Source of the DNA: Ehretia macrophylla
Taxonomy: Eukaryota; Streptophyta; Magnoliopsida; Boraginales; Ehretiaceae
Direction: 5' to 3'
Assembly (NCBI GenBank): GCA_037974665.1
Contig: CM075770.1
Location: forward strand, 95,042,850-95,106,849
Length of the DNA stretch: 64,000 nt
The notes beneath the pieces were generated by a model. That model was not told the DNA's origin. It saw only the letters and a program-made list of their open reading frames with translations, and did no database searches. Shown in pieces: positions 1 through 64,000 of this stretch; the first letter of the stretch is position 1; each line of letters starts with the position of its first letter. A program made the translations under genes and the position numbers.

Positions 1-1698
1 CAAGAAATGTAAACTAAATTTAAAATAACAAAATTATCTAAGTTAAGCTAAATAATAGCTAAATACGGAAGAATATCTAGGGATCAAATATGTAAATAAG
101 GCAATTAATGTAGGCTCGGTATCCGGATTCTCAAATTCTATACAAGAGGTTAAGCTACAAGCATTAACCTAGTCAATTATCTTAGTCTATTAAAATCCCG
201 ATTACTAACTCTGATGTAGGTGCCGTTCCATCTACGCGCATATAGCCATAGTATGGATCTGTCTTTGCAACCTGGTATAAAAGGTCTGTTTCAACATAAG
301 TAATCAACATCTCCTTACTAGTCTAGAAACTATGGTCTACTTAAAAGCATTACCTATAATTTCTTGGAATCTTTAAGGTTGTCAAGCTATTGATTCACTA
401 TTAAAGCATGGATATATGACACGAAAATAAAGCAATCATATCATCTACTTAAAAGCATTATGTATGAAAGACAATACTTAATTAATACAAGTCATATATT
501 GCATTAAAACTAAATTATCCGAATCCGAGACCATATATTAGAAAACCATTATTTACAATATCCTACCCTAGATAAGAATTCTACTCAGACATAATAAATA
601 CGAGTTTATACAAATAAAAGAGAGTCAAAAAAGGCTCCCCGTATTGACGAACGCGTATTTCTGAACTCTAGGTCTGAACAGAAATTCTATAGCTATTCGG
701 GCAGAGCTTCCCCCCCAATAAGAGCTATTTTTGAGCAAAGGCTCAAAAATGAACGTTAGGATGTCCGCTGTATAGTAGCTATTCGGGCAGAATGCCCCCG
801 AATAAGAGCCACTAGGCAGGACTTCCTCCGTATATAGCTATTTAGGCAAAATCCTAAATAAGAACTATAAAATTAACTTGACAAAAATTGAAAATATTGG
901 AAAAATATTCCAAAGCTCTCAAAAATTGTGAGAAAATATGAAGAGGGTTGATGTCTATTTATAGGAAAACTTGGCTACTATTCACGTAGGTATTATTCAC
1001 GCAACTACTATTCACGTAGTTACTATTCATGCGACTACTATTCACGTATTCTGCATGCAGTTTTACTGTTCACGCATTGACCATCACTATTCACGCCTTG
1101 ATAGATACTATTCACGCGTTGACCAAAAAGTTGACCAATGCTATTCCAAGTTTATTCGGCATTTTGAGTCCGTTTTCGCATTCCGTTTGGCCAAATTCTT
1201 CCTCTACGGGCTTCAATTCTTGGTCAACACTTGAGTTTGTCTTTGACTTTGACCGGTTCGTTGACCGCAACATCTTCAGGCATTTTTCACTATTTTGACC
1301 CTCCAAACGATGGAATTTGGCTAAAATCATGCCACGCACAGGACAAATTCCTGTGTTTTGCTCAGATTGCTGTTTCTACCCGAAAAACGGATATGGTTTG
1401 CCAAAAACGGACATGGGTCCCTATTTGAGATCATCTGGATCAATGCTCTGAGTCCAATTTCGTGCTAGTTTCAGCCAAATTTATTCTCTATGAGCTTCAT
1501 TCTTCAACTGCTTCTCGTGTTTCCCCATTCTTGACTTCTTGACTTGTAATTTGGATCATTTTGGGTCTGATTTTTCACTTTTTTGTGTCATCCTACATTG
1601 CATCGAAAATATCAAAGTATTGCAATAATTCCCAAATTAAGATGCAAATATAGTACAAATACTAAGGTTTGAATGCTGTAAATACAGTCACATCAACA
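1..1698 (-). repeat. 3' LTR of the LARD-like element (left end outside the window)
   Basis: It aligns with the right LTR from about 8320 to 10040, so roughly 170 bp lie beyond the window. It ends in CATCAACA, the complement of the TGTTGATG start on the minus strand. Immediately to the right, the complement of TCCCCAAACTT gives a short polypurine tract (AAGTTTGGGGA), as expected just upstream of a 3' LTR. A minus-strand TATA box (TATAAATAGACATC) lies at about 953-966, marking U3 to its right and R/U5 to its left. Confidence 0.85.
973..1125. repeat. LTR minisatellite, TACTATTCACG motif
   Basis: About ten degenerate copies of an 11-bp core, TACTATTCACG, spaced 15 to 25 bp apart. Each LTR copy carries the array just on the U3 side of the TATA box. 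Sister arrays are at about 3769-3930 and 9301-9462 and differ in several units. The short overlapping reading frames here (repeating T-I-H-residues) are by-products of the repeat, not genes. Confidence 0.8.
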
Positions 1699-2170
1699 TC
1701 CCCAAACTTAAACCTTGCTTGCCCTCAAGCAAGACTATCTTTAAAATAGATGTGAAAATAGATTTTGCAGTGTTTTTAGAAGTCAAAAACAGATGAAGTA
1801 ATCTGTCCTATCTTTTTGTCAAACACTTTCCAAATCTGAAACATGAGAAATGCAATCTACTATCTTAAACATATTTAGCAATTAATGACAAATATGATAA
1901 GAGAACTTTGTACATAGTTTTCACAAATAGGTACTCTTATTGGAAATCGACTATTGATTGCTTCGGAGTACATATTTAGAAGTAAACTAAGCAAATTAAG
2001 TTCATTCAATTCCCAAATTTCAAGTTATGCAAACAGATTGGACCTTGATATTCTTACCTACATTTGTAATCAAACTCTTGATCATGCCTTAACCCTTTAA
2101 CATTTGCCAGAAATATAAAAGTACAACTAATAATAACTCTATATAGTGTTTAGTTTCCTTTGCTTTCTGA

Positions 2171-2315
2171 ATATCCCATGTAGCGGGCTTTAAGGCCAAC
2201 AATCCCCCGCCATTATGACTGAGGTTGCCAGGTTTCAAAGGGACCCCTACGTACCTTAATCACCCGAGATATCCAGGCTCGAACCCTTACACTATAGCAC
2301 ATATCCCAAATTACA
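2171..2315. repeat. GC-richer conserved non-coding block (copy 1)
   Basis: A block of about 145 bp starting near TCCCATGTAGCGGGC and ending near GCACATATCCCAAAT. It is clearly less AT-rich than its surroundings and has no open frame. It recurs at 4981-5120 with very few differences. It lies between the polypurine tract and a long polypyrimidine run (about 2395-2470), in the untranslated part of the element. Function unknown; possibilities are an RNA packaging or dimerisation structure, or simply a slowly decaying part of a young duplication. Confidence 0.6.
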
Positions 2316-4980
2316 ATATCTAGGATAGTGGTGCTTAGAGATTTATAACATATTTACACCAAAAATTTATTCAACAATAAAGGTATGTACAACTCTTTTT
2401 CGTTTTTCTTTTTTTTTTCATTTTTTTCTTTGTTGTTTTTTTTTTCTTTTTCTTTTTCTTCTTTTTTTCAGAGTGTACATACAGATAGAATAACATAACA
2501 TACTATACAGACATGGCACAAGGGTTCAGGTTTCAATCACAAGGAGTTCTCATAACAAACGGTAATCCTATCTTAGTCCTTTCATAATCACAAACCTATC
2601 AATTGAAGAACAGAAGAACAACTAGGTTTACTCATGAATACAGTACTCCAAAGTTTTTCTTACAGAGTTCCCTCAGAGTTTTTCATAATACATAGCTAAC
2701 AAAACAGGTTCTCAAATCATCTAAATCATCATTTTTAAACAGGTAAGGTAGCAGACTACTCTTCTCATAAATAAAAATGGTGTATTTCTTGCATATTTTG
2801 AAAAAGGTTTTCATGAATGTACACACCCCCACACCAAAACTTTGCTTGTCCTCAAACAAATAGCAATGTAAAAGAGTGAGAGTATAATATGCAAGTAATA
2901 ACATAATGACAAATGCTACATCCCCAAACCTATGGTTTTCTTACTCTATAGCGCAGGTTGATCAGGTATAAAGGGGAATGTAGTAAGGAAAGATATCACC
3001 TGATGTGAAGCATTTCTATGTTGATGTCAAAGCTTTTCTACTAACTTTTGTCAAAAGATGTATCATTCTGCAATTAAAGATTAGTGGAAAAAGCATTTTA
3101 TAGATTATCATCAACATAACAAAAATAGTTAGCTATACTATATAGACAAAACAAATCTACAGGGGAGAAACCAAAAAGAAATATGGTCATGGAAAATAAC
3201 TAATATATTAAGTAAATAATTTAACTACCCAGACCATTTAACCTCTTTTCTGGGGTTTAAGAGTTAATTAAACAAACATTAAAACATTTAAAAGAACACT
3301 AGGTTGCCTCTTAGTAGCGTTAAGTTTATTGTCATTAGCCAGACTACAAAAATCACTCAAACAGAAAAGAATTCTACTCAGACATAATAAATACGAGTTT
3401 ATACAAATAAAAGAGAGTCAAGAAATGCTCCCCCATATTGACGAACGCGTATTTTTGAACTCCAAGTCTGAACAGAAATTCCATAGCTATTCGGGCAGAG
3501 CTTCCCCCCGAATAAGAGCTATTTTTGAGCAAAGGCTCAAAAATGAACGTTAGGATGTCCGCTGTACAGTAGCTATTCAGGCAGAATGCCCCTGAATAAG
3601 AGCCACTAGGCAGGACTTCCTCCGTATATAGCTATTTAGGCAAAATCCTAAATAAGAACTATAAAAATAACTTGACAAAAATTAAAAATATTGGAAAAAT
3701 ATTCCAAAGCTCTCAAAAATTGTGAGAAAATATGAAGAGGGTTGATGTCTATTTATAGGAAAACTTGGCTACTATTCACGCAGGTACTATTCACGTGACT
3801 ACTATTCACGCAGTTACTTTTCACATGACTACTATTCATGCGATTACTATTCACGTATTCTGCACACAGTTCTACTGTTCACGCATTGAACATCACTATT
3901 CACGCATTGACCAATACTATTCACTCGTTGACCAAAAAGTTGACCAATGCTATTCCAAGTTTATTCGGCATTCTGAGTCCGTTTCTGCATTTCGTTTGGT
4001 CAAATTCTTCCTCTACGGGCTTCAATTCTTGGTCAACACTTGAGTTTGTCTTTGACTTTGACCAATTCGTTGACCGCAACATCTTCAGCGTTTTTCACTG
4101 TTTTGACCCTCCAAACGATAGAATTTGACTAAAATCACACCACCCACAGGACAAAGGTCCTGTGTTTTGCTCAGACTGTTGTTTCTACCTGAAAAACGAA
4201 TATGGTTTGCCAAAAACGGACATGGGTCACTATTTGAGATCATCTGGGTCAATGCTCTGAGTCCAATTTCGTGCTAGTTTCAGCCAAATTTCTTCTCTAT
4301 GAGCTTCATTCTTCAATCGCTTCTCGTGCTTTCGCATTCTTGACTTCTTGACTTGTAATTTGGATCATTTTGGGTCTGATTTTTCACTTTTCTGTATCAT
4401 CCTACATTGCATCAAAAATATCAAAGTATTGCAATAATTCCCAAATTAGGATGCAAATATAGAACAAATACCAAGGTTTGAGTGCTGCAAATACAGTCAT
4501 ATCAACATCCCCAAACCTAAACCTTGCTTGCCCTCAGGCAAGACTGTCTTTAAAATAGATGTGAAAATAGATTTTGCAGAATTTTTACAAGTCAAAAATA
4601 GATGAAGTAATCTATCCTATCTTTTTGTCAAACACTTTCCAAATCTGAAACATGAGAAATGCAATCTACTATCTTAAACATATTCAGCAATTAATGATAA
4701 ACATGATAGGAGAACTTTGTACATAGTTTTCACAAATAGGTACTCTTATTGGAAATCGACTATTGATTGCTTCGAAGTACATATTTAGAAGTAAACTAAG
4801 CAAATTAAGTTCATTCAATTCCTAACTTTCAAGTTATGCAAACAGATTGGACCTTGATATTCTTACCTACATTTGTAATCAAACTCTTGATCATGCCTTA
4901 ACCCTTTAACATTTGCCAGAAATATAAAAATACAACTAATAATACCTCTATATAATGTTCAGTTTCCTTTGCTTTCTGAA

Positions 4981-5120
4981 TATCCCATGTAGCGGGCTTT
5001 AAGGCCAACAATCCCCCGTCATTATGACTGAGGTTGCCAGGTTTTAAAGGGACCCCTACGTGCCTTAATCACCCGAGATATCCAGGCTCGAAACTTTACA
5101 CTATAGCACATATCCCAAAT
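4981..5120. repeat. GC-richer conserved non-coding block (copy 2)
   Basis: Second copy of the block at 2171-2315, carried by the second unit of the 2.8-kb duplication and again followed by a polypyrimidine run (about 5205-5280). Confidence 0.6.
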
Positions 5121-5243
5121 TCCAATGTCTAGGATAGTGGTGCTTAGAGATTTACAATATATTTACACCAAAAATTTATTCAACAGTAAAGGTATGTACA
5201 ACTCTTTTTCGTTTTTCTTTTTTTTTTTTAATTGTTTTCTTTG

Positions 5244-5274
<31 letters not shown>

Positions 5275-6270
5275 TTTTTTTAAGAGTGTACATACAAACA
5301 GAATAACATAACATACTGTACAGACATGGCATAAGGGTTCAGGTTTCAATCACAAGAAGTTCTCATAACAAACGGTAATCTTATCTCAGTCCTTTCATAT
5401 TCACAAACCCATCAATTGAAGAACAAAAGAACAGCTAGGTTTACTCATGAATACAGTACTCCAAAGTTTTTCTTACAGAGTTCCCTCAGAGTTTTTTACA
5501 ATACATTGCTAACAAAATAGGTTCTCAAATCATCTAAATGATCGTTTTTAAACAGGTAAGGTAGCAAACTGCTATTCTCATAAACAAAAATGGTATATTT
5601 CTAGCATATTTTGAAAAGGTTTTTCTTGAAATGTATGCACCCCCATACCAAAACTTTGATTGTCCTCAAGCAAATAGCAATGTAAGACAGTGAGAATGTA
5701 ATATACAAGTAATAACATAATGACAAATGCTATATCCCCAAACCTATGGTTTTCTTACTCTACAGCGCAGGTTGATCAGGTATAAAAGGAAATGTAGTAA
5801 GGAAAGATATCACCTGATGTGAAGCATTTCTATGTTGATATCAAAGCTTCTCTACTAACTTTTGTCAAAAGATGTATCATTCTACAATTAAAGATTAGTG
5901 GAAAAGTATTTTACAGATTATCATCAACACAACAAAAATAGTTAGCTATACTAAATAGACAAAACAAATCTATAGGGGAGAAACCAAAAAGAAATATGGT
6001 CACGAAAAATAACTAAGATATTAAGCAAATAATTTAAGTACCCAGACCATTTATACTCTTTTCTAGGGTTCAAGAGTAAATTTAAACAAACATTAAAGCA
6101 TTTAAAAGAACACTAGGTTGCCTCCTAGTAGCGCTAAATTTATTATCATTAGCCAGACTACAAAAATCACACAAACAGAAAATAAACACATAGAATAAGA
6201 GAGCATTTTTTAAAAATCTAGGTTGCCTCCTAGTAGCGCTGAGTTTTACGCCATCAGCCAGGCGCTATTG

Positions 6271-7371
6271 TTAGAGCCAACAATGTTTAAAATTCTTCAG
6301 CACATATTGCCTGATAATCATTTCAGGACAGATTTTGAATGGAAAAGGATCATGCAACAAATGATGGCTCATTCTTTCGACAGAACATGCCTTTTCGAAA
6401 TCACTTTGAAAATGTGACAAATCCCATCCCAATGTGATGTGTGTGGGAATGTTCTCAACTATGTCAAAATGGGGCATAGTATTTTGTAAATCAGTGTGTC
6501 CCAAGTGGTCAACCCATAAGTTAAAAGATGTATGCAACGTATTGTTCATAAATGGGTCAAATCCAAATTGTGCCTCCTTGAGTAATGTTGTGAGTTGCAC
6601 AATGGAGGAAGGTGCATCAAATGAAGAACTGAGATGACTTTCAATAGGAGAGAGAGTAGGTGTTGAAGCTTCTTTATCAGAGTTAAAATCAATTGAAAAG
6701 GATATAGAAGAATTGGACTCATTCTCTTGGTCAATTTGATACAAAAGTCGGTCAATCTTGTTAACTTCTTCTTCATGTGTCAAGAAGGATGCAGGAATTA
6801 AAGTAGACTCAATAGACTCGTCCTGAAAGAGTGAAGACTCTAAGGAAGTGTGTACACTCATCTTCCTTGAAGAGGAATCAGAGTCGGGATAAATCAAAAC
6901 ATTACTAAGGTCATCCTGTCCTTTTAAACGAGGCATTGTATCATCTTTTTCCTCAAATTCATTTTCCTTATCAGATGTCTCCCAAATAACCTCGCTCATT
7001 TCATTAGTCTGTTCACATGTTATTTCATCAAAGGTGCTCATAACAGACTGAATATGTTGATCTAAAGATTGAAGCATGCGAGCATTAGAGTCGGCAAGTA
7101 GATAAAGTTGGTCATACTTGTCATTGGATTTGGGAGAAGCAGAGTCAATCAAATCATCTTGTTGATGATTTTGTTTGAAAAGATTAAGGATAGAGTCAAC
7201 AGAAGATTTAGATTGAAAAGATGCAGGATCTTGACTTTCAAAGCTTTGAGACAAATTTTCTTGACTCCAAGGTGATGGCTGGTTTTGCCAACTTGGAATG
7301 TGTGCCTCAAACATGTTATCTACCTCATTCCTAGTGTTACATTCTCTACCCACATTATCTCCACTAAACAC
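6271..7371 (-). CDS. Acidic, Ser/Gln-rich 366-residue ORF of the LARD-like element
   Basis: The longest uninterrupted frame in the left 12 kb, downstream of the gag-like zinc-knuckle region in the element's reading direction. The protein is rich in Asp, Glu, Ser, Gln and Asn, with short SxxSF-like stretches and no recognisable enzymatic motif, membrane segment or signal peptide. A segment near residues 75-115 (QLYLLADSNARMLQSLDQHI) resembles a stretch in the preceding frame (QLVQLAESNHQSIDRLQDQI), suggesting both belong to one repeated gag-C-terminal module able to form a short coiled coil. ORFs of this kind occur in plant LARD-type elements with unknown role. I infer a structural or gag-derived protein; whether it is translated is unknown. 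Confidence 0.5.
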   Translation of the reverse strand: MFSGDNVGRECNTRNEVDNMFEAHIPSWQNQPSPWSQENLSQSFESQDPASFQSKSSVDSILNLFKQNHQQDDLIDSASPKSNDKYDQLYLLADSNARMLQSLDQHIQSVMSTFDEITCEQTNEMSEVIWETSDKENEFEEKDDTMPRLKGQDDLSNVLIYPDSDSSSRKMSVHTSLESSLFQDESIESTLIPASFLTHEEEVNKIDRLLYQIDQENESNSSISFSIDFNSDKEASTPTLSPIESHLSSSFDAPSSIVQLTTLLKEAQFGFDPFMNNTLHTSFNLWVDHLGHTDLQNTMPHFDIVENIPTHITLGWDLSHFQSDFEKACSVERMSHHLLHDPFPFKICPEMIIRQYVLKNFKHCWL

Positions 7372-7473
7372 TTCTATTTCCTCAACAACCTGGTTTTGGA
7401 TAGGTTCGTGATAAACGAAACTATATTGGTCTGGTGAACTCAGAACAGGTTGAATAGGATGCTCGTCTTTTTC

Positions 7474-7971
7474 CTACCCATTTATACTCTCGGCTAATTG
7501 ACCGATTTGGTCTTGTAGCCTATCTATGGATTGGTGGTTGGATTCGGCGAGTTGGACAAGTTGGCCGAACTTGTCGTCAAAGTTTGGTTCAGGAGAAGAA
7601 AATTCAATCGAGTTGGGATAGCAAAAGTTTTGTTTGAAAGAATTACTTTGAAAGCTTTCACAAAACTCGGAAGAATTAGGGTTTTGAAATGTAAAATTTT
7701 CAAAATTTTGAGGCAGAAAAGATGAATCATTTTTATCCAAAAATAAATTTTGATGATTCTGCCACTCCGGGTTATATGCATTTGAGTACAAATTTTGGTT
7801 TGAACAATAACCCTGACTACTAAAATCATGACTATATAAAAACTAGGGATTTTGGGGACAATTTTCAAAAGTATGCCCAAATTGATAACAAATTTCACAA
7901 GTATTTGGGATAGGGGGTTGGGTTGTTTCATTAAAAGCCCATTGATATGATGAACCATTAAAATGAGTCAT
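7474..7971 (-). pseudogene. gag-like region with CCHC zinc knuckle (LARD-like element)
   Basis: The minus strand encodes a nucleocapsid-type zinc knuckle, CEICYQFGHTFENC (Cx2Cx4Hx4C), at about 7868-7909, in a short frame beginning MTHFNGSSYQW. The following frame (7474-7791) is Asn/Ser/Phe-rich with a terminal coiled-coil-like segment. Zinc knuckles of this form lie near the C-terminal end of retroelement Gag and bind the RNA genome. It lies directly downstream of the primer site, where gag is expected, and no pol follows. The region is broken; treated as a fossil. Confidence 0.65.
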
Positions 7972-8124
7972 ATTCCAATCAATCAAAATTCCCAAACAAT
8001 TTTTTTAATTTTTTATTTTTTAAATTTTTATTTTTTTAAATTTTTTTTTAAAAATAAAGTGGATAAAATAAACACTTAGACAAGTTCACAAATACTTTTA
8101 TCAAAAACTAAACTATACCGTGCT

Positions 8125-8142
8125 TCCCCGGCAACGGTGCCA
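8125..8142 (-). other. Primer-binding site, tRNA-Asp type
   Basis: The minus strand reads TGGCACCGTTGCCGGGGA, a few bases inside the 5' LTR. This matches the 3' end complement of plant tRNA-Asp as used by Athila/Tat-lineage elements (one variant position from TGGCGCCGTTGCCGGGGA). It fixes the element's orientation. Confidence 0.85.
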
Positions 8143-8148
8143 AAAACT

Positions 8149-10040
8149 TGATGCAATCGGGTTGTACGTTAAAATGTGCACAAAATAACTAAGTTAAAAT
8201 ACCCGCAAGTGCACGGATCTTTGTAGTGTAGTGTGCTCTGAGTGCGGAATCGTACCACAGGAAAGCTTGCTAGTTTAAGTTAGTGAAGTAGTGTGAAAGT
8301 GTTAAAACGCTTAAGTGACAAATTGCAAGGTAGGTTTGAGTAACGAGTAAAAATATAAACTAAAAGCTAAGGTTTTCGTTTAGCTAAGTACGGAAGAATA
8401 TCTAGGGATCAAATATGTAAATAAGGCAATTAATATAGGCTCGGTATCCGGATTCTCAAATTCTATACAAGAGGTTAAGCTACAAGCATTAACCTAGTCA
8501 ATTATCTTAGTCTATTAAAATCCCGATTACTAACTCTGATGTAGGTGCCGTTCCATCTACGAGCGTATAGCCATAGTATGGATCTGTCCTTGCAACCTGG
8601 TGTAAAAGGTCTGTTTCAACATAAGTAATCAACATCTCCTTACTAGTCTAGAAACTATGGTTTACTTAAAAGCATTACCTATAATTTCTTGGAATCTTTA
8701 AGGTTGTCAAGCTATTGACTCACTATTAAAGCATGGATATATGACACGAAAATAAAGCAATCATATCATCTACTTAAAAGCATTATGTATGAAAGACAAT
8801 ACTTAATTAATACAAGTCATATATTGCATTAAAACTAAATTATCCGAATCCGAGACCATATATTAAAAGACCATTATTTACAATATCCTACCCTAGATAA
8901 GAAATCTACTCAGACATAATAAATACGAGTTTATACAAATAAAAGAGAGTCAAGAAAGGCTCCCCCGTATTGACGAACGAGTATTTCTGAACTCCAGGTC
9001 TGAACAGAAATTCTATAGCTATTCGGGCAGAACTTCCCCCCGAATAAGAGCTATTTTTGAGCAAAGACTCAAAAATGAACGTTAGGATGTCAGCTGTACA
9101 GTAGCTATTCGGGCAGAATGCCCCCGAATAAGAGCCACTAGGCAGGACTTCCTTCGTATATAGCTATTTAGGCAAAATTCTAAATAAAAACTATAAAATT
9201 AACTTGACAAAAATTGAAAATATTGGAAAAATATTCCAAAGCTCTCAAAAATTGTGTGAAAAAATGAAGAGGGGTGATGTCTATTTATAGGAAAATTTAG
9301 CTACTATTCACGCGGGTACTATTCACGCAATTACTATTTACTCGACTACTATTCCCGCGGTTACTATTTACGCGATTACTATTCACGTATTCTGCATGCA
9401 GTTTTACTATTCACGCGTTGACCATCACTATTCACGCGTTGACCGATACTATTCACCCATTGACCAAAAAGTTGACCAATGCTATTCCAAGTTTATTCGG
9501 CATTCTGAGTCCATTTTCGCATTCCGTTTGGCCAAATTCTTCCTCTACGGGCTTCAATTCTTGGTCAACACTTGAGTTTGTCTTTGACTTTGACCGGTTC
9601 GTTGACCGCAACATTTTTGGATATTTTTCACTGTTTTAACCCTCCAAACGATGGAATTTGGCTAAAATCACGCCACCTACAGGACAATAGTCCTGTGTTT
9701 TGCTCAGACTATTGTTTCTACTCGAAAAACGGATATGGTTTGCCAAAAAGGGACATGGATCACTATTTGAGATCATCTGGGTCAATGCTCTGAATCCAAT
9801 TTCGTGCTAGTTTCAGCCAAATTTCTTCTCTATGAGCTTCATTCTTCAACCGCTTCTCGTGCTTCCCTATTCTTGACTTCTTCACTTGTAATTTGGATCA
9901 TTTTGAGTCTGATTTTCCACTTTTCGTTATCATCCTATATTGCATCGAAAATATAAAAATATTACAATAATTCCCAAATTAAGATGCAAATATAGTACAA
10001 ATACCAAGGTTTGAGTGCTGCAAATACAGTCACATCAACA
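8149..10040 (-). repeat. 5' LTR of the LARD-like element (1892 bp)
   Basis: On the plus strand it starts TGATGCAATCGG and ends GTCACATCAACA, giving TG...CA ends on the minus strand. It contains the TACTATTCACG minisatellite (9301-9462) and a minus-strand TATA box near 9283-9296. Beyond 10040 the sequence changes to the leader of a Tekay/Del-like element. Confidence 0.87.
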
Positions 10041-12802
10041 CCAAGTAAATAACAATTCACGAGGTTGATTCAATTCACGATGTCAATTTGATACACGAGT
10101 AGTCACTTCACTTCACGTAACATACATTTAGCACATAACACATAACTATATCACATAGGTGCACACATTCAGGTCAAGACATACAATCTCACATACAAGC
10201 ACACACTTTCAAGACACACTTAACAAGCACACATTCTAAGATCACTACCTACTAGACCGAGGACCTTGTCCCAGCTTATGAGCTAGACAAGCTCTGATAC
10301 CACCTGTAACACCCCGATCCCTCTCGAGACCAGGAGTTCTATCAATTAATCTAATCACAACCCAATTCCAAACCCGAGCAAAATTTTAGGGAAAGACAAA
10401 CGGAGTCTCCCCTGTTTCTAGGCAAAATGCAAAACCTGCAACAGCATATAAGTGGGCCAGCACCGTGTCCAACCATTCAAAATTCCTCAAGGCCATCCGA
10501 GCCTTGGTTCTCAACAATTAAACACAACGAGTATACATACGTTTCCAAGTACCAGACTATTCTAACTCTTTCTTTAAACAATACAAACATGCATTAAAGT
10601 TAAGCTATACTAACTAAATACATGAACTAACCTATCATACCACTTCAATAACCTAATAAAACTTATATTACATTCCTTTTTAACATTAAATACAAACAAC
10701 ACATGAAACATACATCTTTGCATTTTTGACAACTCAAGCCACATAGCACGCAAGATAACTCTTCAAGCACGAACTTTCACGTAGTCACGAACTTTCCAGC
10801 TACCATGGCATTTCCTGAAATGTGGTGGTGAGGAGTGAATATACACAACACTTATACTCAGTGAGGGTGAGACAGTTATCGAGGTGGAGAGAAAGAAAGT
10901 CGTGCAATGCAAATAAGACAGTTAAGCAATAGAACTGACAAGTAAGCATTCAACATAAACAATCAATACAATAAACAATTAATAAAAGCATTAACACAAC
11001 CATTCAAAGTTATACCACACTACGAAGGCTATGGTTCACTCATACGAGCAATGTACCATTCGATTCCATTCCATGAGCATTACATCAATCTCGAGCCTGA
11101 TGTTGACAACGATGACAATAAGCACGCAACCACCTTATAACTTCAGTTTGGAATACTCCGGAAGTATCCAATCAATTCTACGACCCAAATCTCCCTGGAA
11201 GGCAACCCAAGCAAGAACGGGAATAGGACACGAAGCTAGAGCAACCAACACTGGCAGCCCGAGACTACCCAAAGAGGCCCATCACTCACGCGCCTAACAC
11301 TATACAATGCAATACAAGATATAAACAATAAACGAGCGATAGCACAACAATACAGATTAGTGGCGATAAACGAGATATCAAGCATTTACAATCAATACTA
11401 GCATTCAATTTACTTTTCAAGCATAACTATCATTAATAGCAACAAGAACACTAATTAAACAAGTAACAGCAATTCAAACACGAAAATGACAAATATTACT
11501 ATTCAATCTCTAACTTCCAAAGGCAATTACGAGCAAACGAGCTACGAGATTAGGAAACCGATTTCACTACATTCACTTAGGCACTACAAGGCATGTTTCT
11601 ATGTCACCAAACTTCACATTCTTACCCGAGGCCCGAAAGTCTACCTACTGCATTTGAACTACAGCTATGCTAACCGGTCATTCAATCAACACCACAACAG
11701 CGCCAAAAGTGCTTCTATGCCCTTAATAGCAAAACCCCCAACTCAATTCGAGCACGGTCAACTTTTGGTCAAATGGCCCCTTTTTGTTTCATTGTCTAAT
11801 TTCCAATTTTATCAAAGGCCGGTCCGTTTTTATTGCACATTTTATCTTTCTATCACTAATGACACCTATCTAAACCAAGTAATCGCAATTCGGATCAAAA
11901 TCCGAAATTCTAGGATTTTACTATTCATAATCACTATTTATTATTCTTCCCCAATTTCAAATACGCAATTTCAACCGTAAAAATTATTAAATAACTATCA
12001 AACAATGCTCTACGAACTCAAAGGAAGCTATATCAAGCTATTACAGGAATTATAACACATTATATATCAAATCTAAAAATTTGAAACAAAATTCAAATTC
12101 GAATTTAAATGCACAAAAGCGTGAAAACTCTCACAGAGATTGAAGACCAAGACCCGCAAAGACCCGAGCCACGACCCCCGAGCAATTCCATTCATGATTG
12201 TAGAAGAAAAATGCAAAACAATTTTTCTTTCTTTTTCCCTCAAACCTTCGGCCATGGCAAGGACAAAATGGGCATTTTGCAATTTGTTTTTCTTAATTTT
12301 TGCCTTGTTTTATTATTTAAAAGGGTGACAAGGGCATTTTGGTCATTTGCAAGGTCAAGCTTAAGTGAAAATTGGTCAAATAAGCCTAGTTTGATGCCAT
12401 TTAATCTATTCCAAGTTAAAACAATGCAATTAAATGAAAAACAACTAAAACTAGTTAAATTAAGCTAAAAACATTTTTCACTAAGTCCGAAGAATATTTT
12501 TCTAACTCTCATTTTTGAAATACTACGATCAAACGGTCAATAAATGATCGCTGATAAAGTGATGAGCAATAATAGAAAACTATAATTTTTGAAAAGTAGA
12601 ATAGTAGAATAGTTTAAAAATCACTCCGGTTCGGAGTTACTTTTCTCATTTAATTGGAAACCGAGTAATTTTAATGTAAGACAATTAAAACCGATTATTA
12701 AAATAATCAAAATAAAGCAAAAATGGTTGAAAAGTCTACTGTTTGAAAGAGAGTAAAACAACCCGTGAATGGTCTCTGGTCATATATGATATTGATATTA
12801 CA
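10041..12802 (-). mobile_element. Tekay/Del-like Ty3-gypsy fragment: leader, primer site and 5' LTR
   Basis: 10041-10290 is untranslated leader. Its end (GACCTTGTCCCAGCTTATGA) closely resembles the matching place in the element at 19704-24745. The primer site GCTCTGATACCA (10291-10302; minus TGGTATCAGAGC, initiator tRNA-Met type) directly precedes an LTR starting TGTAACACCCC at 10305. The LTR carries the shared motif ACTCAGTGAGGG near 10857. Its far end is uncertain; TGATATTGATATTACA at 12802 would give matching TGTAA/TTACA ends. The remainder of the element lies outside the window, displaced by the LARD-like insertion. Frames within the LTR (for example 11486-11980) show no protein family. 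Confidence 0.68.
10305..12802 (-). repeat. Tekay/Del-like 5' LTR, right edge approximate
   Basis: The start TGTAACACCCCGATCCC is well supported by the adjoining primer site. The right boundary is placed at the only nearby TTACA and is not confirmed by a second LTR or a target duplication in the window. Confidence 0.5.
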
Positions 12803-13104
12803 CAGACGTGGTATTAAGGAATCCTACGGCTTATAAGAGGACCCAGCCCAGGAGCACATAAAGAAGGCCAATGTTGCAACGTTAATGGACCGACGATAGT
12901 TCCAGCGAGTTAGATCCTCAACCCCAAGGTAAGCCCAGGCTAGGAAAATGTGCACCATAGAGTCACTTTGAGCTTCGCTATGAACTTATAGACTGCAATT
13001 TTCATAAATTGACTAGCAGAAGAGCGTCGTCAAGCACAAATTAATGTGCTTAAGTCATTTTTTTACCGTGTAATAGGCGACCATAAGAGAAGAAAGCTGT
13101 TAAC

Positions 13105-13240
13105 GTAGGTCGGATACATCACTACCAGCTTCTTCTCTTTTAAGATACCCCTCATATGCAACCAGCTTATCATGCAACTCCTCAAAGGTGATGGGATTTT
13201 CTCGTGCACGAACCGCTGAATCTTGGCCTACTTTTACTAG
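13105..13240 (-). pseudogene. Ty1-copia gag fragment
   Basis: Minus-strand translation contains ENPITFEELHDKLVAYEGYL followed by KREE, a segment characteristic of the copia Gag (UBN2-type) domain in plants. Only this short piece is recognisable; flanking sequence from 12803 to about 13280 may belong to the same remnant. A broken fossil with no visible LTR. Confidence 0.65.
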
Positions 13241-13279
13241 GCCCATCTAGCACAGCTTGGTAGCGCCTTTTTTTGGGGC

Positions 13280-13656
13280 TGGTTTGGAGCCAACCTACTC
13301 CCTAACTTAATAATAATCAATATTCATGTAAAAATAATTAATTTAACTATTTCTAAAATATTTTAAAGAATTATGAAGTTAATGCCAAGAAATGAATGAA
13401 CAAGTAAATATAAACATGTAATCAAGTGCAATTAAATATTAACATTTAAGATGACACTTAATTAAATACAAGAGAATAAATTCAATTACCATAATTAATA
13501 GAAATAGATAATAATTTTTTAATTAATCAATATAAAATTAATAAATGCTTCTAAAAGAAATATCAAAATAGTACAAAATGGATGATTAACTAATTAAACA
13601 TTTACTTAAATGCAGTCACATGCTATTAAATGCATGCCGGGTTCGGGTTATCATAG
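13280..13656. other. AT-rich stretch, nothing assignable
   Basis: Very AT-rich, many short A and T runs, no open frame of note and no recognisable repeat ends. Possibly host intergenic DNA between a gag scrap and a MITE. Confidence 0.5.
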
Positions 13657-13913
13657 TTAGGCTCTGTTTGCCTTAGTTTTTTTTACACTTAAAAGTACTT
13701 TTTGTGAGTTTAAAAGCTGAGATTACCCTGTTTAGCCCATTTCTGAAAGTGCTTTTAGGTAAAAGTTAAAGCTAAAAAATGTTGAAAAACAAGAATTTTC
13801 AAATTGGAGTTTTTCAAACTAGGCTTTTGCGAACCTTTTTTTACATAATGCGAAAAACTCTACTGCTAAAAGTATGTAGCTCAACAGGTAAAATTTTACA
13901 AGCCAAACCGAAA
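13657..13913. mobile_element. Probable decayed hAT-type MITE
   Basis: Begins TAGGCTCTGTTTGCC and ends near GCCAAACCG, with interior AAAAGTACTTTT- and AGTGCTTTTAG-like motifs typical of plant hAT MITEs. The right terminal repeat is degraded and no target duplication is visible, so the call is tentative. Confidence 0.4.
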
Positions 13914-13970
13914 CTTATTCTATATATTCTAAACAAAGTCTACTAAAATTTTATTCTAAATAGGTGAAGG

Positions 13971-14305
13971 TGTAAGCATAATTATCGCAAGTGTACTACA
14001 ATTAAAATTATCAGAAACATGTAATCATCATATAAAATCATTAACAGTCATAAGCTACTTACTTGATGCGAAAGACGAAGCCATGACAATGATTAATTGA
14101 TTTTTCTACCTTAACCATATTCTTAATAGTGTAGATGTGTGATGAAATTCTACAACTCTCTTCAGGGCAAGGAGATGACCAATTAACATATATATATATA
14201 TATATGTGTTACTTCCATCAAGTAACCTAATGGGTTTGGACTATAATGAGCTATTATTTTAATTAAATGGATCACTAATAACTTTAATGGGTTACACCAC
14301 TTACA
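13971..14305 (-). repeat. 3' LTR of the copia element
   Basis: TGTAAGCATAATT...ACCACTTACA; pairs with 25186-25515 along its full length. A short TA run (14190-14206) replaces the simpler sequence of the partner. Confidence 0.9.
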
Positions 14306-14426
14306 TTCTCCTATTTGACCTATTAACTTCATGGATGACATGATTCAATTATAAATATAAGGCGCGCATAAGAGATTAAATCCTTACATAATGTCCTTCA
14401 TAAGTGCCAAAGAATAACATACTACT

Positions 14427-14847
14427 TAGGCTCCGTTTATTTGTCGTAAAATATTTTCTCGAAAAATATTTCCTAATTTTTCAATGTTTGGTAACACCGA
14501 AAAATTAGTCAATTAGAAAATATTTTACAGTCAACAATTGCTGCTGCTTTTGCTTAAGTTTTTGGTCAACTGGAAAATTTTTTCCGGTCAACAATTGCAG
14601 CTAATACAAAATTTGGAAAAATATTTTCATGTCCTTTGGGAAAAAAATATTTTACGGAACTCAATTACATCCAAACATTAGAAAATATTTTTAAATATTC
14701 TATTTTTCAGAAAAATATTTCCCTCCAACAAGTTATTTTATGGCAAACAAATGTAGCCCAGGAAAATATTTTATTTTCCAAGAAAACATGTTTCACTGAA
14801 AATATTTTCCACAAGCAAGTTATTTTACGGCAAACAAACGGAGGCTA
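14427..14847. mobile_element. hAT-like MITE nested in the copia element
   Basis: Imperfect terminal inverted repeats of about 30 bp: left TAGGCTCCGTTTATTTG, right end complement TAGCCTCCGTTTGTTTG. The 421-bp interior is built from many AAAATATTTT-like palindromes. No coding capacity: the 70-residue frame at 14636-14848 is a by-product. The ends suit plant hAT MITEs, but I see no clean 8-bp target duplication. Confidence 0.7.
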
Positions 14848-15059
14848 AATGTGGGTTATAGCAGTTGTACATCATTCACTCAATGTACTCCCTTCTATAT
14901 ACCACGACACTAGCAATCAGTGATACTTGGTCATAATCTTAATGGTCCACCATAATGTCTTATACAGACTTTTCTATTTTTCTTAACAAACATAAGTAAC
15001 GTGAATACTTTCATGAAAAAGGAAAAACAATTATGTTTGTTAGAAACACGTCATTGAGC

Positions 15060-17100
15060 TCAGAGTGTCAAAATAAGAACACATACATCTTTCATAATTA
15101 CAACCAAGACCTATCATTACTTCATGTTCCGTAAATGGCTTCGTTGTAAGCCTTTAGTCATAAGATCTGCAATCATAAGATCACTACTTATATGTTTAAT
15201 AGACACTCTTTGTTTCTGAACTTTCTCGTTAATGGCAAATACTTTAAATCCATGTATTTGGCACCTTATGATTATTTGTCATTTTATAGAAGAAATTGTT
15301 GCAGAATTATCACAATAAATTTTCAGTGACTTGGCAATTAGTGTCGACAAATCCAAGTCCTGAAATTAATTTTCTGCAACCATAATGCATGAGTTGTGGT
15401 TTCATAATATACTACAAATTCTGCTTGCATAATGGATGACATAATGATAGTCTAATTCGCACTTTTTTATAAGGTCACTCCCACTGCTTAAAGGAAGAGT
15501 TGACCAAAAGTGGACTTTATGCTATCAACACATCCAATAAGATTTGAATCCGAATATCTAATCACTTTAAATGATTAGATCTTTTATATGTTAGCAAGTA
15601 GTCTTTGATCTTTTCACATACCTTAAACTTCCATTGAAGCTATCTAGTAATACAATTAAGAATTACTTTAATACATTATTACACTCCACATCATTATCAA
15701 AAGATTGCGTGAGACCAAATTTATTCACATTAAATCTCTCTAGAATTCTTTCAATATAGGTTTTTCAAAGACAATCCTAACATTCATTGTGATCCATCAT
15801 GAAATATTTCAATTCCTATCACAAAGGATGTATCTCCCATATTTTTCACTTCTAAAATTCTATGAGAGAAACTTGAGTTCTATGTAATGTCAATACCATT
15901 AGCAACAAGAAGAATATCATCAACATACAAGACTTAAAAAGGAAAGCATAAAATTGCTCGTACTGATCTTTCGATATACTAACTAAACAACTTTGTGTTC
16001 CTTAAAACCAAAAGCCACAATGGTGTTATAGAACTTAATATACCATTGTGATGCCTATTTAAACCCATATATTAGTTTCCTAAGTTTACACACCATGTGA
16101 CATTTTTCCTCTATTGAAAATCCTTCAAGCTAGTCCATATAAACTTCTCTTCAAATTCTTCATTAAGAAATACTTTTTTCACATTTATTGATACAACTCT
16201 AAAACATAATGAGCTACCAATATCATGATTATCCTTAAAAAGTCTTCAAGACTAAGGAAAAGTCTCTTTATAATCAATGCCACTTTCATAGGTATAACTT
16301 CTTGCAACTGATCTAGTCTTATAAGCTTAATTTTGCCACTAGAGTTGCCTTTGGCCATAAAATTCATTTATCGCCTACTCTTTTGAACTTTCTGGCAATT
16401 TTACTAGATCATTAACTTTATTTTGTCGCATAGAATTCACCTCTTCTTTCAAGGCATCAATCCATTTATGTACTTCATATGGTTAGTGAAAACGAAGCCA
16501 GATCTTTATTGACTCAAATATCAAAGTTTGACTCATATAAATAAACCACATAATCATCGTGAATAGTTGTCTTCTTTTTAAGATCTTAATGTTATTCCTT
16601 GCGGTTCATATGTGTCAACTTCTTTTGAGTTAGTATTAATAGGAGACAATTCCTCGTTTATATGATGTTCAGTGTTATTAGAACATTCAATAACACCTTG
16701 AGCAATATTGGAAAAAGGAACATTAATGGGTAAAAGTAAGTCTAACCCAACTTCCTTAATTTCTACTTCATGATGTTCATCACTTCTACTAACTTCACCA
16801 TTCTTTATGAATCTAATGTTACTGGACTCCACAAAATTTCAACAAATAGACATAATCATAATATGAAAATCAACTATACAGATAGTGAGATATTTTTCTA
16901 CATTATGAGGGTACATGAAAAGGTTTATAAACATTAGGATGTGTAATTTCAAGAAGCTTTATGCTTCTTGTGGCTCCTTCATAATTGTGTTTGATTGGCT
17001 TCAACTTTATGCAATTCAAACGTTTGCCAATATTAGTAAAATCTAGATTCAGTAGAATCACATTATTTACCAATCTATATCTAATCATTCATTAGTAATA
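15060..17100 (-). pseudogene. copia pol remnant (integrase end, reverse transcriptase, RNase H)
   Basis: Reading right to left: the variable integrase-RT linker (frame 16578-16832, many Glu and Ile), then degraded RT sequence (about 15440-16400), then the RNase H end near 15125-15175, where IADLMTKGLQ matches the conserved IADxLTKGL of plant copia elements. The YSDSNLIGCVDS motif near 15500 corresponds to the family's YSDADWAGC region. Heavily decayed fossil with many breaks. Confidence 0.75.
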
Positions 17101-17499
17101 CAACTAAACATTTATGCCACATGTAAACAAAACTTTCACTTAGCCTACCACGCTTAATTCCAACATTATGTTGCTCAATAAGTAGGATTTATAGAACATA
17201 CAATAAAGTTTTAATTTATATAATCCATCACTAAGAATATCGAACCCAAAAATTATGGTATTCTCAAATAAAGTAAAACATATATGTTCAATCTTAATAT
17301 TAAATCCAAAACATTCAATTTTAGTGAAGAAACTAAGTTCCTATAAAACATATAAGTACATAGAACAATAGCAAAAATAATGTGATGGCTCGCCTTAAGG
17401 ATTAAACGATAAGTTCTTAAACTTTCAATTAGAGTATTCACACGATTTTCTATGTACAAAACTTTAATTCAGATTTATGTTCTAGATCATAAGAAATCC

Positions 17500-18360
17500 T
17501 TCTAACATATGGGAAACCTAAGTGACAACTACAAAATCAAGCCACTAGGTATTAAAAGGAATTTCACTTAAATCTAATTCGAAGCATACAAAGGAACGAT
17601 AAGTACCTTTACTTTCAAACCGTATTTTATATTCAGACAGTCTTTAAAAGTGAACCAACTTTATTACAAAGTGGCACTTGCAAGCCTGAGCTTTTATCCA
17701 ACGTGTCTAAGAATTGTTAACAAACTCTTTCATTTCTTATTGATTCTGTTCATTTTAAATTCTTTACCAACTTTTTGACCCATGAGATTAATAGTGTGAC
17801 TTAATTGACTCTTCATTCTTATTTTCTCCTAAACAAGCATACTAATCAATTCATCCACATAATCACTTGTCTTTAATAGTGTTATAATTAATTTCAAAAG
17901 GCTCATATTCATAAGGTAGTGAATTCAAGATAAAATACACTAGGACGCATACATTCACTTATATCATTCCCAATGACTTTAATCTTGCTGCAATATTAGT
18001 TATCTCTATGATATGCTCTTACATAATTCTCGACCCATCATACTTCATGATCGTGAGTCTAGCTATGAGCATATCAGTTAATGATTTATATGCGGAATTT
18101 AAACTTTTTTCCCACAGACTTTAAGTATTCTTTAGCATCATTAGTTTGTGGAATGGTCAATTCGCATAAGCATGATACTTAATCTATTAGACCGTTTTCA
18201 AGCTTTATAATGAATCTTCTCTTCCTCACTGCTCGAATCCATAATGACAGGAGGTTCACCATTCATAGTGCTAAGTCCAAATTCAAAATTCCTAAGTGAA
18301 TTTAGACTCGTTTGTACTATTCAGAGAAGTTCAATCCATTAAAGACGGTCACATATAAAG
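17500..18360 (-). pseudogene. copia gag remnant
   Basis: Minus-strand fragments such as WLIDELISMLVQEK (about 17830-17870) and YEYEPFEINYNTIK (about 17880-17920) fit the copia Gag segment that reads as DELISMCVQEE in plant families, followed by zinc-knuckle-like context near 17590-17690. Sits between pol (left) and leader (right), as expected. Broken. Confidence 0.65.
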
Positions 18361-18724
18361 TATGCGAATAAGGAAAAAATAGCTAAAAATATGACATGAC
18401 ATTTTAGCATAATCAAGGATTAATAATAACTACACACTTAATGATGACAACGTCATGGATTCAAATAATATAAATAAATAAAACATCATAGTGTATTAAA
18501 GTTCTCCTTTGGGTAGAAACTAAAACACACAATCATAAAGTAAATGCCCATATAATAACATTATTTTAATTTGTCTCATCATGTTTACTATTTACATGAT
18601 AAATGATTCACCTTTGGACAAATTCAATAAATCCAATGAATAATAAACATCAAATTATCCATCAATTCTCACAATCTCAATAATAGGCATTTCATAAGTG
18701 AATGGATAATTGACAAAGAATAAA

Positions 18725-19250
18725 ATCTATAAATTTCTAGTTTGGCCACTTTGGTAACTAATAAATTAACATAAGATGAATTTAACTTTAATAACAACTA
18801 TAATCGAATAAAATTCATAACTTTATTGGTTGGCCATTTTGGTGACTAACAAACCAACTTAATTCAACTAAATTCAATAATAATTGTCAACTATTAAAAT
18901 TCAAGGACTTTCTAGTTTGGTCCCTTTGGTGACTAACAAACTAGTTTAATATGGATTTTAAATTTAAATAATGGTTAACAAATAAAATCCAAAACTTTAT
19001 GGTTTGGCAACTTTGGTGACTAGCAAACCAACTTAATTGGATTAAATTCAATAGTAATTGTCAACAATAAAATCCAATAACCTTATAGTTTGGTCACTTT
19101 GGTGACTAACAAACTAACTTAATTTGGATTTTAAATTTAATAATAATTGTCAATGAATAAAATCCATAGACTTTATAGTTTGACTACTTTAGTGACTAAC
19201 AAACTATCTTAATATAGATTTTAAATTCAACGACAATTAAAACTATAGAT
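18725..19250. repeat. 87-bp tandem array in the copia leader, about six copies
   Basis: The motif AGTTTGG(C/T)CACTTTGGTGAC followed by TAACAAAC recurs at about 18739, 18829, 18914, 19001, 19087 and 19177, i.e. every 86 to 90 bp, with TCCAA/TCCATA-type spacer and AATTGTCAAC between copies. It lies upstream of gag in the element's own direction, in untranslated leader sequence. Confidence 0.85.
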
Positions 19251-19614
19251 ATCATGATAATTTCAAATTCAATTGATGTGAACTTAGTACCTATGCAACA
19301 TAACCATAAGCATCACGTGTACTGTCTAACATCAACATCTAATTAATATAAAATTAATTATTATGCTCCATGCAGATCAATGGAAAGAAATATGCATATA
19401 TGAGAATATCATGATGTGTTAGTAAGCCATGTGCATACATTAAACATGAAGCTTTATGCCATATAATGAATCTTGAGATGTACAAAACTTTGAGGAAAAT
19501 CTGTGCACCAATGCCGTAAAACTTTAAGGAAAAACTTTGCACCAACGCTACACACCCGTTAGTGCTATATGCGGCTGCAATCATTTAGCAAAAGGCTGCA
19601 GCTGAAACATTGTA

Positions 19615-19618
<4 letters not shown>

Positions 19619-19679
<61 letters not shown>
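19619..19679. repeat. (AT)n microsatellite
   Basis: About 60 bp of uninterrupted AT, 24 bp left of the Tekay/Del-like insertion point; followed by a T-rich run. Confidence 0.95.
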
Positions 19680-19682
<3 letters not shown>

Positions 19683-19703
19683 TTCTTTTTTTTTTCTTTT
19701 TAT

Positions 19704-20318
19704 TGTCACGCCCCAAACACGCTCCTAGGGGAACCAAGCTCAAGATGTGACAACACACGAACATTATAACAGCTGTAATATGGACATCCTATAAGAAACA
19801 GAAAACCCTAATCATATTTAAACAAAGTCTACATCAAAGTAGACAAGATACTCAACATATATATCCTCAACAAGCATACATAAAGCCCAAACATGATCAT
19901 GAATCCAACCATGACCAACCCTATAGATAATCAAAACGAGCTAGACTTCAAAATAGATAAGTTATTAAGTATTCCAAATATAACCTAAAACATAACTTCA
20001 TTACAACAAACTACTAAAAGCCATTAAAACATTGTTTCTAAAGTTAAATATGACAACTACTCATGATACACATGATCAAACCTCATTATTGCCTTTCTCA
20101 CGCACGTAATCCACATCATGAACTCATATATCATGCATTGAAGAGGTGTGAGCTAAACAGGCTCAGTAAGGGAGGGATAAAAGGAAATTTGAAAACTTTA
20201 ACTCAAAACCCTTTGAAACACATAAGAAATAATACAACACATAAACAACTCCACACTCACATACGCTTAACAACATTGAAACATTCACATTAAACAACAC
20301 ATCAAGAAATTACCGCTT
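19704..20318 (-). repeat. Partial 3' LTR of the Tekay/Del-like remnant
   Basis: Begins TGTCACGCCCCAAACACG and matches 22551 to about 23165 with scattered differences, including the ACTCAGTGAGGG-like motif (GCTCAGTAAGGG). Confidence 0.85.
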
Positions 20319-20329
20319 TAGACACTAGG

Positions 20330-21270
20330 ATACTCTTCAGTAGTACTCTCGGTGATTCCTCGGGAAAGACACTAGGATACTCTTGAATAATTGGAACCTA
20401 CTCTAACTTCAACTTATCAGAAGGTTTGTTAATCATATAAAAAAGAAATCTATCACAACCTTTCCTCACAAGTTTGATAGCTTTTATTGAAAAAATAAGG
20501 AGATTCCTCGAAGAGTCACTATTCCCCGCTACCTTTACCACTGGACATCCCGGTTTTTGAAACTTAACAAATTTGGTCTAACAATTCACTCGAGCTTTAT
20601 ACTTAAATAACCAATCCATTCCTAAAATAACCTCGTAGCCTTGAATAGGTAACAAGACTAGATCAGCTGGAAACTCCCGATCCCTAATCCGAATCTTACA
20701 GTCTTTACAAACTGACTCGGTAATGAACTTACTACCCAAAGGTGTGAAATTCTAATTGATATAGAAGTTTCTCAACTAGCAGTTTAACACGTTGCACACC
20801 AGGAATATCAATAAAGGAACGAGTAGCACTGGGATCAATCAATACTTTAACCAATTGATCAAGGATTAGAAAGGTACCTTCTACTACGGCAGCTGCCTCA
20901 AGCACCTCCTTCTCGTCCAACACGTATACAGAAGCCTGGGTACGCTGATTTCTACTTTGGCCCTGACCCGCGGACTGACTTTACACATTTCTGAACTTTG
21001 GGCAATCCTTAGCCTTATACTGATCACTCCCGCAGCTCGTGCACTTACCAGACTTCTTCCAGCAAGCACTCTCAATGTGCCCCTTACGGTTGCAATAGAA
21101 ACACATATGAGCTGAACCAGAAGTACTTCTACCCAAAGATCCCTGAGTCGAAAACATACTCGGACTACTCTGTTGAGTTCTAGTAACAGGCGGCCTGATC
21201 TGACTCTGACTTTGACTTGGCCCCTGAGACTGAAATGACCTTTGCTAGTTTTGTGAATGGACTGGCCTTT
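20330..21270 (-). pseudogene. Tekay/Del-like zinc knuckle, protease and start of the pol linker
   Basis: A protease segment VLIDPSATRSFI corresponds to the VLxDSGATHSFI active-site region of gypsy proteases (frame 20732-20923). Downstream sequence near 20590-20690 contains GYEVILGMDWL, the second conserved protease block, and near 20390 EYPSVFPEE resembles the family's EFPDVFPEELPG linker before reverse transcriptase. A Cys-rich knuckle context lies at about 21000-21110. Broken fossil. Confidence 0.75.
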
Positions 21271-21283
21271 GTTGGCCTTGACT

Positions 21284-22270
21284 CTAAAACAACCTTGGTT
21301 GGCCCTGCGGTTGAAATGGCCATTTAAGCTGTTGACTTGACTTAGGCAAATACTCTCTCTTCCTCTTCTCCACTTTTGAAGCTACTTCGAAGGCCTTACT
21401 GAATTGAGAAAACTCAAGTGGAGCCAAGAAGTCTTGAATCTCGGGCAGCAACCCTTGAATAAATCTTCTAATCTGCCTCTCTACAGAGTATACCATTTCT
21501 GGTGCATACTGAGACAACTTATTGAACCTTGCCTCTTACTGAGCTACTGATCGATCACCTTGCCTCAAGCTCAGAAACTCATTCTCCTTCCTCTGCCGTG
21601 CAAGTGCAGAAATATAATTGGCCTTAAAGGCCATCAAAAAATTTTCCCACAAATAAGGAGTGTGCTGGTGTTCCCATAGAGCCTTTGTCATCCTCCACCA
21701 TTGTTTGGCATCGTTGTCAAACAAGAACACAGCAAATGCTATCTTTTTCTCATCAGTATAATCCGAAGCATCGAATATTCTTTGAACTCGATCTAGCCAG
21801 TACTCTGCCGCCTCATCATTCGGTTCCCCAGCAAATCTTGGTGCTCCAAAATGAAGAAACCCCTCTAAAGTACCCATACTACCTCTAGCGTAGCCACATT
21901 GCTCTCCGTTACCACCGTGTCCTCTAACTCCTCCAACATCTCCCCTAGCATAACCACTAAGATACCTATTACCAGCGTGACCTCCACTACTTCCAGCACC
22001 GTCCTTAGCATAGCCATCGTGGTCCTCATTACCACTGTGACCTCCTCTACTCCCAACATTGCCACGATTGTTGTTGTGGTGTTGACGGTCATTATACTGA
22101 TTTTCCCGATCAGTTTCTTGCCTCTCTAAAATGGATACAACCCTGTTCAAAATTTGAGCTAACTGCCTCAAACCTTGATCCCCTGCCGGTATTGGCGGAA
22201 CTGTAGGAACTGGTAGAACTAGCTCAGCCTCTTTGGGGGGCTCACGACGAGGTCTACCTCTTGGTGCCAT
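21284..22270 (-). pseudogene. Tekay/Del-like gag with Gly-rich N-terminal repeats
   Basis: The region opens at MAPRGRPRREPP (22270) and runs through a Gly/Asn/His/Tyr-rich tract into the Retrotrans_gag domain: AAEYWLDRVQRIFDASDYTD then FAVFLFDNDAKQWWRM, ending LSLRQGDRSVAQ, with the gag C-terminal part (RRFIQGLLPEIQDFLAP) in 21284-21517. Gag forms the virus-like particle of the element. The Gly-rich tract holds three repeats of about 20 residues ending in GYA(R/K) (about 21870-22060). Directly downstream of primer site and leader. Treated as a fossil. Confidence 0.85.
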
Positions 22271-22531
22271 CTTAGTACATAAAGGATTATGAACAGTTAT
22301 AGCACATATAAACAATTTATATCATAAGAAAGTTATTATCATTTAGTATAAACTGGCCATGTCATTACCACTCATTTCATTTCATTCCATTAACATATAT
22401 CTTGAACACATTCTTATGCACATAAACACATAAACATGTAACATATAAACACATAATCATGTCATGACACTTCACCTTGGATCACATAACACACAGACCG
22501 AACGTCTTATCCCAGCTTACGCTTAGACAAC

Positions 22532-22548
22532 CTGGCTCTAATACCACA
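22532..22548 (-). other. Primer-binding site, initiator tRNA-Met type
   Basis: Minus strand TGGTATTAGAGCCAGG next to the LTR edge, a near match to TGGTATCAGAGCC; preceded leftward by the leader motif TTATCCCAGCTTACG shared with 10041-10302. Confidence 0.75.
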
Positions 22549-22550
22549 AA

Positions 22551-24507
22551 TATCACGCCCCAAACACGGTCTTAGGGGAACCAAGCTCAAGACGCGATGA
22601 CACACGGGCATTATAACGGCTGTAATATATACATCCAATAAAAAACAGAAAACCCCAATCACATTTAAACAAAGTCCACATCAAAGTAGACAATATACTC
22701 AACATATATATCCTCAACAAGCATACATAAAACCCAACCATGATTATGAATCCAACCATGATCAACTCTATATACAATCAAAATGAGCTAGACTTCAAAA
22801 TAGATAAATATCAAGTATTCCAAATATAACCTAAAACATAACTTCATTACAACAAACTACTAAAAGCCATTAAAATATTGTTTCCAAAGTTAAATACGAC
22901 AACTACTCATGATACACATGATCAAGCTTATTATTGCTTTCCTCACGCACGTAATCCACATCATGAACTCCTGTATCATGCATTAAAGAGGTGTGAGCTA
23001 AACAGACTCAGTGAGGGAGGGATAAAAGGAAGTTTTAAAGCTTTAACTCAAAACCCTTTGAAACACATAGGAAACAATACAACACATAAACAACTTCACA
23101 CTCACATATGCTTAACAACCTTGAAACATTCACGCTAAACAACACATCAAGAAGTTACCAGTTTAGACATTCATTGAAGCCGACACCTTATAACTCCGCC
23201 ACGAACTCAACACTTCTCTCGCCCGCGTGTGTACTCATGATGTACACTATCCTACGACCAATCTCACCATGACCTTCACTGACCACATGAGAGATAGGAC
23301 TAGTACATATCATGTAATTACTGGCAAGCCCTATGCCGCCCAGCACGACACGGTGCTACCATGACGAGCTAAGGTTGCAACCCGACACTTCACATCACAT
23401 CTCATACACATACATTAATCAACAACACATCAATTACTCAACAACACATCCATTAACTCAAGAACACATTCAACAACTCAACAACACATCTATCAACTTA
23501 ACAACACATTCAACAACTCAACTAAACTTCATTAAACATATATCCAACACATTAGTACCAACATTTAATTATCAAAGAACATGACCTCTTCAACACATTA
23601 ACATCACCTAAGCTCATAAAAACATGACCTTTACACATTAATACCAATTAAATCTTAAAAGAACATGATCCCTACAAAATAACTCCAACTTTTTAACAAC
23701 ATTTCACCAACCTAGGAATCTCTACAACACATAACCTTAGTATAATCAATATAACAACTATCTACAATGCATTATGAACCCTTTGCAACACTAAAAACAA
23801 GCATTAAATAATCCAAACATGCCAAACACAAAAATTGCACCAAGGCTGGAATTTTGCAAAAATCATCAAAATAAACCCCTAAATTCACCAAATTCACTCC
23901 AAAGCCATGAAATCATATACCATTCACATATATATAATCATAAACACCAAAGCTAACTCAATTTCTCAACATTCAACTAACAAAGTTGGCTTATTTTCAA
24001 CTATTTTGGCTCACACAAGTTCATATGCATATGTATAGCTCTCAAATCACTACTACAACATATATTAATCTCTACAAACATTTATAACACAGTTATATAA
24101 CATTTCCATGGATCAAAATAGGCAAGCACATGCAAGAACTTGAAACCCTCACCTTAAAATTGTTGGAAAAGACTAGATATGTCAAGAACAAGGTTTGGAG
24201 AACAAGCTTTGAGCTAAATATACTTTGATTTGGTTTTGAAATGAAAGATTCACCTTTAAAAAATGATCAAAGCCTAGGCTTTCTATTTTTTCCATTTTCT
24301 CCATTTTTTCAAACCTTGGCCGATTCTTCAAGCTTGTTCTAGGCTTTTGCTTTGTTTTGTAATGCTAATATATTGTATGTATAATGTATATAATGTATGT
24401 AGTGGTCAAGAAATCAAATAAGTTAAAAATGCAAAGTCAAATAGTCAAACATGGCATATTAAGCTATTATCTTATATGTTTATATGTATTTATGTATATA
24501 ATATGTT

Positions 24508-24592
<85 letters not shown>

Positions 24593-24745
24593 TAAACAAA
24601 ATAAGATTAAATTTATTTGTAAAAATACAATTTAAATGCAAATTTGATGTAGTAAAAATAGTTAACCATATAATTAACACATAATACTACCAAATAATGT
24701 TTAAAATAAATAAATGCAGTTATAATGAAATGCTTGGATCTTACA
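22551..24745 (-). repeat. 5' LTR of the Tekay/Del-like remnant (about 2.2 kb)
   Basis: Runs from ATCACGCCCCAAACACGG-type sequence to GGATCTTACA. Contains a long (TA)n array (24518-24588, preceded by (GT)n) near its outer end, CAACACATCAATT-like short repeats near 23400-23530, and an ACTCAGTGAGGG motif near 23008. Confidence 0.82.
24518..24588. repeat. (GT)n(AT)n microsatellite inside the LTR
   Basis: About 12 bp of GT followed by about 70 bp of AT. Frames reading runs of Tyr-Ile on either strand are artefacts of it. Confidence 0.95.
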
Positions 24746-25185
24746 TTTATTTTATTCACTGTGTATATTCATATACTCATTAGATGAAAGCAACTTTCTT
24801 TTGTCATACAACTGAGGCCAATCATGTAGCATAGTCCACACGTTAGGCAACCAAATTCCAGTCATGTGTGCATAGTTGGCGCACGAGCAAACTTTAATGT
24901 AGTTTCACTTGAAATATCTTTTATGTCATTATATGGTGAAGACTAAAATTTAAATTTTGATTTTCCTTAATTGGACTTAATCATCAAAATAAAATAATTA
25001 TTTTATGAAGAGATATCAAAATCCCAGCATGAACTTTTAGACGTCATAAAAGGAATTAACTTAATCATAATATCAATGTGAAACAACTTCACATACTAAT
25101 AAGGCGTAAGATAGAGAAAACTTTCATAAACAATCAGATTTCGTAAGAGAGATTACATGTTATATTATTGGGCTCTGATACCACA
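24746..25185 (-). other. Outer leader and primer site of the copia element
   Basis: The part of the copia leader stranded to the right of the Tekay/Del-like insertion. It ends in GGCTCTGATACCA (25171-25183), whose complement TGGTATCAGAGCC is an exact initiator-tRNA-Met primer site, two bases from the LTR. Confidence 0.85.
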
Positions 25186-25515
25186 TGTAAGTATAATTAT
25201 TGCAAACGTACTACAATTAAAATTATCAGAAGCATGTAATCATCATATAAAATTATTAAGAGGCATAAGCTACTTACTTGATGCAGAAAAATAAGCCATT
25301 ACAGTAATTAATTAATTTCTCTACCTTAACCCTATTTTTAATAGTATAGATGTGTTATAAAATTCTACAACTCTTTTCAAGGGCAGAGAGATGACCAATT
25401 AACAAGTATATATAGGTGTTACTTCCATCAAGTAACCTAATGGGTTTGGACTATAGTGGGATATTATTTTAATTAAGTGAGTCACTAATAACTTTAATGA
25501 GTCACACCATTTACA
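25186..25515 (-). repeat. 5' LTR of the copia element (330 bp)
   Basis: TGTAAGTATAATT...ACCATTTACA, followed by GAAGG. The minus-strand sequence CTATATATACTTG near 25406-25418 is a plausible TATA box. Confidence 0.9.
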
Positions 25516-27943
25516 GAAGGCGTATATTCTTCTTTTATCTTTTTTTTTTTTTTAATCATATTGCTTTGAACTTTCTTCTGCTCCATTTATCATGTGTCAT
25601 TTCCTTGCATGCATGAGTTACGTTCATTGAACTTACCTTGGTGCAATACATAAACTCTATTTACTTCATGTGCAATCCCTCCTCAACTCGAAACGAACAT
25701 ACAAAAGGAAGAAAGAAACTGTGCAGTGTTGAATGGCTTTCATAAACTCATGCGTATTAAATTATACGTATAGCTTAATAGATGCCGCAAAACTAATGGC
25801 TAGCTTCTTCTCTTCTATAAATCCTTCCAAGAATCAGAAAGTCTATGCGAGCAACACCATAATAAGTAATAAAATCTGAGAATTCTTGATACATGCATGC
25901 ACCTCGTCCAATGATAAATACATGTAAAATTGTTATTAGTTCACCTCCAACGCCCCTTCGATGGCGGCTTTGCATCCGCTTACATTTATTTAATAATTTT
26001 TTCCTTTTCTTGTCTTCTAATTTTGGTCATTAATCAACGATCTGAACGCGTGTTTGTTGTTCACTCGTTGGCGGAAACACAAGAAAAAAAAAAGGAAAAA
26101 AGTAAAACGGGACAACGAAAGTGAACACTATATTTAGATTGCCAAGGGGAAAGGACAGGAAGGGAATTTAGAAGAAAGAATCATAAAAAAGAAAAAAAGA
26201 AAAAAAAGAAAGAGAAAGCAGATTCACTCTTTTGAATAGCAAAAATGAATAAAGAAAATGAAATGAAGGGATTTTATGGTATCTAAGAGTTGGGCTAAAT
26301 GATCAAATATTAACATGTTGTAATTAGATTTTGAATTCGGGTCACCAATTCTGCCGCCATAATACCAAAAATAGAAAAGATTTAAAGGAGTTTTATTTAG
26401 ATTGGAGAAATTAAATAAAAGAAAGGAAATATAATTTTACATATGAAGTTTCTGAAATATGTAAGAATAATAATGATTAATGAGATAGTCTATGACCCTC
26501 ACAAACTATCCCTTCTTATTTTACCATTTTTTTCCAACTTGAGAAGAAACAAAAATAAATCATTGAAAAATTCTTTAATTTATTTCCTTTTCTCTCACCA
26601 ATAAAACATTCTAATTAAACAAAGGGAAGACTTTTTTTTTTTTTTTTTTAATCCCTTTCCTTCCTCTCTATTCATTTTACCCAATCCAAATACGTTGGAA
26701 AAGAAACACAGAAACAAATTCATGTTACCAAAAGAGAGGACTAGAAAAATGCTTTTGCTTATAATAATTTAAAGAATTAACCGACCAAAAAGGGGTTTCG
26801 TTTGGTTAAACATGTGGTTTGCTACGGCCCTGCAAATTGCCTTTCAATGACTCACGGCACGCCACCTTTGAATTGAATCCACCACATATCTAAGTTAAAG
26901 AAAACCTTCAAAAAAAAAAAAAGACAAACGTTTGGGGTCCTGATTCAATCCAGACACCGTGCGTGTCTATTGTTCCGGAACTAGAGACACTTATGTAACA
27001 CCTAAGGTCTTAGGTATCCAATTTCATACAATGTCAAAAACGATGTTGGGATGATACCAAACATAAATTTAAAAAATCACAAAAAGGTGTTGTATCACAG
27101 ATATGAACTGGTTTAATTGTAAAGAAAATAAAAGTTTGATAAAATGATAGGGTGACGATTTGTTTGTAATGAGAGTTAATTTTTAAGTTTGAATTATAAC
27201 TTCGGTGTTTGTTGTATTAAAAAAAAATTAAAAAAAAAGAGACGAAGGAAATTAAGGTTAGGAAAATGGCACGAGACTTCAACATTGTCATGACCAGAGG
27301 AAGCCAGGTTGAAAGCTTTGGCATGGACCCAATACATTATGTTAGAGGACTTATATATATTTATGGTTCAATTGTAAACTTTTGACAGAATTTGAACAAA
27401 TAATAAATGAACCGAAAAATCTTATTGGTCATTGCTTCACATCATTTTGAAATAAAATTAGGTGCTCATCAAGTCATATTACATCGACCAAAATAAAAAG
27501 TCATATTACAAGATCAATTTTTTTATTTATTTTTTCATGAAAAGATAAATGAATAGAGCACAAAAAAAAAAGGACAAAAAGAAACTCCACTTACAAATGT
27601 AACTTATCAAAAGAAGCTTGATGAGTAGTTTTTGGCTAAACTAAATTGAATAGGGATAGACCGGGGACTCCAAGGTGATTTCTTTCTCATAAATTGTTAA
27701 GCAAACTATGTAGGATTGATACTTCCAACTCCTCTTGTCTTCCTTGCATTGTGAATTTCTAAAGACATCGCTCGTTCGAAAGATAATGTGCTAATGATGA
27801 AAAAGTAGAAAGAAGAGCAAACATAAATTATTATACCAATTTGTCAAAGCCTTGTATTACAATTTATTAATATCGGAACTGGAATTTTGCCCATATGAAG
27901 AATTGGTATCATATCAAGAATTTAAAAATATATAGTGATAAGG
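25516..27943. other. Longest stretch with no recognisable transposon; possible host intergenic DNA
   Basis: No coding frame resembling a known protein on either strand. It contains poly-T (25539-25553, 26630-26650), poly-A-rich runs (26080-26110, 26190-26220), a TATA-like CTATAAATCC (25816-25825) followed by short non-coding sequence, CATGCATG motifs near 25607 and 25895, and several AT-rich stretches. The TATA-like site could belong to a host gene promoter, but no downstream ORF supports this. The frame at 25930-26124 is short and low-complexity at its end. Confidence 0.5.
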
Positions 27944-28330
27944 AACTACAAGAAATTGCAGTTTGGGTGACGGCGATTATTCGTCACTTAACCGTCCTTA
28001 AAAAAGATGGGCAACGGAAAATGGTGGGTCGCCTAATAGGGCGTCGCCAAATTACCAATTAGTCGCCAAGTCATCACACATGGCGATGGATAGCAAACCA
28101 TCGCCATAGGCCACGATTTAGCGATGAATTTTTCCATTAGACAGATTTCAAAACTTTCATAAAAAAAAAACCATCACCAAAAGAACATCGGTAGACTGTT
28201 GCCAGTTAAATTGTCGCTATTTTGTTGCTCTTTCAGTCGCTACTAAATCATCGATTAATGTTTTTTTGCTAAGCCATCGATCCATTTTTCGTCACTAAAC
28301 TGTTAATTTTTTGTCTGTCGCTAAACCGCT
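27944..28330. repeat. CACTA terminus and subterminal repeat region
   Basis: At least a dozen short motifs of GTCGC, TCGCC, GGCGAT and ATCGCC type occur in both orientations (for example near 27971, 28027, 28044, 28061, 28082, 28106, 28206, 28316). In CACTA elements such repeats bind the element's TNPA protein. The region is much richer in CG than its flanks. Confidence 0.8.
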
Positions 28331-29647
28331 GCTTATTATCTTTTAATTTATTTAAATTTATTTTAAAGTTAATAAAATATGTGAAAAATTTGCTAAAGAT
28401 TGCAAACAAATATAAAAAAATAAATAAAAATAATGAAATATTTACAAAATTAATTAAATCTAAAATTTATAAAGAATTCAAAATATTTACAAAATCCAAT
28501 TACTGGTCCTGTCCACCCTGTAAATCCCCTTGGGTCCCATTATTGCCCTACTGTTGAGATTGATCTTGAGGCGAAGGAGCTGGTGGATATGGCAACAGCC
28601 GGGTTATGAAGACAATTTGTTGCTGAAAGAGACAGAGTTGTTCGCACTACTCCGTCGTCTTTTGCCTTAATCCCGATGTTGCTTGATTTATAGCATCTTG
28701 CATGTCTTGCTCCATAATCCGATGACTTGAATGTAAGATGGTGTGTACGAACCCTCCTATACGAATACTCTGCTACTCGTGCCTATACACTTGTCCTTTA
28801 CTTGAGCCACCGTCGCCTCTTAAAATAACGCATCCTAATCAATAGGCAGTGTCATCGGATCTCTCTATGCTGACTGTGTGGTTTGCTAGACCATTTTGTT
28901 ATACCTAGCTAACAATTAAAAATTAGTAATTGTTATTTTTGTTACATATTATTAATATGCGATAACTAAAACTGTTGAATATAAAATTATAATACCATAA
29001 TCTCTTTAACCCTCGGTTTGGAGTAAGGAGCATTGAGCCCTACAATGAACCCTCTTGAACACCTTTGCCTTTGTAATTGGCCTATTCAACTCCTCTTCTC
29101 GCAATGGACATTCACCAAACAACATATTAAAAATTCAATAGTAATAATATTATAATTTAACCCTGCAGTTTTAGACTTATCATTATTCTTTTAACCTTGT
29201 TGAATAGGACACGACCTAAATAATATAGGGAAGTCCTAGTCTTTTAGTTGTTGGAGTTGGTTTAAGACCTCTTCTGCCATTCCTCTGATGCCCAATGCTC
29301 ACACAACTTGTCCCATACGTCGACCGAGATCCAAATCGGGCGTTTATTCTTGTTGTGACCCTTAAAGAAGAGGTATTGTATGTGACCATTGAGTTTATGG
29401 CAAAATAATACTGTATCAGGGGTTCATCATAGGGCTACCACTTGTACACTCTCTATAGACATAGGTTAAGTAATTAGTAATGCAACATACATAAAACTAA
29501 AATATGTATACTAAAATGAAATGAACTTAGTACATGAAAAGCAAGGAACCATCTCTCCCTAACATCAGGCGGAATCTATCCCCATGACGTCTAAGGCTTG
29601 GCAAACCTAGCAGCTAATATATTAACTATCTCTCTAGTCGCTCCAAA

Positions 29648-31032
29648 GGGTAAAATGCATGACACTCCCCTGTGTTGTACTGTTAATGCGCATAAAACCA
29701 TGTGTTACAGAAAGTAGCACATAACCTCTTGTGTTTTATCAGAATGTTGCACCATAAACCCTACCGTTTAATTTTTTGTCATAGTTAACGGAGATTGAAG
29801 ACACACAGACAACTTGCAATTGAGAGCAATTTGATGTCTAAAAACTAATTTTAATTGACCAAAATGCCCTCCAAAACTACTTATGAGTTTGTTCCAAGCT
29901 AATCTAAACCATTCGCAGAGATTGCTCTATTCTTGTCGCCAAGTACTTGTAATCTGCTAGCTTATTATCGTGTTGCCAACCACATTTTATAAATACCTGT
30001 GATACTCTTTACCTGAAATCAATAGTTAGCAATATTATTATATTACATTTCACAAAATAATGTTAAAACTAAGTAAGCAATTTTTTGCATCTTCTGGGTA
30101 TCATAAATAATGCATATAGCCCCCTCCGTTATCAGAAAAGATGCATATTGCCCTCTTTGATATCATAAAAGGTGGCAATAATATTCCTCTGATATCAAGA
30201 AATATACATACTGAACCCTTGAAACATGTGCTTACCTGAAAATTTGTACTCATGACTTAGGAGACATGCATGTATTATCCAACTACAAGCTTCATTCCGA
30301 CATTTAGCTATCACTCTGTAACTCTCATTTTTCAACATTTCCAGGCCAAATCCCTGCCTAATTCACCCGACAATATGTTTAAAGATGTTGGATTGAAACA
30401 TGACAAGAAAATGACAACAAACCCATGAATCTTTAAGTGCAACACCCATAAACAAAGGGTTGTAGAACTTATGTCAATTTTCGAGACCACATTAAAAAAC
30501 TAACTTAAAATTGCAATACCCTTCTCAAAAAGGTTGTACATAACCCATCTAATGGATAAATAACATACTTACATAAAACACAACAAAAATTAGCAATAAA
30601 TTACAGCGTCAAATGCGATAAGCAAAAATTTAGCAAAACTCGTACCTTCACTTTGAATATGTTCATTCGTCACCAATTGATGCAATGTCAGTTGCGATAT
30701 AAGCAATAATCTAACAAAAAAGCTTTGAAACCACTCAATTCACGGTTAAAATTGAATATTAAATGTGTTTTTGTGCACTTTCTCACTCTAAAAGATGAGA
30801 GTTTCTCTATTTAGGGTTGGTGGGATATTTAGAGGAAGTGTTTAGTTTTTGTTTTTTATATAAGGGCAAAATAGTCTTTCGATAAAATTTGTTAATCAAA
30901 TCTGACGAAAATAAACATTGGGCGAGTACGCAACGTTTGGTATTAATATAAGGAGTTATATGCTACTTTACATAATACAGGGACTACGATGCAATTTCTG
31001 TAAAACACAGGGGTATAAAATATATTTCATTC
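29648..31032. mobile_element. Non-autonomous Mutator-like element, 9-bp target duplication
   Basis: The nine bases CGCTCCAAA occur immediately left (29639-29647) and right (31033-31041). The ends form imperfect inverted repeats: left GGGTAAAATGCATGACAC then CCCCTGTGTTGTACTG; right complement GGAATGAAATATATTTTA then CCCCTGTGTTTTACAG. The 1385-bp interior has no transposase. On the minus strand, TATA-like sequence near 30855-30860 and an untranslated-looking CT-rich stretch near 30780-30840 suggest it may carry a captured promoter or first exon. Inserted in the CACTA TNPA-like gene. Confidence 0.82.
30106..30232. repeat. Four-copy minisatellite (about 31 bp) inside the Mutator-like element
   Basis: Units begin TATCATAAATAATGC, TATCAGAAAAGATGC, TATCATAAAAGGTGG and TATCAAGAAATATAC, each continuing to a CC(C/T)TxxxGA-type end. 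They are 30 to 32 bp long and well diverged. Confidence 0.7.
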
Positions 31033-31584
31033 CGCTCCAAATGGTATCCATTTGCAAATAACAAAAAAAATACAATTTTACAATTGTTTAGGAAAAAAAA
31101 TCATGTATTCTCTAAAATTGTCTTAATTGAACTCTTGCCCATTTTCAAACAATGCCAGATGCATACATTGATCAATCTGCCACACAGTACAGGCCTTCAA
31201 AGAATGGAATCCATACCACTGGAAATCATCTAGCTTTGTTATGGCTCCCGCAGCCCACTATTTAGCAACAAGCAATGACTCAGGGTGGTCAATAAATGTA
31301 CTAAAGTCTTCGGCCATAGGCATACCACCAGTCTCGATGTGTATATCTTCGAAGATTTCTATCTGTCGTGACAAGCTTTGAGATGATGTGGATACAAGAG
31401 ACCTATATTATGTGGGTAGTGCTGATGATGGAGTATGTGTCATCTCCTGACGTAGTGGTACCGAAAAAGATGAGGTAAATGCATGATCACCACTTGGCGA
31501 TCCTTCTAAGGATGAGGTGGATACACGTTCACCACTTGATTGTCCTCCTTAACGATATAATAACCCAGAAGCCATATATCATCT

Positions 31585-31725
31585 ACCTCATCTACTTTTA
31601 CCTTACGACATGACTGCATTAGACAAGAGCCAAATTAATATCGTCCTCCATATCGTCTACTACTTCTACTTTTACCTTACGACATGACTGCGTTGGACAA
31701 GAGCCAAATTAATTTCGTTATAAAT
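31585..31725. repeat. 75-bp direct repeat within the CACTA interior
   Basis: CTTTTACCTTACGACATGAC and the following sequence through GAGCCAAATTAAT occurs at about 31594 and again at about 31669, with two or three differences. Confidence 0.75.
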
Positions 31726-31729
31726 ACAT

Positions 31730-34700
31730 GTATTGAATATGTAAATATTATATAATACATTCATATGACAATTTATTATATATATGTAACTAATCAGATG
31801 ACTCATCATCATCATTTTTATCTTCATCTTCATCTTCATCTTCTTTATCTTTATCATCTTCTTTATTTAGATTATCTTCCAACATCTCAATATTTTCACC
31901 CAACTCGTGACAACGTGGAGGCAACTTTGTATCATTTGGTAGTATTACAGGCACATTCATCTCATCTAACTATAAAGCTAATTGTTCTTCTATTTTGTAC
32001 TCCTTCTTGGGCACGTCATAGTAATTTATTGGTCTGATTTTGCATATAACCCATCAGTCTGCTTGATCTCTCTTACTACATAAATACTTATAATAGTACA
32101 CCTGATGTACTTGTTCTCCTAACACAAATAGTTTATATTTTGAAAATTTCCTTTTCATGTTGACCTCAACCAGTCGATACTTAGGATGCTCCATAACACC
32201 TTTATCCTTTTTGAATCAAACTAGTTACATTTGAAAAGAATGACCCTTGCATGTTTCACTGTTGGATTATAGTATTCCAATTCAATAATGTCATTCAATA
32301 TTTTATAATAGTCACCATCCTCGATACTCTTATCATATGTCCCTTTGATGAACACTTCACTATTCATTGTAGCCTTGGATGACCCATATTATAAAGTGTC
32401 AAACTTGTATCCATTGACCAAGTACCCCAACCATGTGTGTATCCTCCTACTTGGCCCCATGAAAAGATATTTTACTTGATCATATGGATCATTAGTGTAG
32501 GCTAGTTGCAAAATATGGAATTTACCATATGTGAAGGTGTACATTGCTAATTTAAGTAAAAACTATCAAAATGATGTTAATTGAATATGTACTTACATGG
32601 TCACATAATCATTTTCGAAAGAGATTATTAATATTATATTCAATTTGTGACAACAAGGGACAATTTTGAAAAATATTTTTCGAGAACAACCTATAAGCAG
32701 CATATGCGATTCATACTAATTAGACCTATACATCAGACAACCACATCGATATACAAAGTGTCATGACCTTACCTAATATAGGGGTAAACCTCTTGGCAAT
32801 TAATCAATACATAAATGTATGTCGTATTTAGCTCTTGATCATCCAACATCCAATAATATTCTTACTCTATTGGATAATCGAGATAACAAAATATTCCATA
32901 TCACTATATTGCTAATTTTATCCAATATTTCTAGTTTTAGTTGCCACATGCGATTAGAAATAATAGGAATAAAAGGTCGATGTTTTGAGAATAAGAAAAG
33001 CTTCACATATAGATCCCTTGACTTGTGTTTTAGTTTTTACTCTCCTTTTCAAATAATACAAGAACTTCTCAAAAGGATACATCTATCGATATTGTACAAG
33101 GCCAGCACAAATTGTTCCATACACTAAGTGAACTGCCAAATGCTCTATTAAATCAAAGAAAGTGGGGGGTAAGATCCTTTTCAAGTTGCAATGTATCACG
33201 ATAATATTTTTTGCATCCTTTCTAGCTCATGTCTTTGAAAAGATGTGCAACATCTGTCTCAAAAGAATAAACATAGTTATGTAAAAGCTTTCCAAACATG
33301 TTTAGATGGTACTTCATGTAAAGTTACAGTGAACAATCTTTCCATAAACAGATAACAATTATGACTTTTCATCTATGACAATTTTAGATCTTTCATGTCA
33401 ATACACCTCAATAAATTGGATGCATATACATCAGGGAGTCATAAGCCCTTAACCCATTTAAGAATTACTTTTCTACTTGCCACAAGAAGTGTGCATACAC
33501 CCATCTTTATATCGCAACCACAGTCCTCTTTGTTCTCAACACATAATTCAGGACAATTATAAAACTTCGAAATATCAACTCTCGAATTGAGATTATCTTT
33601 TGTCTTCCCCTTGATAGCCATCATAGTATTGAAAACATTGTTAGAAAAATTCTTCTAAATATGCATCACATCCAAATTATGAAGAAAAATATGACTACCA
33701 ATTAGGTAAATCAAAAACAAAATTCATCTAATTATTTCAATCCCCAGAACCATTTATCTTGTTTTCTGAAAATTTATTTATTTAATGGTAATATTTCACA
33801 CATTTCTACATCTATTCACCATCTAATCTGGGCGGAGGATTAGATTTTTCTACTCTACCCTTGAGAAAATTCTTTGTGTCTCGCCGTAACAAACTACTTC
33901 ATGGTAAGAACTAATGATGACAATCAAAGAAATAATTCTTTCTACCCGTAGTCAATTGAAAAGCCTTTGAATGTGTCATACAATACAAACACGATAATAT
34001 TCTATGTGTATTCCAACCAAACAATATACCATATGACGAAAAGTCATTAATTTTCCACATTAAAGCTGCACTCAATTGAAAAATTGATTGTGTTGCCATA
34101 TCATAACAAGGTGACCCTACTTCCCATAATTCTTTCAATTCATTGATCAAGGCTCTAACTATATATCAATGCTCTTATCACGATTCTTCAGACCAAGAAT
34201 AAGAGAGTCAAGAACATGACAAGATTTTTCATACACATCCAATGTGACAGATTGAATAGTGTGATTTTCACCGACCAACAAGAATAAGGTTGAAAATTTG
34301 AGCTATGAGGATGAAACCCATCTTAGCATAGACCAAGCCAGACAATTATTGGTTTAGTAGTAGAATCAGGGTATACTCTATCAAAATATTTTTATGCCTT
34401 AACGTCAGATGGATGACATATCTTTCTAGTCTTAACTTGGTGTCTCTTATGCCACTACATATGTTCAGTTGTAGCTTTGACATGTATAACCTTTTCAACC
34501 TTGGAGTTGTTAGGATTATTATGCCTAAAAGCTTACTGGCACATGACATTTCAGTTACATTGGATATGTGTTGTGACTATTATTATTAATGACATTCATT
34601 TTATTCTCTCTATTTTATTTATGTGTATTTGCTTATATAAAGGTCTTTGATCCATAATGAATGACTTAGGTGAACAATGACCAAACACAGAAGGTCTAAG

Positions 34701-37090
34701 TCATAGACACTTGCTTCTAGATTTCATTCATAACTGAATGATGGAGCTAGGCACTTTATCATGGTCTGGGTTATAATGAGATATTCTCTTGTAAAGGGTG
34801 GCATGTCTTAGTCATTGGTACGTTTCCAAACTATGACTCGCTAATGTGTGTGTCACACATTGAACAAAACACTTAGGTATGATCTCTTAATAGGTACTAT
34901 CAAAGATAGAAATCAAATATACCTTATGCTACTAAGTGATCAATACTCTTAATCTTGAGTATAAATGGATGAACTAACGAAATCATATTCATGTACTTTG
35001 ATGCACTATGGGTAGGACCCCAATTGTAGGTCAATAGCTTTATATGTTGGGCATATGGGTGTGACTAGTTAAAAAGTGTGTATACAACATAGAATCCATG
35101 TCATCGCATGACAGAGTAATCGCTTCCATGAGATTATCTGGTAGATTATCCAAATATAAGCTCAGTGGTATACATTAAGGGTATATCTAATATCTGGCTT
35201 GAGGACTGCTCTCTAGATCAAGTATTCCATATCCGGAGGATGGTTACTTAAAGGATTTAGATGTCTCAAGAAGAGGATGCAATTGAGGAAGAGATAGTAT
35301 GGTAAAGTCTTTCTTATTTGTGAGTGTTATATAGAGGGGTATTTTGGTCATTTAACTTAGTAGGTCGAAGACAAAGGTTGTACATAGTACAACAAGCTTC
35401 TATGAATAGCAGTATTCAACTTGGAGTCTAGCCATGACGTTTTAGTGGAATAGTTAAGATTGAAAAGCTTAAATGTGCTATGGGGTTAGCAGGGGCATTT
35501 TGGTCTTTTTAATAGCCAAGTTGTTTATGTATTTTGGTCCCTCTTCTTACCTACTTCCGTGAAGATATTTGTTAAAGTTTTCTAGCTACTTCTTATGTAT
35601 TTAGGTGTTGCTAAATATAGTATCCAATTGCAACTAAGATTCCTATTTAGGAGAATTTTCTATTTGGAATTATTGTAGCTCAAATTGGAAACTAAAATAA
35701 TTAATTTAGCAAAATAATACAAAAAGAGAAGAAGAGGCACGTGGGCTTTTCTTAGGGATGTGTGACACGTGGTGGAAGTGGTAGACTTAAGTTTTGTTTT
35801 GCATAGTTGATTCACAGTGGTTTACTTGTAGTTCAAGATGCATAGGATTGTTTCAAGAGACTACTACATGGATTCTAAAACAACTAAATCCTATTTCAAC
35901 TTGGATTAACTACACTAGCTTTTCCACATCTATAAATAGAGCTTACCTTCCCCTTTCCCTACACACACAATCACACGCAGGAAAGGAATAAAAAAAAATC
36001 TCTCTTTTTCTTCTCTCTCTTTTACACGTAATGAGCTAAAAAGAATCAAGAAGTAGATTCCCACAAATCTTCATCATCTTCAAGAAGGAAAAAGGTCATA
36101 AAGGAAAAAATCAAGAAGTGTTCTTCATCTCTAAAGCTTGTAGATCTTCCTACATCAAGATCAAGGACGAATTTGGTATTTTTAGCAAAGATTCAAAGCT
36201 ACCGAATCCAGGTAACAAATTTTTCTAGTTGCTGACTTTTGATCGTTACACAATTAGAATTCACATGATAGTTTCGTTTATGCGAGAGTTTTTTTTTAGA
36301 ATTATGTGATTTGATCCTAGATAACTATGTTATTATGTTTTCGCTGTGTATAAAATTTTAAAATCCATAGTTATATCTATGTAGCATGTACTTTCAATTC
36401 AAAACCATCTCAGCATTTGGAAAGCTATAGGCTTACCTCATTTTTTACAAACTCTTGATAGCTTGAAACATAGATAATTACAACTGAGACAAGAATCCAT
36501 ATGACTTCTATCTTTGTAGTATAATGTACATTGATTTATAGATATGTCTATCTTTTCATGTCACAATCCTAAAGGCCTCATTTCATGCTTGAAACTATAA
36601 AATATTTTAGGAAAATTATGAGTATTTGGAAAGGCTTTCCTCGTTGTCTTGATCATTCTATTGAAGCATCGTTCACTCATTTTTTTTTTAGACTTGATAT
36701 TCACAAAACAAGAAACGACAGACAAGTGAGTGAGGTTCTTACAACCTTCCTACAATGGCTCATCAGTAGACTTCAAGAGATCAAAAAACATTTGTGCATC
36801 CATATTAGGTGCTTCACATGGTTCCTTATGATCCATAACCAACTCCAAACCAACAACTTCAAATATTATTGTCCTATAAATATTTCATTCGCCAAACCCA
36901 TCATAATTATTATTTGTAAAATTCGGCTCAGAAGTATCGCCATAATTCTGACCTTGCTTTCCATGTGAAGTCCATTTGTAATAATAAGGCATGAAGTACT
37001 ACTTATAAAGATGGACCATCACAATGTCAGTATCTAAAAAATTGTAATTTTTACATTTAGCACATGGGCATCTTATATTATCACTATCCT
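31730..37090 (-). pseudogene. TNP2-like CACTA transposase remnant
   Basis: Family blocks appear in order on the minus strand. N-terminal RCPCAKCKNYNFLDTDIV (about 37020-37075) and an Asp/Glu-rich segment with PNMDAQMFFDLLK (about 36780-36830) are on the right of the copia LTR. RLKRLYMSK (about 34480-34510), INELKELWEVGSPCYD and SSYGILFGWNTHR (33911-34150), and AIKGKTKDNLNSR (about 33580-33620) are on the left. A DUF4218-like AVHLVYGTICAGLVQYR lies near 33070-33125, and a DUF4216-like ILNDIIELEYYNPT near 32270-32320. In CACTA elements this is the catalytic transposase. The reading frame is interrupted by many stops, a 1.9-kb LTR insertion and truncation at 37091. The 127-residue plus-strand frame at 36585 is its antisense shadow. 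Confidence 0.85.
34508..36386 (+). repeat. Lone Ty1-copia LTR inside the TNP2-like gene
   Basis: Begins TGTTAGGATTATTATGCC, a start shared by a class of plant copia LTRs, and ends near TATCTATGTAGCA. It has a plus-strand TATA box (CTATAAATAGAGC, 35930-35942), a CT-rich leader around 35990-36030, and the expected U5-like TTTTCGCTGTGT near 36340. No internal region adjoins it and TNP2 sequence resumes on both sides, so it looks like a solo LTR. I do not see a clean 5-bp duplication, so the right boundary is approximate. Confidence 0.7.
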
Positions 37091-38095
37091 TGTTTTGATG
37101 ATAACAAATATTATATATATGTGTGACTAATCTTTACATTAATCTTATCTTTTCGCACATTAAATGCTCTTGAGGTTTAATCCTAAGTCAAGAAAAATGT
37201 AAAAGAAAACACCAAGCTATTCATGAAGAAGCAATGGAGAAAGCTAGAAAAGAATTCAAGCCTTTATATCAAGAAGATAAAAAGGTGATATAAGGATGGA
37301 AATGTGGTGATATAAGGGGTATTGGTATTTGAATTATAGTGTGCCTAGTTTGTTTATGTCTATGCTCTTGGTGTAATTCTTCTAAAATCTTTCTTTGTGA
37401 AAATATGGTTTGAAATACTTTTATGCAAGATCTCTTTAAGAAGTATTTTTTGAAATTATAGTGTGCCTAGCTTGCACAACTCTTCAAACTTCAAGCTTTG
37501 AATGCTAAGCTTTCAAACGTCTTTATTACACTTTTATTACATCAATCTTGAGCTAAAACTTGCAAATCTTTGAGCATTCAATATCTTCATTTGTATAATC
37601 AAACTTATAAAGGAAATAAAGCTTTATATCTTTCATATATATATATATATAAACTCTAATTCTTAGATTGTTATAATCATATAAGAGATAATAGTGTTGT
37701 TGATCCTTTGTGGACTCAAAGGAAGAGAAATAGCAGGTTGAGCTTTACCTCCATTTGAAGAAGTTATTGTACTTCTCTTGTGGTATCAAGAGTATTGTAG
37801 TTGGTTTGTGCTTCACCAACATTTGAAGAAGCATCATAGTGGAGATTGTAGAAAGCCTACGGGGAGAAAACCTTAGGTGGTAGATATAGAGTAGTAGAAC
37901 ATCTAAAAATCTGGCGTTTTATATGTCTCTCTACTTTCTTTACATTCCTTTTTATTGCCTACTTTGTATTTGATATATTGTTTGAAAGAAAATTTAACTC
38001 GCCATCGAGAAATATATTATTGTGTTAATTTTTAAAATAGTGAATTTGCTATTATAGCCTAATTCATTCCCCTCTTAGGCTTATTTTGACCTACA
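37091..38095 (+). repeat. 5' LTR of the SIRE-type element (1005 bp)
   Basis: Starts TGTTTTGATGATAACAAA, as many plant SIRE-type LTRs do, and ends ATTTTGACCTACA just before the primer site. Contains a short (AT)n run at 37639-37651. Confidence 0.8.
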
Positions 38096-38152
38096 ATTGG
38101 TATTTAGAGTTAGAACTTTACATACATTTTAATCACTAGCAAAGAAAAGATC

Positions 38153-39600
38153 ATGGCAAATCCTACTATATTACCTTATATGGAATGTTATTCAACTAAC
38201 AGACCTCCATTTTCCACAGGTACAAACTTTGTTTATTGCAAAAACAAGATGAAGACATACATCTAATCTGTGGATTACACTCTATGGAGATTAGTAGAAG
38301 AAGGACCCTTCATCCCTATAAGAGATATTTAAGATGAAGAAAAGAAAGTGAAGAAGGTTCCCAAAACCAAAGAAGAGTTCACTAACAACGATATGGAAAT
38401 CTTGACAAAGAACTCAAGAGCCAAGATCATCCTTTATTGCACTCTAAATGAAACCAAATATAGCCGAGTGAGTAGATGTGAATTAGCTCATAAGATATGG
38501 GAACTCCTTGAACTATCTGATCAAGGAACAAATCAAGTGAAGAGCACAAAGATTGGATTATACATCTATGAATATGAGCATTTTTGAATGAAAGTTAGTG
38601 AGAGGCTCAATTAGATGCATCAAAGGTTCACCAAAATCATCAACAATCTCAATGCTCTTGGAAAGACTTATCCAAAGAAGAACTCAACTAGAAGATTCTC
38701 CTTGGACTATCGAAGGAGTACAAACCAAAGGTAACATCAATCTTTGAATCAAAAGAGCTCTAAAAAATGAAGACACATGAGCTCATTTGCAATCTCGAGA
38801 CTGAAGAGCTTGTTCTCAATCAAGAGAAACTAATAGATGAAAAATATAAGAAGAGAAAGAAATCACTAGCACTTTGTGCATCAAACATTCCATCAACTGA
38901 GAAAAATGAATAAACAAATGAAGAATAATATGATGATAAGGAGATGGGATGCTTGCAAGAAACTTGAAAAAATTCATGAAATACAAGAAATAGAAAAAGG
39001 GAACATCTCCAATGAGAAGAGGATAAAAGGAGAAAGCTAGTGAAGATCCCAAATGCTTCAATTGTAAAAGCCTGGGCCATATCAAAGCCAGTTGCCAAAA
39101 CTTGTTCGAACCCAAAGGAGGAAAATTAATGAAAGTAATTTCAACTTAGGTTGATAACAAATCCGATGATAGAGAGATCGAAGAATAAGAGATAACCAAT
39201 ATTGTATGCTTCATCACAAATAAAGACATGACAAATGGAAAAGAGGTATGTCCTTCCTCTCCTTCTAGTTCATCCTCTTTATATGATAATTATACATTAG
39301 ATGAATTGCAAGATTCTTTTTCAAAATTGCATGATAATTTAACATTTTCTCTCTTTAAAAATAAGTGTCTTCAAAAACAAGTGAAATTTATTCAAAAGAA
39401 GATAGACGATTTGAAAGGAAAAAATGATGTACTTCATGAAGATAACAAGAGCATAGATAATATGAATCTTAAACTTTATGATTCAAAAGAAAAGTTTGAA
39501 GCAAAGGTTGAGGTTTTGGTAAAGGAAACCAATAATTTGAAAATGAGCCTAGCCAAGTTTACAAAAGCAAAAAAAAAAAAAAAAAAACTTTTAGTAAAAA
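38153..39600 (+). pseudogene. SIRE-type gag region
   Basis: Opens MANPTILPYMECYSTNRPPF near 38153 and continues with LWRLVEEGPFIPIRDI, matching the RPPxFDGxNYxxWKxRMxxYI...WxxxxEGP start of SIRE Gag. A zinc knuckle CFNCKSLGHIKASC lies at about 39054-39095. The 125-residue frame at 39228-39605 is Lys/Asp-rich and likely a coiled coil (FSKLHDNLTFSLFKNKCLQK), as is usual C-terminal to the knuckle. Fossil. Confidence 0.8.
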
Positions 39601-39899
39601 GTTAGAATCTCAAAAAATAGATTTTGAAAAAAGTGGCATTGGATATAAACCTTTTACTAAACACAAAATTCTTAAAATTTGTTTTGTCAAAGCATCAACT
39701 TTAAATGAATATTCTATTTTAGAAGGACCACAAAAACCTTGCACATATTCTAAAAAATATTGTTACATAACTTCACATTGTAAATTTAGAAACATGGCTT
39801 GTAAAGATTCAAAAATCCCCTTCGGGCTTAAACCTAAATGGATTGTTAGATGTGTAAGGGAAGACACTAATATGAAAGGACCTAATTAAATTTGGAGAC

Positions 39900-41300
39900 C
39901 TAAAAAGAAAAAAAAAGTGCATTATTTGTATGTAGGTTCCCAAGAAAGTACCAATCATGAAGAAAATTGAATAATTGATAGTGGATGCTCAAGACACATG
40001 ACCAAAAATATATTCCTCTTCTATAAAGTAAATGAGAAAGCAGGAGGATATATGGGCTATGGTGACAATAGAAAAGTGAAAATCATTGGATGAGGTAGCA
40101 TTGGTAACAAAAATTCTATCTCTATTCATAATGTGTTTCTTGTGGAAAGATTAAAGCATAACTTGTTTAATGTGAGCCAATTTTGTGATAATGGCTACAG
40201 AGTTGAATTTAAAGTCTCTTATTGTATTGTTTATGATAATTTGAATAGTGTGTTATTTGTGATAAATAGGTGTGAATGCATATACTATTAAATTTAAAGA
40301 ACTTACATGCCAAAATATTACATGCCTAGTATCTACAAGTGATAATTCTTGGTTATGACATAGAAGATTAGAACATGCAAGCATAGATTTACTTATAAAC
40401 GTATCTAGAAGTGAGCTTGTCAAAGGATTGCCTAAGATAAAATATGAAAAGTACAAATTATGTGATACATGTCAATATGCTAAACAACATAAGGTATCAT
40501 TCAAATCCATAAACAAAGCAACTGCATCAAAAGTATTACAATTACTCCATATGGACCTTTTCTGACCAATAGATATGGTTAGTCTAGGAGGATCTAAATA
40601 TGTTTTTGTTGTGATTGATGACTTTACTAGGTTTACATGGGTCATGTTTCTCTCCCACAAAAATGATGCCTTTAGTGAGTTTGCCACGTTATATAGAAGG
40701 TGCAAGATGAGAAAAACTATTTTATAACTTGCATTCATAGTGATAATGGCATAAAATATGTGAATTCTCCTTTTTTTGAACTTTTGTGATGAACATGGCA
40801 TTGAGCATAACGTTTTGACTCCTAGAACTCCCCAACAAAATGGTGTTATAGAAAGAAAGAATCAAGCTTTACTAGAAATGGTAAGAATAATGTTGAAAGA
40901 ACACAACTTGCCTACATAGTTTTGAGGTGAAACCATTAATACGGATTGTTATGTGCTAAATAGAGTCTTATTTAGAACAATCATCAAGAAAAACCCCTAT
41001 GAACTTTGAAAAGGTAGAGCACCCAGCTTTGCTTACTTTAAGGTGTTTGATTGTAAATGTTTCATATTGAATACTAGGGATCATCTTAGCAAATTTAATG
41101 TGAAATCATTAATAAGGCTTGTTATGTGCTAAATAAAGTCTTATTTAGAACAATAACAAAATAACTTTAGTAGTTGAAGAGTCAATGCATGTTGATTTTG
41201 ATGAGTCTAACCCACTTGCATCAAGAAAGGATGATGCTAATGTAGGTATTCAACAAAATACTCAAGATTAACATACAACATCAATTCAAGAGAATGAGGA
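39900..41300 (+). pseudogene. SIRE-type protease and integrase region
   Basis: Protease IIDSGCSRHMT (about 39970-40003), pre-integrase RLGHASIDLL with downstream CDTCQYAKQHKVSF (about 40365-40505), integrase core VFVVIDDFTRFTWVMFLSHK (about 40600-40665) and the PQQNGVIERKNQ block (about 40828-40865) are all visible in order, followed by ESMHVDFDESNP near 41180. This is the copia order protease, integrase, then RT. Broken fossil. Confidence 0.82.
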
Positions 41301-41302
41301 AT

Positions 41303-43623
41303 TGTCACGCCCCAACTCGACCCCACTTATGATCAGTCAGGACATAACAGAATTTCGACAATATAACGTCTGTAATATGAACATCAGGGCTCTAAACCAA
41401 CCCTTTATAACATCACACAACCAACTCCAAATTTCAACAACAACTCCATAACCATTCATCAACATTCAACACAACACATTAAACAACCATACACCATACC
41501 AACCACAAGACATATGCCTCCGTTTCAACAATATACTACAAGCTATACTATACATATGCATACTTGATATAAAACTAGACTAGCAACCTACTCATAATCC
41601 AAAGTAAGACAACTAAACTAGTATTATACTTTCAACATTCAACACAACACATTAAACAACCATACACCATACCAACCACAAGACATATGCCTCCGTTTCA
41701 ACAATATACTACAAGCTATACTATACATATGCATACTTGATATAAAACTAGACTAGCAACCTACTCATAATCCAAAGTAAGACAACTAAACTAGTATTAT
41801 ACTTTTCTCTATCTTTATAACATCTTATACAATACAAACTTCAAAGTAAATACAATACTACTTGTTCTACTATACAAGACAGCAAAAAGATAACTCCAAC
41901 CAAGACATCATGGATAAGACTATGGCACATATGACTCTGGCACATTCTCAACCAACTTCTTGTAACTCCTATAATACATACCAGAGGTACCTCATCTAGC
42001 CCCTTCTTCTATGGCATCTCTGCCCATGCGAGCTGGGGATAATATATGATAGTCATGCCGTTATCAACCTGACAGCCCAACACTACTCGAGAGGTGGCAT
42101 ACACTATCAAGACTCATGACAATAATAATAAACATTCATATTCTGAGAAGACAACAAAGTAGGTTGTCCTCCAGAGCAACATCAATCATCAATTAGTTAA
42201 CAACACTTCAATCAATATAACATCAATTAAACAACTAAGACAACTAAGTTCGATGACAAAATAGGCCACCCAACTTATCACACATTTCAACATGCATTCA
42301 ATCCCAAACCTACTCAACAACAATCCCAGAAACAGCTACACAAACACTACCAAACAACTAAAGACAACATTTAAGCATTTTAAAGAAAGACCACACAAAC
42401 TTCTAAAAATTCATAACTTATAATCTAGAAACTCAATAACCTCCAAACCACTTCCTATCACTCAACCATCAATGCAAGTACAATAGCCCCATCTTAAACC
42501 AACCAAAAGCCACCGAAAACAAGACCAACAAGCCCAAAAATGGCAATGTACACTAGGCTGAATTTTCGGACTTTTGCTATGGCATTCAAATTGAAAATTC
42601 GGCTTTACAACACTACTACACAATAATTAACAAGCCTATAAAAGCAACTACAATCCAATTCGAACTACTATAACAACATTTATTCAACTATAAGCCAAAT
42701 AATCAACTTAAATACCCAGAAAATAAAAATACAGGCTACAACCGTTTAAAATGGCTATAAATACATATAAATGGTCCTTAACATATACTAAGCAATAATC
42801 TAAGGCAATTTAACAAATCATCCAGTAAATATGCAACAATAAAAATTTGACATGAATTCTCATTTCTATATCTAAATTTTTCTCTCACTTTTGATCCGAA
42901 GTAAAGCTAGAAATGCGAAGAATAGATGCCCAACAAGCGGAATCTAACCCGGAATGAAAAGCTTTGGCCTAAAAATGAGATTTCTAAGAGAAAATTACTT
43001 TGAAAAATCGTGAAAATATTCTCTCTTCTTCTCCCTAAACCTCACGGCAATGTGTGTGTGTTTGTGTGGTGTTTTGTTTTGTTTTATTGTGTGTTGATAA
43101 CTTATAAGCAAAAGTCAAAGCAAGCTTCAAGGTCAAAGTTGTTAACTTAAGTTATTTTAGTTGTTTTTTTGCCAACAATAGGAATATAAATACTATATAA
43201 CTAATACTATAATTATTAGGACTATATTTTAGTTGACAACTTATATATGTAAGTATATGTAAGTATATATTTATATATAATTAAGATATAATACTTATTT
43301 TGCAAAAGAAGATGAAAAATCCTTTTAAATTCCTAATTCGTTTCAAAATCAGTTTTAATCAAACACGGGTCTATTAATATTCAAGGACTAGGTTTTCAAA
43401 CGTTTAAAAGGCCAGTTTCAAAATTTTAACGAACGTATTCTTCAAATACTATTCACAAATAGCAACGATAAAATTTTCAATGCAGATTTTTATGAAAATT
43501 TCATCAAGGCTCACATATCATGTAATAGAAGTAGAATCACAAAATTAGCACATTTTAATTCAAATAACACAAATACAAGTCAAAACACGCAATTTCATAC
43601 AAGGAGAAATTTGGGGTTTCACA
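41303..43623 (-). repeat. 3' LTR of the Tekay/Del-like element (2321 bp)
   Basis: Starts TGTCACGCCCCAACTCG and ends GGGGTTTCACA, the complement giving TGTGAAACC...GGGGCGTGACA. The right edge directly adjoins the polypurine tract. The body contains a perfect-looking 173-bp tandem duplication. Confidence 0.87.
41461..41806. repeat. 173-bp tandem duplication in the Tekay/Del-like LTR
   Basis: Unit 1 is 41461-41633 and unit 2 is 41634-41806. Both start AACATTCAACACAACAC and end AGTATTATACTTT-like. By eye I see no difference between them, so the duplication is very recent relative to the LTR. Confidence 0.9.
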
Positions 43624-43699
43624 TTCTCCCCTCCTTAAAAAAATTCCGCCCTCGAAATTCTTACTTACTGTTCAAAACAAATCTGGATACTGGTCCTGA

Positions 43700-44604
43700 A
43701 TCTGGTCTCTTATTTCCCAAGTAGCTTCCTCAATACCGTGATGCTTCCATAATACCTTAACCATCGAATCTTCTTTGACCTCAACTCTCGTTCCATTTGA
43801 TCTAGAATACGAATCGATCGTTCATCATAAATCAGATTCTCACGAAGCTGTAACGGCTCTGGTCCTAGAATATGAGAAGGATCTGGAAAATATTTCCTCA
43901 AAGTAGATACGTGGAAGACATTATGAGCATTTGAGAAGTTTTCTGGTAAAGCTAACTGATATGCCAACTTGCCCACTCTACCAATGACCTCAAACGGCCC
44001 TGCAAATCTCGGACTCAGCTTACCACCTTTACCATAACGAGCAAAACCCTTTCAAGGAGACAATTTCAAAAACTCGATCCCCGACTTCAAACTCCAAATC
44101 CCGATTGCGTTTATCAGCATAACTCTTGTATCTGCTCTGCATTGTCAGTATTTTATGCCTGATCAACTAAACATTCTCAATCTTCTCTAGAAGTTCTAGC
44201 ATTATAGTCGAATCAATAACCTTCATCTCCCCTACTTCATCCCAATACAAAGGTGATCGGCACTTACTGCTGTAGAGAGCTGCATAAGGTGACATCCCAA
44301 TAGTCGCTTAATAACTATTGTTATAGGCAAACTCAGCTAGCGGTAGATATTTCTCCCAGTTCTTCCTGAAGTCCAAAACACAAGCCCCGAGCATATCTTC
44401 CAGAATCTGAATAGTTATCTCCGACTGACCGTCGGTCTGTGGATGATACGCTATGCTGAAACTCAACTGAGTACCCAAAGTTTCCTGGAGTTTTTCCCAA
44501 AGTCGAGAAGTAAATCGAGGATCTCGAACAATACTAGCTGGAATCCCATGAAGTCTAACAATCTGATCCAAATAAAGATTCACCAATTTTACAACCTCAT
44601 CGTG
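43700..44604 (-). pseudogene. Tekay/Del-like integrase and C-terminal region
   Basis: The integrase core appears as LDQIVRLHGIPASIVRDPRF, LGTQLSFSIAYHPQTDGQSE and LAEFAYNNSY (frame 44308-44625). The C-terminal domain follows as LALPENFSNAHNVFHVSTLR then KYFPDPSHIL (frame 43710-43976). This arrangement fits Tekay/Del integrases, which usually end in a chromodomain; the terminal segment here (about 43700-43770) is where that would lie. Fossil. Confidence 0.85.
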
Positions 44605-45296
44605 CAAAGGCCCTAGTCGGTCCATGGGTATCCAAAGGCAAAGGAAAACTAACTAATTAGAAGTGCTAGCTTAGTTAAGTCCAAGAACTTGAGTAATTTA
44701 TAGTTAAAAACTAGAAGCAAAATATTTTCTAACTCTACTAGCTTTGGCCGATTATACCAAGAGGACAAAGAGAGAATTTTGCTTCAAAACACTATGTAAT
44801 TTTTGGCCAAGAGCAAGCAAAAATGAATGAAGACATGACCTCTATTTATAGATGTACAAACTTGCTCATCAAATGCCAAGTGTCATGATCTAAGCAAATC
44901 AAGAAGCCAAGTGTCCAAATCCTACACATGGCCGGCCATAGGAGGGCATTTTGGACAAATTTCACTTAGGGATGGCAACGGGTCGGTTATCCACGATTTT
45001 TGGCAAAACCGAAACTGAAACCGTTTAGCAAATCGAAAATCGAAACCGAAACCGAAACCGACGGGTTTCAAAAATTCATATCCAAAACCGCAACTGACGG
45101 GTTTTTAAAAACCCGCAGATAACCGAAATCGAAACCGATTACTTAAAAAATATTAATTTAAATGTAAAAAAATCTAAAAATACAATAAATCACAATTTAT
45201 ACATATTAAATAATAAAATTAAAAGTATATATATACTACATCATTTTAAATATTTAATTCTAAAAAATAAAAATAAAAATAGTAAATATATTATTT

Positions 45297-45335
<39 letters not shown>

Positions 45336-46877
45336 CGAGTGTCGGTTTTCAGTTTTTTTTAATATCAAAAACCAAAACCTATCGGTTTATCCGTCGGTTT
45401 TGCTTTATAAAATCCATAACCTAACGGTTTCTCCATCGATTTTCGTTATTAATTTTTTATCAGGCGGTTATCCATCAGTTTCGGATATAACGGGTACCCG
45501 TTGCCATCCCTAATTTCACTTGCAACTTGTTGTTTGTCTTTTAGTGCAAGTTGTTTTTTTTTTTTTTTATCATTTTGTGCTTTGTCTTTTAGTGTTTTAT
45601 CATTTAGTGCAACCTGTTATTTGTCTTTTAGTGAAGATAAATATTAATTAATTCTAAACCCTTGTAGAATAATTAATTACAAATTAACCCCTCAATCTAT
45701 TTGAACTCTTGCCTCAATACTTTTCAGTACTTACACTTTGGCCCTAAAACTTTCAAAAATTATGATTTTGGCCCACTTAATCGTTAATGTCCAAAATTAC
45801 ACCGTTAACACTTTAACGTGTTTTCAACTTAATACCAAGCTCAAATATGCTTTATTCATGATACCCTAAGTGTGTGACTTTCTAGGTTCATGATCGTACA
45901 GCGATAAAGGATCGATTTCAAAAATGTCTCCGTCATTTTTTGGAATACCTTCATGTTCATGAGTGACGTGCTAGCAACGAATGTATCATGACAATATGTA
46001 CAGTAATGAAGTCTAATTCCAATGAACCCATTTACAGTCACAAATTAACGTGTGATCCGATCCTTCTGTTAAAATATCTTGATTGTTGTGGGGACCATGA
46101 AATGATTAAGTCCACTAAACGATTCTATGCATAGATCTAATTCGGCGGAATGAGAGATGACATTTATGGAAAAACACATTTCTATTGTTCAACTACCCCA
46201 GCCGAGGATTTCTCAGTTCAGACAACCCACACTAGATCACATAGGACATAGCCTCACTGTCGGAGGTTAACAGATCCTATCTTGACAATTACCTGTCAAT
46301 TTTTATATCATAAGACTAAACTGCAAGAGGCCGTATCCCACCCTCAAAGAAGGCGAGCATTGTCCAAATGCAAGATTTAGCCTCTGATATAGCCAGCTGT
46401 TGTAATTTCACAAGTCAAATGATTAATTTGCATAATTTGCAACGAATGGAAAACTATTAACCCAAAGTCATGTAGTTTGTCACTCTAGTCACATTCAATG
46501 ATCCGTTCCACTAACGATTACGCATATGTAAGTTAATCGCATCCCTATGCTGTTGTAGCACAACGCTCGCTACTATTTATCATTAACACATTTATGTTAA
46601 TTAAAGGTAACTACATATGATAGTCCATACTTGATTATTCTAATCCTGGTCGAATAATCTAAGGACTACGAATGCTTTTGAATGTTTATCATGTTGAAAA
46701 AATATGCAGTCAAATTCTCAACACATTAAGAATATACTTCTTCTCAAAAAAACATTAAGGACATATTCATATAATTGAACGGAGAATATGAACATCCAAT
46801 AAATATGCCATTCAATTTTACATCAAAATGCTTTATATAGTTCATCTAACGATATAGTATTAGGCATATCTCTAACA
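44605..46877 (-). repeat. 3' LTR of the copia element (incomplete, with MITE)
   Basis: Matches 51658-53356 from TGCAAAGGCCCTAGTCGG to CTCTAACA, apart from the 546-bp MITE and its duplication. A minus-strand TATA box (CTATAAATAGAGGTC) lies at about 44849-44863. Confidence 0.88.
44967..45512. mobile_element. hAT-type MITE in the copia LTR (ATTTCACT duplication)
   Basis: Terminal inverted repeats TAGGGATGGCAACGGGT and ACCCGTTGCCATCCCTA are perfect over 17 bp; ATTTCACT flanks both sides (44959-44966 and 45513-45520). The 546-bp interior is non-coding, with repeated AAACCG(A/C)AACC motifs in both orientations, giving a long imperfect palindrome, and a (TA)n run at 45299-45333. The other LTR at about 52012-52022 (ACAAATTTTACTTGC) shows the uninterrupted site. 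Confidence 0.93.
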
Positions 46878-46967
46878 ATCTCCCACTTGCACTAATGCTA
46901 TAGAATATAGCCTTCAGCGCATATCTATATGGTATCGAATCCCCATCTTTTCAAGATGACGTTCTAA

Positions 46968-47333
46968 TTACGATTGACTCATGGGCTTAGTAAGTGGGTC
47001 AGCTATATTTTCTAATGTAGGAACTTTCTGTAGACTTAAATCTTTTCGAGCAACTATCTCTTGAATGATATAGAAACACCTTTCAATGTGTTCGGACTTT
47101 TGATGAGATCTAGGTTCCTTAGCTTGTGCAATAGCTCCATTGTTTTCGTAATACAACGGTATCGGCAATTCGATAGAAGGAACCACTTCTAGCTTTAACA
47201 AGAACTTCCTCATCCAAACAGCTTCCTTGGCTGCATCAGATACAGCAATGTATTCGGCTTCTATAGTGGAGTCAGCAGTAACTAATTGTTTGGAACTCTT
47301 CCAACTTACTGCTCCTCCATTATAAACAAACAC
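46968..47333 (-). pseudogene. copia RNase H region
   Basis: Contains GGAVSWKSSKQLVTADSTIE then AEYIAVSDAAKEAVWMRKFL and ends with IADPLTKPM, the conserved copia RNase H blocks including the SWKSxKQ and STxEAEY motifs. Fossil. Confidence 0.88.
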
Positions 47334-47501
47334 AAATCCGGATGTAGACTTTCTATCATCCGTATCAGACTGAAAATCTGAGTCTGTGTACTCGTCTATC
47401 TGGAGTTCTCCTATTCCATAAATCAGTGCAAGGTCCTTAGTCCTTCACAAGTACTTAAGGATATGCTTCACTGTCATCCAGTGTTCTTCACCTGGATCGA
47501 A

Positions 47502-48517
47502 CTAATATTTGCTCACAAGGCTTACAACATATGCAATATCAGGCCTTGTACATAGCATGGTATACATGAGATTGCTAACAGCCAAAGCATAAGACACACG
47601 TTCCATACGTTGTCTTTCATCCTTGGATTTGGGAGACATATTCTTGGAAAGATGTATTCCATGCCGGATAGGCAGAAGACCTTTTTTAGAACTCTCCATA
47701 TTGAATTTCTTCAATACTCGCTCTATGTACAGACTTTGAGACAAACTGATCAATCTTTTCGTTCTATCTCTATAGACATGAATCCCTAAGATATAAGAGG
47801 CTTCTCCCATATCTTTCATGGAGAACTTGTTGTTTAACCAAATTTTAGTGAACATCATCTGTCCAACATCATTTCCCATGATTAAAATGTCATCAACATA
47901 CAGAATCAGAAAAGTGGTCATACTTCCATTAGTCTTCTTGTATACATAAGGTTCATCATCATTTCTAATGAAACCAATCTCTTTGATCTCATTATTAAAT
48001 ATGATGTTCCAAGAATGAGAAGCCTACTTTAGACCATGAATTGATCTTTTAAACTTACACACTTGATATTTGTTGGATTTAAAACCTTCGGGCTATTCCA
48101 TATAGATATCTTCTTCAAGATAGCCATTCAGGAATGTAGTTTTAACATCCATTTGCTAGATCTCATAATCATAGTGTGCGGCAATAGCAAGCATAATGCG
48201 AATGGACTAATCATGACAATTGGTAAAAAGGTTTCATCATAATCAACACCTTGTTTCTGATGAAAACCTTTCGCAACCAACCTTGCTTTATAAGTTTCCA
48301 CATTTCCATCAATTCCAAGTTTTCTTTTGAAGACCCATTTACAACCTATAGGTACAATACCTTCAGGTCGGTCAACTAAGGTCCAAACATCATTCGAATA
48401 CATGGAATCTTTCTCTGTTTGCATAGCCTGCCTCCATTTCTCAGAATCAATATCTTGTATTGCTTCCTCATAATTAGTAGGATCATCCAAATGATCTTTA
48501 TCCCCAACTATAAACAA
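47502..48517 (-). pseudogene. copia reverse transcriptase region
   Basis: The upstream frame (48128-48517) has EAIQDIDSEKWRQAMQTEKD and VPIGCKWVFKRKLG then KARLVAKGFHQKQGVDYDET, the start of the RVT_2 domain. The downstream frame (47502-47921) has the catalytic box ILYVDDILIMGND and DMGEASYILGIHVYRDR, then KKGLLPIRHGIHLSK and CTRPDIAYVVSLVSKY. Broken between these blocks; fossil. Confidence 0.88.
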
Positions 48518-48781
48518 CTCTTGTGTTTCCTCAAGTAGATGACCATATCTCTCTAGAGGACGGGATACTCTACTAGATCTACAAGGTCCTTGTATGATGA
48601 CTGATTTTAGATCTTGTTGAATTGGTTCAGGATCAAGATTTGGGTCAATTTATGGTTCGGAAGACTCTTCTTCTATTATTATTTCCCTCAATCTGCCTCC
48701 TTCTTGAACAAACTCCTTTTCAAGAAAGACGGTATCTCGACTGATTGATATTCTTTGATCATCAGGAAAATAAAAATAATA

Positions 48782-50077
48782 TCATTTAATCTCCTTAGGA
48801 TATCCCACAAATCTCCCTTTATCTGATCTAGCTTCCAACTTGTCTATCTTAAGTTTCTTAACATAAGCGGGACAACCCCAAATCCTAATATGATTAAGAT
48901 TTGGTTTCCTACCAACCCACATCTCATACGGTATAGTAGGAACAACTTTAGTTGGTGCCCTATTCAACAAGTAAATAGTTGTAAGAAGTGCATACCCCCA
49001 TAATAAAATTGGAAGATCGGTGTAACTGATCATAGATCGTACCATATCCATTAATGTACGATTTCTACATTCAGATACTCCATTTAATTGTGGTATAGCA
49101 GGTGGAGTAATCTGTGAAGTTATTCCAGCTTGTTTAAGATATTCAAGAAATTCAGTACTTAAGTATTCACCTCCACGATCATATCGCAAGGTATTGATTC
49201 TCTTTCTCGTTTGATTTTCTACTTCAACTTTAAATTCCTTGAATTTATCAAAAGCCTCATATTTGTACTTCATTAAGTACACATAACTGTACCGAGAATA
49301 GTCATCGGTGAAGGTTATGAAGTAGATATAACCACCGCGAGCCATTTCTCTAAAGGGTTCGCATACATCACTATGTATTAATACTAACAATTCAGTGGCT
49401 CTTATTCCTTTTCCAACATATGATGACTTGGTCATTTTCCCGAGAATACAAGACTCACATGTAGGCCTGAGTTCATATCCCAATGAATCAATGAGTTCAT
49501 TTTGCGCCATCCATGTTAGTTTTTTCTTGTTAATATGTCCGAGTTTCAAGTGCCACAATTGTTTCACATTAATTTGAATATCTTTTGGTTGTTCATCTTT
49601 TGAAGCGGAAGCCGAAGTTACGTGCATGCATTCATCTAAATTCAAATGATAAAGTCTGTTCAACAAAGTAGCTGAGTCGATATATTTATTACCATAATAA
49701 ATATTACAGCTGTTGTTTGAAAAAGAAAATTCATAATTCTCGCAAACAAGCTTAGGAATAGAAACAATATTCCTAACAGCATTTGGAACAAACAAAACAC
49801 TTGAAAGACGCATAATATGACCAGCAGGCAGGCAAACTTCAACATTCCCTTTGGCATGGGCCGCAACACTTGTTCCATTACCAACCTTCAGGACAATCTC
49901 ACTCTTCCGAAGTGTTATCCTGTCATTTAGACTCTGTAAGGATATACAAATATGCGTTGTAGCACCAGAATCTAAAATCCAAGATGTACAAGCCAGACTA
50001 ATTGAAAAATTAGCTTTATTCATAGATTTAAAAGAAGTTGTACCTCGCGTAGTGACAGCAACCTGTTTCTCTTTCAA
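48782..50077 (-). pseudogene. copia protease and integrase region
   Basis: A 431-residue frame. In order: protease active site SWILDSGATTHIC (residues about 32-44), pre-integrase zinc region LWHLKLGHINKKKL ... CESCILGK (about 173-215), integrase core HSDVCEPF, FITFTDDYSRYSYVYLMKYK, RYDRGGEYLS, and downstream RIWGCPAYVKKLKIDKLEAR. It inserts element DNA and processes the polyprotein in the family. Preceded by gag and followed by RT. Treated as a fossil. Confidence 0.88.
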
Positions 50078-51365
50078 CTCTTGAAAGTACAGGGGACAAT
50101 TTCTTCTCCAATGTCCATCAACCTTGTAGTGGTAACACTGCCCTTTAGGGACGGCTTCCTTCTTCTTAACACCCCCAGTAGGCTTAGGAGTAGTGTCATT
50201 CTTCTTCTTGTTATTCTTCTTCCTTCTTCTATTCTTGGGTTTATACCCAGAAGAAGAGGTAGCAATGAGGATAGTCTATTTTCCTTTTCCCTTGAACTGT
50301 GACTGCGCAGTGGTCAACATATTGGCCAGCTCAAGCAAAGAAGCCGAGAGTTTGTTCATCTAAAAGTTCACAATGAACTGATTAAAGGAAAGTGGGAGGG
50401 ACTGTAGAATAAGCTCCGTGTGCAACTTACAGTCCATGTCAAACTCATGCATCGCAAGTTGAATAATCAGATTAATCATCCTAAGAACATGTTTGCTGAC
50501 GTCACCACCTTATTCCAATCTAGCTCTGAACAACTCTTTTGACTGTTTATATCTGGCAATATCACTTTGCTCACTATACAGCTTTTTCAAGTTCAGAATC
50601 ATGTTAACAACATCAGACATATTCTCATGTTGTTTTTGCAGTTCATTTAACATTGAAGCAAGGATATAAGCTTTTGCTCTCAAGTCATGTTCTATCCAGA
50701 GCTGATGTGTTTCTTGCTCTTCTTCTATTGAAGCAAGGATATAAGCTTTTGCTCTCAAGCAAGGATACAAAACTATCTTAAAACACATCACTATGTCTTC
50801 AAGATCTCCAACTCTTTTGGATTCATCTGGTTGCCTCCTTACACGTCATTTTGAGAATTTGCATATAGTCCTCACTACAAAGTTCTCTCAAAAGTAAGAA
50901 AATAAAATGAGACTTATTTCTCAATTACAAACCAAGCATCCACTAAGTCCATGATCAAGTTCACCATTTATGCAACATGTAGCTAGATTAAACTTATCAC
51001 ATAGATAATCAAAGCTAAATAAAAATATCAACGAACATCTTTACGCATCAAGTACCAAAGATAAAACAAGTCCATCTAATCTTCTATTAATGTTTTGACA
51101 ACATGCATGAAAGAGAATTGACTTTAACATCAACCAAGCATTCCAAGACCAACCGAGTTCACAAGCCATATAGTCTCGATATGACACTTAAACAGAAATC
51201 TCCATATAAAGGGATCATCAGGCCCGATCATAGAAAACTTTTGGCTTGCTAGAATCAAAGTCGATCTTTCTATGCGGGATAGAATCAACTCATATCTTTC
51301 GCAAAAACGTGTCAAATAACATTAAAAGATTAGATCAAATATACATATTACGGACTTTCAAAATC
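50078..51365 (-). pseudogene. copia gag region and leader
   Basis: A zinc-knuckle-type segment GHWRRNCPLYFQELKEKQVA (about 50050-50110) directly precedes the protease, and a Lys/Arg-rich stretch (about 50150-50260) precedes that. Frame 50510-50791 contains NELQKQHENMSDVVNMILNL, which fits the UBN2-type Gag. A 33-bp direct repeat (about 50650-50683 and 50727-50760, ATTGAAGCAAGGATATAAGC...) lies in it. 50800-51365 is mostly leader. Fossil. Confidence 0.7.
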
Positions 51366-51382
51366 ATGGCTCTAATACCACT

Positions 51383-53356
51383 TGAAGGCATATAAAGGCG
51401 TCAGCTTCATAATGAAGGCGCAATAGGTCGTCAGCTTCAAAAGCGGGAGCACAATAACAACTAAAAATTTGCATGTTGACAAGTTGTATTCACAAAATCT
51501 CAAGAATAAATCTGTAACTAGTACATTAAAAGAAAATATATAACAATATATACAACTATATACACAAATGTATTTAAAAACGAAATACCTCACGTGGAAA
51601 ACTTGAATGTAGACTCTTGAAAGGAAGATCTTGACTCGGACAAATCTCATCCGCAAGTGCAAAGGCCCTAGTCGGTCCATGGGTATCCAAAAGTAAAGGA
51701 CAACTAACTAATTATAAGTGCTAGTTTAGTTAAGTCCAAGAGCTTGAGTAATTTAGAGTTAAAAACTAAAAGCAAAATATTTTCTAACTCTACTAGCTTT
51801 GGCCGATTATACCAAGAGGAGAAATAGAGAATTTTGCTTCAAAACACTATGTAATTTTTGGCCAAGAGCAAGCAAAAATGAATGAAGACATGACCTCTAT
51901 TTATAGATGCACAAATTTGCTCAACAAATGCCAAGTGTCATTATCTAAGCAAATCAAGAAGCCAAGTGTCCAAATCCTACACATGGCCAGCCATAGGAGG
52001 GCATTTTGGACAAATTTTACTTGCAACTTGTTGTTTGTCTTTTAGTGCAAGTTGTCTTTTGTCCTTTTGTGCTTTGTCTTCTAGTGTTTTGTCTTTTAGT
52101 GCAATTTGTTGTTTGTCTTTTAGTGAAGACAAACACTAATTAATTCTAAACCCTTTTAGAATAATTAATTGAAGATTGACCACTCAATCTATTTGCACTC
52201 TTGTCCCAATACTTTTCAATATTTATACTTTGACCCTAAAATTTTCAAAAATTATGATTTTGGCCCACTTAACCGTTAATGTCAAAAATACACCGTTAAT
52301 ACTTTAACGTGTTTCCAACTTAATACCAAGCTCAAATATGCTTTATTCATGATACCCCAAGTGTGTGACTTTCTAGGTTCATGACTGTACAACGATAAAT
52401 GATCGATTCCAAAAATGTCTCCGCCATTTTTTGAAATACCTTTATGTTCATGAATGACGCGCTAGCAACGAACGTATCATGACAATATTGAAGTCCAATT
52501 CCAACGAACCTATTTATAATCGCAAATTAGCGTGCAGTCCGATCCTTCTGTTAAAATATTCCGATCATTGTGGGGACCATGAAATGATTAAGTCCACTAA
52601 ACTATGCATAGATCTAATTCGGTGGAATGAGAGATGATATCTATGTAAAAATACATTTCCATCGTTCAACTACCCCGGCTGAGGATTTCTCATTTCAAAC
52701 AACTGACACTATATTACATAGGATATCGCCTCACTATCAGATGTTAACAGACTCTATCTTGACAATTATATGTCAGTCTCTATACCACAAGACTAAACTG
52801 CAAGAGGTCGTATCTCACCCTCAAAGAAGGCAAGCATTGTCCAAACGCAAGATTTAGCCCCTAATATAGCCGGCAGCCGTAATTTCTCAAGTCAAATGAT
52901 TAATTTGCACAATTTGTAATGAATGACAAACTATTAATCCAAAGTCATGTAGTTTGTCACTCTGGTCACATTCAATGATCCGTTCCACTAATGATCACAC
53001 ATATGTGAGTTATTTGCATCCCTATGTTGTTGTAGCTCAACGCTCGCTACCCTTTATCATTAACATCTCTATGTTAATCAAAGTTAACTACATATGATAG
53101 TCCATACTTGATTATTCTAGTCCTGGTCGAATAATCTAATGACTATGAATGCTTTTGAATGTTTATCATGTCGAAACAATATGCAGTCGAATTCTCAACA
53201 CATTAAGAATATACTTCTTCCCAAAAAAAAAATTAAAGACATATTCATATAATTGAACAGAGAATATGAACATCCAATAAATATGTCATTCAGTTTTACA
53301 TCAAAATGCCCTATATAGGTCATCTAACTATATAGCATTAGATCATATCTCTAACA
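51383..53356 (-). repeat. 5' LTR of the copia element (1974 bp)
   Basis: Starts TGAAGGCATATAAAGGCG and ends TATCTCTAACA. The adjoining GGCTCTAATACCA (51369-51381; minus TGGTATTAGAGCC) is a near initiator-tRNA-Met primer site. A minus-strand TATA box lies at about 51893-51908. It lacks the MITE carried by the partner LTR. Confidence 0.87.
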
Positions 53357-53945
53357 CACTCTACCTCCAATGATCTTATAAATGGTCTATTTATAAACTT
53401 GGAACAACCCTCAAAGTATAGTAGGTGAATAGTAACTTTGTCAATTTTTAGGCCAGATAAATTATCTAAGACATAATAATGTATTACATTATGAAATGTT
53501 AGATAAATGGATCCTAAGACCATTCTAGTCAAAAGGATAAATACATAAATAGTAATATGTCTAAAGTTGAAGACAAAAAAAGTAGAATCCCATGGAAGAG
53601 AATATTCCACCTACTAGGAGTATCTAATTAGGTTGGGTTACTATAGTATCAGGGCTACTATAGTAGTGTGACATATTGGACCCAATATTAGACTTAGGCT
53701 CCTAGATTGAATTGTGTTCCTTTTGGATTTGGGATAATTTCATAGATTTCACAAAATATGCTTCTGCATCATAAAAGATCTCTTGTAGAATTCCCTTTGC
53801 ATATGACGAATCAGGAAGCTTGGTGTTCAACTTTTCAATCTACCTAGTCATCTTTTGGTTAGATTCCTCCCTCCAAAACCCTCGAATAAGTTGGGTCCAA
53901 TTTGGTTCGAATTTGATCTATGCTACTATCATTTTCCCTAGATAA
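53357..53945. other. Unassigned stretch between copia and Tat-type elements
   Basis: No recognisable protein or repeat ends. A small repeat GGGTTACTATAGTATCAGGG then CTACTATAGTAG occurs near 53634-53670. The minus frame at 53338-53610 overlaps the LTR end and resembles no family I know. It may be the degraded 3' end of the Tat-type element or older DNA. Confidence 0.4.
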
Positions 53946-55450
53946 ATGCTCGGTTATGATATTTCATCAATTTGTACTACTGGAGGTCTTCCACTACCCA
54001 AAGCTAATTCAGATAAGGTATCAGCCTTTTCATTCTCACTTTTAGGATCTATTGTATCTAGAATTACTAGAATCTTGAAGCTGATTCTTAGACTTTATTT
54101 AGATAGGCCATCATGGTTGCATCCTTGGCTTCAAACTTTCCTATAACTTGGTTTGCCACAAGTTGCGAATCAGTGAAGAACTCCACTACTCGAGCTTTAG
54201 GGGATGAAGCAATTTTTAATCCGATAACAAGGGCTTCATACTTTGTATCGCTATTTGAGGCTGCAATTGAGAATTTGAATAAGTATTGATACTCATCCCC
54301 ATCAGGGTTAGAAATGACTACCCGGCCCTACTTCCTTATTTTCCAAAAGCTCAATCTACTTAGATGATCTATGCCAGCTAAATCTTTGTGCCACTTTTCT
54401 TGTACACTCTATTACAAAATTAGCTACAATATGTGATTTTATGGCCATTCTGGGCTAGTATATGATATCGAATTGACTAAGCTTGATAGGCCATTTGGGT
54501 AGCCGACCAGAGACCTCTGGTTTATGTAAGACTTGTCTTAGCGGTATATCGGTCAAAAACTTTGTGGTATGAGCTTCAAAATAGGGTTTTGGTTTTTTAT
54601 AAGTCATTACCAAGGCCAAAGCTATTTTCTTGATAGGAGTATACCCAATCTCGGCCACTCTCAGTATTTTACTAATGTAATAGATTGGTTTCTAAACTTT
54701 ACTTTCTTCTCGGATCGATATCACCGCCACTACTGTGCCTGAGCTGGTTAGATACAGTATTAACTCTTCATCTTTCTTTGGTTGGGATGACAAATGTGGT
54801 AATAATAGGTATTGCTTGAGCCCTTCAAAATTGGTTTGGCACTACTTAGTCCATTGAAAGTTCTTTAGATTACTCAATATCTTCAAGAAAGGTGCACACT
54901 CTTTATCTAATCAAGACATAAATATGCTTAGCGAGGCTACTTTTCTGGCCAATGACAGTACTTCATTTACGCACCTAGGAGGAAACATATCTAGTATAGC
55001 TTGAATCTTCTCTAGATTCACTTCAATTTCTCAGCTAGTCACCATGAATCCTTAGAATTTTTTGATTTTTACTTCGAATGCATATTTCTACGAATTGAGC
55101 CTAATCCTAAATTTTCTCATGGTAGAGAGTACCTCGGCCAAGTTTATTAGATGATCCTCGAAGCGTTTACTTTTTACTAGAATAAGATCGACATAGATTT
55201 CCATGTTCCTCCTGATCTGATCCTTGAACATTTTATTTACCATCCTTTAATAAGTGACCCCTATATTCTTTACCGAATGGCATGACCATATAGTAGTACA
55301 ATCATCTCTCAATGATGAAGGTCATCTTCTCCTTATCCTTGAGGTTCATCTTAATCTGGTTTTACCTTTTAAAGGTTGTCAATAGTTTACACCACAAGGT
55401 AACATCTACCAATAGATCAATTCTTGGTAAGGGATAACAATCTTTAGGAT
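53946..55450 (-). pseudogene. Tat-type reverse transcriptase and RNase H region
   Basis: The RT part has MVNKMFKDQIRRNMEIYVD and LVKSKRFEDHLINLAEVL (about 55140-55260), matching the MFKxQIGRNMEVYVDDMLVKS core. The RNase H lead-in reads PYFEAHTTKFLTDIPLRQVL then GRLPKWPIKLSQFDIIY (54455-54658), and RNase H itself contains ASNSDTKYEALVIGLKIA and VEFFTDSQLVANQVIGKFEA (about 54110-54280). Tat-lineage features; fossil. Confidence 0.82.
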
Positions 55451-55879
55451 AGGCCTTATTCAAAATAGTGATGTCAATGCACAATCACTACTTCTTAAAA
55501 GTGTCTTTAGGACTAAAACCACATTGGCCAACCAGGTCGGATAAACTATTTCTTTGATATGCCCAACATCCAATAGCTTCTCAACCTCTTCAAAGATAAT
55601 CTGGTTCCTTTTTTACCAAAAAGTTCTTCCCATTTATTGTACCTGCCGGTAGCCCAGGTTCATATTAAGATGGTGGACCATGAAACTTGGGATCAATTCT
55701 TGTCACAACAGTAGCAAACCAAACAAATAAATCTTCATTCTTTAATAGAAAATTTTTCATATCTTTCTTTAAATTGCTAGATAACTCATTCCCGATCTTT
55801 GCCTGCTTGGCCTCATCAGAGAGGTGGATCTCCTCGAGCTCTTCTTTGGGTATACCCTTCTTGGAATCCCTCTTTTGTT

Positions 55880-57900
55880 CAAGTAGGTCCAGCTCTTATC
55901 CAACCTATACTTTGGGCCTTAGGGGAAGCTTCATAGCACTCCTGAGCTATCAACTTGTCAACACTTAACTCAATAATAGCTTGAGGAGTAGAAAACTTCA
56001 TCATTTGGTTGTAAGTGGAACTACTAGCCTGAAATGGTTGAGCAACACTTGACCAAGGATCCAATTATATGTAGATTTTCATTCTAAAACCAAAACCTTT
56101 GCCATCATATTGGCCTACTTATCTCCAACCCTAATAGTTAGAGGAAGGGTGATCACTCATTCAAGCTTGAACCCTTCTCCTCTAAACTTTACCAAGGTAC
56201 CCAAGAGTAGTATCAATCTGGAATGGCTTAAACCTATCTTGAGAAAAGTCTTATAGAATAGCACTTCAACCAAGCTACTCGAGTTAATCAAGAGTACTCG
56301 CCTAACTAAGTAGTTTGTAATAGTTACACTGATCACAAGAGGAACATCATATAGAAGAATGAGTACTTCCAGTTTGACTGAAAAAAAAGTCAATTGTTCT
56401 ATTAACCGTGGTCACTCAATGAGCGGCTTTTCTCAAGCGGCCCTTATAAAGATTTTTCTCCTCGCTCTAGTATCTCCTCCCGAAATCAATCCTTTAGCAA
56501 TAGTTTCAATCACGACCAAATGTTGATTCCCTTGTCCTTTTCTTGGACTTCTATTTTTATTTTTTCTCCTATACTCTAGATTATAATCCTAAGCTACATA
56601 CTTATCTAGTCTTCCTCAGAGAATCAAAGCCTTAATCTCATCTTTTAATTGTCAATATTCATTAGTGTCGTGCCATGGTCTTTCTGATATCAAAAAAACT
56701 TGTTCCTATCTCGCTTTTAGGATTCCTGAGCATTTGTTTAAGGCCATTGAAAGCTCTATAGGTTTTTATCTCCATGAAGATCTTTGACCAAGGCATGGTC
56801 CGGGAGTGTATCTCTCATGCTTTTTGGGAATTGGTCGAGATCCTTAATCATGCTTTCCATGTGATCCTTCTCGAGACTTGCCATCTTCTTTGGCCTTGCC
56901 TTTTCTAGGATTACCTCATTTTCCTTTTCATGTTCTTCATCTTTCTTTACCCGAGTCACTTCCTCGGCATGGATATACCCTTTTTCTCAAGCCATTAGGT
57001 CGGCCAAATTCTTGGGCTTCTTCCTGCCCAAGAAGGCTTGGAAATTTTTTACTCAAAGACCCTTCAAATGCACTACTAGGGCAATCGATTCCTCCAAATC
57101 AAGGATTTCAAGAACAATTTACTTAAACCAAGATGTGTACTCTCTGGGTGATTCTTTTTTCAACTGCTTAACAGTCAATAAGGAAACAGCGAGCTTGGTT
57201 GGTCTCTTATTACTGGCAATTCGATCCCGGAAAACCACAACTAGTTGAAGCCGTCTATTGAATTCTCATGCAGATTAGAGAACCACTTTTTGGTCGAATT
57301 AGTAAGTATAGTCGAGAAGGCTCTACATTTGATAGCATAATAAACATCATAAAACACCATGTTATAGTCAAATGTAAGGATATGGTTATCGGGATCCCCA
57401 ACACAATTTAAATTGGTTAGATAAGCAACTTGTATCGTGCAAGATAGGTTCGGGCATGATCTCCAAGGTGAAAGGATGGCTTTCTAACTTTGTAAGGTCC
57501 CGAGGTAGGTTTGCTAGTACAATATTTGATCGTTTATGCCCCCGAGACCTATAGTGGGCCTTCTTTCCCTTGCCATTTTAGATCGGTTGACAAGTTCTTA
57601 GAACCCTCTGTCATCTTCTACTAACTAAGGAGCATGAATAGGTTCTTCTCCCTAAAGAGGTGTGGGTAGCTCAACAGTCGCAGGTTGAGGTTCGATTGAA
57701 GGTGATATAGGTGATAGTTGGTTTTGCACAAGCAGAGCAATCATGTTTTGCATGTCTTGAAACATTCAAACTAGAATGTTCAAGTCCAAGGGTTAGGGTG
57801 TAGACAATGAAATAGGTGGAGCAGCCATAGGTGTAGATACTAGTATATAAGGTAGAACAAGCAAAGTGGTAAAGAATATGGTAGTGTATAGAGGTAGATT
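55880..57900 (-). pseudogene. Tat-type gag and protease region
   Basis: Frame 56157-56393 contains ITNYLVRRVLL...EVLFYKTFLKIGLS, corresponding to the Tat protease region DYxVxRVLVDxGSSADILF. Frame 55879-56064 has STYNQMMKFSTPQAIIE then AQECYEASPKAQ, the protease-RT linker. Frame 56756-56959 is Lys/Glu-rich gag-knuckle-proximal sequence, and 57000-57500 matches the Retrotrans_gag position. Broken fossil. Confidence 0.7.
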
Positions 57901-58104
57901 GATCTCAGTAGCAAAGCAGCAAAAGGAATACTACTGGATGGTGAGATTCAACCAGAATAGGTCCTCAAATGAGAGATTCTGCCACTATAGTTGATGTAGG
58001 ATCACTTCCGAGAATACTTTGGCTTCTAGCATTGACCATATTTGTAGATCTCAATGGGATAATCCTTCATTTTTTAACAAATGGCGCCAACCTAAAAAAA
58101 ATCA

Positions 58105-58577
58105 TGCTTTCAGTCTGCAAATGCTCCAAATAAGCTGACCTATAAGAGATAGAAACCTCAATGTGGTTCTCGGGGATGCCTCTGATGACCAAGTCAGTTA
58201 ACAATGCCCGAGCTTAAGCAAGAATTTTAAGAGGATTGAGTATTTAAGAGAAATGAATTACCTATACATGTGGAATGCCAAGATATTTATACTATTTGCG
58301 AGAAGAGGCCCCCGAGTTTTAGGAAAACCTCCGTACCTTCCCGACCATTCTCAGTGGGCATCCAAAAGGGAATATTCCTCTAAGGTGCCTGTTTAAGTCA
58401 GACCACTCACATCATTCTCTCCATTAATTGCAACATGTAAAGTTATAATATTCTTCTCATTCCCGAGTAGGATCTGGTGTCGGTTAGAGCCCTAATCTTG
58501 ATTATTCCTTCTTGCTCAATTCATAACTTACTGAGGTCAGTTATAAAGATCCATATATCATAGAAGATCCGTATTCA
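58105..58577 (-). repeat. 5' LTR of the Tat-type element, outer edge approximate
   Basis: On the plus strand it starts TGCTTTCAGTCTGC next to the primer-site region and may end at GATCCGTATTCA (TGAATACGGATC on the minus strand). A minus-strand TATA box (AGTATAAATATC) near 58285-58296 supports the orientation. There is no second LTR or target duplication to confirm. Confidence 0.5.
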
Positions 58578-60600
58578 ATATTTTGATTGCGTATGATAAG
58601 AACTTTTTGTTGTTTGAAACGTGAAGAGGAAAATCTAATAGTTGTGAACTGTAAAATCATTTGATCACAATTGCAGCATTATGATTGAATCTTGTTCATA
58701 AAGTTGTTTTATTTTTCCAATGTGCGACGTTCAACAAGTAACCCTAATTTTCTGCTTCTCCAAAGCCCGAAAACAGGAAAAGAATATCCAATATTCTAAT
58801 CTAAAGAGTATACTCGTCACATGAACTCGATAGGCAATGTTGCTACAAGAAAGTTGTCATCTATGCATTGGTTGATCTAAAATGTTTGGGCAATATCACT
58901 TCCAATCTTTACAAGATCACACGTGCACAGAGCATCATTGACTCCCTTGCTAAGATTGGTTGAAGCTTCACCACCGAACACTTGCCAGGTATCGATTTTC
59001 TGAATGGTCTATGCTTCTTTTCCCAAAGTGAACATCTTTATGTTTTATTCCAATTCTTTTTTTTTTGTCAGAATGTTCTTTGTCAATTCAATACAAGTTG
59101 ATTGGTTTGAAGGATACGAGAGTAGTGAGTATCAGCCATGAGATCAGAAGATGACGTTGGACAATCTTCAATCTTCCTCCATTACAACTTGTATATTATT
59201 TCAGGCTGCTCAATTATGCTGGAGATGATTCACTGGAAGGAATACTTAAAAGTGGTTCAAAAATAATTGGTTACAATACGATTAATTAAGTTCGGAACCG
59301 GTGATTTAGGCGAAGAAAGCGGAATTTCTTTTGGATTAATAAAAGTTTCTCTACAGTTTAATTCAGATCACTTTTGCTTTTACACTGCAATTGAAAACCA
59401 TTAGTTTGTGAGCATCTAAATTGCCTTCGGTTTTACCACTAGGCATTTGGTTTAGTAGTATGCTCTTTGTTATAAATATGACAGGTTGTGAGATCAATTC
59501 TTGTGAGTAACATTTAATATGTATAGTACGAATTAGACCTTCATTAAATTAAAAATAATAATAATAATTCGGTTTTGACCATTAAAATACACATGCATGA
59601 ATATATCGAGTGCTATGAAATTTCTGAAGCATGCATGTATCATAAGGTAACATTTTAGTGGTGTTTTATCAGTTTTTTGTATCGTAAGAATTTATGTATT
59701 AAATGTCAATTTTTTTTATATAACAAAAAACTTGTACCATATAGAGAGACATAAAGTATCACACAGCTGATATATAGTAATACTTGTATTTAAACAGTGA
59801 AGATAGTTCCAAAAACATTAGTTACGTAAGTGCGGACGCATGTGAAGAATCCGAACACGATGGGTAATGTTACACAAGATTCTCACACTTTCTGTGGTGT
59901 AGCAAATTATGGTAACAAATAAGGGATTCAGATCTCTCCCAAGTTCAAAGGTTCCATTTGATTACTCGAGTCATATATTATTCTCTCTCGCGTACCTTCA
60001 AGAATCTTTTATGTTCACATTCTAATTAGTAGACCATTTCTTACCTAATTGTTTGCGATTCTTTCAGCTAATTATGTTTCATTAACATGTAAAACACGTA
60101 GCTATGCTTTCTTATTCTACGCGCATACACACAATAATATACACGTATATGAGAGTAGAATATACGCAAACGAAACCCTAAGAAGTTACTTAGTGGTGGT
60201 GTAGTTGATGCGTAAATAGAAGACTTGAACACATCTCAACGAATCATTCAAAAAATTATTCTCCTCTAACCTGATACTAAAAAGATTAAAATCAAGTCAA
60301 TTTCGAAGAGAATTATATATTTTGAAATTTGAACCTAGCGTAACTCTTAAGAATTTTTTAACAGTGTTTTCTTTGTATATATATATATATATAGGTATAG
60401 GCAATAGAATGGGATAGCGAAAAGAGGAAGACAAAAGGAACCATTCCATTGTCAATTTTGTCTAGTCACCGCAATTAAGGCTGGGTGCAGAGAAGAGAAC
60501 CATGCACATAAAGACGAAATGTACTGTCTCATAAACCACATCCACTTTCCTTATCTGTAGCAATTAGAGGCCCAATGCCTAATAAATGCTTTTGGATTTA
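58578..60600. other. No assignable gene; possible host sequence
   Basis: 58800-59030 has an open plus-strand stretch reading YKKVVIYALVDLKCLGNITS then NLYKITRAQSIIDSLAKIG, and the opposite strand is also open (VFGGEASTNLSKGVNDALCT). 59190-59260 looks exon-like after a TTTCAG (GDDSLEGILKSGSK). I recognise neither. The rest (59280-60600) is AT-rich with no coding signal and a (TA)n run at 60379-60393. It could be the remains of a host gene or of an unrecognised transposon. Confidence 0.35.
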
Positions 60601-61099
60601 CGTGGTCTGGTTCGTAGTATGGCGTTACTCTTTTTTTTTTTTTTTGGGTCACTATGGCGTTACTTCGCACTTGTTTGGAACAGTTTTTGGTTTTTTGTTT
60701 TGTAAAATAACTTTCAAGATTTTTAAGAACAAAAAACAAAAATTTTGTTTGACTAGAATTGTTTCCAAAACAAGTTACTAAAATAAAAACAAAAACAAAA
60801 AAAAACAAAAAAATTGTTTGGCAAAAGTGTTCTAAAAACATTTTTAAGAACAAAAAAATCAGAAAATCCATTTGGGTGTAAAAAAAATAAACTTGTTTTA
60901 AAAATAGTTTGTGAGTCATATGTAATAAATTAATAGATTCAAACTATATTATTAGATGTAGATAATATTATAGAGTTTGTAATATTAAAATCAAATAAAT
61001 ATCATACATAAATGTTATTAACAAATCCTAACTATCAATCAAATATTCCACATATATACGTTGTATAAATCCTATCTCTGAAGCATTTACATGCTCTAA

Positions 61100-62993
61100 T
61101 CACCTCCAATTAGCGATATGATCACGATACATGTGCTAACATTGCAGTTGCAGCTTGGTGAGACAATTCTTCAACATGATTGTTATATCTTGATAATATT
61201 GTACATACAAAGGGCTCATGGTCTCTCATTCTCTAAATAATGCATCACTTAGTCTCCATTTACGAATATAATTATGAATGACATAACATGCAATAACTAT
61301 AAGACGTTGTCTAGTATGTCTATAAGTTGGCATCAATTTTTATATTAGAAAACGTACCTTCAGCACTCCGAAACAAGGTCCAATCACCATTCCTAATAAA
61401 GAATGCTTATAATTAAATAAGAGGAAATTGGACAAATAGTCCCCATTGTTTATAAATTTTGGACAAATAGTCCCTATTGTTTCACAAGTCATTCAGTTAG
61501 TCCTCATTGTTTGCAAAAGTCCCACAAATAGTCCTATTGTTTGTAAAAGTCCCACAATTAGTCCCCATTGTTTACAAAAGTCACTCAATCAGTCCCTATT
61601 GTTTGCAAAAGTCACTCAATCAGTCCCCATTGTTTGCAAAAGTTACTCAATTAGTCTCCAATGTTTGTAACCCTAAACATTGGAGACTAATTGAGTGACT
61701 TTTGCAAACAATGGGGACTGATTGAGTGACTTTTGCAAACAATGGGGACTAATTGTGGGACTTTTGCAAATAATAGGGACTATTTGTGGGACTTTTGTAA
61801 ACAATGGGGACTAACTGAATGACTTGTGAAACAATAGAGACTATTTGTCCAAAATTTATAAACAATGGGGACTATTTGTCAAAAATTTGTAAACAATAGG
61901 GACTATTTGTAAGATTTGCCCATTAAATAACTCTAGCATTCTAAGGTTCGCAACGACGACCATTATATTCTTGAGTATGATATCTCTCTCTTCTAAAAGG
62001 TGGAAGAAATCCTCCTGTGTAGGGATATTCAGAATCGACAAGATAATATTTACCTACAAAAAGTGAGATGATAATCAAATTAATAAACTAGTTGTCATAT
62101 CAATATAACTAAATCAAATAAAATCTCTAATGGAAATATTGAAGTACCTTCACTAGGCCACAAAAAGTTTGTTTCTTTCCATAAAAGTGCATCCAGAAAA
62201 ACACTTGAATCATTAGCACTACCTTCTTATCTTAAGTAAACATAAGTAAACATCATATCAAAATCACAAGCATGCATAACATTCTGTGTCACAATACTCT
62301 TTCTCTCTCTACAAGCTGTTTGTTTCGTTGTTGGAACCCATGTACTTAAATGTGTATCATCAATAGCCCCAAGATAATTCTAACATGTGAAAAATTAAAA
62401 ATGATTTTTTTTTTTTTGAAATTGAAATAACAACAACGTACCATATTGAATATATTAATTGAAAATATATCTATTTCCTTAAACCATGGATAATATATAG
62501 GGTTTTTTTATATGGTCTAGAACCTTAGAGGATTGTTGCCTTATAATCTCATTTCCAAGCTTACATATTATTCTTATGGTTTCCTTGCAATGTTGAGAAA
62601 CAATTTGAGTTGAATGTTGAAAATGACATGTCACAACTCTTTGTCGAGTGTTGTGTCCTAAAATAAACAAAGTCATAGCAATATTTTATTCTAATAGTAC
62701 ATCTCTTGAATCACCTAAACAATTACGTCTTCTTAAATCATCACAAAATGCGAGAAACATGTTTTGTCCATACGAAACAGTTCATAGCAAACTTTAGGTG
62801 ATCCATCCAATAATTCGCTAATAAATTCACGACCTGTTAATGAATAGGTCCTCATTCAATTTTTGATCAAGAATGACTTCTCATTCTCAAGTATCATATT
62901 AACTATTAATAATTCACCCAATTTATCATATGTGGAGTCCGAAGAAGAACTTTCCAGGCTATCAATCCCCGTATCTGATGAACTTTCATCCAT
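61100..62993 (-). pseudogene. PIF/Harbinger DDE transposase (HARBI1-like)
   Basis: Starts MDESSSDTGIDSLESSSSDS at 62993. Then ELLDGSPKVCYELFRMDKTC (about 62770-62830), the helix-turn-helix-containing part FQHSTQIVSQHCKETIRIIC (about 62560-62620), and the nuclease domain IGAIDDTHLSTWVPTTKQTA (about 62310-62370, first Asp) with EGSANDSSVFLDALL (about 62180-62230, second Asp). After the insertion come YYLVDSEYPYTGGFLPPFR (about 61990-62045) and FGVLKVRFLI (about 61350-61375). The conserved Glu of the VIERxFG motif appears as Gly (VIGPCFG). The end RDHIANWR-stop is near 61100. Frames are also shifted and interrupted by stops, and the 501-bp fold-back element splits the gene, so it is inactive. 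Confidence 0.9.
61421..61921. mobile_element. Fold-back Mutator-like MITE, 9-bp target duplication
   Basis: ATTAAATAA flanks both ends (61412-61420 and 61922-61930). Almost the whole 501 bp is one inverted repeat: the arms are about 61421-61667 and 61678-61921, with a short loop at GTAACCCTAAA. Within each arm a 30- to 33-bp unit (AGTCCCCATTGTTTGCAAAA then GTCACTCAATC) is tandemly repeated about seven times. The 9-bp duplication suits Mutator-like mobilisation. Interrupts the PIF/Harbinger transposase. Confidence 0.93.
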
Positions 62994-63253
62994 ATTTAAA
63001 CCTGCAATCATACAATATTTATTTTTAGTTAAACAAGTATATAATATATTAAATAGACAAAATAGACAACACATTTTAATATATAACATAAGCACTTGAA
63101 ATAATCCAACTTTAAGGAACACTAATAACATAGGAATAGTTTACAAATAAAATTAAATGTAAACTACACATTCAAAAAACAAAGAAACAAACATTCATGG
63201 TCTCAAATTAAAGGATTCCTACTACAAGCTAATTGTCCTAATAGCCTCCTCAT

Positions 63254-63732
63254 ATAAGCCTAGTTAACCATGTCTTTCTCCTTTCCACAAGCATAACTGG
63301 AAACATTTCCCTCCAATCTTGATTAGTAAATTTCTCCAAGGTTGGAACATACACGTCATCACTAATGTCTTCCATTTGGCTTAGTGTGTCTACACATTTC
63401 ATAAGAGAGGAGTCAACTGATGAAGTTGTTGAACTAGTATTTCAACACTTTTTGTCCTATATCTCTTTGCCTTTGCAAGGTGTGCTTTCATCTTAGACTT
63501 CAAGGCCTCAGCCCATGCTTGTAAGGTATTACCCATTTGAGAAGACCTTGACTCTTTTCTTGGCTTGCGTTCATTTGTTTTTATAGTTCTCTTCCCACTA
63601 CGAGTAATACGTTCAATTGTTTATGTCATCATAGGTTCACCCTCACTGGTTTCCTCTAGTTCTACATGTACTCCAACATTTATATACTCATTCTCAAGTT
63701 GTTGCTCTTCATCAGAATTTGGGGGATCCATG
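63254..63732 (-). pseudogene. Myb/SANT-like partner protein of PIF/Harbinger, remnant
   Basis: The C-terminal block reads SLMKCVDTLSQMEDISDDVY then VPTLEKFTNQDWREMFPVML and VERRKTWLTRLI-stop (63254-63420), matching the family's CxxxLxxxEGVxxDVYxxALKALxxxxWREVF ending. Upstream sequence starting MDPPNSDEEQQLENEYINVG (63732) leads to Lys/Arg-rich NERKPRKESRSSQMGNTLQA. There is an in-frame stop near 63620 and a frame change near 63430-63445. The Myb-like DNA-binding half is absent or beyond the LTR insertion. In the family this protein binds the element's ends and helps the transposase into the nucleus. Confidence 0.78.
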
Positions 63733-63800
63733 GTAGATTGTTAAGGAGTCCTCTTTATCCACTTCTCCTAACAACTGCTCTCCAGATTCATAGGCATATT

Positions 63801-64000
63801 TGATATATTGAAATTCCCTTCTTATATGGGATTAGTGTTGTACACTTACTTATCATTATCCTTACGTCCTCTATCATGTAACAACATGTATTTATACAGC
63901 TAACAGTAAAGGAATAAACTATACTTTCCTCCAATCATCTAAGCAGCATTTACATGGTATCACGAGCATCCTCTTGCTCTAACGAGAAAACGATCCAACC
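63801..64000 (+). mobile_element. Ty1-copia LTR end and primer site, continuing past the window
   Basis: TGGTATCACGAGC at 63955-63967 follows ...AGCATTTACA, fitting a copia LTR end and initiator-tRNA-Met-type primer site on the plus strand. A TATA-like TATTTATACAG lies at 63890-63900. The LTR start may be TGATATATTGAAATTCC at 63801; it is short, as in some Ale/Retrofit-type elements. The internal region lies outside the window. Confidence 0.6.

Follow-up and report, generated by a model that had tools for sequence, protein, structure and literature searches.

Fold-back transposons with long palindromic ends are known from plants, FARE1 of Arabidopsis reportedly having been described by Windsor and Waddell in 2000. 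A paper on the Medicago truncatula element MuTAnT presents FARE1 as a fold-back element with long palindromic ends that is now classed as a MULE, and its authors place MuTAnT itself beside Jittery and FARE1 (PMC4486113). That paper describes MuTAnT as a 292-bp fold-back MULE whose arms are 144 bp long and whose insertions are flanked by 9-nt duplications, and counts 218 related elements (PMC4486113). For Tm1 of the nematode Meloidogyne, the report describes terminal repeats that consist largely of tandem units, most often of 14 bp, and duplications that are mostly 9 bp long (PMC3169594). The maize locus Mu killer is an inverted repeat derived from Mutator and has been proposed to silence the master element MuDR through hairpin RNA (PMC3440606).

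Here we analyze a 64,000-nucleotide stretch of Ehretia macrophylla DNA (the window; contig CM075770.1) in which positions 61421-61921 are very probably one copy of a multi-copy, non-coding, fold-back, MULE-derived, MITE-like family that inserted into a pre-existing copy of a PIF/Harbinger-like transposase. The features of the locus, with the evidence for each, are as follows:

61421..61921, plus strand: very probable fold-back MULE-type MITE, whole element of 501 bp (genome copies with common ends; fold energy)
61421..61667, plus strand: left arm, about eight tandem 31-bp units with the consensus CAATTAGTCCCCATTGTTTGCAAAAGTCACT (repeat analysis)
61668..61673, no strand: 6-nt loop at the centre of the palindrome (minimum-energy fold)
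61674..61921, minus strand: right arm, about eight inverted 31-bp units (repeat analysis)
61412..61420, no strand: left 9-bp target-site duplication ATTAAATAA (identical to 61922-61930; a single site in 7 of 7 fetched relatives)
61922..61930, no strand: right 9-bp target-site duplication ATTAAATAA (identical to 61412-61420)
61340..62855, minus strand: degraded sequence of a PIF/Harbinger-like transposase, split by the element (DDE_Tnp_4, PF13359, E 6.6e-7, joined fragments)

A sequence-only reading of this DNA had proposed a near-perfect 501-bp fold-back inside a transposase gene, with arms that pair when folded and are themselves tandem arrays. The fold-back is real and lies far beyond chance: the predicted RNA fold of 61421-61921 has an energy of -355.2 kcal/mol, compared with a mean of -112.5 (sd 5.8) for shuffled sequences (z -41.8), and its minimum-energy structure contains 211 cross-arm base pairs around the 6-nt loop. 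The arms do pair, none of 100 shuffles folding as well, and each arm is an array about 247 bp long, with some eight units at a period of 30-31 bp. Pairing slips by one unit between the arms of this copy, such that the paired blocks 61428-61534/61777-61883 (96%) and 61533-61666/61675-61808 (91%) lie about 30 bp out of mutual register. This slip accounts for the number of cross-arm pairs, and it leaves the terminal 31 bases on the right (61891-61921) outside the main stem, with no left-arm partner in the structure of lowest energy. Further, the third unit from the end of the right arm carries sequence of the left-arm type, an arrangement found in 4 of 105 copies from the genome (99 are typical and 2 unclear). 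The element contains no CG dinucleotides, where 15.8 would be expected; because a single CG-poor unit is repeated about 16 times, this absence does not amount to a series of independent facts, and CG sites are present in one subfamily consensus.

The placement inside a transposase gene was likewise confirmed. When six minus-strand fragments surrounding the element were joined with X, they matched DDE_Tnp_4 (PF13359) with an E value of 6.6e-7 and 29.5 bits, above the cut-off of 24.8; none of 10 transposase fragments scanned singly against Pfam reached a family cut-off. We take DDE_Tnp_4 to be a marker of PIF/Harbinger-like elements. The transposase copy is degraded by stops and frame changes, and the genome contains 40 matches to its right half, of which 39 lie at other loci: the element's host gene is itself mobile DNA, now degraded. 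All seven of the transposase relatives that were fetched run through the insertion point with a single TTAAATAA, the first base of the 9-bp site differing in these relatives from that in the window, and two bases beside the junction are present in the relatives and absent from the window. Because the relatives are uninterrupted at the insertion point, the element is younger than the spread of the PIF copies. Insertion into the already existing PIF/Harbinger-like copy duplicated 9 bp of the target.

Other repeats occur elsewhere in the window. At 974-1125, 3768-3935 and 9302-9466, a 15-bp unit around CTACTATTCACG forms arrays that resemble one another; each of the three is followed by a 21-bp array, and the spacings are 2.8 and 5.5 kb. 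A two-copy tandem duplication of 173 bp with 100% matches occupies 41459-41805.

We searched the genome (1.58 Gb, 20 contigs) for copies of the element and found at least 39 others of near-full length, with 91-94% identity to 61421-61921, a count that is a floor, as 40 of 2,202 first-look candidates were scored. Genome copies align across all 501 bases, and the borders of the element are exact. A 23-bp pattern of the left terminus, with at most one mismatch allowed, has 292 matches in the genome (158 forward and 134 reverse), whereas the same pattern reversed, as a control, has 0 in either orientation. The copies are dispersed and have common ends, as is the case for fold-back MULEs, and at these same ends the 9-bp duplications differ from copy to copy. 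Among the 40 aligned copies (the window copy included), the nine flanking bases match exactly in 28 and with at most one mismatch in 34; by contrast, a shifted control of 1,040 comparisons gave 0 exact matches and 1 with a single mismatch. Mismatches between the flanks number one in 6 copies, two or three in 3 and six or seven in 3. The exact duplications, 28 in number, are rich in A and T: the first base is T in 20 and the last is A in 24. The search that the sequence-only reading had suggested, for other copies with 9-bp duplications, is positive, and the Mutator-type mobilisation that it had read from one duplication is now well supported by the dozens of copies in which a 9-bp duplication borders the same ends, and by the empty sites.

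Among the 100 terminus matches listed, 29 fall in copies of this first set, and the other 71 were fetched as a second set. A right end with a duplication (at most two mismatches) was found at 65 of these 71 loci, in 57 of them exactly, a result that is not an independent test because the end was chosen partly by the duplication. Six of the 71 are without a right end plus duplication. At L113, L133 and L145 the right terminus is present with no matching duplication, L078 is a diverged copy, and the remaining two, L101 and L110, have a single arm. Two loci 45 kb apart, L046 and L047 (C2:17943452 and C2:17898714), have identical 15 flanking bases on both sides, so that a single segmental duplication seems likelier here than a pair of insertions.

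Apart from an autonomous relative carrying a mudrA-like transposase between such ends, the defining features tested are present in the family: it is marked by the 9-bp duplication, by long inverted repeats, by dispersed copies and by an empty site. The terminal inverted repeats make up nearly the whole element, as expected of a fold-back MULE or Mutator MITE. The best-supported reading is that the element is non-autonomous and is mobilised by a MULE transposase supplied in trans; we infer this partner, for which the two element ends would be the recognition sites. Among 1,321 candidate MULE loci, 150 were scored and the best 30 examined, and no arm sequence was found within 1.5 kb on either side of these 30 MULE-domain loci (best E 0.36), a distance beyond which the ends of a long element could lie.

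How does this family compare with the described systems? This family and MuTAnT are alike in being short plant elements that consist almost entirely of terminal inverted repeat, form a hairpin, generate 9-nt duplications and have modular arms (PMC4486113). They differ in that the 292-bp MuTAnT has 144-bp arms and TA-microsatellite targets, whereas the element here is 500 bp long with about eight 31-bp units per arm and AT-rich targets; and MuTAnT, unlike this family, has a known putative autonomous partner (PMC4486113). Tm1 offers a further likeness, namely terminal inverted repeats made mostly of tandem units that vary in number, mostly 9-bp duplications and MITE-like members, but Tm1 has a nematode host, its units measure 13-15 bp, many of its members contain internal sequence and a member bearing a transposase is known (PMC3169594). 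FARE1 is alike, by its description in the MuTAnT paper, in being a plant fold-back with long palindromic ends (PMC4486113). Mu killer is similarly an inverted repeat from Mutator and a proposed source of hairpin RNA; it is, however, one locus, which contains transposase sequence and has a hairpin of roughly 4 kb, whereas here we find a small mobile family in which no coding sequence was recognised (PMC3440606).

The sequence-only reading had called the tandem-within-palindrome structure unusual. As a claim to novelty this is not supported, since tandem-unit inverted repeats are found together with 9-bp duplications in Tm1, while MuTAnT and FARE1 both belong to the fold-back MULEs; because MuTAnT, FARE and Tm1 have been described with the fold-back MULE form, the architecture is already known in kind. 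The sequence of the family itself was not found in the literature with one 11-base string from the unit, a result of little weight because most repeat libraries are not papers. A paper on Galileo raises the possibility that the tandem units within terminal repeats give the transposase secondary binding sites (PMC3573991), and by analogy such binding is a plausible reason for the 31-bp units.

The arms are stacks of the 31-bp unit in which the number of units changes by both gain and loss. In the 65 copies of the second set for which ends were assigned (one end, that of L135, is poor), length classes fall near 404, 435, 467, 500 and 530 bp: 27 copies measure 495-500 bp, 11 measure 465-469 bp, 5 measure 430-437 bp, 3 measure 526-531 bp and 2 measure 402-406 bp, with 17 of other lengths. 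The steps of 31 bp between these classes show gain and loss of whole units. The uniform length of the first 40 copies is partly due to selection, since they were picked for their likeness to the window copy. Overall, 67 of 105 copies are of standard length (493-501 bp). Position 4 served to divide these 67 into subfamilies, with G in 36 copies and C in 30; the 1 copy with another base was dropped from the within-subfamily counts. The two subfamily consensus sequences are distinguished by 11 positions, of which position 4 follows from the way the copies were split. Six of the 11 are complementary partners between the two arms: 116/384 and 233/267 pair in the main register, and 75/394 pair once the register is shifted by one unit.

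Some copies depart from this simple form. L106 with L021 (C7:2424689-2426157), L079 and L089 are head-to-tail or nested copies within one 9-bp duplication, 744-937 bp long, and may have moved as units; because L106 (869 bp) contains L021, the latter is counted twice among the 105 copies. Further, L101 (C6:21503723-21505123) and L110 (C7:20311383-20312783) each have one arm, which runs as far as the palindrome centre and gives way there to unrelated sequence, an arrangement that could reflect breakage at the centre or insertion into the loop. The arm of L110 is identical to a subfamily consensus over 248 bp. An initial reading of these two as possible long parents was not accepted, though either may be one. 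In L101, the 280 bp beyond the arm are a dispersed repeat of its own (40 of 425 candidates scored), and none of the listed places of this repeat, compared by eye with the terminus matches listed on C1-C16, coincides with such a match except its own. The sequence beyond the arm of L110 (from about 791, plus strand) is coding-like with no Pfam match at E 0.1, and may resemble plant pararetrovirus movement proteins.

Changes within the family bear on whether the arms copy each other. In the inner arms (141-246), complementary double changes within subfamilies number 19 versus 9.9 expected in one and 38 versus 14.7 in the other, and a shuffle test, which ignores relatedness, reached these counts in 0 of 2,000 shuffles in either subfamily. 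By contrast, the outer arms show no excess (2 versus 3.6 and 14 versus 11.3). C-to-T changes are very common among the copies; when C-to-T and G-to-A types are set aside, the inner pairs (112-246) are changed in 7 copies versus 3.3 expected and 26 versus 8.8, and the outer pairs in 0 copies versus 0.07 and 4 versus 0.69. Because the outer pairs of this kind exceed expectation in one subfamily, an excess confined to the inner arms is not a clean result. Partners slid by -31, again without C-to-T and G-to-A, gave 1 and 2 copies in the two subfamilies.

We also mapped these changes onto a 66-copy tree, from which one of the duplicated pair had been left out; because it was built from the whole element, the tree is not independent of the pairs tested. 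For all change types there are 22 complementary changes in which both partners change on the same branch, versus a mean of 13.1, a modest excess reached in 34 of 3,000 permutations, and without C-to-T and G-to-A there are 7 versus 1.7, reached in 5 of 3,000. The outer arms give 10 versus 9.0 for all types, which is no excess, and 2 versus 0.56 without C-to-T and G-to-A. Partners slid by eight offsets yielded no joint changes of this rarer kind on the tree, slides by 1-3 giving only weak control, since complementary slid positions are few there (16-34 pairs). Together, this moderate excess of complementary changes lends moderate support to arm-to-arm copying as the likely process in the family, with selection on the hairpin, rather than copying, as the alternative explanation of the complementary changes. 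We hold only tentatively, and think it rather doubtful, that the palindrome is actively kept, part of one arm templating the rewriting of the other, so that concerted arms maintain a strong hairpin that feeds small RNAs against the family. Such rewriting would proceed by gene conversion or fold-back copying, perhaps upon extrusion of the hairpin in replication or transposition. A literature search on homogenisation of MULE arms or concerted evolution of palindromes, judged by title and the start of the abstract, found none.

In its predicted fold, a transcript of the element has the capacity to form a long duplex, and read-through transcription would be expected to give duplex RNA of about 210 bp. 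By analogy with other plant MITEs, the most likely fate of this duplex would be processing by DCL3-type enzymes to 24-nt siRNAs, with silencing of the family as the result. The sequence-only reading had proposed that such a hairpin could yield phased or 24-nt small RNAs. According to a review, DCL3 generates 24-nt siRNAs, independently of RDR2, from the arms of the stem in transcripts of plant MITEs (PMC10004981), and on the precedent of plant MITEs a hairpin-RNA/DICER role for the element is plausible. An Rfam scan of the element reported 19 matches with E values of 0.1 or lower, all of them below their gathering scores; the best, MIR821, scored 88.4 bits versus a gathering score of 249, and the sub-threshold matches are mostly miRNA precursors, as expected of any long hairpin.

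Among the copies, C-to-T changes affect 6.55% of C and G-to-A changes 6.45% of G, compared with at most 1.05% for the others. We considered this excess as a footprint of siRNA-directed methylation, using 8 PIF copies as a control, and the idea fails: the CHH rate is the same in the family (754/11,539; 6.53%) and the PIF control (77/1,170; 6.58%), and the control is higher in both CHG (14.4% versus 9.0%) and CG (19.6% versus 0.8%, or 1/120). Because the PIF copies have the same CHH rate, the C-to-T excess is no proof of RNA-directed methylation.

Might this instead be a locus dedicated to hairpin RNA (siRNA or miRNA), maintained for the sake of that RNA and, like Mu killer, silencing MULE ends in trans? 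The very stable fold of the copy at 61421-61921, the folding of 67 of 67 standard-length copies at -289 to -371 kcal/mol and the excess of complementary arm changes would all fit, as would the proposal that Mu killer is a hairpin source acting against MuDR (PMC3440606). However, any young palindrome is expected to fold strongly, no Rfam family scored above its gathering score, and the element is one among hundreds of dispersed copies, has its own target duplication and sits within a dead transposon; we therefore regard such a locus as very unlikely. To a local inverted duplication or an assembly artefact, as opposed to a transposon, we give almost no credence. Palindromes are prone to assembly trouble, but the 500-bp unit recurs elsewhere with other flanks and other 9-bp duplications, and relatives of the host sequence have empty sites; copies with differing flanks, together with these empty sites, refute this explanation.

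The class of the element is a separate matter. No other flowering-plant superfamily is known to make 9-bp duplications commonly. Membership of another DNA transposon superfamily, with duplications of 8-10 bp, would be in keeping with the 30 loci among which no MULE partner with matching arms was seen, but it is highly improbable given that the nine flanking bases are exact in 28 of 40 copies and that a length of 9 nt is described in the MuTAnT paper as typical for MULEs (PMC4486113).

We thus return to a fold-back family that is very probably MULE-derived. Beyond its value as a data set, this family is fairly ordinary plant mobile DNA. It adds to a 1.58 Gb plant genome a large fold-back MULE group with a clean 31-bp modular arm and, because hundreds of copies are available, it provides a natural data set on how transposon palindromes change, one suited to the gain and loss of units, to copying from arm to arm and possibly to breakage at the centre.
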